DNA from: Fodinibius salipaludis | GTDB lineage: Bacteria > Bacteroidota > Rhodothermia > Balneolales > Balneolaceae | Assembly: GCF_002287075.1 (NCBI RefSeq) | Contig: NZ_NSKE01000006.1 | Location: 62,001 to 126,000 of the forward strand | Direction: 5' to 3' | DNA length: 64,000 nt | Part shown: positions 1 through 64,000 of the stretch, piece by piece | Layout: each line of letters begins with the position of its first letter | Numbering within the stretch: the stretch's first letter is position 1 | Program-made: the position numbers and the translations under genes | Notes under the pieces: generated by a model | Database searches by the model: none | Told to the model about the DNA's origin: nothing | The model's input: the letters and a program-made list of their open reading frames with translations, nothing else

Positions 1-1244
1 CTGAAAATAATCCCACCAATGCAGTATCTTCTTTCGTTGATGCGGGTGCCGGCAAACAATTAACCCAACAGCAAGCAGGATTGTCATACATGCTTGAAAC
101 CGGTGCAGGCACGTTCGATATCACCGGTTATGGCATTTATCGTGATTTGAATAACCCTCTCCCCTTTGGTATTATTACTGTTAACCGTTCCGCCGGCGGA
201 TTGCGAACGACTTTCGATAAGGAGTGGGATCAGCTTAAAATTAAAATGGGGATTGAAACCAAATTCCAAAACGACGATCGAGAAGAGTTTCAAAATACGG
301 GAGATGCCAAACGAGGTGCTACTACGGTTGACCAAGTTGAAAAAGTGTGGAACCAAGCTGTCTTTTCTACCGCAACCTATTCATTAGGGAAATTCAATAT
401 TCTGGGTGGCCTGCGGTACGATAGAATAAACTTCAGTACGGATGCCAACACCGCATCACAATCCGGAGATCGTACTTTCAAGTCGGTAAGTCCAAGTCTG
501 GGAATTAATTACCGCCCGGGCAATCAAAATATATTTGCGAATGTGAGCACCTCATTTGAAGCTCCCACTACCACTGAACTGGTTAACAGGCCCGGCGGCG
601 GCAACGGTTTTAACCCCAAATTAAAACCCGAGCAAACAATCGGTTTAGAAACCGGAATCAGAGGCCATATCCAATCCAGTGCCCTTACGTACGATTTAAC
701 ATTCTATCGACTATGGATTGACGATCTGCTATTCCCCTACCAACTTGAAACTGACGGGCCAACCTTTTATCGAAACCAGGGAGAAACCCGCCACACCGGT
801 ATAGAAGCACAACTCGGATGGCAAATTCATCAGGATTTAAAATTATCGGCCACTACAACGGTTACAAATGCCACATTTAAAGAGGTGCAACCTGATTCAC
901 TTAAAGGCAACGAAGTGCCGGGCATTGCTCCCTTTCGGTTGAATGGAAAAGCAAGCTGGACGCCCGGGAACTTTTTACTTTCGCTCACCTATAAGCATGT
1001 AAGCAGTTATATGGCTGATAATCGAAATACTGCCGAAAATGATGCTTACCATGTGTTCGATGGTTCATTCAGCTTTCAAAAGCTTTTTAGCACGCAAGAT
1101 GTTGAGGTCCAACCCTTTATAGATATTAACAATCTATTTGATACTCGTTACAATGGATCTGTTACCGTAAATGCTTTTGGTGGCCGATATTTTGAACCGG
1201 CCCCCGGCAGAAATTGGCAGGCAGGTATTTCGTTAAACTTTTAA
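1..1244 (+). CDS. TonB-dependent outer-membrane receptor, C-terminal part
   Basis: The reading frame is open from the first bases of the window, so this is the 3' part of a longer gene; the TTG at 81 is only an internal codon. About 414 residues are visible, which corresponds to most of the beta-barrel of a TonB-dependent receptor (whole proteins are usually 650-800 residues). Typical signs are alternating aromatic and polar strands, the segment NPKLKPEQTIGLETG that recurs in siderophore-type receptors, a late DINNLFDTRYNGS segment, and a C-terminal phenylalanine as required for barrel insertion. The plug domain and TonB box lie outside the window. Such proteins import iron chelates or other large ligands across the outer membrane using TonB energy; the ligand cannot be read from this fragment. 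Confidence 0.9.
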   Translation, partial: ENNPTNAVSSFVDAGAGKQLTQQQAGLSYMLETGAGTFDITGYGIYRDLNNPLPFGIITVNRSAGGLRTTFDKEWDQLKIKMGIETKFQNDDREEFQNTGDAKRGATTVDQVEKVWNQAVFSTATYSLGKFNILGGLRYDRINFSTDANTASQSGDRTFKSVSPSLGINYRPGNQNIFANVSTSFEAPTTTELVNRPGGGNGFNPKLKPEQTIGLETGIRGHIQSSALTYDLTFYRLWIDDLLFPYQLETDGPTFYRNQGETRHTGIEAQLGWQIHQDLKLSATTTVTNATFKEVQPDSLKGNEVPGIAPFRLNGKASWTPGNFLLSLTYKHVSSYMADNRNTAENDAYHVFDGSFSFQKLFSTQDVEVQPFIDINNLFDTRYNGSVTVNAFGGRYFEPAPGRNWQAGISLNF

Positions 1245-1275
1245 AAATCAATAACCTACATAAATCTTTTTTAAC

Positions 1276-1304
1276 TTGTAACAAATGGCGCTTTTACTAT
1301 CTTG
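1276..1304 (+). promoter_or_regulatory. Bacteroidota-type promoter candidate
   Basis: TTG at 1276-1278, a 19-base spacer, then TATCTTG at 1298-1304. This fits the -33/-7 layout (TTTG-N19-TAnnTTTG) known for Bacteroidota sigma-A promoters with one base missing in the -7 box. The ATG at 1339 follows 35 bases downstream of the -7 element. The match could be chance in AT-rich DNA. Confidence 0.35.
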
Positions 1305-1338
1305 ATTATATAAACATGATAGTAAACAGGACCCTATT

Positions 1339-1929
1339 ATGATTAAACACATTCTTTTTGTCATTTTACTGATTGGCGGTGTCTATTACTACTGGACCAC
1401 GCATCCGGTAGAACATGGACCCGGCGTGGTAGCACCTGAAGCCCCTGTTCAGGAAGTTACCTATAATGCCGATACGTTCAATTACAAAGGTTTTGATATA
1501 ACCCCCAAAGCCAATATTGATCTCGAGGCGCGGATACTTTCAATAAAAAATTACTATTTTGATCAGTATTCAGATCTCGCTCCTACTGATATTGTTGTTG
1601 GTTGGGGCCCGATGTCTGATGAGCGTAATCTAAGCTCAATGATGGTTCGTCAATCTGACCGTTCCTTTTATTATGAAATGGCGAAACCTCCCATCGAGAA
1701 AACCGAGATGTGGAAAAACGCATCCAATATGCATTTAATCGGCTCAACAAAGCAGATACGAGAGAAGATAAACACACTCAGAGAGGGACATATTATTCGC
1801 ATCGAAGGATACTTGGTCAATGCCTCATCAACCAAAGAGGGATGGACCCTTAAAAGTTCGTTGAAAAGAGATGATATTGGAAAAAATGCCAGTGAATTAG
1901 TTTGGATTAAAAGCCTTACTATTCTTTAA
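1339..1929 (+). CDS. conserved hypothetical protein, single N-terminal membrane anchor
   Basis: 196 residues. An N-terminal hydrophobic segment (residues about 3-18) preceded by a lysine suggests a membrane anchor or uncleaved signal, with the rest outside the cytoplasm. The body contains the phrase DIVVGWGPMSD followed by a region rich in aromatic and charged residues; I associate this with a conserved bacterial family of unknown role. A second conserved stretch, LREGHIIRIEGYLVNA, looks like a small beta-barrel. A promoter candidate lies just upstream and a hairpin terminator follows directly, so it is probably transcribed alone. No catalytic motif is visible. Confidence 0.7.
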   Translation: MIKHILFVILLIGGVYYYWTTHPVEHGPGVVAPEAPVQEVTYNADTFNYKGFDITPKANIDLEARILSIKNYYFDQYSDLAPTDIVVGWGPMSDERNLSSMMVRQSDRSFYYEMAKPPIEKTEMWKNASNMHLIGSTKQIREKINTLREGHIIRIEGYLVNASSTKEGWTLKSSLKRDDIGKNASELVWIKSLTIL

Positions 1930-1960
1930 TTGGATGCTATAAAATCACATCCAATTAAGA
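1928..1960 (+). terminator. Rho-independent terminator candidate
   Basis: A perfect 9-base inverted repeat, AATTGGATG at 1928-1936 and CATCCAATT at 1948-1956, overlaps the stop codon of the preceding gene and is followed by AT-rich sequence with a T run shortly before the next ATG (1973). Confidence 0.5.
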
Positions 1961-1972
1961 ATATATTTTTCT

Positions 1973-2299
1973 ATGTCGTGGCTCAAAGATGTTATTGTTG
2001 ATATCCTGGCAACCGCTGCCATTATCGCTGCAGTGCTAACTTCCAACTTCTTCTTAAAAGGTCTTGTTTGGGGATATACGGGACTGCTGCTTTTTGTTAA
2101 ACTGCTTGTCTACTTCGGTGATGGTTTTATGAATATGATGAATAAGGCTGAAACCACCGCCCCCGATTGGTTTACCCACCTCCTTTATGCCACCAATACA
2201 GGAGTGCTTTTATATTTCCAGTGGTGGTATGCCGGCGCTGGATGGGGCGTTATCTGGTGTTTATCTTATCTAACTCAGCGTAAGCTGGATCAAAAGTAA
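1973..2299 (+). CDS. small integral membrane protein
   Basis: 108 residues with about three hydrophobic segments (roughly 8-28, 30-48 and 75-98), a short charged loop around residue 55-63, and a positively charged C-terminus (QRKLDQK), which suggests the tail is cytoplasmic. The sequence is rich in Trp and Gly near the last segment. I do not recognise the family. It starts 44 bases after the preceding gene but behind a hairpin terminator, so it may have its own promoter. Confidence 0.6.
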   Translation: MSWLKDVIVDILATAAIIAAVLTSNFFLKGLVWGYTGLLLFVKLLVYFGDGFMNMMNKAETTAPDWFTHLLYATNTGVLLYFQWWYAGAGWGVIWCLSYLTQRKLDQK

Positions 2300-2475
2300 G
2301 CCCTCCTCACTCAATGGATGGGATTGTCCGTCAATCACAACCTTATATCAACTCCCGAACTTTTTGTTTTTTTTAAGACTCCAAAATCCTTAGATGTTTT
2401 AGTTTCAATATTACGTCGGATTTGTGATGTTAAAGAAGAGATTATATTCCCATATAATCCTTTACCTTTTACAAA

Positions 2476-2784
2476 ATGAATGAGCAGCAAAATACCGTCG
2501 TTGCAACGGCCGTTGCCAGCCTGATACTTGTGATAGTCTTTCTGTGCCCCTGGCGCATCGAATCATCCAATGAACTCAGGTGGAGTCCGATATACCAGTC
2601 ACCAATGACCTACGTTCAGACCTACGATACCCAGCTAAGAGATTCAAGGATCAAATCAGAAGAAGCTCATATTGCTGTTGGGTTCCTGGCGCTGGAAGTG
2701 CTGGTTGTCATTGCCGCCGCAGGTGTTCTTTTCGTATTCTTTGCGGATCCGGATTATGATGACCGGGGACCTCCTAAAGTTTAA
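2476..2784 (+). CDS. hypothetical protein with two membrane segments
   Basis: 102 residues. Hydrophobic segments at about 8-25 and 68-90 flank a hydrophilic loop containing several tyrosines and serines; the C-terminus is acidic and proline rich (DPDYDDRGPP). The layout (helix, exposed loop of about 40 residues, helix) suggests a small inner-membrane protein. The family is not recognised. The gene lies alone with 176 bases before it and 187 after it. The downstream spacer contains a weak look-alike of the cassette repeats found further along (CCCTCCCTC then a T-rich run near 2815). Confidence 0.5.
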   Translation: MNEQQNTVVATAVASLILVIVFLCPWRIESSNELRWSPIYQSPMTYVQTYDTQLRDSRIKSEEAHIAVGFLALEVLVVIAAAGVLFVFFADPDYDDRGPPKV

Positions 2785-2971
2785 AACTGTTTTACATGCC
2801 TGTTAAACGTGATGCCCTCCCTCATTTTTTATGATTACAATTTTATTTTCAGATAATTTCAGCACTTTGGCACCTGCAGCTGTAACGCCAACCGCTATCC
2901 AGCACTCATCATGTACATCTGTATTACCCTAACATAAATCAAGACTATAATTCTTAAGCACAATTCTTACT

Positions 2972-4063
2972 ATGCGTTTCCTTTTAATATTATTTTCCAT
3001 TTTTAGTTTAGCTTTCTCCAATTCCGTTGTTGGCCAACCTTCAGAAGAATCATCCGCTACCGGAGACAATATTGACAAAACAAAAGTCCTTGTTTTAGCC
3101 ACGCATCACATTAGCCATTATGAGGACGTTTTTTCTCCAACACTTGTTGATTCTTTAGTCAATGTTTTAGAAGACTATTCACCCACTTTAATTGGCGTAG
3201 AAGTACTGCCAGGTGCCCAAATTGCCGAGATGGAACGACGGGGCGGCCCTTATGACTCATGGCTTATTTCTTTTGCAAAGGAACAACTTAAATATGGATC
3301 AGCGGCACAAGAAGCGCTTGATATTTCTTGGCGAAAAGCGAACATGACAGCTGACTCTCTGTTGGGCAAAGCTCAACGCACACAAGAAATTACTGACAGT
3401 ACAAGATTAGAACTAATCAACCATCTGCTTGCTTCTTACCGTTTGCATACGGCTGCCCTGCAATGGTCTTATTTGAGTGAAGAGACTCAATCGAATCAAT
3501 CGGTTATTTCCGAAAGTGCTGTAAAAGGGCTCACTGAGACCCTCAACGCTGCAGACGAAACTGCATCGATTTCACTTCGGCTTGCTCATCTGTTAAATTT
3601 ACAACGGGTATATCCCATAGATGATCATTTGGAGAAAGATAGTTATTATTCAAAAAATGACACTCAACTTGATAAAGAATTAGATGATTCTACGGTACAA
3701 GCATTAAGGAATGCTCCATATTTAGTCAAACAGGGAAATCTTTTGGAACAAGGAGTCGAAGACAGTACATGGTTCCCTTTATACCAGTATATGAATTCTC
3801 CTGCCTTTATTGATAGAGACAAAGAAAGACAATGGCGTAATATTTTTCTTGAAACTTCTAACAAAACCTTACGCTCTCGGCTTGCTCTTTGGGAAGAACG
3901 CAATCTGAGACATGCTGCTCATATTCGTTCTGCAACTGCTCGCAAGCCGGGTGGTCGCGTTTTAATTACCATAGGGGCTTCTCATAAGTCATTTCTTGAT
4001 TCTTATCTAAAAGAGATGATGGGAATTGAAGTGATACATCTAAGTGATCTAATAAAAGAATAG
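2972..4063 (+). CDS. DUF5694-type secreted protein (TraB/erythromycin-esterase-like fold)
   Basis: 363 residues with a cleavable signal peptide (hydrophobic 3-20, likely cleavage near VVGQ). The conserved skeleton of the DUF5694 family can be followed: VLVLATHHISHYED at about residue 40, IGVEVLPG near 75, RVYPIDDH near 212 and a C-terminal RVLITIGASHKSFLD. Histidines and acidic residues at these points are reminiscent of TraB/Tiki-like and erythromycin-esterase folds; the biochemical activity is unknown. The protein probably acts in the periplasm or at the cell surface. The first well-formed cassette-type repeat follows its stop codon within about 10 bases, so it could be the first cassette of the array, but no matching left end was found upstream. 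Confidence 0.75.
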   Translation: MRFLLILFSIFSLAFSNSVVGQPSEESSATGDNIDKTKVLVLATHHISHYEDVFSPTLVDSLVNVLEDYSPTLIGVEVLPGAQIAEMERRGGPYDSWLISFAKEQLKYGSAAQEALDISWRKANMTADSLLGKAQRTQEITDSTRLELINHLLASYRLHTAALQWSYLSEETQSNQSVISESAVKGLTETLNAADETASISLRLAHLLNLQRVYPIDDHLEKDSYYSKNDTQLDKELDDSTVQALRNAPYLVKQGNLLEQGVEDSTWFPLYQYMNSPAFIDRDKERQWRNIFLETSNKTLRSRLALWEERNLRHAAHIRSATARKPGGRVLITIGASHKSFLDSYLKEMMGIEVIHLSDLIKE

Positions 4064-4071
4064 ATATAAAT

Positions 4072-4171
4072 GTCTGCCCTACGTATTAAGCGGGGGCACT
4101 TCTCTCTTTTGCATGTTACGGATTAGAAATCTACAATGGGGTTTAGAATGAATAAACTAAGGTTAGCTGCC
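4072..4171 (+). repeat. cassette-type intergenic repeat 1 (right half)
   Basis: Contains the conserved right block of the repeat family: GCATGTTACGGATTAG, then ATCTACAATGGG, then GAATAAACTAAGGTTA, ending in the box GGTTAGCTGCC (4161-4171), 20 bases before the next ATG. The left block (CCTTGCCTCCCTTCC) is missing here. Homologous right blocks occur at 7265-7320, 7866-7922, 8545-8600 and 9555-9612. Confidence 0.75.
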
Positions 4172-4191
4172 TTTGAATTCCAGAAAAAACC

Positions 4192-4827
4192 ATGTTCAAA
4201 AATGACCTTCTAAATTATTCTGGAATACTGGGAGCGTTTCTATTTATGATTACCACTGCCATCGGTGGCGCTCTTTTTGATGGTTATAGCCATATCTCTC
4301 AGTATATCAGTGAATCATATGCTTATGGTACTGAATACGGGCATTTGCTGCGCTGGTTAGGCTATATTCCCAGTGGTTTATTGATTGGATTTTTCCACTT
4401 TATGGTGGCAAAAAAATTAAAAGACAATAAATACATATTTATTGGTCTTATTGGTTTTGGAATTCTTTATGGAATATTCACCTCATTAGTAAGTGTATTT
4501 CCGTGTGACTTTGGGTGTAATCGTAATTATTCGGATTCGAGTGTATCCCAATTCATTCATACCGTTCTGAGTCTTTTCACATATGCGTTAACACCATTCA
4601 GTATATATTTTACAGGAGTTGGTTTTAAGAAGTTAGCCAACTTTAAAGTGCTTTTCAGGCTTTCAACACTTCTTAGCATAGCCGTATTTACTTTTGGTAT
4701 GGTATTTCTTCTTAATGCTAATAGTCCGATTGCTGGTTTACTTCAAAGGATCACAGAAGCCATGTATCTTTTTTGGATAATTTATTTTTCGGTATTCTTG
4801 ATAAAATATAACAAGAGATTAAAATAA
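4192..4827 (+). CDS. DUF998 family membrane protein
   Basis: 211 residues with about six hydrophobic helices, as in the DUF998 family of small multi-pass membrane proteins. The opening NYSGILGAFLFMITTAIGG followed by HISQYISE is characteristic: the first helix, then a polar stretch that in this family carries conserved Ser/Glu. A CDFGCN cysteine pair near residue 104-108 sits in a loop and could form a disulfide outside the cytoplasm. Function is unknown. The gene starts 20 bases after the right box of repeat 1; the segment just after its stop (TTGGCAGGGAATAA) is only a weak complement of its left end. Confidence 0.75.
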   Translation: MFKNDLLNYSGILGAFLFMITTAIGGALFDGYSHISQYISESYAYGTEYGHLLRWLGYIPSGLLIGFFHFMVAKKLKDNKYIFIGLIGFGILYGIFTSLVSVFPCDFGCNRNYSDSSVSQFIHTVLSLFTYALTPFSIYFTGVGFKKLANFKVLFRLSTLLSIAVFTFGMVFLLNANSPIAGLLQRITEAMYLFWIIYFSVFLIKYNKRLK

Positions 4828-4990
4828 TGGGATTGGCAGGGAATAATTCAATCAAATCGTAGTATTAATAGATTAAAACCTAATATAGAGGGTTTAATCT
4901 ATCATTGGTTATAACCTTATCCTCTGAAACCTTTATAGTAGAATTTGCGAATACCAAATAAGCAAAATTTAATTTATTCCAGTAAATGTA

Positions 4991-6481
4991 TTGAAAAAAT
5001 ATCTGCCCATTGTTACTGTATTGTGTCTATTTAAGCTGGCCGTCCATTGGTATGGGAACCAAAATTACGGATTCCATCGGGATGAGTTGCTGCATTTATC
5101 AGCAAGTGAGCATTTGGATTGGGGGTTTATAGAATTTCCCCCGTTTATTGCATTGATTGGAAAGCTCCCCTACTGGTTGTTTGACTATTCTTTAATGGGT
5201 GTACGGCTTTTCCCTACCCTGGCCGGGATAGGTATCCTGATCCTGTGTTGCTACATGGCCAAAGAACTGGGTGGTAAATATTGGGCTGTTTTACTGGCCG
5301 GATTATGTGTGTTAGCGTTTGTTTCTTTTTACCGAAACCATACCCTGTTTCAGCCGGTAGCATTCAATCAATTTTTCTGGACGTTGGGCTTTTTCGTCTT
5401 AATTAAGTACCTAAAAACCAAACGGACATCATGGCTATTTCTTCTGGGTGTGGTAGGCGGTGTCGGGCTTATGAATAAATATCTGATGCTCGTTTGGGGG
5501 TTCGGGGTTGCCGTCGGCTTGTTGTTTTATAACAAAGGGCGTCTATACAAGTCGCTCGGAATCTATGGCGCAGGGCTTATCGCCCTGCTCATCTTTCTAC
5601 CGAACATCATTTGGCAGTATCAGCACGATTGGCCCGAATTACTCCACCTCGCAGAACTGCAATCCGAACAGCTGGATGGACAAGGTGCTTTCGCTTTTAT
5701 CTTTGGGCAACTGGATTCAATCTTCACCTTGGCCGTATCACTTATTGGGGGAATTGCCCTTTTCAGAGGTCAACGCTTAAAAATGTATCGAAGTGTGGGT
5801 ATAGCTGTTGGCATCATTTTCCTCACTTTTTGGCTTTTACAAGCCAAAGTATACTATTTTTTCGGGGCTTATCCGGTGCTGTTCGCAGCCGGTTCTGTTA
5901 AACTGGAAGCTTGGTTACAGCAAACAAAACGCCACTGGAATTATGCAGTCGCAGGTTTAATTTTTCTACCAAGCCTTCCATTTATCCCGGAGGCTACCCC
6001 CTTACTGCCCATCGAGCAGTATGTAGCTTATATGGACCTGGAAGAAGAAAACGAACGGATTGAGTTGACCGGTGATTATGCGGATATGTTCGGCTGGGAG
6101 GAACAAGTGCAACTTGTGGATAGTATTTATCAGAGCCTTGATTCATTGGAACAAGAAGACATTGTACTTTGGGCTGAAAACCATGGCGAAGCCGGGGCAT
6201 TGCAGATCATCGGTAACAAATACGGGTTGCCAGATCCTATAAGTCGTCACGGTAGTTTTTGGCTTTGGGGATTTGACAATCCGAATGCAAAAGTTTGGAT
6301 CAGCATAGGCAATGAAAAAGAGTCGGTAGAACAGGTATTTGAAGAAGTGAAATTGGTTAAAATGATTTATCACAAATATGCGATTGGCGAAGAAAATGGG
6401 ATTCCATTATATATATGTAGAAAGCCAAAAGTGAACATCGCAGAGTGGTGGGCTGAATATGAGGAGCATGTTTTTGATTAA
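4991..6481 (+). CDS. GT-C glycosyltransferase, family 39-like (PMT/ArnT type)
   Basis: 496 residues. A TTG start is used: the nearest upstream ATG (4986) is out of frame and stops at once. The first loop YGFHRDELLHLSASEHLDW followed by EFPPFIALIG matches the acidic first periplasmic loop of dolichyl/undecaprenyl-phosphate sugar transferases (PMT_2 domain), where the Asp/Glu bind the lipid-linked donor. About ten transmembrane helices follow to residue about 330, then a soluble periplasmic domain of about 160 residues rich in acidic residues. It probably moves a sugar from a polyprenyl-phosphate carrier to a lipid or protein acceptor outside the inner membrane. It is large for a gene cassette. 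Repeat 2 follows its stop. Confidence 0.85.
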   Translation: MKKYLPIVTVLCLFKLAVHWYGNQNYGFHRDELLHLSASEHLDWGFIEFPPFIALIGKLPYWLFDYSLMGVRLFPTLAGIGILILCCYMAKELGGKYWAVLLAGLCVLAFVSFYRNHTLFQPVAFNQFFWTLGFFVLIKYLKTKRTSWLFLLGVVGGVGLMNKYLMLVWGFGVAVGLLFYNKGRLYKSLGIYGAGLIALLIFLPNIIWQYQHDWPELLHLAELQSEQLDGQGAFAFIFGQLDSIFTLAVSLIGGIALFRGQRLKMYRSVGIAVGIIFLTFWLLQAKVYYFFGAYPVLFAAGSVKLEAWLQQTKRHWNYAVAGLIFLPSLPFIPEATPLLPIEQYVAYMDLEEENERIELTGDYADMFGWEEQVQLVDSIYQSLDSLEQEDIVLWAENHGEAGALQIIGNKYGLPDPISRHGSFWLWGFDNPNAKVWISIGNEKESVEQVFEEVKLVKMIYHKYAIGEENGIPLYICRKPKVNIAEWWAEYEEHVFD

Positions 6482-6487
6482 AGCATA

Positions 6488-6632
6488 CCAACAACCAGCA
6501 AACCCGTACATTAATGCGGACCCCTATGGATCGGGACACCTCAAGCCTCGCCATCTGCTTGCCTCCCTTCCATTTATTAGTTAATATTTTCGTTTTAAAC
6601 CAATTCGATATTCAGACACCTGCAGGTTATGT
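6488..6632 (+). repeat. cassette-type intergenic repeat 2
   Basis: Begins just after the preceding stop with ACAACCAGC (6491-6499) and carries the left block CGCCATCTGCTTGCCTCCC (from 6549) followed by TTCCATTTATT. The right block is divergent; the element ends in GGTTATGTGC (from 6625), 30 bases upstream of the next ATG. The left block is shared with repeats 3, 4 and 7. Confidence 0.6.
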
Positions 6633-6656
6633 GCAATATCGTTACGCCTTTTATTT

Positions 6657-7148
6657 ATGATTAGAGAATTTGTTCTGCTTGTTTTCCTTTGCATATACAT
6701 CCCCGGCTGTCAAGACACAGGCAATATAATCGTGGATACCAAGGCACCCACTCATGAGGTACAGATAAATGGAGAGATACAATTTCATGGCGAAATCTTA
6801 TGGTCTGCCTCTGATAACTCACTAAATACAAAGATAAAGGCAAAAAATATCGGTACTGATACAGCCAGAATTGAAACAGGACCCTGCGCATTCAACATTA
6901 TTGCTAATAATAAAAATAGTGAACCGGTTTGGTATAACCGACCTCCAGGTAAATACGTATGTCCCGATGAGTTAATCGTTTACAGGATTGCTCCGGAAGA
7001 GACAAAAGAGCTTACTGATCAAATGTATATTAGCGGGAAAAATTGGTTCTGGGATATTCCTGATGGAGATTGGCATTTTGTAGTAGAAAGCCGAACGAAA
7101 TCAGGAAGAACGATCTCATTCACTGTAGATGAAACGAAAATAAATTGA
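6657..7148 (+). CDS. lipoprotein, BsuPI-inhibitor-like immunoglobulin fold
   Basis: 163 residues. The N-terminus has a hydrophobic stretch ending in IPGC (Cys18), a good lipobox, so the mature protein should be a lipid-anchored periplasmic or outer-membrane protein. The body reads like a single beta-sandwich: LNTKIKAKNIGTDTARI, a middle GPCAFNI segment and a late IAPEETKEL, an arrangement seen in BsuPI-type intracellular proteinase inhibitor domains (weak resemblance, no catalytic residues expected). Two further cysteines (in GPC and YVCP) could form a disulfide. It lies between repeats 2 and 3 and is probably a cassette gene. Confidence 0.6.
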   Translation: MIREFVLLVFLCIYIPGCQDTGNIIVDTKAPTHEVQINGEIQFHGEILWSASDNSLNTKIKAKNIGTDTARIETGPCAFNIIANNKNSEPVWYNRPPGKYVCPDELIVYRIAPEETKELTDQMYISGKNWFWDIPDGDWHFVVESRTKSGRTISFTVDETKIN

Positions 7149-7160
7149 CTTTGGAATGAA

Positions 7161-7326
7161 GGTATAACCCATGAATTAACTTGGTCCCCGATGGATTGAG
7201 CCAGCGTAGGCCTCGCCATTCCCTTGCCTCCCTTCCATTTATTGAGCATAGTATTCCCTCTTTTTTTGCATCTTATGGTTTAGATATCTACCATAGGTTT
7301 TAGGATAATAAACTAAGGTTAAGTGG
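7161..7326 (+). repeat. cassette-type intergenic repeat 3 (full length)
   Basis: The most complete copy: left box GGTATAACCC (7161-7170), left block CGCCATTCCCTTGCCTCCC (from 7214), middle CATAGTATTCCCTC, right block TTTAGATATCTACCAT (7279-7294) and AATAAACTAAGGTTAAG, closing with GGTTAAGTGG (7317-7326). The core GTTAAGT fits the integron core-site consensus GTTRRRY. Confidence 0.75.
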
Positions 7327-7351
7327 CTTCACAAATTAAACTTACATAACT

Positions 7352-7777
7352 ATGAATCAATTGACTTTAAATCGACCAAAAGAAAACATTTTTAGATTAC
7401 GATCCTATTCAATTGTTGTTGATGATGAACACGTTGCAAATTTACAGAATAACAGCCAACAGAAAGTGTTGCTGGACAGCAATGAAGCCACCATTCAAGC
7501 CAAAATTGGTTGGTTCGGAAAAGGAAGTCACTCTAAAAAATTACAGCTAAATGAGAAGAATGAACTTAAAGTTAATATTCAAGGCAATCAGTTTTATAAT
7601 AAAGGGTTGGTAGTTTTCTTTCTATTATTGATCGCAGAGGTTGGTTCAGAATATCTTCTTGAAGGTTTTCAAACAACTACATCCATTATCCATTTATTGA
7701 CATTGATAGTGGCCATCTATGTTATTTACACCTTAACCTTTGGTAAACATTCATGGATTACCATTTCTGAAGTATAA
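7352..7777 (+). CDS. hypothetical protein, soluble N-terminus plus two membrane helices
   Basis: 141 residues. The first 80 residues form a charged, beta-rich region (YSIVVDDEHVANLQN and later KIGWFGKGSHSKKLQL), followed by two hydrophobic helices at about 83-98 and 110-130. I do not recognise the family; the N-terminal part resembles small PH-like or carrier-type beta domains only in general character. The gene is flanked by GGTTAAGTGG (7317) on the left and CCACCTAACC (7784) on the right, which are complementary at 9 of 10 bases, as expected for one mobile cassette. Confidence 0.6.
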   Translation: MNQLTLNRPKENIFRLRSYSIVVDDEHVANLQNNSQQKVLLDSNEATIQAKIGWFGKGSHSKKLQLNEKNELKVNIQGNQFYNKGLVVFFLLLIAEVGSEYLLEGFQTTTSIIHLLTLIVAIYVIYTLTFGKHSWITISEV

Positions 7778-7783
7778 TAGCAT

Positions 7784-7929
7784 CCACCTAACCAGCGCAC
7801 GATGTGGACAGGTCTCCCTATTTCCTTGCCTCCCTGCTATTTATCAGCATAGCATTCCCTCTTTTTTGGCATCTTACGGGTTAGGTATCTACCATAGTAT
7901 TTACTATGATAAACTGAGGTTAGGTGTAC
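7784..7929 (+). repeat. cassette-type intergenic repeat 4
   Basis: Opens with CACCTAACC (7785-7793) and closes with GGTTAGGTG (7918-7926), a perfect 9-base inverted pair matching integron core boxes RYYYAAC and GTTRRRY. Inside are the left block TTCCTTGCCTCCC, the middle CATAGCATTCCCTC and the right block ATCTTACGGGTTAGG then TATCTACCATAG. Length about 140 bases, similar to the long Vibrio-type attC sites. Confidence 0.75.
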
Positions 7930-7949
7930 ACTATTATCTTTATCAACAA

Positions 7950-8381
7950 ATGAATGAATCAGATATTCTTGCCAGCGCAAAAACGATTGAAGAACATTCT
8001 CTTAGTCAATTGCAATATTGGTTGCAATACGAAAAATATAGTTGCGTTGCAGGAGCAGGAATAGTTTGGATGCCTTATGGCCTGATTATGATGGGACTCT
8101 TGATATTAGCGGTTCTTTTTACTCCATTTATGCTATGGCATTTATTCAAAGCAAAATGGTATAAATCTATCGGTATATTTCTCGCTACTGTTATTATTCC
8201 TCTAATAATCTCCCAATTATTTGATATAGGAAATACTGTTGCTGACTTTCTACTAATGGTACTTCCTCTTTTTACTTTTTATGGCTATACCTGGATTCTA
8301 AGTTATGTAATAGGCAATCATTTGAACGAAATGGAAACTGTTAAAAAGTGGCAAAAAGAGCAGTTGTTAAATGACTATTAG
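7950..8381 (+). CDS. hypothetical membrane protein (cassette gene)
   Basis: 143 residues from the ATG at 7950. The open frame reaches back to 7740 but that part runs through repeat 4, so the later ATG, 21 bases after the cassette end, is the credible start. A soluble N-terminus of about 40 residues with a Gln/Tyr-rich stretch is followed by three hydrophobic helices (about 42-65, 72-92, 96-118) and a charged C-terminal helix (NEMETVKKWQKEQ). The family is not recognised. The gene is enclosed by GGTTAGGTGTAC (7918-7929) and GTACACCTAACC (8400-8411), a perfect 12-base inverted pair. Confidence 0.6.
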   Translation: MNESDILASAKTIEEHSLSQLQYWLQYEKYSCVAGAGIVWMPYGLIMMGLLILAVLFTPFMLWHLFKAKWYKSIGIFLATVIIPLIISQLFDIGNTVADFLLMVLPLFTFYGYTWILSYVIGNHLNEMETVKKWQKEQLLNDY

Positions 8382-8399
8382 CTTTTTCCAAAAGTTACA

Positions 8400-8604
8400 G
8401 TACACCTAACCCCTTTAAAAAGAAAAATGTCAAGTCGACAGTCCTCACTTATATCTTTCGGTACAGTATTACAATAAATTCTCGTTTCAAACCTATCGCT
8501 GGCAACCGGGTTCGTTGATCAAGCTCAGATTACCTCCCCTGTTTCATCTTGCGGTTTAGATATCTACCATGGTTTTTTAATATGGATAAGCTAAGGTTAG
8601 GTGG
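8400..8604 (+). repeat. cassette-type intergenic repeat 5
   Basis: Left box GTACACCTAACC (8400-8411), right box GGTTAGGTGG (8595-8604). The right block is well kept (CATCTTGCGGTTTAG, then ATATCTACCATGG, then AAGCTAAGGTTAGG), whereas the left block is reduced to TTACCTCCCC near 8540 and the central part is longer than in the other copies. The copy fills almost the whole 278-base spacer between its neighbours. Confidence 0.7.
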
Positions 8605-8659
8605 CGAAAGCTAAATTTATTTTGTAGAATTAGTTTAACTTTCATCAAATGATTAATCC

Positions 8660-8875
8660 ATGAAGAAATTATTTACAACATCTATTGTAATTTTATCTTT
8701 CTTAAAGATATACGACATATTAATTAATCACTTAACGCCTGCCTTATTTTCAAGTGAGTCGCTTGCATATAAATTAGGCTTTATTTGTGGCGTTAGTTTA
8801 ATTTTTATCTTAGCCTTCAAAGCTTGTCAGCTACTAAATTCGATTTCTCTAAGTCAACCAACTTTAAAGAAATAA
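8660..8875 (+). CDS. small two-helix membrane protein (cassette gene)
   Basis: 71 residues with hydrophobic helices at about 5-22 and 38-58, a polar connecting loop and a lysine at the very end (TLKK). Too short and too general for a family call. The ATG at 8660 lies 56 bases after the right box of repeat 5. Its flanks are GGTTAGGTGGCGAA (8595-8608) and TTCGCCTACCGAACC (8878-8892), which share the complementary TTCGCC and ACC/AACC parts. Confidence 0.5.
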   Translation: MKKLFTTSIVILSFLKIYDILINHLTPALFSSESLAYKLGFICGVSLIFILAFKACQLLNSISLSQPTLKK

Positions 8876-8877
8876 GG

Positions 8878-9053
8878 TTCGCCTACCGAACCACGCATCA
8901 AGGAGACGCACCTCCCTCTCTTGCTTTGTTTTATTTTCTTGTTGCCAAATAGTAAACGGGAAATTAAATTAGCGTTGACCCGTGCGGCGGTTATGTACAG
9001 CCTACGTAGCTTAGCTACTTCGGCGTAGTAGGCTACAAAGTTGTTATACTACT
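8878..9053 (+). repeat. cassette-type intergenic repeat 6, attC-like with strong hairpin
   Basis: A divergent copy. The left side (TTCGCCTACCGAACC, then ACGCATCAAGGAGACGCACC from 8892) resembles the left arm of environmental attC sites. The right side contains GTGCGGCGGTTATG (8983-8996) and a compact hairpin at 8999-9034: AGCCTAC pairs with GTAGGCT, enclosing the palindrome GTAGCTTAGCTAC. It ends with GTTATACTACT (9043-9053), which is complementary at 9 of 11 bases to AGTGGTATACC at 9470-9480 beyond the next gene. Confidence 0.55.
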
Positions 9054-9161
9054 ATTGAATACAATGAAAAATTTTGAAACATGACCAGCGCGGCGACAGC
9101 TGGCTTTGTCTCTACCCTGACACAATTAATAGTCATTAAAAAAACCAAACCGGATCTAAAT

Positions 9162-9467
9162 ATGTATGGATTAATAGGGAAAATAACTGCCAAAACTGAT
9201 CAGCGAGATGACCTAATCAAAATCCTGTTAGAAGGAACAGCTGACATGCCGGATTGTCTGAGTTATATCATTTCAAAAGATCCAGAAAATGAAGATACAA
9301 TTTGGGTTACTGAAGTCTGGGATAGCAAAGAGAGCCATAAAGCTTCACTTTCGCTTCCTTCGGTGCAAGAAGCTATCAACAAAGGCCGACCCTTAATAGC
9401 AGAATTTGGTGAGCAAACGGAAACGGAGCCGATCGGTGGACATGGACTAATATCCGAAGAGATCTAA
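9162..9467 (+). CDS. antibiotic-biosynthesis-monooxygenase (ABM) family protein
   Basis: About 101 residues from the ATG at 9162 (MYGLIGKITAKTDQRDDL), which is where this family normally begins. An in-frame ATG at 9081 would add 27 residues with no family match and cannot be excluded. The pattern of first strand, acid-rich helix (RDDLIKILLEG), second strand (SYIISKDP), then DTIWVTEVWDSKESHKASL is the dimeric ferredoxin-like fold of small quinol monooxygenases such as YgiN. Members use no cofactor and act on quinols or reactive aldehydes; the substrate is unknown. Such proteins are frequent cargo of environmental integron cassettes. Confidence 0.75.
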   Translation: MYGLIGKITAKTDQRDDLIKILLEGTADMPDCLSYIISKDPENEDTIWVTEVWDSKESHKASLSLPSVQEAINKGRPLIAEFGEQTETEPIGGHGLISEEI

Positions 9468-9469
9468 TG

Positions 9470-9617
9470 AGTGGTATACCCAGCGCTTTAACGCAGGCAG
9501 GGATCGCTGATCTCTTTGCCTCCCTTCCATTTATTGATATGGCATTCTCCCCTATTGCATCTTACGGTTTAGATATATACCATGGGTTTTAGTTTGAATA
9601 AACTAAGGTTATAGAAC
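9470..9617 (+). repeat. cassette-type intergenic repeat 7
   Basis: Opens with AGTGGTATACC (9470-9480) followed by CAGCGCTTTAACGC, which resembles attC left arms. It contains the left block TTTGCCTCCCTTCC (from 9516), then GGCATTCTCCCC and the right block CATCTTACGGTTTAG, TATACCATGGG and GAATAAACTAAGGTTA, ending in GGTTATAGAAC (9607-9617). The next ATG is 39 bases further on. Confidence 0.75.
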
Positions 9618-9655
9618 TTTCATTGAGTTGAAATTTACTTTTAAAAACATATTCC

Positions 9656-11164
9656 ATGGAGATTAAAGAATTCATTTCAAACTTCAGAAATCATCCAGTT
9701 CTTTTTATCGGTACCGGAATGAGTTTAAGGTATTTAAAAAATTCATATGACTGGAATGATCTTCTAAAAAAAGTATGCCGTGATTTTAAAGGAAATGATG
9801 AATATTACCTAGACATAAAATCTGAGTGTGAACATAAAGACAGTGAGGGTGAATATAACTTTCCCAAAATAGCAACTATCATCGAAGAAGATTTTAATAA
9901 CTATTTAAAAAATAATAGAAGCGGCAAGTTCGAAGAAATAAATGATATTTTTTATGAAGAAATGGAAGACGGAAATAATATTAGCCGTTTTAAAATATAT
10001 TTGTCAAAAATTCTTAGTGAAGTAGAATTAAAGGAGGAAAAGAAGGAAGAAATTGACAAATTGCGCCAGATCAGAAAGAATATAGCTTCGATAGTTACTA
10101 CCAACTATGATTCATTTATTGAAGAGATATTCAATTTTAATCCCTTGATAGGGAATGATATTTTATTAAGTAATCCTTACGGCGCTGTATATAAGATTCA
10201 TGGCTGTGTCTCTACCCCATCAAGAATTATTATTTCTGAAGAAGATTACGATTATTTTCGAGAGAAGTACGAACTAATAAGAGCGCAACTATTATCAATA
10301 TTTATTCATAATCCTATCATATTCTTAGGGTATGAAATTAGTGATGCTAATATAAAACGTTTACTGAAAACGATTTTTACTTATGTTGAGCCAAACTCTG
10401 ATCAAGCGAAAAAGATTAGAGAGAATTTTTTACTAGTTGAATATGATGAAGGTTCCACATCAACCAATATTGTTGAACATGATGTAGATATAGAGGGATT
10501 AACCACTATAAGGATCTATAAAATAAAGACTGATAATTTCAGTGCTATTTATGACTCTTTAGCAGATCTAACACTGCCTGTTTCTGCTATGGATGTCAGA
10601 AAAGTTCAAACAGTAGTTAAAGAAATTAATACAGGTGGAGAGATAGAAGTAAATATATCAGATGACCTAGAAAATTTAGATAATAGAGATAAAATATTAG
10701 CTATTGGGTCAAAGAAAACTATTGAATACCGTCATCAGTCACCTTCTGAAATTATTACAAACTACTTTAGCATAGTTGAGGAATCTAAAGAGAAACTCTT
10801 AGAACTAGTTAATGACCAAACTATTCAGGTAAACAGATACTTCCCAATATTTGCATTCAGTAATATTGCTGATATCGAAGAATCTGAAAGGTTAAAAGAA
10901 CAACAGATAGAGAAGGTTGAAGCCGCTTTAGATCGTGTACACGATTCATGTGAATCAGACAATCAAAGTATTGATCAAATAATGGATGATGAATCCATTT
11001 CTGATAGTAATAAATATGACGCAATTCTTTGGTCGATCATAAATGAAAGAGTGGATTTAGGAGAGGCAGAACTTTTCTTGCGAGATTTTGAAGATAAAAA
11101 TGCTACACCATTTAGAAAGTTGATATGTGCATATGACTTAAAGAAATATGGTGAAGAAGAATAA
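9656..11164 (+). CDS. SIR2-family NADase-like protein, probable phage-defence effector
   Basis: 502 residues. The N-terminal half is a SIR2-type Rossmann domain: LFIGTGMSL (residues 17-24, NAD-binding glycine loop), WNDLL (33), IVTTNYDSFIEE (146-157), the catalytic KIHG with His182, and FLGYEISDANI (223-233). The invariant TTNYD, His and LGY elements are all present, so enzyme activity is plausible. Residues about 260-502 form a second, mostly helical acidic region with no recognised domain, likely the sensor or oligomerisation part. Stand-alone SIR2 proteins of this type deplete NAD during phage infection and stop growth (known for DSR, ThsA and related systems). No partner gene is adjacent. 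Codons are AT-rich relative to the downstream genes. The flanks GGTTATAGAAC (9607) and GTTCCATAACC (11174) are complementary at 10 of 11 bases. Confidence 0.85.
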   Translation: MEIKEFISNFRNHPVLFIGTGMSLRYLKNSYDWNDLLKKVCRDFKGNDEYYLDIKSECEHKDSEGEYNFPKIATIIEEDFNNYLKNNRSGKFEEINDIFYEEMEDGNNISRFKIYLSKILSEVELKEEKKEEIDKLRQIRKNIASIVTTNYDSFIEEIFNFNPLIGNDILLSNPYGAVYKIHGCVSTPSRIIISEEDYDYFREKYELIRAQLLSIFIHNPIIFLGYEISDANIKRLLKTIFTYVEPNSDQAKKIRENFLLVEYDEGSTSTNIVEHDVDIEGLTTIRIYKIKTDNFSAIYDSLADLTLPVSAMDVRKVQTVVKEINTGGEIEVNISDDLENLDNRDKILAIGSKKTIEYRHQSPSEIITNYFSIVEESKEKLLELVNDQTIQVNRYFPIFAFSNIADIEESERLKEQQIEKVEAALDRVHDSCESDNQSIDQIMDDESISDSNKYDAILWSIINERVDLGEAELFLRDFEDKNATPFRKLICAYDLKKYGEEE

Positions 11165-11173
11165 CTAAAGAAA

Positions 11174-11278
11174 GTTCCATAACCAGCCTTTAAATTACTC
11201 CTGAAAAATGTCTTACTTTGATGGCATAATCCGTCACTGGTCCCGCCATCTCCTTGTCTCCTACCCCTCAAGAAAATA
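11174..11278 (+). repeat. cassette-type repeat 8, terminal and partly degraded copy
   Basis: Begins with GTTCCATAACCAGCC (11174) right after the SIR2 gene. It keeps a degraded left block (CGCCATCTCCTTGTCTCC at about 11243, then TACCCCTC) but lacks the usual right block; instead a run of palindromes follows. This appears to be the last repeat of the array. Confidence 0.55.
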
Positions 11279-11279
11279 T

Positions 11280-11376
11280 CCCTATAGTAATAATTCGACT
11301 ATCCCTTAAGGGATAATTGTACTAACCCTATAGGGAAAATTGGATTACCCCTTAGGGGATCGTTGCACAAACCGGT
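11280..11376. promoter_or_regulatory. series of palindromic boxes with helical spacing
   Basis: Palindromic or near-palindromic boxes follow each other: CCCTATAG (11280), TCCCTTAAGGGA (11302-11313), CCCTATAGGG (11326-11335), CCCCTTAGGGG (11348-11358) and ACCGGT (11371-11376). Their centres are about 24, 23, 22.5 and 20.5 bases apart, close to two helical turns, which would put a bound dimer on the same face each time. Such a layout fits an operator array or a protein-coating site. No gene starts immediately beside it; the HU-like gene on the - strand starts 900 bases away. Confidence 0.4.
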
Positions 11377-11419
11377 AGGTATATGGTTAAAAGCACACGG
11401 AAAGCACTGTGTATCCCAT

Positions 11420-11457
11420 AAAAAAAATGCCGGGTCCTGAGCCAAGAACCCGGCATG
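11420..11457 (-). terminator. Rho-independent terminator of the HU-like gene
   Basis: ATGCCGGGT (11427-11435) pairs with ACCCGGCAT (11448-11456). On the - strand the hairpin is followed by seven T residues. It lies about 120 bases after the stop of the HU/DUF4469 gene and is the obvious end of that transcript. Confidence 0.8.
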
Positions 11458-11469
11458 TGTAAGTAACGG

Positions 11470-11514
11470 CCTCTTCTGGGCCTAACCCTAAGCCCACAGA
11501 TACATGAAGAGGCC
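11470..11514 (-). other. long nested hairpin in the 3' region of the HU-like transcript
   Basis: GGCCTCTTC (11470-11478) is complementary to GAAGAGGCC near 11505-11513, and inside this TGGGC pairs with GCCCA around a loop containing the reverse of CCTAACCC. The result is a two-part stem without a T run, placed between the stop codon and the terminator of the HU/DUF4469 gene. It could be a stabilising 3' element or a small RNA; nothing in the sequence decides between them. Confidence 0.4.
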
Positions 11515-11578
11515 TCTTTCTAAGTCTCCTAAATACCTTAATATCACTTGATGATATATACTTATGATTAATGTATCA

Positions 11579-12280
11579 TTAAGCTACCGTTAGCGTGCCC
11601 GAAAGCCTGCCTGTACGGATGGATGACCCATTTAATAGTCCCGTGCGCACTTGCAGCTCGTAGTTGCCGGCCGGCAAGGCGGGATTATTAAAGATCAGCT
11701 CGCTCGGCATATTGCGGAGCAGGCTGTTATCGAGACGGGTTTCGGTACCGTCATCGGTATTCACAAAGAAAATACCCTGGTCGGTATCCCCTTCATCAAA
11801 TTTGAGCATATCACCGGTAATGCGTGCGCCCTTTTCCGGGGTGATAGACTCGTCACTGCTATCGGAGCTATTGTCATAATAATGAAACAACTTCGGCTCG
11901 CGCTTTTGAGGCGTAACTTTGGTGACCTCTATCTCATTCTCTACCGAGCGCAGGCGAAGCCCCGGCGACATATTGACCACCACTTGCTGCCTGGAGGAGT
12001 CATAGGATGACTCATCTGTTTCAAAAACGCCCTTGATATCCGACCGAATATTCACCAGCGGGGTCACGACGGAGTTGCCCCGGCGCACCAGCTTCATGAT
12101 GCCATCGGTTAACGACTCGAAGGTGGCCAGTGCCTCGGCTTTGGTTATGGTAGAGCCGGGATGGACGATTTCATCAAAGACGTCTTCGATAGTATAGGTT
12201 TGCGTATTACTGCTGACGGCAATAAAGTTATCACCGTTATTACTCATTTGATTGGGTACTAAGTAATAGTTTAATGACAT
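11579..12280 (-). CDS. HU-like DNA-binding domain fused to DUF4469 immunoglobulin-like domain
   Basis: 233 residues. The start MSLNYYLVPNQM and the following YTIEDVFDEIVHPGSTITKAEALATFESL are the hallmark of the Bacteroidota HU-like DNA-binding proteins. The middle (NIRSDIKGVF, then SPGLRLRSVENEIEVTKV) completes the HU part. Residues about 130-233 (ITPEKGARITGDMLKFDEGD, QGIFFVN, ALPAGNYELQVRT) form the DUF4469 beta-sandwich at the C-terminus. These proteins are abundant and nucleoid-associated or cell-envelope-linked in Bacteroidota; the exact role is not settled. The gene stands alone between a terminator hairpin and a gene-free stretch, and its base composition is more GC-rich than that of the cassette genes next to it. 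Confidence 0.85.
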   Translation of the reverse strand: MSLNYYLVPNQMSNNGDNFIAVSSNTQTYTIEDVFDEIVHPGSTITKAEALATFESLTDGIMKLVRRGNSVVTPLVNIRSDIKGVFETDESSYDSSRQQVVVNMSPGLRLRSVENEIEVTKVTPQKREPKLFHYYDNSSDSSDESITPEKGARITGDMLKFDEGDTDQGIFFVNTDDGTETRLDNSLLRNMPSELIFNNPALPAGNYELQVRTGLLNGSSIRTGRLSGTLTVA

Positions 12281-12491
12281 GGTATTTATTTTTCATTAAT
12301 AGGGTTTTGGTGACGATGGGATGAATAGTTTAGCCCAACAGTGCTCTCTGTAATAACTTTGCTATACAGCCCGCTCTGCCATAGCATTTACTACCCGTAT
12401 TCTCATCATCTTGATGCCGAAAAGCCTTTTATTGGGATATTCCCGACGTAACCCTGTTGTAGTTATGTAATTGAAATACCTTGCGAAAGGC

Positions 12492-12514
12492 ATCTCTTGA
12501 TGCAGGCTTTTTTA
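12492..12514 (+). terminator. hairpin followed by T run
   Basis: GCATC, loop TCTT, GATGC, then AGGCTTTTTT. It has the form of a Rho-independent terminator on the + strand, but no + strand gene lies directly upstream; it may end an unrecognised small transcript. Confidence 0.35.
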
Positions 12515-12582
12515 AGCCCCTGCGTTTAGTAAGACCATTATACGAGCCATTCCTTACAGTTTATTTTTCTGACCCACCTTTG

Positions 12583-12695
12583 TTTCCTCCCTAATTATTT
12601 AGGGAGGAAGACTTTTTTAAATAGATTACAACTTCAATCAACGCGTCTTTCTCCCTGCTTGTAGGGAGAAATCAAAAGAGGGTCGGGAGGGGGCA
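12583..12695. repeat. dispersed inverted-repeat element
   Basis: Two hairpins in a row: TTCCTCCCTAA with its complement TTAGGGAGGAA (12584-12609, followed by a T run), then TTTCTCCCT with AGGGAGAAA (about 12648-12671), followed by a G-rich segment GAGGGTCGGGAGGGGG. A similarly organised stretch (CCCCCTAC, AGGAGGG, then CCCCTTTAAAGGAG and GAGGGGTT) lies at 43626-43730. These look like members of a family of intergenic repeats. Confidence 0.4.
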
Positions 12696-13040
12696 TAAAG
12701 GAACTCCTTAGTTAAAAAGTATCAGCATGATAATAAGGCTTTACGGTTTAACCCCCGGTACTTTTTTTGATTCGTTTTTTTGGTAACAATAAAAAGGAAT
12801 GGGAGAAACATGTTTTTACTGAGAATTAACACACCCCGCCTCGATCCTTGGTTCCCCTATTAATAGAGCAGAGTTATCCGTGCAAAATTTGCTTGGTTAT
12901 CAGACTTACATTGTTTTTATCCAGCCTCATATGTAATGGATAAGCTACCCTGCCCTTTTAAACATCTGTGTTACTGATTTCAAAAAATTATGTTATGTTT
13001 GTAACAGTTAAGCAATTTTTATCAAAATATTATTTCTTTT

Positions 13041-13238
13041 ATGGAAAAAATGGATCGGCTCCGAGATGCTATCACAGATTACATCAATGAAAAAGGGGTT
13101 GAATATCAGCGCCTGCTTTTGTCGAGAACATTCTATACCAAGTTAAAAAAGGAAGCTGATGAACACGATGTGCCCATCGATCTTCCGAATATGGAAATCA
13201 AAGACAATGTGGACTACGATTTTAAACTTCTTCCCTAA
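13041..13238 (+). CDS. small hypothetical protein
   Basis: 65 residues, highly charged, no hydrophobic segment. A predicted helix over residues 1-40 (MDRLRDAITDYINEKG and RTFYTKLKKEADEHD) is followed by a short acidic tail. The family is not recognised. The ATG is preceded by a possible -7 box (TATGTTTG at 12994). Position and coding-like composition support a real gene, but it is too short to be certain. Confidence 0.5.
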   Translation: MEKMDRLRDAITDYINEKGVEYQRLLLSRTFYTKLKKEADEHDVPIDLPNMEIKDNVDYDFKLLP

Positions 13239-13294
13239 CCCGGAATTTAATTAGGAACACCCTGATCTATTTTAGCCTATAAAACAAAAAAATT

Positions 13295-13555
13295 ATGATC
13301 TGGATTGTTTCGGGTGCCCTGATAATCATCTTTTTTAGTTTTCGAGCTTATATAAACAATCGAAACTATTATCAAAAAAAGATAATTCGTGATCAATATA
13401 CACGGTTGTATTTTTATCTGCTGCAGGGAGCAAATATTGTACTCATAATTTCCGGACTCTTGTTCCTGATGCTTGCTATCGTTAGCCACGTAAATGGTTT
13501 TGAAGTCATCTTTTCATCAGAATACAATTATCATTTAAAGATGAATAGCAGGTAG
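13295..13555 (+). CDS. small membrane protein, two helices
   Basis: 86 residues: a hydrophobic N-terminal helix (2-16), a basic tyrosine-rich loop of about 28 residues (YINNRNYYQKK), a second helix at about 48-66, and a polar tail. There is no stop between signal-like start and tail, and the topology is consistent (positive loop inside). The family is not recognised. It starts 56 bases after the preceding small gene and may share its transcript. Confidence 0.45.
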   Translation: MIWIVSGALIIIFFSFRAYINNRNYYQKKIIRDQYTRLYFYLLQGANIVLIISGLLFLMLAIVSHVNGFEVIFSSEYNYHLKMNSR

Positions 13556-13689
13556 CTTTTTCAGCTATCCTTTTTAACAAACTTCCGAATAATTTTTACT
13601 TTTACACGTTCAAATTTTGTAAATAGTGAATAGAATCATTATTTACATAAGTAGTTATAATTTTAAGTAAACAAAGGTAGCAAAGCGCT

Positions 13690-13866
13690 ATGCCAAGATG
13701 TGAAATTTACCAAGATGCCAAAGGCGAATGGAGATGGAGACAAACAGCCAAGAACGGTGATATCGAAGCCTACTCCGATGGCGGATTTGAAGACAAGGAA
13801 GAATGTAAAAAAGACGGAAAAGAAAACGGTAACTGCACAAGCTATACACGAAGTAACTCCTATTAA
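13690..13866 (+). CDS. DUF1508 / YegP-like small protein
   Basis: 58 residues, starting at the ATG at 13690 in a different frame from the longer but meaningless ORF that overlaps it. The sequence CEIYQDAKGEWRWRQTAKNG followed by DIEAYSDGGFEDKEECKKD matches the DUF1508 unit (FxIYxDxxGxWRWRLxAxNGxxIAxSxEGYxxKxxC) nearly position by position. YegP of E. coli has two such units; this protein has one. The fold is a small beta-sheet dimer of unknown role. A strong terminator follows 20 bases after the stop, which supports a single-gene transcript. Confidence 0.85.
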   Translation: MPRCEIYQDAKGEWRWRQTAKNGDIEAYSDGGFEDKEECKKDGKENGNCTSYTRSNSY

Positions 13867-13886
13867 TCACTTTTTTACTTCTATAA

Positions 13887-13920
13887 AGCTGCTCCCCATT
13901 CCCGGAGAGCAGCTTTTTTT
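13887..13920 (+). terminator. Rho-independent terminator after the YegP-like gene
   Basis: AGCTGCTC (from 13888) pairs with GAGCAGCT, which ends at 13914 after the internal CCGGA; it is followed by a run of T. It is correctly placed for the YegP-like gene. Confidence 0.8.
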
Positions 13921-14101
13921 ATTTGATAAGTTATTCCATATAAAGTACTTGGCGGGATAACTACAAGTAACTTATTATGTAAGAAAATTTATTAGTTTTA
14001 AGTAGTTAATTTTACTATACTTAATAGCTAATAAGTACGAAGGAGTTCCCCATTTGTTAAACTCCTGATGGTTTTCTACTACCAGTTTTAATCCCCTATC
14101 T

Positions 14102-14569
14102 ATGAAAATTCGACTCTACAAAAAAGGTGATATTGAACAGGTCGCTCACCTGTTTGGCGACACGGTAAGCATTTTAAATGCTGAAGGTTTTTCCGAAACA
14201 GAAATGCACTCATCTATTCTCAACAACATTCATTTCGGTGGTTGGGAAGAAACCTGTTTGAAAAACTTTACGGTCGTTGCAGAAATAAATGATCGTGTAA
14301 TTGGCATTGGCCAACTTGATTACAATGGTCATATCAGCTGTTTTTACTGCCATCCCGATAACCGGGGTCAAGGCATAGGCAAGAAACTATACGATACACT
14401 CGAAGATTTTGCTACCGCTAAGAATATTTCTACCCTTCATACCGAATCTGATGCCTTCGATCGTCCATTCTATTTCAAAATGGGCTTTTCTACTGTTCAT
14501 AAGCAGAAAGTTTTAATAGATGGGGAGGTTAAATCACTCTTTATACTGGAAAAACAGCTCTCTGTTTGA
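14102..14569 (+). CDS. GNAT family N-acetyltransferase
   Basis: 155 residues. MKIRLYKKGDIEQVAHLF is the usual first strand and helix of the GNAT fold. The acetyl-CoA binding motif A is clear: FYCHPDNRGQGIGKKLYDTL at residues about 80-99 (Q/RxxGxG/A), and the last part (DRPFYFKMGFSTVHKQ) is motif B. The substrate cannot be predicted; the closest group is the ElaA/YafP-like set of small acetyltransferases. It lies alone between a terminator and the next gene 67 bases downstream. Confidence 0.85.
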   Translation: MKIRLYKKGDIEQVAHLFGDTVSILNAEGFSETEMHSSILNNIHFGGWEETCLKNFTVVAEINDRVIGIGQLDYNGHISCFYCHPDNRGQGIGKKLYDTLEDFATAKNISTLHTESDAFDRPFYFKMGFSTVHKQKVLIDGEVKSLFILEKQLSV

Positions 14570-14636
14570 CATAGCATAAGGCATGTTTTAAAATTTTAAC
14601 AGATATTCCTTTATCACAATGCATTAATCTTTTGTT

Positions 14637-16082
14637 ATGATTGAAGGATTCTACCAGTCAGAATATTGGCTCAGCGCCTTCATAATTCAGCGTGGACTGG
14701 GCTTCATCTATGCTATCGCCTTCCTGGTCGCAATAAATCAATTCAGGCCGCTATTGGGAGAAAACGGGTTGCTGCCAGTCCCCCGCTTTTTAAATCGCAT
14801 CCCGTTTAAGAAATCCCCGAGCATTTTTCACTGGCATTATTCTGATCGCTTTTTTGCCGTTATCGCATGGCTGGGACTTTCCCTTGCTTTAGTTGCTGCC
14901 TTCGGTATTTCCGATCTGGGACCTTTATGGGTTTCCATGCTGATCTGGTTTTTACTTTGGATACTGTACCTCTCAATTGTTAATGTTGGTCAGCTCTTTT
15001 ACGGCTTCGGATGGGAATCACTACTGCTCGAAGCTGGATTTTACGCTATTTTCCTGGGTCCCATGCAGTACGAGAGTTCCATGATAATGATATTTATCCT
15101 CCGCTGGCTGGTTTTCAGAGTTGAATTTGGGGCCGGACTTATTAAGATGCGCGGTGATAAGTGCTGGCGCAACCTAACCTGCCTCAACTACCACCACGAA
15201 ACGCAGCCGATGCCCAGCCCTCTAAGCAGATTCTTCCATTTACTTCCCGGTAAACTCCACAAGTTTGAAACATTTTGTAACCATATTGTCCAATTGGGAG
15301 CCGTTTGGCTGCTGTTTTTGCCTCAACCATTTGCTACTATCGGGGCGCTGTTGATCATCTTATCTCAGCTCTACCTCATCACAAGTGGCAATTACGCTTG
15401 GCTAAACTGGCTGACGCTCCTGCTGGCATTCAGTGGCATAAGCAATCAATATTTACAACTTATCATACCTGTTTCTGCACCGGCAGAACTCTTGGGCAGT
15501 TCCATACTGGGCGTACTTACTATTATTGTTGGAATTGTTGTCGCCTATTTAAGTATTGGTCCCATTAAAAATATGATCTCTCCCAAACAGCGGATGAATG
15601 CGAGCTTTAATCCACTGCATTTAGTCAATACCTACGGTGCATTTGGATCAGTAACACGAACCCGGTATGAGATTGTACTTGAAGGAACCACTGACCATAA
15701 GCTTGACTCCGAAACAACCTGGAAAGCTTATGAGTTTAAGGGTAAGCCGGGCAATCCCACAGGTATACCTATACAGTGGGCACCATACCATCTTCGTCTT
15801 GACTGGCAGATGTGGTTTGCAGCCATGACACCCGTTCGATCTAATACCTGGCTCCTCAAATTCATTTACAAATTGTTAAAAGATAATCAGGATACGTTAA
15901 AACTGTTATCAAATAATCCTTTTAACCATAAAATTCCCAATTATATACGGGCACGACTCTTTAAATACCAATTTACTAACCACAAGGAATATAAAGAAAC
16001 CGGCAACTGGTGGAAGCGGAGCTTTAAACGCATGTATTTACCTCCTCAGTCAATAGACGATCTACGGCATTTTAGTAATTAA
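14637..16082 (+). CDS. lipase maturation factor (LMF1)-like membrane protein
   Basis: 481 residues. N-terminal membrane helices (about 12-33, 80-98, 100-125) with the family-typical WLSAFIIQRGLGFIYAIAF and LLGENGLLP, the central YGFGWESLLLEAGFYAIFLGP and FRVEFGAGLIKMRGDKCWRNLTCL, then more helices and a C-terminal soluble region with YEIVLEGT and WAPYHLRLDWQMWF. This follows vertebrate LMF1 and its many bacterial relatives from end to end. In animals LMF1 assists lipase folding in the ER; the bacterial role is not known. The opening helices are also related to HTTM proteins, a decayed member of which occurs at 37.4-39.0 kb. Confidence 0.9.
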   Translation: MIEGFYQSEYWLSAFIIQRGLGFIYAIAFLVAINQFRPLLGENGLLPVPRFLNRIPFKKSPSIFHWHYSDRFFAVIAWLGLSLALVAAFGISDLGPLWVSMLIWFLLWILYLSIVNVGQLFYGFGWESLLLEAGFYAIFLGPMQYESSMIMIFILRWLVFRVEFGAGLIKMRGDKCWRNLTCLNYHHETQPMPSPLSRFFHLLPGKLHKFETFCNHIVQLGAVWLLFLPQPFATIGALLIILSQLYLITSGNYAWLNWLTLLLAFSGISNQYLQLIIPVSAPAELLGSSILGVLTIIVGIVVAYLSIGPIKNMISPKQRMNASFNPLHLVNTYGAFGSVTRTRYEIVLEGTTDHKLDSETTWKAYEFKGKPGNPTGIPIQWAPYHLRLDWQMWFAAMTPVRSNTWLLKFIYKLLKDNQDTLKLLSNNPFNHKIPNYIRARLFKYQFTNHKEYKETGNWWKRSFKRMYLPPQSIDDLRHFSN

Positions 16083-16155
16083 ACTTCGTATATGAATCTT
16101 AAATTCTTCATTTTTTGTTGGAAACGCCTAATCATTTACAATAAAGTATTACATC

Positions 16156-16611
16156 ATGTTTTTCCTAAAATCAGATGAACTTGGAAACCATCTACATTCT
16201 ATTATCCACAAGGACACCCAGCAGCACGAAACACATTTTGATTTAACGATAGATACAATCCACAAATTCACCAAGGCCGGTTCGCTGGACTTTGGTGGCA
16301 GTGAATTTGAAGCCGCGGAAAAGGAACTGATTAATCCCCAAAAGAGTCAGGGTGATGACTACGGATGGTGGAACCTACCGCAGGGACACTACCAAGCAAC
16401 GATGAATGAGACGGTTAAAGAAGCAGAAGATACCATAACATATATTAATCTACATCCCCATGCCCGTAAAGCGGGTATAATTGCCAATACCTCGATGATG
16501 CCAAACCAACATGACGGAAAGCAAATCACCCTTAACTTTTTTGCTCCCGATCCCGGCTGCAATATTAAAGAAAATGCGCGTTTTGCTGTCTTATATTTGT
16601 TGGCCAGCTAA
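16156..16611 (+). CDS. dUTPase/dCTP-deaminase-like beta-clip protein
   Basis: 151 residues. Segments such as WNLPQGHYQATMNETVKEAEDT, then INLHPHARKAGIIANTS and a late KENARFAVLYLL resemble the beta-clip core of dUTPases and dCTP deaminases (a basic/serine motif following a glycine-rich turn, then a hydrophobic end strand). The classical dUTPase motif 3 (YxGD) and the P-loop-like C-terminal arm are absent, so activity on nucleotides is uncertain. The ATG is at 16156, and the next gene follows after 40 bases, suggesting shared transcription. Confidence 0.45.
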   Translation: MFFLKSDELGNHLHSIIHKDTQQHETHFDLTIDTIHKFTKAGSLDFGGSEFEAAEKELINPQKSQGDDYGWWNLPQGHYQATMNETVKEAEDTITYINLHPHARKAGIIANTSMMPNQHDGKQITLNFFAPDPGCNIKENARFAVLYLLAS

Positions 16612-16653
16612 TATTTTAGGATACTAAGGCTAATTTTTTAACACCAATTATTG

Positions 16654-17634
16654 ATGGATACCATAACCTGGGGCATACTGAGTACCGCTAAAATAGGCGT
16701 TGATAAAGTTATCCCCGCCATACAGCAAGCTGACAACTGCATTGTGAAAGGAATTGCTTCCCGATCAAAGGAAAAAGCAGTAAAGACGGCACAAAAACTT
16801 ACTATTCCTGATGCATATGGTTCCTATAAAAAGCTATTGGCAGACTCCTCCGTCGACGCTATTTATAATCCCCTGCCAAACCATTTGCATGTGCCAAAAA
16901 CGTTAGAAGCCCTGGAAGCAGGCAAACATGTGCTTTGCGAGAAACCCATTGCCCTGAATACTCAGGAAGCTCGAAAATTGCTGACAAAGGCAAATGAGTA
17001 TCCAAAGCTAAAAGTGATGGAAGCCTTTATGTATCGCTTTCATCCACAGTGGAAAAAAGCCAAGGCGCTGGTAACTAATGGAACGATAGGCACGCTCAAG
17101 ACGGTGAACTCATTTTTCTCTTATTACAATGATGATCCCGATAATATCCGAAATAAACCAGACATAGGTGGGGGCGGACTCATGGATATCGGATGCTACT
17201 GTATCTCCCTTTCGCGATTTCTTTTTGATGAAGAACCAACAGATATAACGGGATATTGGAAAATAGATCCTGACTTTTATACAGATTATTTAGCATCCGG
17301 AACGCTCAGATTTAACTCCGGAACCGCCACCTTTACTTGTGCTACACAAACTGCACCTCATCAACAAGTAACCATTGTGGGAACAGACGGTAGAATAGTA
17401 ATGGAAATCCCCTTTAATGCCCCACCGGATCAAACAATAAGGATTTGGTTGTATAAGAATGGAAAAAAGGAAGAGATTACTTTTCCACCGGTAAATCAAT
17501 ATACTCTGCAGGCAAAAGCATTCTCGGATGCTGTTATAAAAGACGATCCCGTACCAACGCCACTTACCAATGCAGTTAACAATATGACTGCCATTGATGC
17601 TTTTAGAAAAAGTGCAAAGGCCATATCAGATTAG
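16654..17634 (+). CDS. Gfo/Idh/MocA family NAD(P)-dependent oxidoreductase
   Basis: 326 residues from the ATG at 16654 (a TTG codon directly before it would add one Met). The Rossmann start WGILSTAKIGVDKVIPAI, then GIASRSKEKA, the loop YNPLPNHLH, and the catalytic GKHVLCEKPIAL (Lys of EKP) are clear. EAFMYRFHPQW with GGGGLMDIGCYCI identifies the subgroup related to glucose-fructose oxidoreductase and dimeric dihydrodiol dehydrogenase. It is expected to be a cytoplasmic sugar or cyclitol dehydrogenase; the substrate is unknown. The TPR gene follows after 63 bases on the same strand. Confidence 0.92.
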   Translation: MDTITWGILSTAKIGVDKVIPAIQQADNCIVKGIASRSKEKAVKTAQKLTIPDAYGSYKKLLADSSVDAIYNPLPNHLHVPKTLEALEAGKHVLCEKPIALNTQEARKLLTKANEYPKLKVMEAFMYRFHPQWKKAKALVTNGTIGTLKTVNSFFSYYNDDPDNIRNKPDIGGGGLMDIGCYCISLSRFLFDEEPTDITGYWKIDPDFYTDYLASGTLRFNSGTATFTCATQTAPHQQVTIVGTDGRIVMEIPFNAPPDQTIRIWLYKNGKKEEITFPPVNQYTLQAKAFSDAVIKDDPVPTPLTNAVNNMTAIDAFRKSAKAISD

Positions 17635-17697
17635 ACTTTCAGAATCTGATAAAATTGCTATCTTCAAAAATTCAAAACGTGAATTTCCAAAGAATTT

Positions 17698-18252
17698 ATG
17701 GGTCAAAAGACAGAAAAAATATTACAACGCGCTAAAGAAAACTTAGATAAACAAAACCATGAACACGCTCTTCGCCTGTTTAATGAAGTTTTAAACAGAG
17801 AACCCGGTCATCCCCAGGCTCTACGAAATAAAGCCCTCATCAAAGTCATGAGTGGGAATAATGAAGAAGCGGAAAAGTTTCTTCTATTTGCAATAGATCA
17901 ACAGCCAGAGGACGACCAGCTTTATCAGCTGTTAGGAACACTGTATCACAATAGTGAAAAACCCCAGAAAGCACTTGCACAATTTAAAAAAGCTCTCGAT
18001 ATAAATGCTGATAACACAGTTGCCCAACAGGGAGCTGCCATGGTTTATGCCCACGTGTTGGGAGAACATGAGAAAGCTATTACTCACTTTACCAAAGCCC
18101 TTGAAAGCAGCCCGAAAAATGCAGAGCTCCTATTTAATCGGGGATGCAGTTACATAATATCCGAGCAAATGGGTAAAGCGGAGCAAGACTTACTAAAGGC
18201 GGCCGAATTTAATCATGAAAAAGCCAAAGAAATGGTAGAAAAATACTTCTGA
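17698..18252 (+). CDS. tetratricopeptide-repeat protein
   Basis: 184 residues with no signal peptide, made almost entirely of TPR units. The repeats begin at about residues 6, 40, 74, 108 and 142; the clearest are YHNSEKPQKALAQFKKALDI and LGEHEKAITHFTKALES. TPR arrays form scaffolds for protein-protein contact. No other domain is present, so the partner is unknown. It ends 5 bases before the stop of the converging fusion gene on the other strand, so their transcripts overlap tail to tail. Confidence 0.85.
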   Translation: MGQKTEKILQRAKENLDKQNHEHALRLFNEVLNREPGHPQALRNKALIKVMSGNNEEAEKFLLFAIDQQPEDDQLYQLLGTLYHNSEKPQKALAQFKKALDINADNTVAQQGAAMVYAHVLGEHEKAITHFTKALESSPKNAELLFNRGCSYIISEQMGKAEQDLLKAAEFNHEKAKEMVEKYF

Positions 18253-18257
18253 AGTTA

Positions 18258-20855
18258 TCACTCTTTTGTTTTTACTGTTTGATTAAACACCCGTTTAAGA
18301 AAGGAAAACAGTGACGATACTTCACTCCCATTACTTCTTACTTGATGTCCTATTTCAAAGGCGATTTTCCACTGTTCCATCAATATTTTCTGTCCGTCAA
18401 TAAAGGAATAGCCATCATCATAAATATTTATTGATTCAGAGGTTACGCCATTTACCTCAATAATTTTTAATTCTCTACCCTCTTTCAAGTTGTCGCAACT
18501 GGGAACTTTTATATCAAACCTTCCGAAGTAAAAGCCTTTTGCTGAATGGCAGATATTATTCATCCTTTTGGTTAAGGCTTTGGTAATAAGTTCTTTGCCT
18601 TCGAAGAAGATAGCACCCTGTGCATGTGTTCCTATTTCAACTAATGTTAATTGCTCTCCTTCGTCAGGTATCTCAAACAGACGATCCTCATTTCGCTTAA
18701 GATACTCTTTGCCCATATTCACGGTCTCATCGTCCGACAAAATTAACTCCTGTACTGTTTGCTGTCCGTCCCCAACGATTTGTGGCAACTTCTTTTTTGT
18801 GAGAGAGAAAATATCCCCTTGTTCATCTTGTGGCTTTTCATAATAGAAGATCCCTACTTCATTACCGTCTATAAACTCCTGTATGATGATATCCTCCGAA
18901 CATTCTGAAAGATAATCCTGTAAAATATATCGATCTTTTATAACGCTAACCCCCTTTCCTCTTTCCCCTACATCCGGCTTTAGTACGATGGGAAAGCTCA
19001 AATCATTTTCTTTCATAAACTGATCGGCACCATCAAGCATATTTTCAAACTCATCATCATAAGGAATCTTCTTATACAGGGCTACCGCTGATGAATTATC
19101 AAATAGATCCAGGATGGCACTTTTGGATTCTCCAATAAACCCGCCATCCGGAATAGCCGGATTTACGGCTGTAAATAATGTCAGGCAACGATATTTTATC
19201 CCTAAACAAATAATATAAAGCGTTACGGGCGTATAGATAACAATCGGCCACCAGTACTGCCAATGCGTTAATTTTCGATATCGGGATAGTAACAGTCGCC
19301 GACCTTTATAACTAAAGGCGGGAATAATTAACTTAACAAACATAATGATACCTATCACGGCCCCCAAAAATACCCATATCGCATAATCCTGGTAGAGTGT
19401 AAAATAGCGTAGCAACTCGTTTCCAAGAAGCTTAGAGATCCCTACAAGCATGGGGGTCCAAACAAGTCCAGCAAGAATAAAATAAAAGATAAACATCCAG
19501 AAACCGGCCCTTATTACCCCCGCGCTGAAATATGTTGGCATTCTGCTGCCCGGTAAAAACCGGGTTGCTATAATAATAGCCGGACCTTTAACTTTAAACC
19601 ACTGCGCACTTTTCTCGAGATCTTTTTCTGATATAATCCATTTGAAAGGCGCCCTCTTGATAGCGGGTCTTCCCAGTACTCTTCCCGCCAAATAAAGCCC
19701 TACATCACCAATAAGAATGCCGAGAAAACAAGCCAGTGTTGCCGGCCAAAATCCAATAAGACCCCGGGCTACTAACAATCCTGCTCCAATACATGTCAAG
19801 TCTTCACTAATCAGCGTACCCAGAATGATGATCAGCATAATAATCAGAAGCGAAACACCTTTAAACTTAGCGAAATCGACATTTGAAAACGACTTCTCGG
19901 CTTCTTTTATTCGTTCTTTGGAGGCATTATCTGCCGTTGTTGCCCTACCTTCTTCAACGTCAGTAATAAATGATATAATAGTCTGACTGACCGAATCGCT
20001 ATGGGTCTCCAGGAGATCGTGATCCGCATCATATAGCTGTAATTTGCTATGCGGTACAATGCGATAATGCTCCTGAGCGGCAGCCAGTGGTACCAAGGGA
20101 TCTTCCTTACCATGCAATATGATCATGGGCTTACCAAGCTCTTTTAGCTGGGATCTAAGCGGTCTCTGATCAGATTCGTAGTGCCTTTTCGCATAGGAAA
20201 CATCAATATCAATGGCATTAAAAAGACCAAAATGTGGAATCGTATTGTGTAGCAGCCATACTGCTCCCAACTGCATACCATGCACAGCATGATTTAAACG
20301 ATAGCTACCCAACAGTTCCAGCTCTTGCACTCCTACTGAGGCAATAAGTCCTATCGAAGCTATTTTTTCAGGATGGTCATGTGCCAAATGGATGGCACTG
20401 GGACCGCCCAATCCAAAACCAAACACATGAGCTCCGGAGATATCAAGCGAATCTAAAAACTGAAATGTATATATTGATGAGGTCTTGAATGAATAGCTGG
20501 GCAGATCATCATTCCCACTTCCGTAACCCGGCAAATGAGGTACTAAGATCCTCATTTCTGAGGACAAATCCGGTATTATCTCTTGAAATACCTCAGGACC
20601 TTCGGGACCACCGGGCAACAGTAATAAAATGGGAGGATTTTCTTCTGATCCGCTGTATATATCCTCATAACCAATGGTTATTTCTTTATCAGAAAGCGAC
20701 TGATCAGCTTTAACTACAGTTAATTGTACCGTCTTGTTGGGATCTTCCTGATCAGGTAGCGGATTCTGAAAAATACTTATAACAAGATGAGAAAGTGCCA
20801 GAGCAACAATATAAATAAGTACGTATCTTTTCCACCCTGTTATGTTCTTTATCAT
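18258..20855 (-). CDS. alpha/beta hydrolase - DedA/VTT - ATP-grasp triple-domain fusion
   Basis: 865 residues. Residues 10-28: membrane helix. About 45-305: alpha/beta hydrolase domain with oxyanion segment LLLLPGGPEGP, the acid in HGKEDPLVP and the His in DADHDLLETH, but the nucleophile elbow reads G146-F-G148-L-G150 instead of G-x-S-x-G, so the catalytic serine is missing. About 335-500: DedA/VTT domain (GILIGDVGLYLAGR, ATRFLPGSRMPTYFSAG), a family that includes lipid scramblases and flippases. Another helix at about 540-560 precedes an ATP-grasp ligase domain at about 590-835 (IVLKPDVGERGKGVSV, IIQEFIDGNE, IEVNGVTSES). The gene lies 17 bases behind the O-acyltransferase in an operon for acyl-amino-acid lipids. 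I infer a role in modifying and translocating that lipid; this is not established. Confidence 0.85.
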   Translation of the reverse strand: MIKNITGWKRYVLIYIVALALSHLVISIFQNPLPDQEDPNKTVQLTVVKADQSLSDKEITIGYEDIYSGSEENPPILLLLPGGPEGPEVFQEIIPDLSSEMRILVPHLPGYGSGNDDLPSYSFKTSSIYTFQFLDSLDISGAHVFGFGLGGPSAIHLAHDHPEKIASIGLIASVGVQELELLGSYRLNHAVHGMQLGAVWLLHNTIPHFGLFNAIDIDVSYAKRHYESDQRPLRSQLKELGKPMIILHGKEDPLVPLAAAQEHYRIVPHSKLQLYDADHDLLETHSDSVSQTIISFITDVEEGRATTADNASKERIKEAEKSFSNVDFAKFKGVSLLIIMLIIILGTLISEDLTCIGAGLLVARGLIGFWPATLACFLGILIGDVGLYLAGRVLGRPAIKRAPFKWIISEKDLEKSAQWFKVKGPAIIIATRFLPGSRMPTYFSAGVIRAGFWMFIFYFILAGLVWTPMLVGISKLLGNELLRYFTLYQDYAIWVFLGAVIGIIMFVKLIIPAFSYKGRRLLLSRYRKLTHWQYWWPIVIYTPVTLYIICLGIKYRCLTLFTAVNPAIPDGGFIGESKSAILDLFDNSSAVALYKKIPYDDEFENMLDGADQFMKENDLSFPIVLKPDVGERGKGVSVIKDRYILQDYLSECSEDIIIQEFIDGNEVGIFYYEKPQDEQGDIFSLTKKKLPQIVGDGQQTVQELILSDDETVNMGKEYLKRNEDRLFEIPDEGEQLTLVEIGTHAQGAIFFEGKELITKALTKRMNNICHSAKGFYFGRFDIKVPSCDNLKEGRELKIIEVNGVTSESINIYDDGYSFIDGQKILMEQWKIAFEIGHQVRSNGSEVSSLFSFLKRVFNQTVKTKE

Positions 20856-20872
20856 CTAATTAATCTCTGCCA

Positions 20873-21655
20873 TTAATTCTGTGAACCAACAATCGGAACA
20901 AACAATTGTGATACTTCTTTGTGTAACTGTTTTGAGAGTTCCTTTCTGTCATTATCTATAATCTCGCCACCAAATCTGACCCTAACATCAACCTGTTTTA
21001 TTTTCAGGAGCTCCCAAAAATGAGGAAAGAAATCCATGTCTCCCCACCAGCAAACGTGTGACCATGCCGGCCGTTTGGCATCCAACGAACGGTATGTAAT
21101 AGCCACACTACTCACCGGCATTTCTTTTTCCGCCGGATAGTTTAACAAAGAGGAATTAAAAGGTAAAATTCTTTCCCCTTTCGAACTTGTCCCCTCGGGA
21201 AATAAAATAATACCCTGTGAATCAGAGATTGACTCCGCAATGCGATTATTCATCCGATGAACATCACCCTGTAGCTTTCTATCAATAAAAAGAACGCCAA
21301 GGGTTTGGGTTCCCCATCCAAAAAACGGCCATGACGCTACTTCACTTTTCGCAATAAATGTCCCATCCAAAAAATACCAAAGCGGCACAACATCGATATA
21401 GCTTACATGATTGGATACCAGAAAAAAAGGAGGTTTCGGCGGTGATCCTTCAGAAGAAATTTTAAGCCCCAGTATGTTAGCTGTTAATGAGGCCCAAATA
21501 GTTATTATGTTATTTTTCCATTTGACAACCATTAATGGTTTTATAAAACGAAAAACCACATTGCCCGCAGCAACCAAAATTACCGTACAAAAAGAAACTA
21601 AAAAGAAAAATACGAGACGTATAAATGCCCTTACATGATCAATTATATTTTTCAT
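20873..21655 (-). CDS. lysophospholipid acyltransferase, OlsA/GlsA-like (PlsC family)
   Basis: 260 residues. An N-terminal membrane helix pair (about 10-35) precedes the acyltransferase core with HX4D in SNHVSYIDVVPLW (catalytic His and Asp) and FPEGTSS further on, the acceptor phosphate/lyso-lipid motif. PlsC-type enzymes transfer a fatty acyl chain from acyl-ACP to a hydroxyl group. It directly follows an OlsB-like N-acyltransferase with a two-base gap, the standard pair for ornithine lipids (OlsB then OlsA) or glycine lipids (GlsB then GlsA of Bacteroides), so its likely acceptor is the 3-hydroxyacyl-amino acid made by that enzyme. Confidence 0.85.
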   Translation of the reverse strand: MKNIIDHVRAFIRLVFFFLVSFCTVILVAAGNVVFRFIKPLMVVKWKNNIITIWASLTANILGLKISSEGSPPKPPFFLVSNHVSYIDVVPLWYFLDGTFIAKSEVASWPFFGWGTQTLGVLFIDRKLQGDVHRMNNRIAESISDSQGIILFPEGTSSKGERILPFNSSLLNYPAEKEMPVSSVAITYRSLDAKRPAWSHVCWWGDMDFFPHFWELLKIKQVDVRVRFGGEIIDNDRKELSKQLHKEVSQLFVPIVGSQN

Positions 21656-21657
21656 AT

Positions 21658-22419
21658 CTATCTGAAAAACAGTTTCCTTGAGCGCTCATCAAGGTTTTCA
21701 AGATCTACCAAGATTAAAAAATCAATCGTTTTAAAGGCCTTATCTAATGCTGGTTTAGATAAAGTTTTGGCTCCTAAATCGAGATAAAGATTAAATAGTT
21801 CAGGTAATGTTACATTTTTCCACGCTTCTGTATCCCTCTCAACAGCAGGACAGCAATAATCATCTCTCGCATCTATACTTAAGGAGCTGTGAAGGTGATC
21901 ATTCTCACGCAAATAATCCCATACCTCCCAACCTTCGGCGGGATCAGTACTTTTGATAGAACAGCATCCTAACAGGTAGCGCTGTCCGGTTATTTCCATA
22001 TACTTTGCTATCCCCCGCCACAACAAGTAAAGCACACGTCCGTTGCGGTGTTCTTTTTGGATACAAGCTCGGCCTACCTCCACCGCCTCATTTAGAATTT
22101 CCTTAGGTAGTGTAGACAAATCAAATTCATCAGATGTATATAGTCCATGCCTCTGAATTGCTTTTTGGTACGTCTGCAATCGATAGGTACCTATCACACA
22201 GTCTGTCTTACGATCTACAACGATAAGGTGGTTACACTGCAAATCGTACCGATCAACATCGAGATGGTGCTGATGGGATTCTTCCAATCCTTCACCAAGC
22301 TCCACATTAAATACGCGATATCGCAACGATTGGGCAGCCCGCAAGTCGGCTTCTGTCTTGGCAAAACCCAACTTATACTGATTAGTGGTAAGTAGTTGTC
22401 CGGTTAGTGCTCGTTCCAC
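21658..22419 (-). CDS. OlsB/GlsB-like acyl-ACP N-acyltransferase (GNAT superfamily)
   Basis: 253 residues. The Acetyltransf_5/OlsB family pattern is complete: LRAAQSLRYRVFNVELGE near the start, GTYRLQT at about 77, EVGRACIQKEHRNGRVLYLLWRGI at about 112-135 and YLLGCCSIKS after that. Family members attach a 3-hydroxyacyl chain from acyl-ACP to the amino group of ornithine (OlsB) or glycine/serine (GlsB in Bacteroidota). Given the likely phylum, glycine or a related amino acid is as probable as ornithine; the sequence alone does not tell. It is the first gene of a three-gene operon on the - strand. Confidence 0.85.
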   Translation of the reverse strand: MERALTGQLLTTNQYKLGFAKTEADLRAAQSLRYRVFNVELGEGLEESHQHHLDVDRYDLQCNHLIVVDRKTDCVIGTYRLQTYQKAIQRHGLYTSDEFDLSTLPKEILNEAVEVGRACIQKEHRNGRVLYLLWRGIAKYMEITGQRYLLGCCSIKSTDPAEGWEVWDYLRENDHLHSSLSIDARDDYCCPAVERDTEAWKNVTLPELFNLYLDLGAKTLSKPALDKAFKTIDFLILVDLENLDERSRKLFFR

Positions 22420-22538
22420 AGGATTAAAACATCTTTTATAATTAGCAAACCCTTAGAATAAGCAACAAAATAGAAAAAAGAATCAAAAACTTGTTATTTC
22501 TTTGTAATCAATAATACTCGGAAAGTAATAGCAAGATA

Positions 22539-22871
22539 TCAGTTTTTTTTAGCCATCCAGTCTTTTAGAGCAGACGTTACCAAAGCTGAGTAATACATAT
22601 CGTTGTTATCAGCCATTGATTTAACTTTATCAATTAAATCAATTTCCAAATAGTAGCTTACAATTTTCTTTTTGGTCTTTTCTTCGTTTTTGGATGTCGT
22701 ATTCTTGCCCCTGTCTTTCTCCTTTTCATCCCGATCTTGCTTTGTAGTTACAACAGCTGTATCTGTATCCTTTTTATTATCTGAAACCCCTCGATCAGGA
22801 ATAAATCCCATAGTACTTTTTTTTGATTTAAAGGCAATAGGACTACTTCCTAAACTCTTCTTCTTTGACAT
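22539..22871 (-). CDS. small ParA partner with RHH-like C-terminus
   Basis: 110 residues. The first 65 are basic, polar and low-complexity (KKKSLGSSPIAFKSKKS, then a Lys/Asp/Glu/Thr run); the last 45 (KKKIVSYYLEIDLIDKVKSM, then YYSALVTSALKDW) look like a short strand followed by two helices, the ribbon-helix-helix pattern. The gene starts 24 bases after the ParA gene. A disordered basic arm plus a small dimeric DNA-binding domain is what centromere-binding or cargo-adaptor partners of ParA ATPases usually look like (ParG, McdB-type analogues). Assignment is by context and shape, not by recognised family. Confidence 0.6.
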   Translation of the reverse strand: MSKKKSLGSSPIAFKSKKSTMGFIPDRGVSDNKKDTDTAVVTTKQDRDEKEKDRGKNTTSKNEEKTKKKIVSYYLEIDLIDKVKSMADNNDMYYSALVTSALKDWMAKKN

Positions 22872-22895
22872 AATAAGCTAATCCCTATTAATATT

Positions 22896-23660
22896 CTACG
22901 CGTGCTGCAACTGACCATTTCTTATTTCCTGAGCCAGCGCCTTGTAATCTTTTGCTCCATGGCTGTCAGGCGCATACTCAAAGATTGTTTTGTGATGACT
23001 CGGTGCCTCTGCCAACGCAACATTATCTCTAATGATCGTATCAAAAACTTTATCACCAAAGTAATCCTGAATATGATCCACCACTTCCTTATTCAGATTT
23101 TTCCGCCCGTCAAATAACGTGCAGATAATACCACTGATTTCTATATCAGGATTTAATCGTTCTTTAACAATCTGGATAACATCCATCAGCTTTGACAGAC
23201 CGTGCAGCGCCAAATATTCGGATTGCAGTACAATAAATATTTCCTTAACAGCTGTAAAGGCATTAAGCGTTAACAACCCCAAGTTGGGTGGACAATCAAT
23301 TAAGATATAATCGTAATCCTTTGATAAGCTGCTCAACGAATTTTTAAGCAACATCTCCCGAGCGGGCTCATTGGCAAACTCCATTTCAGCTCCTGAGAGG
23401 TCAATCGAAGAAGGCATTATATCAAATCCATTATGACTTATAACTGCCTCATCAGCCTGAATATCTCCTTTTAGCACCTCGTAGATGCTATTTTCTAAAC
23501 GATTGGAACTAAGCCGCAACGAATAGGTAAGGTTAGCCTGTGGATCCAAATCTACCAATAAAACCTTGAATCCCTCCTGGGCAAGTCCAGCCCCCACATT
23601 AATCGTTGAGGTCGTTTTTCCCACTCCTCCTTTCTGATTGGTAAAAGCTATTGTTTTCAT
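22896..23660 (-). CDS. ParA/MinD-family ATPase
   Basis: 254 residues from the ATG at 23660, which gives the standard start MKTIAFTNQKGGVGKTT; an upstream ATG at 23693 would add 11 residues without family match. The deviant Walker A KGGVGKTTS (both lysines), the LLVDLDPQANLT Walker A' region, IIDCPPNLGLLTLNA (Walker B) and a late FEYAPDSHGAKDY are all intact. ParA ATPases form ATP-dependent dimers on DNA and move plasmids, chromosomes or protein cargo. It has no classic ParB next to it, only the small RHH-like protein, so plasmid-type or cargo-positioning duty is more likely than chromosome partitioning. Confidence 0.92.
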   Translation of the reverse strand: MKTIAFTNQKGGVGKTTSTINVGAGLAQEGFKVLLVDLDPQANLTYSLRLSSNRLENSIYEVLKGDIQADEAVISHNGFDIMPSSIDLSGAEMEFANEPAREMLLKNSLSSLSKDYDYILIDCPPNLGLLTLNAFTAVKEIFIVLQSEYLALHGLSKLMDVIQIVKERLNPDIEISGIICTLFDGRKNLNKEVVDHIQDYFGDKVFDTIIRDNVALAEAPSHHKTIFEYAPDSHGAKDYKALAQEIRNGQLQHA

Positions 23661-23898
23661 ACGTACATACCGTTTGTTGATTCCCGAAATCAATTAATAA
23701 TTATTAATCAGGGTAAAACCCCTTTATTTAATAGAGAACTTCATGGAGGGTTTGTTACAGAAATATTAAATATTTTTAATATTATTTCTTGTATGCACTT
23801 TTAGTGCTTAGAGAGGATATTTAAAAGAAAAAAAACGGATAGGAATTTCTTTAATACTATTTTAAATCAGTATCAAAGAACAATCTGTTCGAGTGGAA

Positions 23899-24027
23899 TT
23901 ATAAATTTGGGAAGAAAAAGCCAATAATAAACTGGATGGCATAAATAAGTGCAACCAGCCCGGCAGCAAATAAAATAACGGCGATAGCTATTGTTTTACC
24001 TTCAGAATCTTTCTTTTTTGAAGCCAT
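23899..24027 (-). CDS. 42-residue single-pass membrane protein
   Basis: Reads MASKKKDSEGKTIAIAVILF and continues with a hydrophobic helix through residue about 38, ending PNL. A lysine-rich cytoplasmic head and one long helix are typical of small membrane subunits or regulators. The frame is open only between this ATG and stop. No family is recognised. It lies between the parA upstream region and a divergent membrane-protein gene. Confidence 0.45.
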   Translation of the reverse strand: MASKKKDSEGKTIAIAVILFAAGLVALIYAIQFIIGFFFPNL

Positions 24028-24154
24028 AATCTATATTTTTTTTACCGATTCTCTGATTACCTACTTTTATAGAAATCTATCAGACCAGATGTTGAGTTGC
24101 AAGTACAAATTAATATCTTATCTGTAATTTAACTGTTAACCACAAAATTGCCTA

Positions 24155-24646
24155 ATGGATAGATCCATAACTATTTCAGAGGAAAATCATGATTTCTGGA
24201 AAACGGGGGCCATCATATCGGCAGTGTTCTCTGTCATTACCTTTGCTGTATTTTGGAATATAGAAGACCCGTTTTGGATAAGTATTATGAGGTTAGGAGC
24301 ATTTATATTTTTTGCAATTACAATTCTATGCTACCTCCAAACTATGGACGGCCCTCTTGAAATAACACTGAATATCAATGACAAAAATGTTCTTGTATCG
24401 TATCAAAAAAAGGGTGAAAGGATTCACGAAGAAGAATTCAAAAAAGAAACCATCAAAGATATATTTCCTACCACAGCGGGAGTAAACTTTTTACTACTTA
24501 AACTTAAACCAACAATTAAAGCCTTTAAAGTCAGTTTTACCGACACTGATAAAGACTTATACCTTTTTGAATTTAGTGGACGCCCGCTTCTGTTCAGCAA
24601 GGAATCCCAAAAAAAAGTTCTTCAATTATTCAAGAACTCATTATAA
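24155..24646 (+). CDS. hypothetical membrane-anchored protein
   Basis: 163 residues. Two hydrophobic helices near the N-terminus (about 17-37 and 43-62) are followed by a soluble domain of about 100 residues of alternating beta-strand character (LEITLNINDKNVLVSYQKKG and AFKVSFTDTDKDLYLFEF), perhaps PH-like. The domain would face the cytoplasm if the short charged N-terminus is inside. The family is not recognised and it has no close neighbours on the same strand. Confidence 0.6.
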   Translation: MDRSITISEENHDFWKTGAIISAVFSVITFAVFWNIEDPFWISIMRLGAFIFFAITILCYLQTMDGPLEITLNINDKNVLVSYQKKGERIHEEEFKKETIKDIFPTTAGVNFLLLKLKPTIKAFKVSFTDTDKDLYLFEFSGRPLLFSKESQKKVLQLFKNSL

Positions 24647-24949
24647 GAGACCTCTCCGTACTTACAGTGCAAATATCGGGTACCCAGCCAGGTTTATGTT
24701 GCCCAGAAATTCACCGTTTGAACTCCCTAATTTATAATCATCTCTTTTCCCCTCTAATGATAGACTTTAAGATATCCCCTGAATACTAAATCTTATAACA
24801 TTTGACAACGGTTGAAGAAGTGCTCCCAAAGAAATTTATTAAATCATAAAGATCTTATCACCATAATGTTGTAAAATGATTTTTAATATTTGCAAAGGAT
24901 CATTTTTTGACCAACATTCAACCAAACTTTCAACTAAATAAATTAAAGG
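24647..24949. other. intergenic stretch without recognised feature
   Basis: About 300 AT-rich bases between two + strand genes. I see no ORF with coding character, no clear hairpin terminator and no repeat. It probably holds the promoter of the dipeptidase gene. Confidence 0.4.
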
Positions 24950-26167
24950 ATGAAGAGTATAAAAAATATCAGTGTTGTCGTTTTATTGGTACTGGTTTTT
25001 GCCAGCTGTACCCAAACCAACCAGTACCAACAACAGGCAAATGATCTTGCAGAAAAAGTGATTATAGTGGACGGACATATTGATGTCCCCTATCAGTTAA
25101 AAGACGAATGGGTAAATATTTCGAAGGCAGCGCCAGAACTGGACTTTGATTATCCCCGAGCAAAGGAAGGTGGCTTAGATGCCCCGTTCATGTCTATATA
25201 TATCCCGGTAGAATATCAGGAAACCGGTGGCGCTAAAGCTGCGGCCGACAGCCTTGTCGATATGATGGAGGGTATTGCCAATGATAATCCCGATAAGTTT
25301 GCTATCGCTACGTCACCTGAAGAGATACAAAACAACTTTGAAAAAGGAGTGATTTCACTGCCAATGGGGATCGAGAACGGAGCTCCTGTAGGAGAAGATT
25401 TATCTGATGTGCAATACTTCTATGATCGTGGCGTCCGCTATATTACCCTTGCTCATGCTAAGGACAACCGTCTCAGTGACTCTTCCTATGATACAACCGC
25501 TGATACTCATAATGGGTTAAGCGATTATGGTGAGGAAGTAGTGACAGAGATGAACCGATTGGGTATGATGGTAGATGTATCCCACATTACCGACAGCGCG
25601 TTTTATGACGTCATGGATGTAACAGAAGCACCGGTTGTGGCAACGCATTCTTCTTGCAGGCACTTTACCCCCGGATTTGAACGGAATATGAGTGATGACC
25701 TTATTAAGCGGCTTGGGAAAAATAATGGTGTTATCATGATTAACTTTGGGTCTACGTTTTTAGATAGTGCTTCTCAAAATAGCCAGGAAAAGGTGCGAGA
25801 GGAAATGGCACAACTAATAGAAGAAAAAGAGTTGGATCCAGAAAGTGAAGAGGCAGATAAATTCCGATCAAAATATTTTCAAGAGAACTTTCAATTTAGT
25901 ACTGTAGAGAAAGTAGCTGATCATATCGATCATGTTGTTGATCTGGTAGGCGTAGATCATGTAGGACTCGGCTCAGATTACGACGGTGTTGGTCCAACAC
26001 TACCAAATGGGCTTAAAGATGTATCTACCTACCCCAACCTCTTCGCTGAGCTCTTAGAACGTGGATATACGGAAGAGGAAATTGAAAAAATTGCCTCCGG
26101 TAATATTTTCAGGGTGTGGAACAAAGTAAATGAAGTTGCTGATAACATGCAGGAATCAGATAATTAA
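24950..26167 (+). CDS. membrane dipeptidase (peptidase M19), lipoprotein
   Basis: 405 residues. A lipobox (VFASC, Cys20) marks a lipoprotein. The M19 core is clear: IIVDGHIDVPYQL (first zinc ligands HxD), LPMGIENGAP (Glu bridging the zinc ions), VDVSHITDSAF, VVATHSSCRHFT (His ligands) and VDHVGLGSDYDGVG near the end. M19 enzymes split dipeptides, including those with a C-terminal D-residue, in the periplasm. The gene just downstream encodes a D-threonine-aldolase-like enzyme, which suggests a joint role in using D-amino-acid-containing peptides, although a terminator hairpin separates them. Confidence 0.93.
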   Translation: MKSIKNISVVVLLVLVFASCTQTNQYQQQANDLAEKVIIVDGHIDVPYQLKDEWVNISKAAPELDFDYPRAKEGGLDAPFMSIYIPVEYQETGGAKAAADSLVDMMEGIANDNPDKFAIATSPEEIQNNFEKGVISLPMGIENGAPVGEDLSDVQYFYDRGVRYITLAHAKDNRLSDSSYDTTADTHNGLSDYGEEVVTEMNRLGMMVDVSHITDSAFYDVMDVTEAPVVATHSSCRHFTPGFERNMSDDLIKRLGKNNGVIMINFGSTFLDSASQNSQEKVREEMAQLIEEKELDPESEEADKFRSKYFQENFQFSTVEKVADHIDHVVDLVGVDHVGLGSDYDGVGPTLPNGLKDVSTYPNLFAELLERGYTEEEIEKIASGNIFRVWNKVNEVADNMQESDN

Positions 26168-26187
26168 TCCTTTCGTATTATATAGTA

Positions 26188-26224
26188 AGCCCTGGCTGGA
26201 GAATATTCAGTCGGGGCTTTTTAA
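26188..26224 (+). terminator. Rho-independent terminator after the dipeptidase gene
   Basis: AAGCCC with TGGCTG pairs with CAGTCGGGGCTT, separated by a short AT loop and followed by T residues at 26219-26222. It is a good stem with one bulge. Confidence 0.65.
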
Positions 26225-26245
26225 ATCCCAAATAAATTTATACCC

Positions 26246-27340
26246 ATGCAAAAGATAACTACCCCTACCCTTCTGTTGGATGAAGGTATTTGCAAGGCTA
26301 ACATCAGGCGGATGGCTGAAAAAGCTCAACACCACAATTTGCGTTTTAAGCCTCATATGAAGACCCATCAATCGGCACAGGTGGGAGAATGGATAAAGGA
26401 TGCTGGCGTTACAGCTATTACGGTTTCTTCTATAGATATGGCACATTATTTTGCCCAAAACGGCTGGAAAGATATAACCATCGCTTTTCCCTGTAATGTT
26501 GGCCGAACTCAAGAGTTAAACAAGCTTGCGCAAAACATTACCCTCACATTACTAATTAATAAACCAGAAACGGCCCATCAGTTAGAAACCCATCTTACGA
26601 GTACACTTAATACCTACATCGAAATTGATACCGGATCAGCCAGATCAGGGTTGGCTTCTGATGATATTAGAGCAATAAAAGAACTAATAACTGTCATCCA
26701 AAAAACGAAATTTATCAACTGGGTTGGATTCTATTCCCATGCCGGCCATTCCTACAGCTGTCGTTCAGAACAGGAAATATCAGAGGTTCAACATTCTATC
26801 GTCAAACAGTTCAATAATTTAAAAAAATGTATCAACCCTGATTTTGGGACTTTTGAAATATGCTCCGGGGATACCCCTTGTTGTTCCGTTGCTAATAATT
26901 TTGGTCCTATTGACGCTATAAGTCCGGGAAATTTTGTGTTTTATGATCTCATGCAAACCCAAATTGGTAGCTGTACACCTACTGATATTGCTGTTGCAAT
27001 GGTTTGCCCTGTTGTAGATAAGTATCCCAAAAGAAATGAACTCATTATTCACGGCGGAGCGGTTCACTTCTCCAAAGAATCAATGACTAAGAATGGGCTT
27101 ACTCATTATGGGGCGGTCGCACAAAAGATTGACAACCATTGGAAACCCTTGGATACTGCATCACATCTTGTAAAACTCTCCCAAGAGCATGGTGTTATTT
27201 GTTGTTCTGATGTTATATTCAAGAGTTATGACATCGGTGATGCTATAACCATCCTACCCATACATTCCTGCCTTACCGCTAATCTTATGAGCCAATATCA
27301 ATTAACGGATAAAAATGGAACACAGGTAAATATGATGTAA
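26246..27340 (+). CDS. D-threonine aldolase / D-serine dehydratase-like PLP enzyme
   Basis: 364 residues. The fold-type III (alanine-racemase-like) barrel is recognisable: ITTPTLLLDEGICKANI, then RFKPHMKTHQSAQVGEW with the PLP lysine in KTH, TYIEIDTGSARSGL, GFYSHAGHSY, and GAVHFSKESM. The C-terminal part with EHGVICCSDV and ILPIHSCLTANLM carries the His and Cys that bind the divalent metal in D-threonine aldolase and DSD1-type D-serine dehydratase. It acts on beta-hydroxy D-amino acids in the cytoplasm. The start is the ATG at 26246, 79 bases after the dipeptidase stop. Confidence 0.88.
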   Translation: MQKITTPTLLLDEGICKANIRRMAEKAQHHNLRFKPHMKTHQSAQVGEWIKDAGVTAITVSSIDMAHYFAQNGWKDITIAFPCNVGRTQELNKLAQNITLTLLINKPETAHQLETHLTSTLNTYIEIDTGSARSGLASDDIRAIKELITVIQKTKFINWVGFYSHAGHSYSCRSEQEISEVQHSIVKQFNNLKKCINPDFGTFEICSGDTPCCSVANNFGPIDAISPGNFVFYDLMQTQIGSCTPTDIAVAMVCPVVDKYPKRNELIIHGGAVHFSKESMTKNGLTHYGAVAQKIDNHWKPLDTASHLVKLSQEHGVICCSDVIFKSYDIGDAITILPIHSCLTANLMSQYQLTDKNGTQVNMM

Positions 27341-27359
27341 TAATAAAAGCGCCTGAAAT

Positions 27360-29282
27360 TTATTTCGCTTTATATAACCAAGCTTCAGAATTCTGAGATT
27401 GCCGGATATCTTTCATTGCCTTCTCGGCACTACCCAAATCATCAAAACCTTGGTAGGTAACCAAGTTGATATCTGTATCCGGCATCTTAATTATTGAGGA
27501 GTTAAATCCTTTTTCTGTCAGTTCCTGTTGATGGTTTTTAGCATTTTCCAATACCTCAAATGATCCGCCAACGATATAGTAGGTAGAAAGAGTGTCACTC
27601 TTTTCTTCGGCATCATTCTCAGATTCGGATGTTTCAGATTCTGAGTTTCTCGCTTGGGTTGTGGTATCTGCTCGATCCTCTACTTCTCCCCCAAGATTGA
27701 GTTCAACTTTTTCAGTCTTTACTTCCGGATCCTTAATAGCCTGTGGTGGATTCTGCTTATCATTTTCCTCATCTACCAAATCACTTTCAGTATTATCAGA
27801 TTCTTGATCATTACTTTGTTCTTTTTTCTCAGATTCCGCTTTGTCTTCTTCCTGTTCTTCCTCCGGTTCACCATCAAACATTTCCTGGAGATCTTCATCT
27901 TTTTCACGATTCATGATTTCTTGTCCTTCCGAAGCCTCTTCCTGCATTCGTTTTCGTTCGTCCCGTAGAACCTCATATTTATTCCTGAAATCATCCCTGC
28001 CATACCGATCGGGTATAGTAGGTTCTAAGGAGGCCTGGATTAATATTACAAGCTCCCTCATTTGGTAATCATGGGACTCATAGCCAAAAAGGTATCGCAA
28101 TCCAAAAAACCATGGCGGCAAATCTTTTAAAATGGGAATACCCCGTCGTACATCGGCTTTTTCCGTCCTATATAAACCTGCAATTACTGTTGCTTCTCCA
28201 TCCAGCAAGAGAGCCTGCGTAGTGGCTTCTTGTTTGTTAATAATTGTACTTACCGGATCGGGCTGAGCTGATGATCTTTCTGCATCAATATTAAGATGAA
28301 TAAAAGTCGTATCCTGCTGGGTAATTACCTGTGGTGTAACCGTAAGAATAGTACCAACCGAGAAAAAATTTTCAACAACATTGCCGGCAATATCCCGCTG
28401 TTTAATTGAAAAGTCCTGTCCTACTTGAATATTCCCTTCCTGTCCATCCATCACTTTAACAGTGGGAGAGGCAAGAATCTCACCCAGGTTATCCGCCTCA
28501 AAAGCACTGAATAGTGCTTGTACATCAATTCCGCTATTCCCAATCTCACCAACATTGACTAATGCGCTAAATACGTCCTGAGAAACGTTCTGTGCACCTT
28601 TTGAATTTACTTGTACAAAGGGGCCGTCAAACTCTGAGCTGGGAACCTGTCCCCCGCCTTGTCCGCCTTGACCGCCAACTTGACCGCCACCTTGACCGCC
28701 ACCTTGACCGCCACCTTGGGCATCAAGTACAGATTCAGGCACATTTTCTGATATCGTGGACCAATCTACACCAATTTCTTGCAGGGCACGACGGTTCCCT
28801 TCAAAAAAGATAGCATTAATTCTAACTTCATGTGTTTGAGTAGTCGCTATTGGTCCCTCACCTTCTCCACCTCCCGTTGCTGTTTGAGGCGCTGCCTGGC
28901 CTTTTTCTTCGGCTTCTAAAGATTCACGGGTTACAATCTCAAAAAACTCCTGTTTGTCTATTAAGTGGAGCTCGTTAACACGCAAAATTAGCTTTAAGGC
29001 ATCCATCCAATGCATAGGTGATACCGCAATACCAATTTCCCCCTCTACATTCGTACGATTAATAATCGCTTTTCCTCTGAACTTTTGTGAAAACTCGTTG
29101 ATAACATCAACAGCACGAGCAAATGAGGTAGTTCTGTCAAATCGAACGAGCTCTTCAGGATTTGTATATTCTCTATACTCTGCAGGCAGATTGTCTCGAT
29201 TTTGACTATTCACACTCCCAATAGCAACAAATAGAAGTGCCAGTGTAAGAAGTATCGTTTTTTGGTATCTAAAAAGTTTCAT
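27360..29282 (-). CDS. pilQ: secretin (PilQ/GspD family) with C-terminal SPOR domain
   Basis: About 640 residues from the ATG at 29282, one base after the stop of the PilO-like gene; this start gives a proper signal peptide (LLTLALLFVAIGSVNSQ), whereas the longer frame to 29315 adds a nonsense leader. An N-terminal secretin N-domain (residues about 40-110) is followed by a Gly/Gln repeat linker, then the secretin core with EILASPTVKVMDGQEGNIQVGQ, GTILTVTPQVI, EATVIAGLYR, and ILKDLPPWFFGLRYLFG. A long acidic linker (about 440-560) leads to a SPOR-type peptidoglycan-binding domain (TYYIVGGSFEVLENA to the end). Secretins form the outer-membrane gate for pili or secreted substrates. A SPOR domain at the end of a secretin is unusual. 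Confidence 0.88.
   Translation of the reverse strand: MKLFRYQKTILLTLALLFVAIGSVNSQNRDNLPAEYREYTNPEELVRFDRTTSFARAVDVINEFSQKFRGKAIINRTNVEGEIGIAVSPMHWMDALKLILRVNELHLIDKQEFFEIVTRESLEAEEKGQAAPQTATGGGEGEGPIATTQTHEVRINAIFFEGNRRALQEIGVDWSTISENVPESVLDAQGGGQGGGQGGGQVGGQGGQGGGQVPSSEFDGPFVQVNSKGAQNVSQDVFSALVNVGEIGNSGIDVQALFSAFEADNLGEILASPTVKVMDGQEGNIQVGQDFSIKQRDIAGNVVENFFSVGTILTVTPQVITQQDTTFIHLNIDAERSSAQPDPVSTIINKQEATTQALLLDGEATVIAGLYRTEKADVRRGIPILKDLPPWFFGLRYLFGYESHDYQMRELVILIQASLEPTIPDRYGRDDFRNKYEVLRDERKRMQEEASEGQEIMNREKDEDLQEMFDGEPEEEQEEDKAESEKKEQSNDQESDNTESDLVDEENDKQNPPQAIKDPEVKTEKVELNLGGEVEDRADTTTQARNSESETSESENDAEEKSDTLSTYYIVGGSFEVLENAKNHQQELTEKGFNSSIIKMPDTDINLVTYQGFDDLGSAEKAMKDIRQSQNSEAWLYKAK
28650..28720 (-). 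repeat. in-gene tandem repeat coding a Gly-Gln linker
   Basis: A 12-base unit, on the + strand ACCTTGACCGCC, repeated about four to five times with small changes, codes for GGGQ units inside the secretin. It is a simple repeat that can change length by slippage. Confidence 0.75.
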
Positions 29283-29283
29283 A

Positions 29284-30162
29284 TTAATCACTGCTTTCAT
29301 TTTCATCTTCATCATTATTGACCTGCAAGGTTATTCGCTCAACGATTCCACCTTTATTAAGAGTAAAAGAAGCGGTTCCTTCATCAATATTTATTGAGGA
29401 AAGTTCTCCGAGATAAACTTCGTCCCCTTCAGAAAGTCGTTGCATCATCCCCTGTTGATCCAGTAAAAAGATCTTATTAGAACTGATCGCCAAAAGCTCA
29501 CTATTTTCTATATTAACAAGATTATCCTCATTTTCTTCAACTGATCTTATTAATGGATAGAATGGATTATTTACAGATCCAAGTAAATTATTTCTAATTG
29601 CTAAGTCCGCTTCACCCAATAACTTCACACGGTCATAAAAACTTTGTAGAGAAAACTGATAATTAACTTTTCCGTAGGATTCGAGTTCATTAACAGGATT
29701 AACATTAACCCCTCCAACTTTATTTAATGGCTTGCTTAATTCGATTTGACGAATAAAATTTACAAAATTACGGTAATATCCCTGTCCGGTAACCTGCATC
29801 GAAATAACCCCATATTTATCATAGGTCGTCGAATCTGAAAAACTAAACGCAAACTCCGTATATGCTGATCCGGTACTTACCCTATCCAAAAAGTCATATA
29901 CTCTGTCCTCATTACTATTGGGATATAATCCTTTCTTATAATTATTGAAAAAATTTGTAGCCTCCCTGAATTGATTTTCAAGCCTTGGCAATTGATCAGC
30001 TTTTTGCTGTTTCTGTGTTAAATTCTGACGCGTTTGTTCAACGTTTTCTTCCAACTCTTCCAGCTTTGGCTGTTGATAAAAATAAATATAGCTCCATCCA
30101 CCTCCTATAAAAGTGGTTAAGACGACAAGAAGAATAATTGTATTTCGTATACCGTAGGACAT
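29284..30162 (-). CDS. pilO: PilO-like inner-membrane protein with PilP-like C-terminal domain
   Basis: 292 residues: one transmembrane helix (about 8-27), a periplasmic coiled coil (KLEELEENVEQTRQNLTQKQ), then a PilO-type ferredoxin-like domain with YDFLDRVSTG and GQGYYRNFVNFIRQIELS. The last 80 residues (ELLAISSNKIFLLDQQGMMQ, EGDEVYLGELSSI) look like the homology-region domain of GspC/PilP, the part that contacts the secretin. This fusion would replace the separate pilP gene, which is absent. Directly upstream is the fused pilMN gene (18-base gap) and downstream the secretin. Confidence 0.75.
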   Translation of the reverse strand: MSYGIRNTIILLVVLTTFIGGGWSYIYFYQQPKLEELEENVEQTRQNLTQKQQKADQLPRLENQFREATNFFNNYKKGLYPNSNEDRVYDFLDRVSTGSAYTEFAFSFSDSTTYDKYGVISMQVTGQGYYRNFVNFIRQIELSKPLNKVGGVNVNPVNELESYGKVNYQFSLQSFYDRVKLLGEADLAIRNNLLGSVNNPFYPLIRSVEENEDNLVNIENSELLAISSNKIFLLDQQGMMQRLSEGDEVYLGELSSINIDEGTASFTLNKGGIVERITLQVNNDEDENESSD

Positions 30163-30180
30163 ATATCGTATTTTACTAAA

Positions 30181-31872
30181 TTATTTACCTATCAGACTTT
30201 TAACTTCTTCTGGAGATGAAGGGGAATAAATAGAATCAGATTTGGCAAAAGATTGTATCAGGATTGAAAATGTATATACCTGCTGTTCACGGATTTCCTC
30301 ATTATCAACACTTTGCAGTGTTGCCTCATCAAATATATTTACAATTCGGGGAATTCTATTTCTATACAAAGTATATCCTTGAATAAAGGTCCCATTTCCT
30401 GACTGGGAAAAAGAGGTTATCCAGGTATTGCCTACAGATTGAATGCCTTTATTAAGCAGATCAAGTTTGGCAGACCACTCCTTACTACCTTGAGTCAGGG
30501 TATCTAACATCGTCAGCTTTTCTTTCAATACCGACAAATCTTGCTGTAAAACATCCACTTCGTTTACAATAGGCTCTAATCGTTCGAGCTGAGAGTTCAT
30601 TTGATTTAATTCACTCTCATAAGAGTCTATCTGCTGGACATTCTGATTATAGAAGTAGTTGAAAGTTATTGGAGTTAAAAATATCAGAAATAGAATAAGC
30701 ATTCCGTGCCACTGCAGCTGGAATATTTTTTGGCGGTCTTCAACATATTTTGGAACAAATGATAATTTTGGAAAGACCTCATCTTTTACTCCCGATGCGG
30801 CCAATGCTGAACCAATAGCAGTTGTAAAAGATGGGATACTCGAGGGATCGACGCTCTCACTGTCAATAAACTCATCTTTCAGCAACAGATTTTCAACATG
30901 GATGTCAGGAAAGTTCTGCATAAAGAAATCTACCGCATCACTTCCCCTGGTATTATTCGCCAAAAGGATGCGATCCAAACTGGGTACTTCTCCAGTGTCA
31001 AGCTGGAAAAGTATCTTACTGAATACCGTATTCATGAAGGATTTCTTCTCAGTCCCTTCATTAATTATAGGAGAAACAAGCCAAATCTCTTCTCCCTTCA
31101 TAAAAACAACGCGGCAGGTTTCTTTCCCAAACTGGATAATACCAGTCATTTCATCGGGATCGAGCTCATAATTGGCTCTTACTAATCCAACAAGTGCAAT
31201 CTCATCAGGGATAACATTTTGTATCGCAAGTTTTCCCGTATAAAGCTCCCGAGCCCTGTTTACAGCTTTTAAAGTAATTGACTCATCCTCAACAGAGCCC
31301 AGTAAAAGTGATCCATCCTTACGAACTTCATAAGAATAATTATCAGGGGATTTAGGAGTGCCGTAGATAGATTCAAGCTTATCTTCAAGATCTTGTCTAA
31401 GATCTTTCTTTTTAACCTCAGAAAAATCTGTATCTCTTATAACCTGAAAAATCGTATGTCCCGCAGGTATATTTAATCCCAAATATACTTTCTCATTGCT
31501 GATATCAGAGAGAATATCATAAATTAGAAGCTCATTAGACTGAGGCACGTCGGCTTCTTCCACCATATCAAGCTCCATTTCCTCATCCTCTTCCTCATCT
31601 AACCCAGATAAATCCAGTTCTTCTTCAAGATCCTTAGACTGTTCTTCATCTTCTTCTAAACCAAATATCGAATCTGCATCCTCGTCTTCTTCAAAAACAT
31701 CGGTATCATCAGATTCTGCTTCAAGGTTACGTGACTGGCCCTCGATTTTTTCTACCAGTGAAAAGCGATCTAACTTAATAACTTTAACTGAATTCCCGTC
31801 TACCCGTAGTCTTGCCACACGGATGAGATCATCCTGTACTGCTAAACCAACATATTCATTTTTTCCAAACAT
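30181..31872 (-). CDS. PilM-PilN fusion protein of a type IV pilus machine
   Basis: 563 residues. The N-terminal region (1-355) is an actin-like PilM domain: FGKNEYVGLAVQDDLIRVARL at the start and GIIQFGKETCRVVFM in the middle, interrupted by a very acidic insertion at about 50-110 (runs of Asp/Glu). A single transmembrane helix at about 390-408 is followed by a PilN-type periplasmic coiled coil (SYESELNQMNSQLERLEPIV) and a small ferredoxin-like domain. In other bacteria PilM and PilN are separate and bind through the PilN tail; here they are joined head to tail, which would replace that interaction by a covalent link. Confidence 0.8.
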   Translation of the reverse strand: MFGKNEYVGLAVQDDLIRVARLRVDGNSVKVIKLDRFSLVEKIEGQSRNLEAESDDTDVFEEDEDADSIFGLEEDEEQSKDLEEELDLSGLDEEEDEEMELDMVEEADVPQSNELLIYDILSDISNEKVYLGLNIPAGHTIFQVIRDTDFSEVKKKDLRQDLEDKLESIYGTPKSPDNYSYEVRKDGSLLLGSVEDESITLKAVNRARELYTGKLAIQNVIPDEIALVGLVRANYELDPDEMTGIIQFGKETCRVVFMKGEEIWLVSPIINEGTEKKSFMNTVFSKILFQLDTGEVPSLDRILLANNTRGSDAVDFFMQNFPDIHVENLLLKDEFIDSESVDPSSIPSFTTAIGSALAASGVKDEVFPKLSFVPKYVEDRQKIFQLQWHGMLILFLIFLTPITFNYFYNQNVQQIDSYESELNQMNSQLERLEPIVNEVDVLQQDLSVLKEKLTMLDTLTQGSKEWSAKLDLLNKGIQSVGNTWITSFSQSGNGTFIQGYTLYRNRIPRIVNIFDEATLQSVDNEEIREQQVYTFSILIQSFAKSDSIYSPSSPEEVKSLIGK

Positions 31873-31895
31873 CCCGTAAAGTTATTGGTCGTAAA

Positions 31896-33146
31896 TTAAT
31901 ATTGAGCTTCTGAAATGAGCTGCTTCACTCGCTTTTTGTTATTGGCATTATTAATGGCTTCCTCCTTCGAAATTTTTCCAGCCTCATAAAGACGCTTCAG
32001 ATCCTGCTCCATCGTCATCATTCCCTGTTCGCCCCCCTCCATCAGCATCTGATAGATCTCATTAACATTATTGTTTCTGATAGCAGCTTTTACTGGGCTC
32101 GTAACCATTAAAACTTCTTTAGCCAACACACGTTTACCATCAAGGCTGGGAATCAATTTTTGACTTATCACACAGGTAAGAACATCTGCCAGACGTGTTC
32201 GCACGCGATTCTGCTCATCGGGCGGCACCTCCCCGAGAATACGCTCAATACTTTCCATTGCAGAGCTTGTATGCAGCGTACCAAATGTTTTATGACCCGA
32301 ATCTGTAATTTCAAGAGCAGTCATTATGGTCTCGGGGTCCCGGAGCTCACCAATAACAATAATATCAGGATCTTGACGTAGCGCCTGTATAGCCCCCTCC
32401 TTAAAAGACTTAACATCTCGTCCCACCTCACGATGGCGTACCACCGATTTTTTGGGTTCATGAACAAGTTCAACCGGAGAAGCAATTATAACGATATGTG
32501 AATCAACCGTACGGTTATTTGCATCAATTACCGTATCGAGCGTAGAAGACTTACCAGAGCCTGTAATTCCCGTTACAAGCGTCATACCGTACTTAAAATA
32601 TTTTAGGCTAAGCGCTTTTGCTATTTCTGGATGCAAATTAAGTCCCTTAAACGGACGAATTTCGTTATCGATTTTACGCATATTTAATGCCAAATGCTCC
32701 AAATCAAAATACATGTCGGCACGATAACGACGAGCACCTGATATTGAATCAGAACCCGACAAAGAATAGGAAAAGTCCAAATTCCGATGTTCCAACAGAT
32801 GCTCACGCTGGCTCGGCATTATTAGGTTGTGCAACAAAAAATCGGTTTCCAAAAGAGAAAACTCAGGAACACTTTTGTCAGGCGATTTATCCCCGTGGAT
32901 ACGATACCAAACCTTATTAGCACAGCCGGGCCCACCCAAATCGATATCAGAAGCTTCATTCTTGTACATCTTTTTGAGCAGGTTCTCAACGACATTCTGT
33001 AATTCGGCACGAGTTTCCTCATCCTGATTATCAATAATCTTGCCAATTTCTCGATGACGCTCCAATCCCTTTAAGCTATCTCTGAGCTGAGCAGAAAGCG
33101 GCTCTATAAGTTCTTTAACTCTATCCTTTTGTACCCCTACTTCCAT
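31896..33146 (-). CDS. pilT: PilT-like retraction ATPase of the type II/IV secretion ATPase family
   Basis: 416 residues. Walker A reads GITGSGKSSTL (Ile in place of the usual Pro), the Asp box and Walker B are in DPDIIVIGELRDPETIMTAL, and the His box in HKTFGTLHTSSA. ALEITDSGHKTFGTLHT and the end region with EQDLKRLYEAGKIS plus an AIRNNN segment are typical of PilT/PilU rather than PilB: there is no tetracysteine zinc site. A leading helical region of about 60 residues precedes the PAS-like N-domain. The protein would power pilus retraction or subunit disassembly. It lies between the cNMP-binding gene and pilMN. Confidence 0.88.
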   Translation of the reverse strand: MEVGVQKDRVKELIEPLSAQLRDSLKGLERHREIGKIIDNQDEETRAELQNVVENLLKKMYKNEASDIDLGGPGCANKVWYRIHGDKSPDKSVPEFSLLETDFLLHNLIMPSQREHLLEHRNLDFSYSLSGSDSISGARRYRADMYFDLEHLALNMRKIDNEIRPFKGLNLHPEIAKALSLKYFKYGMTLVTGITGSGKSSTLDTVIDANNRTVDSHIVIIASPVELVHEPKKSVVRHREVGRDVKSFKEGAIQALRQDPDIIVIGELRDPETIMTALEITDSGHKTFGTLHTSSAMESIERILGEVPPDEQNRVRTRLADVLTCVISQKLIPSLDGKRVLAKEVLMVTSPVKAAIRNNNVNEIYQMLMEGGEQGMMTMEQDLKRLYEAGKISKEEAINNANNKKRVKQLISEAQY

Positions 33147-33385
33147 CTATAATCTAAATTTTCATGTTAAGTCCATTAATAATGATAGTCTACTGTTAGT
33201 TAAGAACCATTACAAAGTCTTTTGTTACGAGATATTTTCATTAATGAACATACATCTGGTTATGAATCCATAACAAATGATCGGTATTCTTAATATACAC
33301 CATAAAACATTAAATATTTTTAATATTTCCAAAAATATTTTGTGGATATAAAGATTAAAGAACACAAGTTAGAACAAATAGAGTC

Positions 33386-33889
33386 TTACCAGCTACTATC
33401 TTCTAAAAGACGTTTTTTAAGCTGTAACAACTGCACATTCATATTACTGATCTTCTTCTGCTGAATCTCAATAATATTGCGAGTGAAAATATTGAACAGT
33501 TTTTCCGGTTTTTTACGGAAAAAGTTCAATGCTTCGTATCGTTCAAACTTGAGCAATTGTGATTCCCCCTCCGAAACCACTTTAGCCATTCTGTTATTTT
33601 TGCTAAAAAGAAAGGTTTCCCCCAAAAAACTACCTTTACTGAGTGTTGCAAGCTGGATATTATCTTTCCAAATAGAAACTTCGCCCTTTGAAATCAGATA
33701 AGCAGAATTTACATATTCCTCCTCATTAATGATTACATCATCCTGAACAAACCGTTCTTCCATTCCCAAGTTCAGGAATTCCATAATATCTTCGTAATGA
33801 AAGTTCCTTAATAATAAGGGCGGTTCTTTTAAAAACTGCCGAATATATTCGGGCGTTGCCTCTTTTTCTGCTTGATTATCAGTTGCCAT
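33386..33889 (-). CDS. stand-alone cyclic-nucleotide-binding domain protein
   Basis: 167 residues. The beta-barrel of the CNB/CRP fold is evident: VQDDVIINEEEYVNSAYLISKGEVSIW, then ATLSKGSFLGETFLF with the phosphate-binding loop GETFLF (canonical G-E-x-x-L), and MAKVVSEGESQLLKFERYEAL. There is no helix-turn-helix; instead a helical tail with IIEIQQKKISNMNVQLLQLKKRL (coiled-coil-like) ends the protein. It sits between the two motor ATPase genes, so I infer that it links a cyclic nucleotide signal to pilus motor activity. The conserved Arg of the phosphate cassette is replaced by Asn (KNNRMAK), so ligand preference may differ. Confidence 0.8.
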   Translation of the reverse strand: MATDNQAEKEATPEYIRQFLKEPPLLLRNFHYEDIMEFLNLGMEERFVQDDVIINEEEYVNSAYLISKGEVSIWKDNIQLATLSKGSFLGETFLFSKNNRMAKVVSEGESQLLKFERYEALNFFRKKPEKLFNIFTRNIIEIQQKKISNMNVQLLQLKKRLLEDSSW

Positions 33890-33980
33890 AACTTATCTCC
33901 AAATTTAACTTATGCTAACCCCTTATAGACATCACAATATTAACGATTATTTAGTTCTACCCTAAACGTCTAAGAGTATT

Positions 33981-35753
33981 TTAATCTTCGATGGTAATTG
34001 CTGCAATTTCTTCAATTGTTGTAAATCCGTTCTTTATACGTTCCCGACCAGAACCACGCAAACTCAACATTCCCTGGCTCATTGCGTACTCCTTGATGGC
34101 CACCTCATCAATCTCATTTCCTGATTCTAAAATCATTTTTCGAATTTCTTTATCAAAATACAATGCCTCCATAATAGCGGTACGCCCCTTGTACCCATTA
34201 GTGCATTTATCGCACCCCACTGCTTTATAAAATGTGGTTTCTTCGTACTCTTCTTCTGTAAACCCAATGCCTTTTGCAGTTTCAATATGGGGTCTGTACT
34301 CTTCCTTGCAATTTTTGCAAAGCGTACGTATCAGGCGCTGGGCCATTATCAAGTTAACGGCATTTGCAATCAAAAAGGTTTCAACGCCCATCTTGTAGAG
34401 TCGAGAAATAGCACTGGGGGCATCATTCGTGTGCAGTGTTGAAAAAGTCAGGTGACCCGTATTCGCCAGTTTAATAGCAATCTCGGCCGTTTTAAGGTCG
34501 CGAATCTCACCCACGAGTACAATATCCGGATCGTGACGTAAAATCCCCCTCATCGCCAGATCAAAAGTCATGTTGGTACCAATTTTAAGCTGACGGGCAC
34601 CCTCAATAAGATATTCAACCGGCTCCTCAACCGTAAGTACATTCACTTCGGGAGTAATCACATAGTAAAGAGCTGCAACAAGGGTCGTTGACTTACCACT
34701 TCCCGTAGGCCCCGTAACAATGACAATACCTGAAGGTTTTTCAATCGCTTTTACAAAATCTTCTTTGGCCTTTTTCTGTAGCCCAAGTACATCTAAATCC
34801 GTAATAACTTCGCGATCATCAAGAATACGAATTACGATAGACTCAAACTTTCGATCGAACTGCGCCCCTACCATCGGCATAATGGAAACCCGGTACCGGA
34901 TGTTGTGGCCATCTACCTGTCGCTGGATAAAACCATCCTGCGAGGCATCTCGCTCAAAACGATCCACATTTCGTGTTTTATCTTTAACAACGGCCGATAT
35001 GGCTTCCGGTTTTACATTATTTTGTTGATGCCAGAGCTGTAACTTGCCATCGATTCGAAATCGAATATCTGTTGAAGTTTGGCCACATGGAACAATATGA
35101 ATATCACTCACCCCCTTACGAACCCCCTCAACAAGAAATCCCTCAACCAGAGAGTTAAGCATACTCTGGTTGATTTCTGCATCAATCTCCTCCTCGTCAA
35201 TCTCTTCGGTATCTTCCTCTAAATCCGGCTCATCATATTCAATCTCCTCGAGCAGATCAAGGAATTCATTCTTCTGTTCATATACCTGAGTTAAAATCTG
35301 TTCAACCAACTCATACCGGCAGTAAACAATATGGTGCTGCTTGAAATTTAATTTACTAACGATGTTCGAGAGTGTGGGATCGGAAGGGTCGGCCGCAGCA
35401 ATTGTTAAGGTGTTCTGGCTTTCATGAAGGGGAACTGCTTTTTGATGTACCAACTCATCAACTACTTCTGTAGGAAGATCATCTATATATGCCTTAATCT
35501 CTTCGATATCCTCCTCCTCAACAGAATCCTGATCCCCAAATACCTCTTCAAAAGCATATATTGAGGCAATTTCGCTCATTACCTCATGGCGATCAATTCC
35601 AAGATCCTGATAAAGGATCTGTCCCAGGCGTCGATTCGAAGAGTCGGGCTCTTCACGTAATATTGCCAGGGCCTCATTGAGCTCATCGTTGGTAATAACA
35701 TTCCTGTTTACGAGGATATCACCAATATGTCTGCGTGTATTAACTTTTCCCAT
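33981..35753 (-). CDS. pilB: PilB/GspE assembly ATPase with N-terminal MshEN-type domain
   Basis: 590 residues. An N-terminal domain (about 5-160) with RRLGQILYQDLG and a following EIASIYAFE matches the T2SSE_N/MshEN fold, which in several homologues binds c-di-GMP. An acidic linker (165-195) follows, then the ATPase core with SDIHIVPC, Walker A GPTGSGKSTTL (348-358), DPDIVLVGEIRDLKTAEIA and HLTFSTLHTNDAPSA. A tetracysteine zinc site CKNC and CDKC is present near the end, as in extension ATPases. The protein drives pilus or pseudopilus assembly on the cytoplasmic face together with PilC. Confidence 0.93.
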   Translation of the reverse strand: MGKVNTRRHIGDILVNRNVITNDELNEALAILREEPDSSNRRLGQILYQDLGIDRHEVMSEIASIYAFEEVFGDQDSVEEEDIEEIKAYIDDLPTEVVDELVHQKAVPLHESQNTLTIAAADPSDPTLSNIVSKLNFKQHHIVYCRYELVEQILTQVYEQKNEFLDLLEEIEYDEPDLEEDTEEIDEEEIDAEINQSMLNSLVEGFLVEGVRKGVSDIHIVPCGQTSTDIRFRIDGKLQLWHQQNNVKPEAISAVVKDKTRNVDRFERDASQDGFIQRQVDGHNIRYRVSIMPMVGAQFDRKFESIVIRILDDREVITDLDVLGLQKKAKEDFVKAIEKPSGIVIVTGPTGSGKSTTLVAALYYVITPEVNVLTVEEPVEYLIEGARQLKIGTNMTFDLAMRGILRHDPDIVLVGEIRDLKTAEIAIKLANTGHLTFSTLHTNDAPSAISRLYKMGVETFLIANAVNLIMAQRLIRTLCKNCKEEYRPHIETAKGIGFTEEEYEETTFYKAVGCDKCTNGYKGRTAIMEALYFDKEIRKMILESGNEIDEVAIKEYAMSQGMLSLRGSGRERIKNGFTTIEEIAAITIED

Positions 35754-36014
35754 TAAAAACCAAAGGTTTGCTGAGTAGTCTAATATTCATGCAAAATACT
35801 GCCACAATATACATGTTCCTTTCAGAAATGTAAGCAAAAAATAAGGGTAATCATTATTGTGCCCACATAACTATTTTAAAACAGGATTTTAACGAATTCT
35901 TCTTTTTTGGTAAGAGAAATTAATAAAGAATAAACTTTGATATCTTGTTAGTCTAAAACTCTGTTAACACCCTATTACCTCATAACTTATTTAACCTAAT
36001 AACTTTTAATAAGC

Positions 36015-37358
36015 CTACATAGCTCCCGAATTAGGACTAACCAGAGCAGATTCTGCCGATACAATCGTAATAGCAATAAGTGCTATCATAATAAATATAT
36101 TCACGCCCAAACTAATCATATCTACAATAGTATCCATTTTATAGGTCGTCTGCGTTTCATAATATTCTGCCAACTGCTTGGCATTTTGTTTCAGTGCACC
36201 CGACTCGGCCCCGAGCTTAAACCTGCTGATCGCCGTATCCGTAAACACGCCCGTAGCTTTTAGTGATTCAATAAGTCCGGCCCCCTCTTTTAACATCATT
36301 TTAATGGCCACTTCTTTAATCTGCTTCTCCATATATTTATTACGGCATGCTTCGGACGCGACTTTAATCACCTCAATATTCTGTCCCGATCCGCTGTAAA
36401 GCGTATAAAATACGCGAGCAAATATTTCGATACTGGTTTTATGAATAAGATCACCGATAACCGGAACTTTTATAATATTCTTATCCCGCCATAATTGCCC
36501 CTTAGGAGTTTGCGTAAGCCAGTACCACGCCGCAGAAATGGGAATAACATGAGCCAGCGTTAACATTAACCAGTTATCCTGCAGCCAGTAGCTAAACTCA
36601 AGGGTGGCAGCGGTCATGGGCGGTAGTGTAATATCCATCTCCACAAATGCCTCTGCGGTTGCGGGGAATATATACCCCACGTAAAACAGTATTACTCCTA
36701 TCGTTGCTAATACTGTAATGGCCGGCATCAACAGTGAACGACGCAGATTGCTTTTAAATTCAGCATCACGTTCAAGAAACTTAGCAGTACTTCTGAACAC
36801 CTGCGCCATATTACCACTTGTGGAAGCTACGCTTAACATATAAGAAGCAAATTCTCCAAAGACATCCTCGTGCTTACCATAGACTTCATCACCTTCTTTC
36901 CCATCCTTTAAGTCTTTCTGAATCGTGCCAATGGTTTCTTTCATCCGAGCGTTGGTGGTATCCTCATGTAACAACTCAAGAATTTCATCAAAGCTAAGCT
37001 GCTGCTCCAACAGGTCGGCACTTAAGCTAATAAAGGTAACGACTTCACTTTGAGGAACGCCTCCCTTGAAATCAAACCACTTTTTGTTGATACGGATAAC
37101 CTTGTAACCAAGCTTCACCAGGGCTTTTTCAACCTCTTCTTTAGAAAAAGCCTCCTGTTCACCGGTGACGGGATCTTTATTTCCTTTTTGAACTTTATAC
37201 TGGTAGGTCTCTTTTTTATCTATCCCCTTGACCTTGAGTCCATTTTTCCGGGAGATCTTCTCGACCCGTTTTTCGGCTTCTTTTTTACTGTCCGCCTCAA
37301 ACTCAGATTTGATCATCTTGCCCTGAGCCGAGATAGCACGTAATCTAAACTGCGGCAT
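36015..37358 (-). CDS. pilC: PilC/GspF inner-membrane platform protein
   Basis: 447 residues. The N-terminal 110 residues hold two short beta units (FRLRAISAQGKMIKSEFEAD and later LVKLGYKVIRINKKW), followed by two T2SSF domains. The first starts at FISLSADLLEQQLSFDEILELL and ends in the helix pair near 215-240 (SLLMPAITVLATIGVILFYVGYIFP); the second covers IFARVFYTLYSGSGQNIEVIKVA to the final membrane helix at about 415-440. This platform rotates or supports the assembly ATPase beneath the growing pilus. The gene is separated from pilB by 262 bases and from the pilin by a decayed gene on the opposite strand. Confidence 0.92.
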   Translation of the reverse strand: MPQFRLRAISAQGKMIKSEFEADSKKEAEKRVEKISRKNGLKVKGIDKKETYQYKVQKGNKDPVTGEQEAFSKEEVEKALVKLGYKVIRINKKWFDFKGGVPQSEVVTFISLSADLLEQQLSFDEILELLHEDTTNARMKETIGTIQKDLKDGKEGDEVYGKHEDVFGEFASYMLSVASTSGNMAQVFRSTAKFLERDAEFKSNLRRSLLMPAITVLATIGVILFYVGYIFPATAEAFVEMDITLPPMTAATLEFSYWLQDNWLMLTLAHVIPISAAWYWLTQTPKGQLWRDKNIIKVPVIGDLIHKTSIEIFARVFYTLYSGSGQNIEVIKVASEACRNKYMEKQIKEVAIKMMLKEGAGLIESLKATGVFTDTAISRFKLGAESGALKQNAKQLAEYYETQTTYKMDTIVDMISLGVNIFIMIALIAITIVSAESALVSPNSGAM

Positions 37359-37439
37359 AATCCCTGTTACTTATTTTTTTGTAGATGACTTTAGTAATAC
37401 AATGATCAGAATAATATAGGTTTGTTACAAATTGGATTT

Positions 37440-38981
37440 ATATTTTTGTTTTATTTATTCAGTAAATCTTTTTCAAAGCCTTTATTCCTCATATATAGAT
37501 TAAGTTTACTTTGCCAAATATTCCGGGACAATCTCTTTAATTTAGATCTTAGATCATTAGCAATATTACGGATTTGCTTAGGGATCCTGATTGTATACGA
37601 TCTTATAGATAGAGCAAAATATTTAATATTACATTAAACTGATTCTGGGGTACTACCGACTAATTTACTTCAAGAATTTCTTTGGCCGCCAGGTTATTTT
37701 TCTCTCCATACCCTATCCGGATCATGCGAATGGCAACTAGTATTATTTCTATTTGCCGGAATTGCAGCACTTTTTGTACTGTTCGGATACAGAACAAAAT
37801 TAGCGATAATTGTAACTTTTGTTTTACTGCTTTCACTGCACAATAAGAATCCCTGGATCCTAAACAGTGGGGATGCTTATTTAAGAATGGTCGTTTTTTG
37901 GAATATTTTCTTACCTCTCAATAAATTTTATTCTTTTGATAATCTAAATAATAAAAAGCCAAAAAATACAAAATATACCTCATTCGCATCATTTGGGTTT
38001 ATTTTACAGATTTTATTGCTTTATGTGATAACAGGTTTTTTAAAGTCATCACCTGAATGGCTTTGAGAGGGCACGTCTATTTATTATGCATTAAACCTCG
38101 ACCAAATCGTCAAACCATTAGTAAAGTGGTTACTTCAATTTCCATATCTTCTAAAGATTTTAACTCATGGAGTAATAGTTTTAGAAGTTATCTTCCCCTT
38201 TTTCTAATAAGCCCGTTATACAATAATAAGTTTCGAATGGCTACCATAAGTATTTTTTGGCTATTCCATATAGGATTAGGACTTACAATGGCTATTGGAA
38301 TATTTGTACCTGTTTGTTTAATCGCCTTGATCCCCTTAATTCCTTCTTCAGTTATTTCTGATATTATAAATTGGGTTTCAACAATTAATGTCTTTGGTAT
38401 ACAACTAAATAAAATTAATTCTTACGTTTGTAAAAACTACTTTAAAATCCAGCTGATCTACTTTTAATTTTTTTATATTTTTTGAAACACCAATAATAAT
38501 TATTTCGATTTTGATCGTTTTTAGCTGGAATATCTCTCCCCTATTATTTGACACTAATATCCTACCTAAGCCAATTAAAAAAGTTGCTTACACCATACGA
38601 TTTGATCAACAGTGGTCAATGTTTGCTCCAAGTGTTTCAAAGGATGATGGGTGGTTTGTATTTAAAACAACATTCCGAAATGGAAAAACAATAGATCTTT
38701 ATTCATAAGAATGAAGTCCAAATAACAAACCCCGTTGGTATGCCCGATTATTATATTTGCGGAATATTTATTCTGAGGATAAAAATATCCTCTTTAATAC
38801 TTTCATTTCAGCGCTGATAACACAAAGTGAAATTAAACCAGAATATTTACATAGTGTAGCAATTATATTTTTTGAAGAAAAACCTCTCTACCAGGTAATA
38901 GACTATCAATCACAAAAAATATTTTGCATAAAAAAAGGTTCTCGAATTAACGAGAACCTTTTTTTAAAAATTCACCTTTAA
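37440..38981 (+). pseudogene. decayed HTTM (vitamin-K-carboxylase-like) membrane protein gene
   Basis: Pieces of one HTTM protein follow each other in order but in changing frames. FRDNLFNLDLRSLAILRICLG and IVYDLIDRAKYLILH run into TAA at 37635; the same frame resumes with TDSGVLPTN, LHNKNPWILNSGDAYLRM and SPEWL, then TGA at 38064, then EGTSIYYALNLDQIVKPL. A frame change at a C/T run near 38197-38205 leads to SPLYNNKFRMATISIFWLFH; another lies before 38511 (FDQQWSMFAPSVSKDDGWFVF), and a further one near 38706-38735 (WYARLLYLRNIYSEDKN). That gives two in-frame stops and at least three frameshifts. HTTM is distantly related to lipase maturation factors. The gene lies inside the pilus locus on the opposite strand and ends at a shared terminator. 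Confidence 0.85.
38935..38968. terminator. bidirectional Rho-independent terminator
   Basis: GGTTCTCG, loop AATTAA, CGAGAACC, with a run of A before and a run of T after. It serves the pilin gene on the - strand and the decayed HTTM gene on the + strand. Confidence 0.85.
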
Positions 38982-38989
38982 CAATTTAA

Positions 38990-39445
38990 TTATCCAGAAG
39001 TATCTGTACCACCTGAGGTATAAGAAGTAGTAACTTCAGCATCATCTTGATAAATAGTATATACCATACTTCCACCAGCAGTAGAAGGAGCAGTCCCATA
39101 ATTGTCATCACTAGCTGGATATGCTGTTATTTGAAATTGATCAGTGCTAGTAGAGGTAATTACGTATGTACCATTTTGATTATAAGCCGTATCGTCCGAA
39201 TCAACAGTCCCACCAAATGTAAGATTGTTAAAATCCACACTTGAAAAATCTTGACCACCTCCACCAAGCGCTGTAGGCTTCATATAGTATCCCTGTGCAG
39301 AAGCAGCAATAGAAACTAAATCTTGCCGTACAGCATCCAGATTAGCTGAATCTGCCGCTGCTGAAAAAGTGTTAATAGCTACGACCGTAGCGATACCTAC
39401 GATAATCGTTACCAAAATTACGAGTAAAAGTTGTTGTTGTCCCAT
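38990..39445 (-). CDS. type IV pilin-like protein with minimal MG-QQQ leader
   Basis: 151 residues. The start MGQQQLLLVILVTIIVGIATV has a one-residue-plus-Gly leader directly followed by the hydrophobic assembly helix, so processing after Gly2 would give mature Gln1. The conserved Glu5 of classical pilins is replaced (Q-Q-Q-L-L). The globular part is small, rich in Ser, Thr, Gly and Tyr, with strands GTYVITSTSTDQFQITAYP and MVYTIYQD, ending in a Gly/Thr/Ser tail, and has no cysteines. It is the first gene of the pilus locus in transcription order and is followed by a strong terminator, which fits high expression of a major subunit. The pilin assignment is from the helix and the context. Confidence 0.75.
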   Translation of the reverse strand: MGQQQLLLVILVTIIVGIATVVAINTFSAAADSANLDAVRQDLVSIAASAQGYYMKPTALGGGGQDFSSVDFNNLTFGGTVDSDDTAYNQNGTYVITSTSTDQFQITAYPASDDNYGTAPSTAGGSMVYTIYQDDAEVTTSYTSGGTDTSG

Positions 39446-40232
39446 GGTTGTTACCTATTTGTTAGATGATTGGTTATTTGTTAAATCATTTTTGAAAAGC
39501 TCCGAAGAACCCCGAATAACTTTTCCTCTTTCGTTCACCCATAAAGAGTTACTGAAAGCATGTTTGTTACAAGTTTTTATTTAAAAACAAGATTAAGCCT
39601 TCAATAAAGACGAAACAAGTTAATTTTTCTTAAACCTCATTTATAATACTTAGCACTAATATGACAGCTAACCAAGTTAAATGCAAACTAAATATTAAGA
39701 TTTTCTAATGTTTAAATAGTTCTGCTTTCATTCTAAACAAATTTGGGAGCTATTCAAAATGCCCCCTCCCTCAACTACGCTTTTTACAAAAGCTTAGAAA
39801 AATAGATTTGTTTTTCCTCTTTCGCAGAGAAAAAAGTGCAACTATGAGGGGGCAAAACTAAATCTCTGCTTTTTTAATAAATAAAATCAAGAAAGAACTG
39901 TTTATTCATTAGGTAGCTGCCAACCACCTTCACAATTGCTTCCACTCAGAAGGAGCATCGGAATTCTCGTGGACCGTTCACATTGCTATCACTATATCTA
40001 TATTTCACAAACCCCATAATCCCCCATCGATAAGACAGATCATTACTGATTAGAAAAAAAATAAAATTGTATTCTCACCAATCAGCAATTATTATTGTTG
40101 ACAATACCATTTGATCGCCTTAAGATTAAGCTAAATATTAATTTTTTCTAATATTAGTAATAACGTTGTTGCTGGATACTCATTAAAGTGAACCCAAAGC
40201 TATTACCTTAATAACATAGTATAGATAGTGCA
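39446..40232. other. 790-base gene-free region between divergent genes
   Basis: No coding ORF. Two similar AT-rich elements occur: CTAAATATTAAGATTTTC with TAATG (39688-39710) and CTAAATATTAATTTTTTC with TAATA (40131-40153), identical at 20 of 23 positions; one is upstream of the pilin and the other upstream of the lipoprotein gene. GCCCCCTC (39762) and GAGGGGGC (39847) could pair over a 77-base loop. The stretch probably carries two divergent promoters and a long pilin leader. Confidence 0.4.
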
Positions 40233-41675
40233 ATGAAAAATCGTCTATTTCTCCTTTTTCCCATCGCAATTTTATTGATCCTACAGGCGTGCGGCACGGA
40301 TGACTCTGTAATCATAGCGGGGCAAGTCATTGAATCCGGGTCCGGAAATCCCATCAATACAGCGGTAGTCGAGGTTGTACAACCTGAAAATATACAACAA
40401 ACCGCTACTACCGACTCCTCCGGGAACTTCTCTTTTGATGTTGATCCCGGTAGTGAAACTCAAAATGTAACGCTCGAAACCTCAAAACAGGGATATGAAA
40501 CCCAGACTACTGATTTTAAACTGGCTCCGGATACGGATGTAGATGATCTGGTAATTGAACTTTCGTCTCCCAATAATGATGGTAGTGGCGAAGGAAACGA
40601 AGACGAGGGAGTTGGAGGTGAATCGGGAGGTGCCTACAAGATTGAATTGACAAATCTATCAAATTCTAGCATTAGAATTGCAGAAACAGGGGGAGTAACC
40701 AATGCATCATTTACTTTTATCGTCCGTGATTCTGCAGGTCGTGCTATTAGCTCACAAAATGCGATAGACGTGGAGTTTAGTATCGTCGAAAATCCTAATG
40801 GAGTTGATGCTACAATTACTCCTGAAACGGTAAAGACGAATGCTAATGGTACTGTGACTTCCAATATTTCCTCAGGTAAGATAGCTGGTGTGGTTAAATT
40901 ACAGGCTATCGCTACTCGCACCGATATTGATATGACTATACGCTCTAAACCTGTTGCTGTTGCTATTCATGGCGGGTTCCCTTATAAAGAACGATTTAGT
41001 ATTTCTGCTGAAAAACTTAATTTTGAAGGTTTTAGCAAAGATGGTATTAGAAATCCTATTACTGTTATTGTAGGTGATGAATTTAGCAATCCAGTTAAGC
41101 CAGGGACAGCAGTATGGTTTGAATCTACGGCAGGAGTTATACAAGGATCTGAACCCCAACATACTGATGAAGATGGTTTTGTAACTGTTGATCTTATATC
41201 CGGTGGGGACAGAAATTTGCTCAATGATCATCCTACATTAGGCTACGGTTATGCGCAAGTAACTGCTCATACCTATAATGAAAATGATGAGAAAATTACG
41301 GAGAATATTGATATCCTTTTTTCAGGTCCCCCAAGTTATGCTAACATAGACTTGTCACCTGAACCATTTACCATTGATCCTGATGGTAGTGAAAACTTTA
41401 CGGTAACAGCAACTGATATAAATGGCAATCCCCTACCTGCCGGAACAACTATTACAGTAGAAACCGCTGAAGGGTTAGAAAGCAGCCCTGCTGAATTTGA
41501 AGTCCCAAATGTTCTTCATAGTGGACCGGGAGCGACCTCTTTTGAACTCTCTGTTGCTGATACAGATGATGAATCCTCAAATGTGCAGGATACTAAAATC
41601 ACTATAAAGATCGAGACTCCAGAAGGTGATATTGCAAGCCGTTCATTCTCAGGTACAAGAGCTAAAATAAGATAG
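40233..41675 (+). CDS. lipoprotein with carboxypeptidase-regulatory-like and Ig-like (Big-1 type) domains
   Basis: 480 residues. The lipobox ILQAC (Cys20) marks a lipoprotein. Residues about 27-110 (IAGQVIESGSGNPINTAVVE, TTDSSGNFSFDV, GYETQTTDF) form a carboxypeptidase-regulatory-like beta-sandwich. A Gly/Glu linker at about 115-130 leads to three Ig-like repeats of about 110 residues with the intimin/Big-1 style phrases RDSAGRAISSQ, KTNANGTVTSNISSG, TDEDGFVTVDLIS and TDINGNPLPAG. The architecture suggests a surface-exposed stalk or adhesin. It is the first + strand gene after the pilus locus and shares a similar upstream element with the pilin gene. Confidence 0.85.
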   Translation: MKNRLFLLFPIAILLILQACGTDDSVIIAGQVIESGSGNPINTAVVEVVQPENIQQTATTDSSGNFSFDVDPGSETQNVTLETSKQGYETQTTDFKLAPDTDVDDLVIELSSPNNDGSGEGNEDEGVGGESGGAYKIELTNLSNSSIRIAETGGVTNASFTFIVRDSAGRAISSQNAIDVEFSIVENPNGVDATITPETVKTNANGTVTSNISSGKIAGVVKLQAIATRTDIDMTIRSKPVAVAIHGGFPYKERFSISAEKLNFEGFSKDGIRNPITVIVGDEFSNPVKPGTAVWFESTAGVIQGSEPQHTDEDGFVTVDLISGGDRNLLNDHPTLGYGYAQVTAHTYNENDEKITENIDILFSGPPSYANIDLSPEPFTIDPDGSENFTVTATDINGNPLPAGTTITVETAEGLESSPAEFEVPNVLHSGPGATSFELSVADTDDESSNVQDTKITIKIETPEGDIASRSFSGTRAKIR

Positions 41676-41692
41676 TAGTTAATTTATTTCCT

Positions 41693-41732
41693 AAAAGCCC
41701 TGTCAAAGTTTTTGAACTTTGACAGGGCTTTT
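41693..41732 (+). terminator. Rho-independent terminator of the Ig-like lipoprotein gene
   Basis: AAAAGCCCTGTCAAAGTT pairs with AACTTTGACAGGGCTTTT over a very short loop: an 18-base perfect stem ending in T residues, symmetrical enough to work in both directions. Confidence 0.9.
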
Positions 41733-41882
41733 CATTTTTGGGAGGTCTCTTTTCAATCCATTAGTTAGTATTATTCGATCTTAATATTTTCTATTGATCT
41801 TGAACCAATTTATTTGTCCCGATTATTTCACTAAGCACGATAGTCTCATTATATTTGCCTTCAATTTTAATACAAAGGGATT

Positions 41883-42512
41883 ATGTGTCATCCTATGAAA
41901 AACCTGTCAAAACTATTTAAACAGAATAAACAGTGGGCTGAAAAAATTACTAATCAGCAGCCCGACTTTTTCGAAGAATCAGCCAAGGGTCAAAGTCCAA
42001 ATTATTTATGGATTGGTTGCTCCGACAGTCGCGTCCCACCCACTCAACTTACGGGACTCGGTCCCGGCGATCTATTTGTACATCGCAACATTGCCAATGT
42101 CATTTCCCATTCCGACGTCAACAGTCAATCGGTGATACAGTATGCTGTAAGCGTACTTAAGGTTGAGCACGTGGTTATTTGCGGCCATTACGGATGCGGA
42201 GGCGTGCAGGCAGCGTATGAAGATCCGGACCTCGGATTAATCGACAACTGGCTGGCAGATATTCAGGACGTCTATCGAAAACACAAAAATGAGATCGGAA
42301 ATATCGGTTCGGAAGAAGAAAAACTTAACCGATTTTGTGAACTCAACGTATTGGCGCAAGTCCAAAATACCTGCCACTCCCCTTTTGTACAGCAGGCCTG
42401 GGAAGAGAGGCAAGAGCTAACTGTCCACGGTTTAATTTATGATCTTAAAACGGGACTGCTTAACGATTTGGATATACACATTACTTCGCCCGAAGAAGCC
42501 GAGGATCTGTAA
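41883..42512 (+). CDS. beta-class carbonic anhydrase
   Basis: 209 residues (a second ATG at 41895 would shorten it by four). Zinc ligands and the catalytic dyad are in place: WIGCSDSRVPP (Cys46, Asp48, Arg50) and VICGHYGCGG (His102, Cys105). FVHRNIANVI and SVIQYAVSVLKVEH between them are typical. The enzyme interconverts CO2 and bicarbonate in the cytoplasm, supplying bicarbonate for carboxylations. A TATATTTG box at 41850-41857 matches the Bacteroidota -7 element 25 bases before the start. Confidence 0.95.
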   Translation: MCHPMKNLSKLFKQNKQWAEKITNQQPDFFEESAKGQSPNYLWIGCSDSRVPPTQLTGLGPGDLFVHRNIANVISHSDVNSQSVIQYAVSVLKVEHVVICGHYGCGGVQAAYEDPDLGLIDNWLADIQDVYRKHKNEIGNIGSEEEKLNRFCELNVLAQVQNTCHSPFVQQAWEERQELTVHGLIYDLKTGLLNDLDIHITSPEEAEDL

Positions 42513-42611
42513 AGTTAACTCTTCGGTCTAATAGATACGTTTCATATATTTAGTTGAAATTTCAAATCACTGTAACTGCTTACCTAATTTTCTTTAAAAT
42601 TTTTTAGTCTG

Positions 42612-43211
42612 ATGGATATTAAAACGCCCGAAAACAAGTTTCAGGATGTCTCTTATGGAGAAGAACTATATACCGAACTGTTGGATCACCTGGTAACCGA
42701 TGTTGAAAAAGATCGGCATCACCTAAGCTTGTTTTTGGGACTTTATACGCCCAATAAACAGGAAGCGCTGCAGGAATTAGAACAAAAATTAAATCGTAAG
42801 ACCCACATAGTAAATACATCAGATTTGTCATCTCGCATTGAATCTGAATCATTCGAAAAGCTGGATGACTTTTTTGATAATATGGATCAATCCGACGATA
42901 TCCTCTATTTTAAAAACGGTGAAAAGCTCTGCGGCGTATATACCAGCTACTCCCATTCCCAAACGAAGTATGCCACCCCGCAGGAGCGCTATTTTCTGGA
43001 AAAGGTGAAAGCATTTAACGGACTTGTTATTGTTGATATTGAAGAGTTTTCGGACGCTGACAAAACGTTACGCCGTGCAGCACATTCGGTCGTCACCTTT
43101 ACGTTGCCCGATTCTAAATTTAAACGAGCGTGGTGGCATATAAAAAATTATTCCGCCCACGGGTGTGAACTCAAGACCACTCGTCCCGAAGCATACGGCG
43201 AAACAGGATAA
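42612..43211 (+). CDS. degenerate AAA+-like protein lacking Walker motifs
   Basis: 199 residues. The order of elements follows the AAA+ domain of bacterial CbxX-type/FtsH-like ATPases: a strand then loop (LSLFLGLYTPNKQEAL, at the Walker A position), LNRKTHIVNTSDLSSRI (the strand after it), DDILYFKNGEKLCGVYTS (the Walker B position), YFLEKVKAFNGLVIVDIEE (sensor 1 region) and LRRAAHSVVTFTLPDSKFKRAWW (arginine finger and lid start). Gly-Lys-Thr of Walker A and the Asp-Glu of Walker B are both gone, so ATP hydrolysis is not expected. It could be a structural or inhibitory partner of an active AAA+ protein elsewhere. The fold assignment is my own alignment by eye. Confidence 0.55.
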   Translation: MDIKTPENKFQDVSYGEELYTELLDHLVTDVEKDRHHLSLFLGLYTPNKQEALQELEQKLNRKTHIVNTSDLSSRIESESFEKLDDFFDNMDQSDDILYFKNGEKLCGVYTSYSHSQTKYATPQERYFLEKVKAFNGLVIVDIEEFSDADKTLRRAAHSVVTFTLPDSKFKRAWWHIKNYSAHGCELKTTRPEAYGETG

Positions 43212-43222
43212 TTTCTATTTAG

Positions 43223-43378
43223 ATGCGTAAACCCATAAAACCCCTCCCCACTGACTGTTGCGGATCGGGGTGCCCAAAATGTATTTACGATATTTATGAG
43301 GAGCATTTGGAAAAATACAAAGAGTGGAAAAATAAGCAGCAGAAAAAACGTCAGAATAACAAAATTAAAAAGCTTTAA
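43223..43378 (+). CDS. oxidoreductase-like domain small protein (CCGSGC motif)
   Basis: 51 residues. KPLPTDCCGSGCPKCIYDIYE matches the oxidoreductase-like domain (Pfam Oxidored-like), a short cysteine motif found in many bacteria and at the N-terminus of some eukaryotic oxidoreductases; the second half is a very basic helix (KEWKNKQQKKRQNNKIKK). Four cysteines in C-C-x3-C-x2-C suggest metal or cluster binding. It starts 11 bases after the preceding gene and ends 8 bases before the SUI1 gene, so all three are probably co-transcribed. Confidence 0.8.
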   Translation: MRKPIKPLPTDCCGSGCPKCIYDIYEEHLEKYKEWKNKQQKKRQNNKIKKL

Positions 43379-43386
43379 GGACTATT

Positions 43387-43611
43387 ATGGCTATAAAAAT
43401 CAAGTTGGATACCAGTGGACGACGCGGTAAAACGGTTACGATGATCTCGAATATTCAGCATAATCCGCAGGTAATTGAGAAGCTTGAAAAACAACTTAAG
43501 CAAAAATGTGGGGCCGGCGGAACCAGTTATGCCAAAACGATTGAGATCCAGGGGGACCACGTGGATAAAGTCAGGAATTTTCTCCAAAAAGAAGGTTATG
43601 ATGTGAAATAA
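43387..43611 (+). CDS. SUI1/YciH-type translation factor
   Basis: 74 residues. The eIF1/SUI1 fold is recognisable from GRRGKTVTMISNIQHNPQVI, the glycine-rich KQKCGAGGTSYAKTIEIQGDH and the last helix KVRNFLQKEGYDVK. The bacterial homologue YciH influences start-codon fidelity and non-canonical initiation on 30S subunits. At 74 residues it is the short form without the N-terminal extension of E. coli YciH. It is the last gene of a probable operon with the AAA+-like and CCGSGC proteins. Confidence 0.88.
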   Translation: MAIKIKLDTSGRRGKTVTMISNIQHNPQVIEKLEKQLKQKCGAGGTSYAKTIEIQGDHVDKVRNFLQKEGYDVK

Positions 43612-43765
43612 TTAATAAAACCGCTCCTGTCCCCCTACTTTATTAGGAGGGAATTCCCAACCCCTGAAATCAAATTTGAATTACTATCCAATGTCCCCTT
43701 TAAAGGAGAGATGTAAGAGGGGTTAAAAGGAGATGAAACTTAATAACTGAAGCAAATCAACGATT

Positions 43766-43942
43766 ATGAGCCTGAATATTTCAGAAGAAGAATACCAAGA
43801 GATTTTAGATCAAATTAAAGACGATGACAGTCCAGTAGGCATTGATGCCGGTAAAACGCATGTGCTCATCCTTCAAAAATTACTTCGGATCGAACGTCGA
43901 TTAGAAGCACTTGAAATGCGCTTTTTTGAGGAGGAAGAGTAA
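43766..43942 (+). CDS. small acidic hypothetical protein
   Basis: 58 residues, all helical in appearance: ISEEEYQEILDQIKDDD, then a Gly/Asp turn, then HVLILQKLLRIERRLEALEM and an acidic end FFEEEE. It is probably a small coiled-coil dimer. The ATG at 43766 is followed by one uninterrupted frame to 43942; the stop is 4 bases from the end of the converging Usp gene. The family is not recognised. Confidence 0.5.
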   Translation: MSLNISEEEYQEILDQIKDDDSPVGIDAGKTHVLILQKLLRIERRLEALEMRFFEEEE

Positions 43943-43946
43943 TTAC

Positions 43947-44864
43947 CTAATCTTTATCCAAGAGACTTTTCAATAATCCGATGTGTTCTTCTTTTTCTTT
44001 ATAAATTAGCACCGGTACCCCAAAATGATATTCCGCGAGATTATCTGCCATCTCATCGGTCAGTAATGCAGCCGCAGAAGTTTTACTTTTTGCTCCTACC
44101 ATAATCAAATCAGCCCGAGTTCGCAGAGTCAAATCATAGATCTGGTCGGCCTCCTTTCCATCCTTATTGACTGTAAAAACGCAGTCGGGAATATCTCCCA
44201 AATCGTACTTCTTCTTAAACTTTTCAAATTTCTTGTTCAGATGCTCATTCATCCGCTCAGAATACTTCTCCGAGGGTATATAGGGGAAGAATTGTGTTGG
44301 ATAGTTGTAAACATGCTGTAGATGGAGGTCCGCACCAACTGCTCCTGACATTTTTTGAGCTCGTTTTAATGCTCTTGCCGAAGCCTTTGAAAAGGTTATG
44401 GGAACATGCAGGTTTTCAAGTTTATACTGGGAGTTCTCGGCCACAAAAAGCAGAGAGCAGTGTGCATATTTCGTGATTTTTCGCGCCAATACCCCCTCTC
44501 CTTCATATCCCGTTTTTTTGCCCAATACCAACAGATCGGGATCAAATTCATTCAAAGCTGACAGCAACGTTTCCGATGTGTCACCGTCCCGAACGATAAT
44601 GTTGACGTGGGGTCCCTCGGCATCAAAATGCTGGTCTACTTTTTTCTTGAGCTCTTCCCGGATAATACTTTCAAGTGATTTCGATTTCTCTACTTCAGGA
44701 AACAGCTCATTGAGTTCTTCCGAAATCCCCTCATCCTCGATTACATGAATAAAAGTAAGATGTTCGGGTTCATGAATACCGGATAAAAAATACAGATACC
44801 CTAACACAAGACCATCCATATTTGTTAAGTCGAGGCCAACCATCCAATGTTTAAAAGAATTCAT
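43947..44864 (-). CDS. universal stress protein, tandem UspA domains
   Basis: 305 residues made of two UspA-like domains (about 5-150 and 155-290). The first has LTFIHVIEDEG and DPDLLVLGKKTGYEGEGVLARKITKYAHCSLLFVA, where G-x2-G-x9-G(S/T) of the ATP loop is only partly kept; the second has ARADLIMVGAKSKTSAAALLTDEMADNLAEY. It starts 21 bases after the BCCT transporter gene in one operon. Usp proteins next to osmolyte transporters (for example TeaD beside TeaABC) control transport; a similar regulatory role is inferred here. Confidence 0.88.
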   Translation of the reverse strand: MNSFKHWMVGLDLTNMDGLVLGYLYFLSGIHEPEHLTFIHVIEDEGISEELNELFPEVEKSKSLESIIREELKKKVDQHFDAEGPHVNIIVRDGDTSETLLSALNEFDPDLLVLGKKTGYEGEGVLARKITKYAHCSLLFVAENSQYKLENLHVPITFSKASARALKRAQKMSGAVGADLHLQHVYNYPTQFFPYIPSEKYSERMNEHLNKKFEKFKKKYDLGDIPDCVFTVNKDGKEADQIYDLTLRTRADLIMVGAKSKTSAAALLTDEMADNLAEYHFGVPVLIYKEKEEHIGLLKSLLDKD

Positions 44865-44885
44865 AACCGGATACCTTATAATATT

Positions 44886-46514
44886 TTATTCAGTAGTTTC
44901 ATCTTTTTGCTTGCGAACCAGGTTGGAAATCAACTCTTTATATGAATCGCGCTGTTTTTGCTCTTTGCGCTCTATTTTACGCTGATGTTCCTCGCTCAAT
45001 CCCTTGTACAAGCTATAACACATCAACAGCAAGATAAACAGAAACGGAAGTCCTGTGGTTATTGAAGCGGTTTGCAGGGCATTCAGCCCCCCTCCAATAA
45101 GTAATACCGCAGCTACCGCTCCCTCAGTCTGGGCCCAAAAAATACGCTGACCGACGGGCGCATCCAGCTTACCACCGCTGGTTAAACTGTCAATGACCAA
45201 CGATCCTGAATCTGATGAGGTTACAAAAAAGCTCATCACCAAAATGATGGCAACGATAGAGGTTATAAATCCTAACGGAAATTGCTCAAGCAGCACAAAA
45301 AGTGCGGTTGCTACATTCTCTTCCACAGCAGCACCGATATTGCCAATCCCCTGCATTTCCAGATTGATTGCCGTTCCACCGAATGCAGCAAGCCATAGGA
45401 AAGTCACAATGCTCGGAGCTATCAGTACTCCCAACACAAACTCTTTCACCGTTCTGCCTTTGGATATTCGAGCGATAAACATCCCTACATAGGGCGACCA
45501 CGAGACCCACCATGCCCAGTAGAAAACAGTCCATCCGTTTTGCCACGTTGATCCCTCGTAGGTTTCCGTCCAAAAGCTGTAGGTTAAAATATTGTTAGCA
45601 TAATGTCCGAGGTTTTGCACAAAGGAATCCATGATATAAATGGTGGGACCAACGATCAGCATAAAAATCAAAAACAATACTGCAATGCGGATATTTGCCT
45701 CGCTGAGTACCCGCACGCCCTTATCAATTCCCAAAATAACTGAACCCGTAGCCACCATGGTAATCCCTATAATTAATCCAACCTGCAACCAGACGGTGTC
45801 GGGGAATGCAAAAAGGTGATTTAGGCCGGCACTCACCTGTTTTACCCCCAGTCCGAGCGAGGTGGCTAATCCAAAAAGAGTAGCCAATACGGCCAGCGTA
45901 TCAATAACATCGCCAATCCAGCCTTCAATTCGATCTCCCAGCACGGGATAAAAAACCGATCGGAATGAGAGCGGCAGTCCCCGGTTAAAAGCAAAAAAGG
46001 CTAATGAAAGCGCGACAATAGCATAGATACCCCAGGCGTGAAAACCCCAGTGAAGATAGGTCAAACTCATAGCCTGTCGTGCAGCTTCTACCGTTTCTCC
46101 CTCTGCCATGGGCGGACTCAAAAAATGATAGATGGGCTCGGCAACACTCCAGAACATGATCCCAATCCCCATTCCGGCACTAAAGAGCATGGCAAACCAT
46201 GCCATGGTGCTAAACTCCGGTTTGGCATCGGCACCGCCCAGCCGAATACTTCCAAAGCGACTAAAAGCTATCGCAAGGGAAAATATCAGAAAGGCATTTA
46301 CTGATAAAATAAAGAGCCATCCCATCTTGTTTGAAATATAACTCTGTACGCTCTCAAACATTTTTTGGGCCTGCTCTCCCATCACGAGTGTAATTACAAT
46401 CATTGCGAGTATGAGAACAACGGATGACCAAAAGACAGGCTTATGTACGTCGAAATATTTTTTAATTCTCTCTTGCTCAGCTTTCTCTTCTGAATCTTCT
46501 GACCGTAAGCTCAT
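44886..46514 (-). CDS. BCCT-family transporter (betaine/choline/carnitine type)
   Basis: 542 residues with 12 membrane helices. The family signatures are clear: SAGMGIGIMFWSVAEPIYHF (glycine-rich TM3 with the Na/betaine path) and FYWAWWVSWSPYVGMFIARIS in TM8 with the aromatic box. GMGIGI rather than GMGIGM in the unwound helix suggests sodium coupling. A charged C-terminal tail of about 50 residues (KGLSEEHQRKIERKEQKQRD) could sense osmotic strength as in BetP. The transporter brings in compatible solutes at high salinity, consistent with a halotolerant host. The Usp gene follows in the same transcript. Confidence 0.93.
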   Translation of the reverse strand: MSLRSEDSEEKAEQERIKKYFDVHKPVFWSSVVLILAMIVITLVMGEQAQKMFESVQSYISNKMGWLFILSVNAFLIFSLAIAFSRFGSIRLGGADAKPEFSTMAWFAMLFSAGMGIGIMFWSVAEPIYHFLSPPMAEGETVEAARQAMSLTYLHWGFHAWGIYAIVALSLAFFAFNRGLPLSFRSVFYPVLGDRIEGWIGDVIDTLAVLATLFGLATSLGLGVKQVSAGLNHLFAFPDTVWLQVGLIIGITMVATGSVILGIDKGVRVLSEANIRIAVLFLIFMLIVGPTIYIMDSFVQNLGHYANNILTYSFWTETYEGSTWQNGWTVFYWAWWVSWSPYVGMFIARISKGRTVKEFVLGVLIAPSIVTFLWLAAFGGTAINLEMQGIGNIGAAVEENVATALFVLLEQFPLGFITSIVAIILVMSFFVTSSDSGSLVIDSLTSGGKLDAPVGQRIFWAQTEGAVAAVLLIGGGLNALQTASITTGLPFLFILLLMCYSLYKGLSEEHQRKIERKEQKQRDSYKELISNLVRKQKDETTE

Positions 46515-46632
46515 TAAAATACTTTTAATTAAGCATTAATAAATCCGCACTGATTGCTTTTACCCTACTAAATTGGATTAATAAATAAAACGTTCAGTGT
46601 TAAACAAATCAATTAGCTGAACACCGGCAATA

Positions 46633-46661
46633 AAAAAGGGATATGGAACGACCCATATCCC
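46633..46661 (-). terminator. Rho-independent terminator of the metallopeptidase-like gene
   Basis: GGGATATGG pairs with CCATATCCC (within 46638-46661); on the - strand it is followed by TTTTTT. It sits 24 bases after the stop of the - strand gene at 46685. Confidence 0.8.
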
Positions 46662-46684
46662 CAAGAATAGAAAAAAAGTATTGC

Positions 46685-47179
46685 TTACAAATTCACTTTG
46701 CTTTCTCTTTTCGGATCTAAATCGTAAAGCGACGATACCGTAGCCTGCACAGTTTTATACCAGTCGTTGCCGTACTTATCATTGATCTCATAAAAATCAG
46801 AAAAATCAGGCTTGCGAACCTTCATCTTCCATTCCTGATTTTTGGCTTTGTATACAGGATCCACATGCAAGAGCTGATGAAATACGACCATCTCGCGGGT
46901 CTTCTGATCAAGCATATCCCACATTTCACCGGAAATTTCAATGAGGTAATTATGACCGGAATAATACTCTACTTCGCGGGATGCTTTTTTACACTTGGCA
47001 GCTTTGTATTTCGAAAGGTTTGGATATACCAAAAAATAGCCGATCGAGGCGGGACCAAAATCAAGGGTTTCCCGCTCTATCACTGTTTCTGCTATTTTTG
47101 CTATTTCTGGAGATTCCATTAATTGTTTGTTGCTATGGGCAACGGTATCTCCGGGCTTCAAAAAATCATTGTCTTTCAT
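46685..47179 (-). CDS. phage-type metallopeptidase-like protein with HQxxH site
   Basis: 164 residues. The layout follows the putative phage metallopeptidase family: YLIEISGEMWDMLDQKTREMVVFHQLLHVD, in which the helix carrying the zinc site usually reads HELxH. Here Gln102 stands where the catalytic Glu is expected (H101-Q-L-L-H105), so zinc could be bound but normal hydrolysis is unlikely. The upstream KYKAAKCKKAS and downstream KVRKPDFSDFYEINDKYG are family-like. The gene is alone on the - strand between the BCCT operon and the RAYT element. Confidence 0.7.
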   Translation of the reverse strand: MKDNDFLKPGDTVAHSNKQLMESPEIAKIAETVIERETLDFGPASIGYFLVYPNLSKYKAAKCKKASREVEYYSGHNYLIEISGEMWDMLDQKTREMVVFHQLLHVDPVYKAKNQEWKMKVRKPDFSDFYEINDKYGNDWYKTVQATVSSLYDLDPKRESKVNL

Positions 47180-47278
47180 GGACGTACATCTTCTATTTTA
47201 AATTCAGAATTTCGTGGTGATCAAAGGTATGATTCTAAGGTGATCTTTTCATCCATAAAAGATGAAATAATTACCCCC

Positions 47279-47436
47279 CCCATCAGACCGCTGGTCTTGC
47301 GATCGGATGGGTAGAATGAAAGTATCTACATTGCCCTTTTAACCATCGGATGGCCTGCCTGCACGAAGCCTTCCGGTAGCATAGTCATTCGAAATACAAG
47401 TTTCGGCGTAGGCGCGCAACTACAGCCATCCGATGG
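47279..47436. repeat. REP-like palindromes, left of RAYT
   Basis: A 31-base element at 47280-47310 (CCATCAGACCGCTGGTC, then TTGCGATCGGATGG) forms a stem in which CCATC/GATGG and GACC/GGTC can pair. It is followed by the short palindrome CCATCGGATGG (47343-47353) and CCATCCGATGG (47426-47436). The same 31-base element with one change lies at 48078-48108 on the other side of the transposase. Confidence 0.8.
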
Positions 47437-47509
47437 GGATTTAAGCTGAAAACTGTAAGGATTTGAACCTTAAACAGTCTTACTGTTAGTATCTAACTAA
47501 AATAATTTT

Positions 47510-48070
47510 ATGGAATTTAAGCAGGGAAAGATTTACCACACATACAATCGGGGAAATAATAAACAGCTGATATTTTGTTCAACAGAAAACTATTTATTTT
47601 TTCTAAGGAAAATGCGGAATCACATTCTTCCTGAAGCCCGAATATTGGCCTACTGTTTAATGCCCAATCATTTTCACTGGTTAGTACATATTCAAAATAA
47701 ATATAACCAAGAATCCAATTCTCTTAATAAAGAGATTGGAATCCTCTTACGATCTTATACTCAGGCAATAAATAAACGCTTTAGTAGAACAGGGTCCTTA
47801 TTTCAACAAGGGACTAATGCTGTTGAAATTAACAGTCAAATTTATGCTCTAACTTGTTTTCATTATATCCATCAGAATCCAGTTAAAGCAAATTTAGTGA
47901 ATCAAATGGAGAAATGGCCCTTTTCTTCTTTTCCTGATTATGCAGGTATAAGGGATGGGAGCCTTGTAAATAAAAAGTTTGCTTACCAATATTTAGATAT
48001 AGCACCGGAATCTTTTGTTGCAGAATCTAAAAAAGCAATTGATCCTAAGATTATCAAAAATCTATATTGA
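47510..48070 (+). CDS. REP-associated tyrosine transposase (RAYT, Y1 HUH family)
   Basis: 186 residues. The HUH motif CLMPNHFHWLVH (His54, His56) and the nucleophile Tyr83 in LLRSYTQAINKRFSRTGSLFQ are both present, as are FHYIHQNPVKANLV and WPFSSFPDY, which define the REP-associated branch of the IS200/IS605 superfamily. RAYTs are usually single-copy domesticated enzymes that process REP palindromes; they lack ends typical of autonomous insertion sequences. Here REP-like palindromes flank the gene on both sides, so the unit is a complete REPtron. The N-terminal KIYHTYNRGNNKQ is also family typical. Confidence 0.9.
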   Translation: MEFKQGKIYHTYNRGNNKQLIFCSTENYLFFLRKMRNHILPEARILAYCLMPNHFHWLVHIQNKYNQESNSLNKEIGILLRSYTQAINKRFSRTGSLFQQGTNAVEINSQIYALTCFHYIHQNPVKANLVNQMEKWPFSSFPDYAGIRDGSLVNKKFAYQYLDIAPESFVAESKKAIDPKIIKNLY

Positions 48071-48074
48071 AAGT

Positions 48075-48172
48075 CATCCATCCGACCGCTGGTCTTGCGA
48101 TCGGATGGATAAATGAAGCTATCTTTCCATCCATCGGTTGGCAACATCAGCCATCCGGTGGGGCTCGTCTCC
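48075..48172. repeat. REP-like palindromes, right of RAYT
   Basis: A copy of the left element at 48078-48108 (CCATCCGACCGCTGGTC, then TTGCGATCGGATGG), followed by ATCCATCGGTTGG and CCATCCGGTGG, degenerate partner palindromes. The stretch lies between the RAYT stop and the 3' end of the nei-like gene. Confidence 0.8.
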
Positions 48173-48202
48173 AAACCGGTGGAGTTGTAACTGCCGATGG
48201 TA

Positions 48203-49027
48203 CTATGTCTCCAACTGACAATTAGAACAAAAATAGATTTTTCGGCCACCGTTCTTCTCCTCCTCTATTATTGAACCACATTTGTGACAATGGTCATCCG
48301 TTCGATTATAAACAAAGTGTCGGTAGTCGCTGCGAGGAGCATTCTCGCGCTTTAGAGCTTCTACAATTTCAGGATCATTAGTTATCCCGCCTGTTTTATA
48401 TGATCGTGTAGTAAGTTTAAATGTAGCTTCAGCAAGCGATGCCTTTTGTTGATCTGAATATGCGCGCAATTTCTTTCGGGGATTCACTTTGGCATAAAAC
48501 ATAATTTCGCTGCGCAGGTAATTGCCAATTCCACTCACAAATCCCTGGTCCAACAGTAAGGTAGTTAACTTTCTATTCTTGAACTCGTCGGACTGATACT
48601 GTCTCAGAATATCCTCATATGTAGTATCGGGATGCAGCACATCGGGACCTAATTTTTTAATATAGGAATGTTGGTTCACCTCTTCCCTGTCCAACATCTC
48701 AATTTCGGATGCCGAATATAGATAGGCCGACTTTTCGCCATTGTGGATAGCCACCCGCAACGACCGATTGGTATCGGGCTGCTCACCGGAGTCGCTCACC
48801 ATCCATTTCCCATACAGCTGATTATGGCTGTACATAACTTTGTTATTATCGAAAAAAGTAAGAAGAGCTTTGCCGCGGGCTTCAACATTTTCGACAAACT
48901 GCCCTTTAAGCTTTGCCTCGTAATTCTTTAATTCATCAAAGGCAAAATAAAGATCCTCAATAGGTCGATTTTTAAGAGCATTTGTTAACGAATCGGCAGT
49001 TCTCCAAATTTCCGGTCCTTCTGGCAT
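48203..49027 (-). CDS. nei: endonuclease VIII-like DNA glycosylase (Fpg/Nei family)
   Basis: 274 residues. It begins with MPEGPEIWR: the invariant Pro2 (Schiff-base nucleophile after Met removal) and Glu3. ARGKALLTFF carries the conserved Lys (about residue 53), GFVSGIGNYLRSEI is the helix-two-turn-helix, and the end has a zinc finger C-x2-C-x16-C-x2-C (CHKCGS to CSNC). The enzyme removes oxidised pyrimidines and nicks the abasic site during base excision repair. The sequence around the finger (RTDDHCHKCG) fits Nei more than Fpg. Confidence 0.92.
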   Translation of the reverse strand: MPEGPEIWRTADSLTNALKNRPIEDLYFAFDELKNYEAKLKGQFVENVEARGKALLTFFDNNKVMYSHNQLYGKWMVSDSGEQPDTNRSLRVAIHNGEKSAYLYSASEIEMLDREEVNQHSYIKKLGPDVLHPDTTYEDILRQYQSDEFKNRKLTTLLLDQGFVSGIGNYLRSEIMFYAKVNPRKKLRAYSDQQKASLAEATFKLTTRSYKTGGITNDPEIVEALKRENAPRSDYRHFVYNRTDDHCHKCGSIIEEEKNGGRKIYFCSNCQLET

Positions 49028-49096
49028 AAAGAATATTTTTATCTGTTAAAATTTTCATTGACCTTACAACTTTAAGCTTTAAATCGTTCGCAAACT

Positions 49097-49495
49097 ATGG
49101 TCAGAACCATGATAGCCATCGCAGCAGGATATTTCTCGATTGCTGCGCTTAACAGCTTCATCCACATTATTACCTCTATCTATTTTAGAGGAGATATCAC
49201 GCTCACGGGTATCAGTCATTTACCATCTACCCAATGGATCATCGGAGTAACATTTTTACAATTTGCATTTGGCCTTTTTGGTGGATTACTGGCCACTACC
49301 GTTGCAAAAAATGCCTCAAAAGTTATCTTGGGTTTTATTTTAGTGATGGTAGCCGTATCACTTATTAACTACTCCGTAATGGCAGAAAATGAACCGCTCT
49401 GGTATCTGATCACAGCACCTGTCTTAACCATCAGCGGCATATATATAGGATACCTCCTCCAAACGCAAGAATCAAAAACTACATCCAATGAATAA
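49097..49495 (+). CDS. small four-helix membrane protein
   Basis: 132 residues with helices at about 4-24, 48-70, 75-95 and 100-122; a polar loop at 30-47 contains TGISHLPSTQW. There is no known domain. It overlaps the next lipoprotein gene by 8 bases (ATGAATAA), a sign of translational coupling, so both probably act together. The start at the ATG 49097 follows a divergent nei-like gene by 69 bases. Confidence 0.6.
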   Translation: MVRTMIAIAAGYFSIAALNSFIHIITSIYFRGDITLTGISHLPSTQWIIGVTFLQFAFGLFGGLLATTVAKNASKVILGFILVMVAVSLINYSVMAENEPLWYLITAPVLTISGIYIGYLLQTQESKTTSNE

Positions 49496-50699
49496 CAGTA
49501 AACTATTTCTGATTATAGTACTTACAGTAATTTTTATGGGGTGTAACTCATCCCCTGAGACTACTATGCAATTTTCAAATCCGGCAGCACAAAACAGCAT
49601 TTATCCCTATCTGCACAGTACCGGTGAACAATTGTATATGAGCTGGATAACGAACAATAGTGATCAAACCCATTCCCTCAATTATGCTTCATATTCCAAT
49701 GACGAATGGAGTGCTCAAGAAACTATTGCTACCGATTCAACATGGTTTGTAAATTGGGCCGACTTCCCTTCCATAATTGCCGATGACGGTGGTCCCATTG
49801 CAGCCCATTGGTTGAATAAAAAACCCGGCGGACCATATGCTTATGATGTCAACATTTCAACTGCCGATGAGTCCGGTAATTGGGGTAAGGAGATAATACC
49901 TCACAACGACGACACACCTACAGAACACGGGTTTGCATCAATGGTTCCCTGGGATGATAATTCATTCTTGGTCGTTTGGTTGGACGGACGACAAACGGAC
50001 GGTCGATCAGATGAGGACTACTACAACCTGGATTATGCCATGACACTACGCGGGGCGCTTATCGATCGTGATGGCAACATACAGCAACGATTTCTCATTG
50101 ACGATTCGGTCTGTGACTGCTGTCCAACATCACTTGTAAAAACATCCGACGGTGCTGTAGTAGCCTATCGGAATAGAACGGATAATGAAATACGTGATAT
50201 TTATACCAGTCGATTTAACGGTGAGGAATGGACTAATCCCCAAGCTGTTTATGACGATGGTTGGGAAATTGGCGCCTGTCCCGTAAACGGCCCCATGCTG
50301 GCAGCACAAGATTCATTAGTGACCATTGCATGGCATACGGGAGCAAATGATAGCCCCACTGCTAAATATGCCTATTCGGGAGATAGCGGTATGACGTTCA
50401 GCAAACCCGTCACACTTAATGATACTACTTCATTGGGACGCGTGGGCGCTGAGATGTCCAAAGGTGTTTCTTACCTGTCTTGGTTAGAAAAAGGGAAAGA
50501 CACAGCACTACTAAAGGTAGCTTCTTTTGACGGAGACAAACAGCTTAACCAATCAAAAACTGTTGCGGAACTTAATGAATCTCGAAGAACCGGATTTCCA
50601 CAAATGGAGCGAATGGGTAATGACTTAATTTTTGCATGGACACAATCTGATAGTATGGGGACCAAAATAGTCACAAAAAAATGGTCCCTAAATCCTTAG
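49488..50699 (+). CDS. lipoprotein with beta-propeller (sialidase-like/BNR) fold
   Basis: 403 residues. The lipobox is FMGC (Cys18). Repeated units of 40-60 residues contain the Asp-box/BNR style phrases YAYSGDSGMTFSKP, FNGEEWTNPQAV, and related WS/YS motifs, as in six-bladed propellers of the sialidase superfamily. An unusual CDCC motif (near residue 205) and a later GACPVNGP occur in the centre. The arginine triad of sialidases is not obvious, so catalysis is uncertain. The first codons overlap the preceding membrane-protein gene by 8 bases. Confidence 0.75.
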   Translation: MNNSKLFLIIVLTVIFMGCNSSPETTMQFSNPAAQNSIYPYLHSTGEQLYMSWITNNSDQTHSLNYASYSNDEWSAQETIATDSTWFVNWADFPSIIADDGGPIAAHWLNKKPGGPYAYDVNISTADESGNWGKEIIPHNDDTPTEHGFASMVPWDDNSFLVVWLDGRQTDGRSDEDYYNLDYAMTLRGALIDRDGNIQQRFLIDDSVCDCCPTSLVKTSDGAVVAYRNRTDNEIRDIYTSRFNGEEWTNPQAVYDDGWEIGACPVNGPMLAAQDSLVTIAWHTGANDSPTAKYAYSGDSGMTFSKPVTLNDTTSLGRVGAEMSKGVSYLSWLEKGKDTALLKVASFDGDKQLNQSKTVAELNESRRTGFPQMERMGNDLIFAWTQSDSMGTKIVTKKWSLNP

Positions 50700-51454
50700 G
50701 ACATATTATCAATATTTTCCGGTTCTTGATTCCGCCACTCAGACAGCTGATCCAAAATATCCTGCCTGACCTGAGTAGTAAGCTCCCGAATGTCAGACTT
50801 CTGCATACCTTCTGTTGATATGGGATCAAGCACCTTTAATTTGATATGCTTGGCTACACCAAACTTCCAGCTGCGTTTAGGTAAAGTATTTTGAGTCCCA
50901 TCGATAACCATTGGCAAAATGGGTATCTTTTCTCTGATAGCAAGATCAAAAGCACCGGCTTTAAAGCGACTTAATTTGCCATTGCGCGATCGGGTTCCCT
51001 CTGGAAAAAATATTACAGAACAGTCGTGATTCAGATAATGCCGGGCTTGTAGTAAAGTCTGTTCTCTGCGATCCGGGGCTTTTCGATCTACCGAAATATC
51101 ACCTGCAAGTTTCATCATCCACCCTATAACGGGAGTATCAAACAATTCTTTTTTGGCCACCCATTTCATTTCCCAGGGTAAGTTTGAAATCAAGGGTATA
51201 TCGGCCTGTGACAAGTGGTTACAGACCATAACATATGGCCTGCGATCATCAATATGTTCATATCCCGTGATGACTATCTGCCAGTTCGGATTTATTTTGG
51301 AGATGTACTTCCCGAGTTTGCGAAATAGTTTTCCCGTTCTATACCGGGCCGGATCACGATCAAATAGTCGACTTACCGCCAGTAAGGGCAGCCATATCAA
51401 TATAAGGATCACAATCCCTATCCAAATTGCAAGTGATTTAACAGTTGATAGCAT
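50696..51454 (-). CDS. 1-acylglycerol-3-phosphate acyltransferase (PlsC)
   Basis: 252 residues. An N-terminal membrane helix (8-27), HX4D in VCNHLSQADIP, KWVAKKELFDTPVIGWMM, and FPEGTRSRNGKLSRFKAG are textbook PlsC motifs. This is the second PlsC-family gene of the window and resembles the general phosphatidic acid synthase more than the OlsA-like one at 20.9 kb. The 3' end overlaps the converging propeller gene by 4 bases. Confidence 0.9.
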   Translation of the reverse strand: MLSTVKSLAIWIGIVILILIWLPLLAVSRLFDRDPARYRTGKLFRKLGKYISKINPNWQIVITGYEHIDDRRPYVMVCNHLSQADIPLISNLPWEMKWVAKKELFDTPVIGWMMKLAGDISVDRKAPDRREQTLLQARHYLNHDCSVIFFPEGTRSRNGKLSRFKAGAFDLAIREKIPILPMVIDGTQNTLPKRSWKFGVAKHIKLKVLDPISTEGMQKSDIRELTTQVRQDILDQLSEWRNQEPENIDNMS

Positions 51455-51498
51455 AGAAGTTGTTTCTATCTATAATTACAGAACGTTGTACCAATATC

Positions 51499-51933
51499 TT
51501 ATTCGTTAACGGGCTGGCTTTTGAGGGCAACATTTTGGGGTATCTGCCATGTAAGTAATGGATTATCAGTTTTCAACTGGTAGTGTCCAGAACTTCCGTC
51601 GAGCATATAGATTTCTATCCGGTCGGCATTTGGAAGTAACGGCACTGTTGCATAAAAATCGATCTCCGCATTACTATTATCTGTAGCGGGATATTCTATT
51701 CTCTCAAAATTAATCTTTTGTAATACATTACCCTCATCAAAAATATGCGCTTGATAACGCCCTTGTTGCCGGGACTTTACGAAAGCCTGGTCTCGCACCT
51801 GATAATCGACCACATGTAGCTGCCCATTCCTATCACTTAAAGCTAATGACAGTGTTTGGCTGGCAGATTGTTTGTCCTGAGAACATCCCAAAATAAGAAG
51901 CAGAATCGAAAGAACATATAATGACCATTTCAT
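51499..51933 (-). CDS. small lipoprotein of unknown function
   Basis: 144 residues with lipobox LILGC (Cys17). The mature part is a single beta-rich domain (QLHVVDYQVRDQAF, AHIFDEGNVLQKINF, ADRIEIYMLDGS, HYQLKTDNPLLTWQIP). The family is not recognised. It starts 6 bases after the DEAD-box helicase stop and ends 44 bases before the plsC start, so all three may be transcribed together. Confidence 0.65.
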   Translation of the reverse strand: MKWSLYVLSILLLILGCSQDKQSASQTLSLALSDRNGQLHVVDYQVRDQAFVKSRQQGRYQAHIFDEGNVLQKINFERIEYPATDNSNAEIDFYATVPLLPNADRIEIYMLDGSSGHYQLKTDNPLLTWQIPQNVALKSQPVNE

Positions 51934-51939
51934 ATTCCA

Positions 51940-53613
51940 CTATAACTTTGGAATCAAACTTTTTATAACGCCCCAGATACCTTTCGCCGGTTTTAGAGAT
52001 TTCCTGTTACGGGAAACAGCTTTCTCTATAATTTCAGGCTGAAAAATATCCTCCTCTTGTTCAGCTTCCCTAATATGTTTTGGGATACTTATATTTTTGC
52101 CTGATCGAGCTGAATCGTTTTTCTTGGGAGAACTTTTTTTATTTTTCGGTTTTTCATTCTCTGATTTTTTCTTCCTTTTGGAGTTTCCTTTTGAACTACT
52201 CGGACGAGGTTTACGCTCTTTTTTGGGTGTTGGCTTCTTCTTGGATTCTTTCTTTTTGGGTTCCTTAGTCTCTTTCTCATGTTTTTTGGCCTGCGTGTCC
52301 TTTTTCTTCTTTTCAGACTCTTTGGCAAATTTGCTTTCTGCTCTTGAGACAGGCTTCTTTTTTTTCTCTTTCTTTTCCTGTTGCTTCGGTTCTTGTTGAG
52401 ATTCTTTTTTGGGAGTACGTTCCTTTTTTTCTCTCGTCTTTTCATCCGATGATTTTTCATCAGGAATATCCTTGACTGTCAGTTGGTCACCAACCACATT
52501 CTTAATAGCATGGTAATACTTTTTGTCTTTATTGCTGACAAATGTAATGGCCGTACCCTCTTTGTCATACCGCCCGGTTCGACCAATTCGGTGGATATAA
52601 TCTTCGGGGTTATTGGGTACATCAAAGTTGACGATAAGCGATACATCATCGATATCAATTCCACGCGACAACACATCAGTAGCAACCATCACGGGATGTG
52701 TCTTATTTTTAAATAAGCGTAGGGCTTCATTTCGCTCCTTTTGATCACGATCTCCGTGCATACTCACCGCATTTACACCTCGCTTCTTAAGCATTCGTTC
52801 CACCTCATCAGTACCACGTTTGGTAGCACAAAATACGATAGCCGTTTTATACTTGTCGGCATCAAAAAGCTGTTCAAAGAGAGAAAGCTTTTCCTTGGGG
52901 TGCACAAAATAGATCTGCTGGTCAACGCTATCGGCCGGTTTCGATACTTCAAATTCAACCTCGACAGGATCTACCATTACCTGATCAACAACTTTCTGAA
53001 CTTCCTCTACCATTGTCGCTGAAAACAGCATCGTTTGGCGCTCTTTGGGAAGCTGCTCAACAATTTTCATCACATCGGGCAAAAATCCCATATCGAGCAT
53101 GCGGTCGGCTTCATCCAAAACAAGGTACTCCAGACCGCTGAAATCAAGGTTGAGCACATTCATCTGGTCAATCAAACGACCGGGCGTAGCTACAATAATA
53201 TCGACACCTGCGCGAATGGCTTTCACCTGGGTTCCGTAATCACTGCCGCCGGTAACTGTGGCAGAAGTAATTCCGGTATGATATCCCAAAGCAAAAATTT
53301 GTTCTTCAATCTGCTGAGCAAGCTCACGTGTGGGCGATAAGATAAGGGCTTGCGTATCGTCGGACTTATTCTGTGTAATTTCCTGGAGCAACGGGATAAC
53401 AAACGCTCCTGTTTTTCCCGTGCCTGTTTGTGCGGCCCCAATAACATCTTTTCCGTCTAATATTAATGGGATACATTCTTCCTGTATGGGCGTAGGTTCG
53501 CTGTATCGCAAATCCCTTAACCCCATCATGAGCTCATCGCTCAAATTAAACTTCTCGAAACTCAATATGCTTTCTTTTAATTTCTGATTGTGATGATATA
53601 GTATTCCTTCCAA
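51940..53613 (-). CDS. DEAD-box RNA helicase with long lysine-rich tail (RhlE/DeaD type)
   Basis: 557 residues. The Q motif (FEKFNLSDELM and PTPIQEECIP), AQTGTGKTGAF (motif I), VLDEADRMLDMGF (DEAD, motif II), LFSATM (III), ATDVLSRGID (V) and YIHRIGRTGR (VI) are all intact. Residues about 375-520 form a basic tail rich in Lys, Glu, Ser and Pro that should bind RNA without sequence preference. The annotated frame starts 16 residues before LSFEKF; a TTG codon at that position (about 53568) is a plausible alternative start. It works in ribosome assembly or RNA decay. Confidence 0.93.
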   Translation of the reverse strand: MEGILYHHNQKLKESILSFEKFNLSDELMMGLRDLRYSEPTPIQEECIPLILDGKDVIGAAQTGTGKTGAFVIPLLQEITQNKSDDTQALILSPTRELAQQIEEQIFALGYHTGITSATVTGGSDYGTQVKAIRAGVDIIVATPGRLIDQMNVLNLDFSGLEYLVLDEADRMLDMGFLPDVMKIVEQLPKERQTMLFSATMVEEVQKVVDQVMVDPVEVEFEVSKPADSVDQQIYFVHPKEKLSLFEQLFDADKYKTAIVFCATKRGTDEVERMLKKRGVNAVSMHGDRDQKERNEALRLFKNKTHPVMVATDVLSRGIDIDDVSLIVNFDVPNNPEDYIHRIGRTGRYDKEGTAITFVSNKDKKYYHAIKNVVGDQLTVKDIPDEKSSDEKTREKKERTPKKESQQEPKQQEKKEKKKKPVSRAESKFAKESEKKKKDTQAKKHEKETKEPKKKESKKKPTPKKERKPRPSSSKGNSKRKKKSENEKPKNKKSSPKKNDSARSGKNISIPKHIREAEQEEDIFQPEIIEKAVSRNRKSLKPAKGIWGVIKSLIPKL

Positions 53614-53743
53614 TAGGAAGCCCTAAGATACGATTTTCTAAGCAATTCACTTAACAGAGTCTGCAATTTTTTAAAAGCTAAAATTTAGATAACTTCAAAC
53701 TCTATTCAGAAATTTATAACAAAAATTAACTTTACGAACATTT

Positions 53744-54478
53744 ATGAAGTATACAACTTATTTAATCTGTTTTCTTTTAGCCGGGGCCCTTGCCTTTTCC
53801 GGCTGCAATTCCGGCTCATCGGGAGATGTCTCTCTTGAAACCGAAGCTGACAGTCTCAGCTACAGTTTAGGATTCCAAAACGGGCAATTCATGGCGGAAA
53901 GTGGCATGAATGAAGATATTGATCCGGAGCTGGTAAAAGCCGGATTAGAGCAAGCCTTAAATAAACAGGAAAGTGAATTGTCTGATATGGAAATGAAACA
54001 GGCTATTCAAAAGTTTCAGATTAAAGCACGGCAAAAAGCCCAGCAAAAGAAAATAGAGGAGAGCAAGGGAAACAAAAAAGAAGGAGAAGAATTCCTGGCC
54101 GAAAATAAAGATAAAGAAGGTGTACAGGTAACAGAAAGCGGCCTGCAATATAAAGTTCTTGAGGAAGGATCAGGACCATCACCGAGTGAAGGAGACCAAG
54201 TACGCGTTGATTACGAAGGTACACTCATTGACGGAACAGTGTTTGACAGCTCCTACGAACTTGGCGAACCAGCTACATTTCCTTTAAATCGTGTTATACC
54301 GGGATGGACAGAGGGACTACAGCTGATGAAGGAAGGAGCTAAATATAAATTCTTTATTCCCGGAGATTTAGCGTATGGACAAAATCCTCCTCCCGGAAGT
54401 TCTATAGGTACGGATGAAACACTTATTTTTGAAGTCGAACTTCTTGAAGTAAATCCCGAAGATACGTCGGGAGAATAA
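53744..54478 (+). CDS. FKBP-type peptidyl-prolyl isomerase, lipoprotein (Mip/FkpA-like)
   Basis: 244 residues. The lipobox FSGC (Cys21) is followed by an N-terminal dimerisation domain (residues about 30-125: DSLSYSLGFQNGQFMAESGM and a Lys/Gln/Glu helix), then the FKBP domain (130-238) with VRVDYEGTLIDGTVFDSSYE, VIPGWTEGLQLMKEGAKYKF, and IPGDLAYGQNPPPGSSIG. The catalytic aromatic residues are present. The enzyme assists folding of periplasmic or outer-membrane proteins. A strong terminator follows. Confidence 0.95.
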   Translation: MKYTTYLICFLLAGALAFSGCNSGSSGDVSLETEADSLSYSLGFQNGQFMAESGMNEDIDPELVKAGLEQALNKQESELSDMEMKQAIQKFQIKARQKAQQKKIEESKGNKKEGEEFLAENKDKEGVQVTESGLQYKVLEEGSGPSPSEGDQVRVDYEGTLIDGTVFDSSYELGEPATFPLNRVIPGWTEGLQLMKEGAKYKFFIPGDLAYGQNPPPGSSIGTDETLIFEVELLEVNPEDTSGE

Positions 54479-54495
54479 ACTACTTTTTTTGATTT

Positions 54496-54529
54496 AAAGC
54501 CTGACAGTACCTAAAACTGTCAGGCTTTT
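54496..54529 (+). terminator. Rho-independent terminator of the FKBP gene
   Basis: AAAGCCTGACAGT pairs with ACTGTCAGGCTTT over a seven-base loop and ends in TTTT. It lies between two convergent genes and is symmetrical enough to act on both. Confidence 0.9.
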
Positions 54530-54539
54530 CTATTTAAAT

Positions 54540-55235
54540 CTACTCCAGCCCTGAACCAATAAGCTCAAACAGCTCTTTTTTATCAATATTAAAGCGCTTG
54601 TTATAATCATTCACACTGCGCGAAATAACTTCTTTTGCTTCTTTTCTATTATAGATATGGGTTATCTCTACTTCTCTTTTCTCATCACTAAACGGACGCT
54701 GTTTGTATGTTAAAAAATAATGAGAGAGTCGTTCTACAATATGATTGGGAACGTCTTGAATATCTTTCATTCCTCCAAAAGAAGCATCTCCTTTCATTAC
54801 GGCAATAATCTTATCATCGGCCTCTTCCCCATCAATCATGCGAAATCCCCCCACAGGAATTGCATCGAGAATAATATTACCATGGGGAATATTGCGCTCG
54901 GTTATAACACAGATATCCAGCGGATCCTGGTCTCCTTCAATATCCTTTCTACCCGTTTTTTGCATGCAATATTTTCCCACAAGTTCATCACACAATGTCT
55001 GGGGGACAAATCCATACGGCATAGGGCAAATATTTGAAAAACGCTGCGGACGGTCCACTTTTAGATAACCGCTGTCTTTATCCAGCTCATATTTCATCGT
55101 ATCTCCCGGAACAATCTCGATAAAAACTTTCACTACATCGGGCGTATTTTCTCCTATATCAATACCGTGCCAGGGATGTGGCTTTGAAAATAATTTTGAT
55201 AGTTTTAAGAAACGGCGAATATTTGAACGCTTCAT
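54540..55235 (-). CDS. ppa: inorganic pyrophosphatase (family I)
   Basis: 231 residues. The family I core is visible: FIEIVPGDTMKYELDKDSGYLKVDR (substrate-binding Lys/Glu), YGFVPQTLCDE, and the Asp cluster GDQDPLDICVITERNI, followed by ADDKIIAVMKGD. The two metal-binding Asp of DxDPxD are intact. An extension of about 30 residues precedes the core and about 40 residues follow, as in the longer plant- and Bacteroidota-type enzymes. The enzyme hydrolyses PPi to drive biosynthetic reactions. Confidence 0.93.
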   Translation of the reverse strand: MKRSNIRRFLKLSKLFSKPHPWHGIDIGENTPDVVKVFIEIVPGDTMKYELDKDSGYLKVDRPQRFSNICPMPYGFVPQTLCDELVGKYCMQKTGRKDIEGDQDPLDICVITERNIPHGNIILDAIPVGGFRMIDGEEADDKIIAVMKGDASFGGMKDIQDVPNHIVERLSHYFLTYKQRPFSDEKREVEITHIYNRKEAKEVISRSVNDYNKRFNIDKKELFELIGSGLE

Positions 55236-55300
55236 GACCTTTACTTTAAATTGATTTGAACACCTAAAGATATGAAAAATTAATAGCTAAGAAGAGCAAA

Positions 55301-55335
55301 AAATAAACAGGACCGGGATCAACCGGCCCTGTTTT
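55301..55335 (-). terminator. Rho-independent terminator of the recCBD operon
   Basis: AAACAGGACCGG and CCGGCCCTGTTT form a stem with one bulge; on the - strand it is followed by ATTTTTT. It lies about 180 bases after the recD stop. Confidence 0.75.
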
Positions 55336-55511
55336 GTACGTTGGCTTTTCGGGGTACAAATCAATGGTTACAATAGATAAGTAACCAGGGATCAGTATGT
55401 TCAATAGTTACTACTCAAAACAATTAGCTTTGTTCCGATTTTTTTTGAATTGATTATTGAGATGTGATAACGACCCGATCATCCTTTTATTAGAGCACAA
55501 ATCGAGCTCTT

Positions 55512-57350
55512 TTATGACCAAAGGTAGTCTCTCAAACCCGACGATCGGCGAATTTTTCGTTGGATACCTTTTTTAAGTATTAACTTTTTACCCGCGACAG
55601 TAATTTTTGTTCGGGCTCTCGTAATAGCGGTATACAGAAGCTCCCTGTTCACTACTTTTGAAACTGTTCGTGGTAATACGAGCATCACTTCATCAAACTC
55701 CGATCCCTGACTTTTATGGACGGTCAGTGCATAGGCTGTATTGTGATCGGGCAACCGACTTGGGGATATTCCACGAACCTCTCCCTCACTTTCAAAATAT
55801 ATTTTCAAGTCTCCGGTTTGATCAGATAAACACACTCCGGTATCACCATTAAACAACTCCAGCGCATAATCATTAGTGTTTACAATAACCTTTTTCCCGG
55901 GATACCACTGTGCATATTTAGGGATTAGTGACTGCGCTTGCAGTATTTGCTCTATAAGTTTGTTTAGATGGATAATTCCCCACGGCCCTCTGCGATGAGC
56001 AGCTAAAACACCAAGCCGATTTAACTTTTTAACCGCCTCGAGGGGACTTTCCGATTCCAAAAGGTGTTGGAAATACGCTGGAATTTTCTGCTCTAAAACT
56101 GACTCCAGTTCTGAGCTATCAACTATGCTTTCAAATGTGACATCATCAGTATCAGCTGACTCAAGTAGTGATAAAGCATGACTGGCATTCCCGCTGTTAA
56201 CTGCTTTACTCAATCGAGCGATACCGCTGTCAGAAGCAAATCGATAACTCTTGGTAAGTAACGTAATATTATCCGTTAACGAGTTGGACTCATTAATAAC
56301 AAATTCATCCGGAATATTAAGCGATAAGGTATTTAACCAATCGGTATAATGCCCAGAATACTGATTTCCATCTACATCACAAATATCCCCAAGGACCGAT
56401 CCTGCCTCCACCGAAGCCAGCTGATTTTTATCTCCCAACAATATAAGACGTGTCTCATCGAACAACGCTTCTACGAGTTTACTCATCAACGCCTGATCAA
56501 CCATCGATGCTTCATCCACAACCACCAGGTCGTATGGAACAGGATTTTCAGCATGATGCTTAAACTGTGAACTGTACCGGCGGGCACCCAGCAGCTGATG
56601 AAGGGTTTGAGCCTTTTCAGGAATAGATGCTCGAATTTCTTCAGAAATATCAAGTCCCTCTTTTGCGCTTGCAATCGAGTCTTGAAGGCGAGCCGCGGCC
56701 TTACCTGTTGGAGCCGATAATGCAATATTTAGTTTTTCTTCTCTATCCTGATATTGTTCCAAGATTAAAGCCAGCACGCGGACCACGGTGGAGGTTTTAC
56801 CCGTTCCGGGTCCACCCGAGATAATGGAGAGATTATTGCGAATTGAGGTTGCAGCGGCTACTTGCTGCCAGTCCGGGTTTTGTGATGAATCAGTAAAAAG
56901 ACGAGTTAACCCATCGCGCAATAGTGATACATCGATGTTGTCTTCCTGCTGACGGCTTCGTTTCACCAATTCCTCACCCAGGGTGCGTTCGTAGTTCCAG
57001 AGCTTGTGCATATACAGGCGATCCGAATTATCCAGAATAAGAGGCTTATAATCTCCCGGTTTACCTACTGCAGGACATTCCTCCAATGCCAATCGCCATT
57101 GGTCAAGGGCCGGAGCCTTTAACGATATTTCTACCCGTTCATCTTCGAAAGTAGGTTGTCCGGCATACTCATCCAGCGACAAACACACGTGTCCCTGTCG
57201 GTAAAGGTGACTGACTAAACAGGCTGCCCGTAAAACTTTTGGGGAAATATCCGAATGGCGTTCTTTCAGAAAACGGCACAGTTCAAGATCAATGGGGCGG
57301 ATTATTTCCTTTTGGCAAAGTTTATCTAACTTCTGCATTGTGTTATCCAT
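55512..57350 (-). CDS. recD: RecD, 5'-3' helicase subunit of RecBCD
   Basis: 612 residues from the ATG at 57350, which is preceded by AGGGGAGGGAG (strong ribosome-binding site) and overlaps the recB stop by 8 bases; the longer frame to 57374 would put the start inside recB without such a site. Motif I is SGGPGTGKTST, motif II VVDEASMVD, then LTKSYRFASDSGI, LTVHKSQGSEFDEV, and LLYTAITRARTK (motif VI). It is the fast 5'-3' motor of the exonuclease V complex and is required for Chi recognition. Confidence 0.95.
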   Translation of the reverse strand: MDNTMQKLDKLCQKEIIRPIDLELCRFLKERHSDISPKVLRAACLVSHLYRQGHVCLSLDEYAGQPTFEDERVEISLKAPALDQWRLALEECPAVGKPGDYKPLILDNSDRLYMHKLWNYERTLGEELVKRSRQQEDNIDVSLLRDGLTRLFTDSSQNPDWQQVAAATSIRNNLSIISGGPGTGKTSTVVRVLALILEQYQDREEKLNIALSAPTGKAAARLQDSIASAKEGLDISEEIRASIPEKAQTLHQLLGARRYSSQFKHHAENPVPYDLVVVDEASMVDQALMSKLVEALFDETRLILLGDKNQLASVEAGSVLGDICDVDGNQYSGHYTDWLNTLSLNIPDEFVINESNSLTDNITLLTKSYRFASDSGIARLSKAVNSGNASHALSLLESADTDDVTFESIVDSSELESVLEQKIPAYFQHLLESESPLEAVKKLNRLGVLAAHRRGPWGIIHLNKLIEQILQAQSLIPKYAQWYPGKKVIVNTNDYALELFNGDTGVCLSDQTGDLKIYFESEGEVRGISPSRLPDHNTAYALTVHKSQGSEFDEVMLVLPRTVSKVVNRELLYTAITRARTKITVAGKKLILKKGIQRKIRRSSGLRDYLWS

Positions 57351-60300
57351 CGCTCCCTCCCCTGATATAATCATCCAATGTCGTAATCACATCTTTGTCG
57401 GGCTTATCAAAGAAAACACCTTCACTGCCCTCCTCATTTATACCCCTTAAAAACAGATAAAATACTCCACCAAAATGTTTGTCATAGGAATAATCAGACT
57501 GCAAACGTGTTTTCAGAAATCGGTGTAGTGCTACCGTATAAATATGATACTGCAGATCGTAGGAAGCTTCCTTCATTTCATGGTGCAATTCGTCCTGACG
57601 ATAATCACTTGGCGAATCTCCAAGATAATTCGTCTTGTAATCCAAGAGGTAATATTTTTCTTCAAACTTAAATATCAGGTCGATAAATCCTTTTAGAAAA
57701 CCCGATGCTGCCCTGCCTTTATTTTCCCAATCCGGGCTGGTTCCATTTCGGATAATGGACAGCAATTTCCGGGTCTGAATCTCATCATTTTGATAGTAGA
57801 ACTCCATTTCCGGAATTTGCTTATCTTTTACAGCAGATAAGCAAAGCCCTTCGATATCACTCTTGAGCGGCTTTTTAAGCACAAGAGCCAGCATATCAGA
57901 AACGGTATCTTTCCAACCTAAATCGATACCGTTTAGCTGTAACTGATTAATGATGACCTCATCCTTGTCCTTCGATTTAGAATAATAATTCTCAAAAATG
58001 TTGTGGATACAGGTCCCCGGCTGTGGACCTTTAGGAAAGGCAAACATTGTTTCTTTTTCGGGTTGGTCCTCCTGAACCTCGTAATCTCCATAATCAGTAA
58101 ACTGATCATAATCCGGTACATCAGGATCATCTTCCCCCATCCAGCTGCTCAGCGACGAAAAGCTCGACACATTGTAGCTCCCTGCAAGCGGTAACCCCCG
58201 ATTAAAACTTCTAACTTTAAATTCGGTTTGATCATTATCCAACCCGTTGAACTGTAACTGGTTGTGCTCCTCTGCTTTCGTTGAATGTTCAAGGGTAAAT
58301 AAGTCATCATATTCCCTACAGAGTTTTTCAAGTGATTGATGCATCTCATCAGCAGACCAATCTACCGAGTCTCCATAATCTACTTTTGCTTGTAAAATAG
58401 CTTCTGCCTGCTCGGGATCCTGTAACAAATAGCCCAGGGATGAAAACTCAGTATCATTGGCAAAAGCCCACGTCAAATACAGGCAGTGTTCGGCCCGCGT
58501 CATTGCCACATAGGCTAATCGAAGGCTTTCAGCCAACTCTTCCCGTTGATGATAAAATCGTTTTTCGGGTCGATCGGGCCCCTCCTTTCCGTTTAAGTCC
58601 AGGTATGCCGTTTCAGGATGATCGGGATGATGATAAGTGAACGGAGTACCACTGTTTTGGATCCGCGGTCCATCCCAAAGAAACGGACAAAATACAATAG
58701 GATATTGCAGGCCTTTGCTTTTATGCATGGTCACAACCTTTACTAACGCCTCATCACTTTCCAGGCGCATCTGTTCTTCATCCTGCTTATTTTGACTCGT
58801 ATCCTGACGTTTGCGAGCCAGCCAGTTCAGCAAACTACGCGGACCTTCATTTTGCTTCCTGGACTCTTCCTCAAGCAATTCTCCCAAATGAAGTAAGTTG
58901 GTCAGCCGACGTTCACCGTCATTATATTTAATCACATGCTCCTGAATCTCCAATGTCTTCAACAGCGAGCGATACATTGCCGAAAATCCATGCTCGATCC
59001 ACATCTTATGCCAATCAGAAAAATGTTGAAGCATTTCGGGCCAGGAATCATCATCCTCTTCAACGGCAAATAGCTGTGCGGCCGAATAATCCGTCAGCGG
59101 GAGCGATAAAGCTGTTTTAATAAGCGTTTCATTACCCGGCTCGGCAACAGCCTTCAAAAGTTGTTCAAGTTGGGCAGCCTCATCACTTTCAAACACACTC
59201 TGGTCGCTGTGGCGCACGCTCTTAATCCCAAGCTCTTGTAACGCATCACTTATCAAATTGGCTTGCTTATGCTTGCGTACAAGCACAGCAATATTCTTTG
59301 CTTCAACAGGATTATCTCCAATTTGAACCTCTCCTTTCTTTCCGCCTTTTAACAGGCGAAATATTTCTTTTGCCGTATCCTCAGCTGCTTTTTTTCGAGC
59401 ATCAGATTTATTTTGGGTATCCTGTCCCGGCTTTGAAAGTCTTCGGAATCGGATGGGTGGCCGCTCCTCTCCATGTTCTGTTAAGGACTCATATTTATCC
59501 TCATCTCTGCCCCACGTCACCTCTTTATATTCGATATCATCTTCTACTACAAAGGGCTTATCGTGTTGTCCCCAGAATGCATTTAACGCCTTAAGGAATT
59601 TAGGAATAGATCGAAAATTGCGATCCAGGTAATAGCGGTTTTGCTTAGGTGCATCATCCCGCGCTTTGATATACGAATATACATCAGCCCCGCGGAAACC
59701 GTAAATCGACTGTTTTGGATCCCCAATCATAAACAATACGCCATCCGAATCCTTATAAATCGTCCGGAAAATATCATATTGATTGGGATCTGTGTCCTGA
59801 AATTCATCTACGAGTGCAATGGGGTATTTCTGCCGAAGCTTTGAAGCCAATCGTGCGCCCCGCTCATCATTCATTAGGGCATTGCGCAGCCGAAGTAATA
59901 AATCGTCATACGAGAGCACCTGCAACTCTTCCTTCTTTTGATCCAATTCCTCCCGCAGAAATTTTAACAGCTGTTTTTTGAAATAAACATCATAATTCCT
60001 CATTGACTGAGAAGCATCCCAATAATCATCAGCTAACTTAAAAAATTTGTGCTGAGGCGGCTCCACCCCCTTTTTAACAGCCTTCTTTTTCAAACTTGTA
60101 TCAATATAGCTTTGAATAAACCGCTCGAACTTATCAAAAACATTAACCGTAGCGGTATCCGAATAGAAAATCTCATCCATTTTGCCGAACCAGCCTGAAA
60201 GCCAACTCGATCGATAGTTGCTCATTTCATCTCTGCTCAATAAGGACAGCAGTTGAGATCGCTCACTATTCCAGATCGATTTCATTTCCTCATGCAGCTG

Positions 60301-60975
60301 CTGTAGCTTTACCAACCGGTCTTCTAATCCCTCGATATGCGTATTCTCAGGAAGAACTTTCAGATATGGTTTGCCAATATAGTCTTTGAGCTCACCGGCC
60401 AGCGAATCCGGATTTACGCCCTTTTCATTCAGCAGCTTTAATAGGGGCTGTTTTTGAGGATTCTCGGAGACTTCCGCCACCCAGCTCCGCCAGTAGTCGT
60501 CAACAGCCTCTTGTACCAGATCCTTGTCATCGCCAATCATCTCAGCATCGTACAGAGCGCGACTTTCAAACGCCTGCTCCTGTAGCGCCTGGTAGCAAAA
60601 TCCGTGAATTGTATAAACCGAGGCCTCATCGAACATACGAACAGCATTTTCAAGTTTTGTCACTGCCTTTTCGGGATGATTGACCTCTGTCAACAGATTC
60701 CCCAGAAAATCATCGGATTCATCGTCCACTCGACCGGATTTTAAAACATCTATCGACTCACGAATTCGACGCAACAGCCGATCTTTAAGCTCTTTGGTAG
60801 CTGCTTCGGTATAGGTAACAACCAAAATTTTACCCACCGAAATATCCTGCTCAATAAGGGCTCGAATGTATAATGAGGTGATATTATACGTTTTACCTGT
60901 CCCGGCGCTGGCTTCCACCAAGTTAATACCCGACAAATCGATATCAAACGGTTTTAACAGCTTCATATCTTCCAT
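57343..60975 (-). CDS. recB: RecB, 3'-5' helicase and nuclease subunit of RecBCD
   Basis: 1210 residues. Motif I is ASAGTGKTYNI near the N-terminus, followed by VVTYTEAATKELKDRL (Ia), ALVDEFQDTDPNQYDIF (II), GDPKQSIYGFRGAD (III), VTMHKSKGLQYPIVF (V) and LAYVAMTRAEHCLYL (VI). The C-terminal nuclease domain has GFIDLIFKFEEKYYLLDYKTN with the metal-binding Asp, Asp and Lys in place. The start lies two bases after the recC stop behind a strong AGGAGGG site, so the subunits are translationally coupled. Confidence 0.96.
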   Translation of the reverse strand: MEDMKLLKPFDIDLSGINLVEASAGTGKTYNITSLYIRALIEQDISVGKILVVTYTEAATKELKDRLLRRIRESIDVLKSGRVDDESDDFLGNLLTEVNHPEKAVTKLENAVRMFDEASVYTIHGFCYQALQEQAFESRALYDAEMIGDDKDLVQEAVDDYWRSWVAEVSENPQKQPLLKLLNEKGVNPDSLAGELKDYIGKPYLKVLPENTHIEGLEDRLVKLQQLHEEMKSIWNSERSQLLSLLSRDEMSNYRSSWLSGWFGKMDEIFYSDTATVNVFDKFERFIQSYIDTSLKKKAVKKGVEPPQHKFFKLADDYWDASQSMRNYDVYFKKQLLKFLREELDQKKEELQVLSYDDLLLRLRNALMNDERGARLASKLRQKYPIALVDEFQDTDPNQYDIFRTIYKDSDGVLFMIGDPKQSIYGFRGADVYSYIKARDDAPKQNRYYLDRNFRSIPKFLKALNAFWGQHDKPFVVEDDIEYKEVTWGRDEDKYESLTEHGEERPPIRFRRLSKPGQDTQNKSDARKKAAEDTAKEIFRLLKGGKKGEVQIGDNPVEAKNIAVLVRKHKQANLISDALQELGIKSVRHSDQSVFESDEAAQLEQLLKAVAEPGNETLIKTALSLPLTDYSAAQLFAVEEDDDSWPEMLQHFSDWHKMWIEHGFSAMYRSLLKTLEIQEHVIKYNDGERRLTNLLHLGELLEEESRKQNEGPRSLLNWLARKRQDTSQNKQDEEQMRLESDEALVKVVTMHKSKGLQYPIVFCPFLWDGPRIQNSGTPFTYHHPDHPETAYLDLNGKEGPDRPEKRFYHQREELAESLRLAYVAMTRAEHCLYLTWAFANDTEFSSLGYLLQDPEQAEAILQAKVDYGDSVDWSADEMHQSLEKLCREYDDLFTLEHSTKAEEHNQLQFNGLDNDQTEFKVRSFNRGLPLAGSYNVSSFSSLSSWMGEDDPDVPDYDQFTDYGDYEVQEDQPEKETMFAFPKGPQPGTCIHNIFENYYSKSKDKDEVIINQLQLNGIDLGWKDTVSDMLALVLKKPLKSDIEGLCLSAVKDKQIPEMEFYYQNDEIQTRKLLSIIRNGTSPDWENKGRAASGFLKGFIDLIFKFEEKYYLLDYKTNYLGDSPSDYRQDELHHEMKEASYDLQYHIYTVALHRFLKTRLQSDYSYDKHFGGVFYLFLRGINEEGSEGVFFDKPDKDVITTLDDYIRGGSDG

Positions 60976-60976
60976 C

Positions 60977-63900
60977 TTAGGCTCCCTCCTGATTTAAAAA
61001 CTCAAAATACGGCGCCCATACTCTTTCAGCAATTTCTATAAACTCCTCATCAAAAGGATCCTTTCTGTCCGTCGCCAATTTATTGTAGGCATCGTCTCCT
61101 TCACCGGGAAAAGAGTTTCCTCTGAAACTGGTAGTCTCCCACTTTTTTTGTGCACTGCTAAACCCGTCTTCAATATCTTTGCCTTTTTTATAAACTTCTT
61201 CCCCGAACTTAAAAGATGACTTGCAAAACAACTTGAGCGGTTTTAATAATCCCTGCCGATAAAGATCCATAAGATCGTTGATAATAGTCTCAGCATCATC
61301 AATAGCGGGTAACTGTACTTTCTCGAAAGAGCCATCATCCCAACTAAAATACGTGCTTTTCCCGGGATGCCCGCCGGGTTTAGCTAACTGAAAGAGCAAA
61401 TGACGAATCCAAAACGCCGTTAAATATTTCGGCTTGGCTTTTCCGAAGCGATAATCCATCTGTGCCCCTTGATAGATGTTCTCCAGTTTTCCTAAAATTC
61501 TAAATCCATTAATTTCAAGATCAACTTCGACATCATCCAGCGGCTGATCATCCATACGCAGTTGTATCTCTTCTCCAAACATCTCTACCTCTTTTACTTG
61601 CTGATGATACTCCTGCTCCCCGGTCCAATCTTCAGGTAACATATCGCGCGCTTGCATCACCTTACGATATTCCTCAAGCGATTGCTCTTTTAAAAAGCAG
61701 TCGAGCAACTCCTGTTTTATCTGATAACCGGTTAGGTTATCCAGCTCAAAAGGCTCCCGGTTATCGGTCAGTATCTCTTCATCTTGCAGATAAATGCCAA
61801 GGCGATTACGCAACAAATATTTGGAAGGGTGCTGGAAAAAAGAAATTAAATCTGTCACTGAAAGTTGCTTCCACTCCTCATCGGGTTCAGGAAGATGATT
61901 TTTAAAAAAGTCAGTATCAGCTTTATCGGCCGATTGTAACCGTTCGCTTATTTCTTTACGGGTTTCTGAATAACTGAAGTAATCATCGCCGGTAAAATAT
62001 TGTTGACTAAATGGCTGTAAACGATGCTTAGTAATCAGATCATCGGGATTTATATCATAGCCTTCTTCGAGGTAATCGATAAATTCCCTGAGCACCACCG
62101 ATGGAGGAAAATCGGTATCCTGGCGGTTACTCTGTCCCACATAACTGAAATAAAGATGAGATCGAGCCGAAAGCAGGGTTTCCAGAAACAGGTAACGATC
62201 TTGTTGTGATTCTACCGGATCTCCAACCTCAGGATCCAGATGCATCAGATCAAATTCGATAGGTATTTTCGATCGCGGAAAAGCCCCTTCATTCATCCCA
62301 ATCATTCCAATTACCTCGAATGGGATACTTCGCATAGGCATCAGTGAACTAAATGTCACCCCCCGGCCAATACGTCCACCGCCTGTGGATTGTGACTTGA
62401 GTTGTTCGGCAAGCCATCGTCGTATAATTGAAAAAGAGATCGGTCTTTCAAACTCCACCAATTTCGACTGCTCGGCCAATGCTGATATTCCCTCCCTAAT
62501 CTTGTTGATCTCCCAAAAATAATCACGATTATCCGGAAGAAAACCCTTTATGACCTCAAGTAAGACTTCACGCCACTCTTCCGGTTTCCGGGAGGTATCC
62601 ATACGATTGGAAATATCGAACAACCGGTTGAGAAAAAATGATATTTTCCCGGCCAAATTTGCGTCATCGGAAGTCTCAACTTCGTTATACGCATAAATAT
62701 TGTTGTAGAGCCGGTCATCTGATGAACGCATGGCATACCCCAGAAGAATACGCCGCAACCCCGCTCGCCACGTAAAGTGATCGCTCTCGGGCAAATCCAA
62801 GTCCTTTTTGTCCTTTCCATCAATACCCCAGCGGATTTTGTTATCTCCCACCCACCGTTCGATACGGTTTAACTCATCTTCAGTAAATCCAAACCTTTCC
62901 CGAATGGGATTGCTATCCAGCAAATCAAGCACATCGGTGACTTTAAATCGACTTTCACTGAGCTCCAGAATGTTCAAAAAGGTATCGGTAGCCGGTTGTT
63001 CTCCCCCTATCGCACGATCTGCAATAGCGTATGGAATCTTTGGCTGCCCTTCATCCGGAGTGGCAAAAACAGCTTCAATGAATGGAGCATAAGTCTCGAT
63101 ATCAGGAGTCATAACTAAAATTTCATCAGGACTAAGCTCCGGATTTTCATCGAGCAGGGCCAACAGCTGATCGTAAAGCACCTCTACTTCGCGCATGGGA
63201 CTGTGACAGTTGTGTACCTGTATGGATTGATCAGCAGGCGGAACTTCTAACTTGTGCCCCGACAGGGAATCATCATTTCTAAAATCAAATTGAACAGCCG
63301 TAAATAAAGACTGTTTCGATGGCTTTGATCCACCAACAAGTTTAACATCTACATTCGTGTTGTCCGAAAACAGGGACATAAAATTCGCCCCTTCCTGCCC
63401 CATTGACTGTAGCAATGGATTGTTGAACTGCTCACTTTCGTTAATACCGGGATCAACAGAGAGATGATAAAAATGGACCTCTGTCAGTTTTGAAAGCTTA
63501 GTCATCGTTTTGATAAAAGCCCGAGAAACAGACGACACCCCAAATACCGAAATGCGATCGGGCAATTCATCTACAGGTAATTTATCTTCCTTTTTATCTT
63601 CTATATTTTGCCAAACGTGATTTTGTAACTTGGCTCGATGCAGATGGGACCCCTCGTAAGTTTCTTGCCAATGACTTATTAACCTTCTCCAAAGTTCAGC
63701 CTGCCATTTTTCGGCCTCCGTATTTTGTGTATTTAATTCTTCATCTGTTTCCCAGTCCAGTATCATTTGCGGGCGATAAATGAGGTACTGATCAAAGACA
63801 TCGGCAATTTTGGAAGCCAGCTTCCAACTTCTCATCGCACGTTGTTCAGGATCTTTTTCATCGATATAATGGCGTAAATTCTCAAATTGATCCAAGAACT

Positions 63901-64000
63901 GTTCATCTTCAAAAAGCTCCATCAGCGTCCACGTCATGGGGCCACGATCAGACGGCAGGATTTGGGGAATATCCTCATCCATAAGACGAATGAGACTCCA
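60977..64000 (-). CDS. recC: RecC, Chi-recognition subunit of RecBCD (N-terminus beyond window)
   Basis: The frame is open to the right edge: six codons (WSLIRL) precede the Met at 63982, so the true start lies outside; about 60-90 residues are probably missing. The visible 1007 residues contain the inactivated helicase folds of RecC: WTLMELFEDEQFLDQF and IADVFDQYLIYRPQMILDWE, the HNCHSPMREVEVLYDQLLALL segment, MTPDIETYAPFIEAVF, GRGVTFSSLMPMRSIPFEVIGMIGMNEGAFPR and the late DLISFFQHPSKYLLRNRLGI. RecC scans for Chi and holds RecB and RecD together. It is followed directly by recB and recD in one operon. Confidence 0.95.
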   Translation of the reverse strand, partial: WSLIRLMDEDIPQILPSDRGPMTWTLMELFEDEQFLDQFENLRHYIDEKDPEQRAMRSWKLASKIADVFDQYLIYRPQMILDWETDEELNTQNTEAEKWQAELWRRLISHWQETYEGSHLHRAKLQNHVWQNIEDKKEDKLPVDELPDRISVFGVSSVSRAFIKTMTKLSKLTEVHFYHLSVDPGINESEQFNNPLLQSMGQEGANFMSLFSDNTNVDVKLVGGSKPSKQSLFTAVQFDFRNDDSLSGHKLEVPPADQSIQVHNCHSPMREVEVLYDQLLALLDENPELSPDEILVMTPDIETYAPFIEAVFATPDEGQPKIPYAIADRAIGGEQPATDTFLNILELSESRFKVTDVLDLLDSNPIRERFGFTEDELNRIERWVGDNKIRWGIDGKDKKDLDLPESDHFTWRAGLRRILLGYAMRSSDDRLYNNIYAYNEVETSDDANLAGKISFFLNRLFDISNRMDTSRKPEEWREVLLEVIKGFLPDNRDYFWEINKIREGISALAEQSKLVEFERPISFSIIRRWLAEQLKSQSTGGGRIGRGVTFSSLMPMRSIPFEVIGMIGMNEGAFPRSKIPIEFDLMHLDPEVGDPVESQQDRYLFLETLLSARSHLYFSYVGQSNRQDTDFPPSVVLREFIDYLEEGYDINPDDLITKHRLQPFSQQYFTGDDYFSYSETRKEISERLQSADKADTDFFKNHLPEPDEEWKQLSVTDLISFFQHPSKYLLRNRLGIYLQDEEILTDNREPFELDNLTGYQIKQELLDCFLKEQSLEEYRKVMQARDMLPEDWTGEQEYHQQVKEVEMFGEEIQLRMDDQPLDDVEVDLEINGFRILGKLENIYQGAQMDYRFGKAKPKYLTAFWIRHLLFQLAKPGGHPGKSTYFSWDDGSFEKVQLPAIDDAETIINDLMDLYRQGLLKPLKLFCKSSFKFGEEVYKKGKDIEDGFSSAQKKWETTSFRGNSFPGEGDDAYNKLATDRKDPFDEEFIEIAERVWAPYFEFLNQEGA

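Follow-up and report, generated by a model that had tools for sequence, protein, structure and literature searches.

Gene order and domain architecture of the locus

The window, a stretch of 64,000 nucleotides from a Fodinibius-like Balneolaceae genome, contains three closely spaced genes on the minus strand, encoding an OlsB-like N-acyltransferase, an OlsA-like O-acyltransferase and an 865-residue protein in which a hydrolase-fold domain, a VTT/DedA domain and an ATP-grasp domain are joined. The first two genes are separated by 2 bp and the last two by 17 bp. Open reading frames and Pfam matches for all three genes confirmed the coordinates assigned to them in a preliminary description of this DNA. 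Promoter and terminator scans of the locus gave matches no commoner than in shuffled sequence. Unidentified aminolipids are on record for Fodinibius (PMC12260241).

21658..22419, minus strand: OlsB-like N-acyltransferase, 253 aa, GTG start (PF13444, NF052554)
20873..21655, minus strand: OlsA-like O-acyltransferase, 260 aa (PF01553, NF052553, motifs)
18258..20855, minus strand: fusion protein, 865 aa (Pfam, alignment of 34 homologues, structure model)
20772..20834, minus strand: N-terminal membrane anchor, residues 8–28 (hydropathy, helix in the model)
19953..20735, minus strand: α/β-hydrolase domain, residues 41–301 (Pfam, Foldseek, triad survey)
19266..19856, minus strand: VTT/DedA domain, residues 334–530 (Pfam, UptA model match, residue survey)
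18321..19265, minus strand: ATP-grasp domain, residues 531–845 (Pfam, homologue alignments, model, cyanophycin synthetase fold match)
19167..19253, minus strand: hydrophobic segment, residues 535–563 (hydropathy, charges, WEFWP...FYPPV motif)

The OlsB-like protein belongs to the PF13444 group of lipid N-acyltransferases (Acetyltransf_5, 3e-30, 105.2 bits against a gathering score of 22.4), with an OlsA-type acyltransferase adjacent, and is predicted to be a 3-hydroxyacyl-ACP:amino acid N-acyltransferase. The OlsA-like protein matches PF01553 (8e-21) and has intact HX4D (HVSYID, residue 83) and FPEGT motifs. Both families, their order and their neighbouring position are those of the OlsB/OlsA ornithine-lipid pathway (also represented by the bifunctional OlsF), but the window proteins score far lower than the equivalogs, at 141.7 bits of 350 (NF052554) and 134 of 320 for OlsB and 149.3 of 300 (NF052553) for OlsA. 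All 29 OlsB homologues surveyed from several phyla match OlsB models. The GlsB model NF053696 gives 23 bits against a cut-off of 300, which places the protein outside the GlsB/GlsA group, so that of the earlier label "OlsB/GlsB-like" the first half holds and the second does not. We know of no OlsB/OlsA operon on record with an ATP-grasp or VTT partner.

The fusion protein is a single open frame, conserved along its full length at ~40–84% identity in many genomes, and is thus not a frameshift or assembly artefact; apparently separate hydrolase-VTT and ATP-grasp genes in two genomes (G074 and G124) were rejected as contig ends. Its predicted structure has a mean pLDDT of 85 and a pTM of 0.52. 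Pfam identifies all three of the domains originally proposed, namely Abhydrolase_1 at residues 75–173 (1e-16), VTT_dom at 359–473 (3e-16) and a RimK-like ATP-grasp from 608 (2e-5), although "hydrolase" is true of the fold only. The nucleophile position, 148, is occupied by Gly (GFGLGG), with Asp252 and His279 kept, and the Ser-Asp/Glu-His triad of serine α/β-hydrolases is therefore incomplete. Consequently, hydrolysis by the usual mechanism is not expected of the window copy and, as judged by its triad, the domain is a pseudoenzyme in this lineage; the nucleophilic Ser is retained in other lineages and phyla. A Foldseek search with the whole fusion as query gave only hydrolases among the matches listed and thus carries no information on the other domains. 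In the OlsH/OlsI ornithine-lipid pathway of planctomycetes an α/β-hydrolase-fold lipid O-acyltransferase likewise lies beside an ATP-using amide synthetase (PMC12493201), but OlsH is of the GH3 type, an enzyme family other than ATP-grasp, and the hydrolase of the fusion lacks its nucleophile.

The VTT/DedA and ATP-grasp domains

Residues E351, D352, D384, R432 and R438 of the VTT domain are conserved, with D352, R432 and R438 kept in nearly all of 81 sequences, and the UptA equivalog model scores 60 bits of 250. In a comparison by eye with YqjA, D352, R432 and R438 presumably correspond to D51, R130 and R136, the spacing of the two arginines being equal to that of R130/R136; a counterpart of E39 was not seen. 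The DedA/VTT proteins UptA and YqjA share with the fusion the VTT Pfam match and, apparently, the D/R/R positions, whereas the location of the domain between a hydrolase and a ligase is particular to the fusion. E39, D51, R130 and R136 are reported to be essential in YqjA (PMC7818093). The Pfam match and the apparent alignment with residues essential in a DedA protein are in line with the VTT assignment made at the outset.

The ATP-grasp domain is modelled with a mean pLDDT of 90 and is nearest, by profile and fold, to carboxylate-amine ligases (CphA, GshAB and Ddl), including a fold match to cyanophycin synthetase (CphA1) with a Z of 17.1. Like these enzymes it combines the ATP-grasp fold with a conserved Lys and D/E/N metal-binding residues, consistent with the amide-forming kind of ATP-grasp enzyme suggested previously. 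The 34 full-length homologues aligned, drawn from several phyla, have K626, R779, D781, E800 and N802 without exception, an invariance that points to enzymatic activity. The domain differs from CphA, GshAB and Ddl in its identity over the fold (10–19%), in the lack of the cyanophycin or glutathione partner domains and in the possession of a putative membrane-resting motif. This motif, WEFWP...FYPPV, is conserved and present too in stand-alone ligases from several phyla; the segment to which it belongs, residues 535–563, is hydrophobic with basic residues at both flanks and probably rests on the membrane. No dedicated Pfam or NCBIfam model was found for this ATP-grasp family.

Distribution of the ligase and its genomic partners

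The association between OlsB and the ATP-grasp gene is beyond chance. When the 163 good genomes in the class are compared, type-1 OlsB is present in 37/37 with the ATP-grasp and 6/126 without (raw counts, kinship ignored), and the two genes lie <1.7 kb apart in 41 of the 43 class genomes of any quality that have both. The outcome that the preliminary description had named as contrary to its reading, a fusion commonly lacking the acyltransferases, was thus not seen for the fusion. A tree-based independent-pairs test of the VTT fusion against OlsB had too few independent pairs. Within the window's family, OlsB is found at the locus in all 26 genomes with the ATP-grasp and in three of the 45 without; OlsA and the VTT protein persist without the ATP-grasp. 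The ligase is dispensable, since some genomes (L066, L159 and L160) have OlsB-OlsA-VTT or OlsB-OlsA-hydrolase-VTT in its absence. An apparent OlsB-only genome (G231) was set aside because its contig stops inside the DinB gene and the missing ligase says nothing.

The same gene cluster occurs in Acidobacteriota, Verrucomicrobiota, Planctomycetota, Gemmatimonadota, Calditrichota and Desulfobacterota, usually accompanied by DinB-like and TANGO2-like genes, and in Desulfobacterota an OlsF-like bifunctional synthase adjoins the fusion. Outside this group, 23 genomes lack a local OlsB, and 21 of them encode OlsB or an OlsF-like protein elsewhere, a count that is weak alone because OlsB or OlsF occurs in roughly half of the species sequenced (PMC12493201). 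No DinB-like gene was found in the window genome or in three close relatives, and DinB was thus rejected as an essential partner in this lineage; nor does a TANGO2-like or DoxX-like gene lie next to the window locus. Literature searches returned nothing that joins three of DoxX, DinB, ATP-grasp, TANGO2 and NRDE, and, for ATP-grasp combined with DedA, lipids and amino acids, a single genome paper that is unrelated.

A separate clade of stand-alone ATP-grasp ligases (30 loci, in other classes of the phylum) has DoxX, DinB, TANGO2 and LysE-like neighbours and no OlsB, suggesting that the substrate of the ligase may be broader. OlsB, OlsF and GlsB are all absent from 16 of 40 genomes with a stand-alone ligase. 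GH3-family proteins are present in each of these 16, and one member of that family is the N-acyl-ornithine synthetase of planctomycetes (PMC12493201), so that acyl-amino acids are possible in these genomes as well.

The preliminary description had connected the operon with Gly-Ser lipids, with which it shares the logic of acyl-amino-acid lipids as made by GlsB/GlsA (glycine and Gly-Ser lipids, lipid 430/654, flavolipin). That the enzyme adding the second amino acid is unassigned agrees with a pathway in which the Ser-adding step was still marked "??" in late 2025 (PMC12746155). The connection itself is not sustained: this operon's OlsB is not a GlsB, and among the 14 genomes in the phylum with GlsB, as judged by gene content, one has the ATP-grasp family; its absence from the other 13 led to its rejection as the missing Ser ligase.

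A putative pathway for amino-lipid extension

The recurrence of this arrangement across many phyla suggests that the operon probably builds and moves a larger amino-lipid head group. We give a probability of about 0.5 to the reading in which an OlsB/OlsA lipid receives a second building block from the ATP-grasp domain and is then flipped by the VTT domain. By analogy with their families, OlsB would attach a 3-hydroxy fatty acid to the nitrogen of an amino acid, and OlsA would then esterify the hydroxyl. The membrane-resting segment would hold the ATP-grasp domain at the cytoplasmic face, where it would form an acyl-phosphate and then an amide or peptide bond. The likeliest partners are the free carboxylate of the lipid and the amine of a second amino acid or similar compound, which would yield a dipeptide-like lipid. 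Transfer of this lipid to the inner membrane's outer leaflet may fall to the VTT/DedA domain, on the same polypeptide. The hydrolase domain could be a relic or binding module in the window lineage, and in other phyla, where it has its Ser, editing or acylation of the lipid is a possible role. Chemical precedent comes from amino lipids that bear a dipeptide, a tripeptide or taurine (PMC8433624, which refers to cerilipin).

It is rather unlikely that the product of the ligase is instead a small peptide, or else some modified non-OlsB lipid, made by a DoxX-DinB-TANGO2-ATP-grasp core pathway, with OlsB/OlsA as secondary joiners and VTT (LysE elsewhere) as exporter of the compound. Across phyla DinB neighbours the ligase at least as constantly as OlsB does, and stand-alone ligases adjoin a LysE-type translocator with no OlsB, 16 of the 40 genomes concerned having no OlsB-type enzyme; however, GH3-family proteins occur in all of these 16, OlsB accompanies the ligase in each of the 37 good class genomes that have it, and the window genome keeps OlsB, OlsA and the fusion with no DinB and with neither TANGO2 nor DoxX at the locus. 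Ligation in the opposite sense, of an amino acid's carboxylate to a lipid amine such as the δ-amine of ornithine, would alter charge and not extend the lipid carboxylate, and seems quite improbable. RimK/LysX-type ATP-grasp ligases do couple carboxylates to amines of larger acceptors, and the OlsB is nearest to ornithine-lipid models, ornithine being an amino acid that would leave its side-chain amine free. The sequence favours neither direction, however, and the known multi-residue amino lipids (Gly-Ser, Gly-Ser-Orn and ornithine-taurine) are extended at the carboxylate (in part PMC8433624). That OlsB/OlsA make a plain ornithine lipid, with VTT as scramblase and the ATP-grasp as a regulatory or sensing domain without a lipid substrate, would accommodate the relatives with OlsB-OlsA-VTT and no ligase (L066 and L159) but is very improbable given the invariance of the catalytic and metal-binding residues.

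Extending the pathway of head-group ligation and flipping beyond the window, we propose tentatively, at somewhat less than even odds, that a multi-phylum family of membrane-resting ATP-grasp enzymes builds peptide-like amino-lipid head groups, that members of one large clade carry their own DedA-type flippase on the same chain, placing synthesis and translocation in one polypeptide, and that the DinB-like and TANGO2-like proteins are further parts of the pathway. For the addition of a second amino acid to bacterial amino lipids, the locus offers a concrete candidate ligase acting on an OlsB-type lipid, one that spans many phyla without a family model of its own. Its tie to a DedA-type transporter could allow the natural lipid of that transporter to be identified, and bacterial TANGO2-like and DinB-like proteins gain a common genomic context.

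Operon layout and acyltransferases

The three genes of the proposed amino-lipid operon were recovered as open reading frames where the preliminary description had placed them:

18258-20855, minus strand: fusion protein, 17-bp gap to the OlsA-like gene
20873-21655, minus strand: OlsA-like O-acyltransferase, 2-bp gap to the OlsB-like gene
21658-22419, minus strand: OlsB-like N-acyltransferase

The window corresponds to C36:62001-126000 within the 3.58-Mb genome, and the nearest named relatives are Aliifodinibius/Fodinibius contigs; the fusion is 84% identical to its counterpart in a same-genus genome. A convergent TPR gene (17698-18252) lies downstream of the fusion, ending 5 bp from its stop codon. 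Just upstream of OlsB, positions 22539-23693 (minus strand) encode a ParA-like ATPase and a small CopG-like protein; neighbours of the same size are present at loci L076 and L077 and absent from L078 and L079.

The OlsB-like protein matches PF13444 (3e-30) and scores 141.7 bits against the OlsB model, below the cut-off of 350, and 23 bits against the GlsB model; of its initial designation as OlsB/GlsB-like, the resemblance to OlsB is retained at this sub-threshold level and that to GlsB is not. The OlsA-like protein matches PF01553, with the HVSYID (HX4D) and FPEGT motifs both intact. Several ligase-less genomes of the window's family (Balneolaceae) carry elsewhere a second, more divergent OlsB-OlsA pair beside a transporter-like gene (L164:6133-7690, L165:6055-7628, and L168:5536-7092).

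Domain architecture of the fusion

The fusion consists of an N-terminal anchor, an α/β-hydrolase fold, a VTT domain, and an ATP-grasp ligase. The full-length model has a mean pLDDT of 85 and a pTM of 0.52, so that relative domain placement is unreliable, and the ATP-grasp domain modelled alone has a mean pLDDT of 90. By profile, the nearest solved relatives of the ligase are CphA2-like proteins, cyanophycin synthetase, GshAB, Ddl, and L-amino-acid ligase, and in fold the ligase comes closest to the ATP-grasp part of cyanophycin synthetase (Z = 17.1 over 265 aligned residues, r.m.s. deviation 4.3). Residues Lys626, Arg779, Asp781, Glu800, and Asn802 are invariant in 34 full-length homologues from several phyla, Glu800/Asn802 coinciding with the ExN pair of CphA2-like proteins. 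From these relatives, the fold match, and the invariant residues, the ligase is predicted to form amide or peptide bonds in an ATP-dependent manner. Pfam and NCBIfam hold no family-specific model for it. Elsewhere in the same genome, an 889-residue protein (L006; G000:C12:6050-6685), probably cyanophycin-synthetase-like, contains an ATP-grasp stretch weakly resembling that of the fusion.

Between VTT and ligase, residues 535-563 are hydrophobic and flanked on both sides by basic residues, and their WEFWP...FYPPV motif is also kept in stand-alone ligases of several phyla; we infer that this segment lies in the membrane, entering it from the cytoplasm.

Asp352, Arg432, and Arg438 are retained in nearly all of 81 VTT sequences, and Arg432/Arg438 have the same six-residue spacing as Arg130/Arg136 of Escherichia coli YqjA. 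Matched by eye against the YqjA sequence, Asp352 presumably corresponds to Asp51, and no counterpart of Glu39 was seen. In YqjA, Glu39, Asp51, Arg130, and Arg136 are essential and sit on two re-entrant loops (PMC7818093).

In the hydrolase domain of the window fusion the nucleophile Ser is replaced by Gly. An alignment of 81 hydrolase-VTT sequences, in which some loci are counted twice, shows Ser in all 48 that were recovered with the ligase from outside the window's family; within that family it is found only in G074 (L055), other members having Gly, Ala, Lys, or Asn, and Asp and His are also gone in most Balneola-like members. By this distribution, the domain is probably catalytic in most phyla but a pseudoenzyme in the window's lineage. 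OlsI, an α/β-hydrolase-fold O-acyltransferase of planctomycete ornithine-lipid synthesis (PMC12493201), is a precedent for such a fold in an amino-lipid pathway.

Linkage of OlsB and the ligase

Scanning 84,980 species genomes gave 511 relatives of the ligase's ATP-grasp domain, the best 80 of which are spread over Balneolota/Rhodothermota, Acidobacteriota, Verrucomicrobiota, Planctomycetota, Gemmatimonadota, Calditrichota, KSB1, Desulfobacterota, and Spirochaetota. Ligase and VTT are fused in 70 of 79 of these best loci, 50 including the hydrolase. OlsB lies within 6 kb in at least 47 of the 79, and DinB-, TANGO2-, and DoxX-like genes are present in at least 52, 37, and 18, respectively, all lower bounds because many contigs are short. 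In two Desulfobacterota loci (L081 and L089) the ligase adjoins an OlsF-like bifunctional synthase. In 21 of the 23 genomes that have no OlsB near the ligase, an OlsB or OlsF-like protein is encoded elsewhere; since about half of bacteria carry one anyway (PMC12493201), this favours an OlsB-ligase link only modestly. Two loci (L074:5953-7026 and L075:5610-6683) encode a distant stand-alone ATP-grasp protein (25% identity, long tree branch), and none of the cluster's partner genes was found there.

The co-occurrence survey proposed in the preliminary description bore out the linkage within the class (Rhodothermia). Among 245 genomes, 47 have the ATP-grasp gene, 53 the OlsB kind found at the window locus (type 1), and 43 both; the two lie 0.8-1.65 kb apart in 41 of the 43, the remaining two being broken by contig ends. 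The 163 good genomes comprise 37 with both, none with ligase only, six with OlsB only, and 120 with neither (Fisher p = 1e-30, ignoring relatedness of genomes). The six OlsB-only genomes have OlsBA alone (G184 and G205, the latter with OlsA alone recovered as an open reading frame), OlsBA-VTT (G021 and G029) or OlsBA-hydrolase-VTT (G069) without ligase, or a contig end at the locus (G231). In the window's family, tallied by hand from genome searches, type-1 OlsB is found in 26/26 genomes with the ligase versus 3/45 with a VTT locus but no ligase; thus, a genome without the ligase usually lacks this OlsB as well, yet still has OlsA and VTT.

Stand-alone ligases and the proposed lipid pathway

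In other classes of the phylum, 40 of 296 genomes encode a stand-alone ligase, mostly of 340-400 residues. Neighbours in 30 such loci include DinB (20), TANGO2 (17), and DoxX (11), frequently accompanied by genes for a YHS-domain protein and a LysE-type translocator; OlsB adjoins the ligase in none of the 30. In the tree, the stand-alone ligases group as a single clade (SH-aLRT 90), next to that of the VTT-fused ligases (97). OlsF or GlsB is present in 24/40 genomes with a stand-alone ligase versus 77/256 without; in the remaining 16 of the 40, no OlsB was detected by a profile that does match elsewhere, and GH3-family proteins, counted in these 16 genomes, are encoded in all of them. Given the stand-alone loci and these 16 genomes, an OlsB lipid cannot be assumed to be the substrate throughout the ligase family.

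A conserved cluster of YHS, DoxX, DinB-like, TANGO2/NRDE, stand-alone ATP-grasp, and LysE-type translocator genes is seen at L203:5769-9518 and at L204, L206, L215, and L228; no paper on it was found. TANGO2 is directly joined to ATP-grasp in one protein at L205:5884-7674 and L214:5917-7686, which argues that both act on the same compound. Conserved His45, His48, His135, His138, and His139 of the DinB-like partner (L082:5988-6521, alignment A6) suggest a metal site, and the invariant Cys2 of the TANGO2-like partner (L088:6334-7083, alignment A7) suggests an N-terminal-nucleophile enzyme. Since the window genome lacks a DinB-like gene and no TANGO2- or DoxX-like gene lies beside the window locus, the minimal gene set there is OlsB, OlsA, VTT, and ligase.

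A possible tie to Gly-Ser lipids had also been raised, on the premise that their second amino acid addition had no assigned enzyme; the premise holds, the Ser-ligating enzyme being still unidentified in late 2025 (PMC12746155). GlsB scores above cut-off in 14 genomes of the phylum, of which G508 alone also has the ligase family, and with 13 of the 14 lacking it the ligase is ruled out as the general Ser-ligating enzyme.

Aminolipids of unknown structure have been reported from Fodinibius (PMC12260241), and amino lipids with dipeptide, tripeptide, or taurine are known (PMC8433624). In the likeliest pathway, each chemical step of which we infer, OlsB and OlsA would produce a 3-acyloxyacyl amino acid lipid, to whose carboxylate the membrane-resting ligase would attach an amine-bearing unit, and VTT would carry the product outward.
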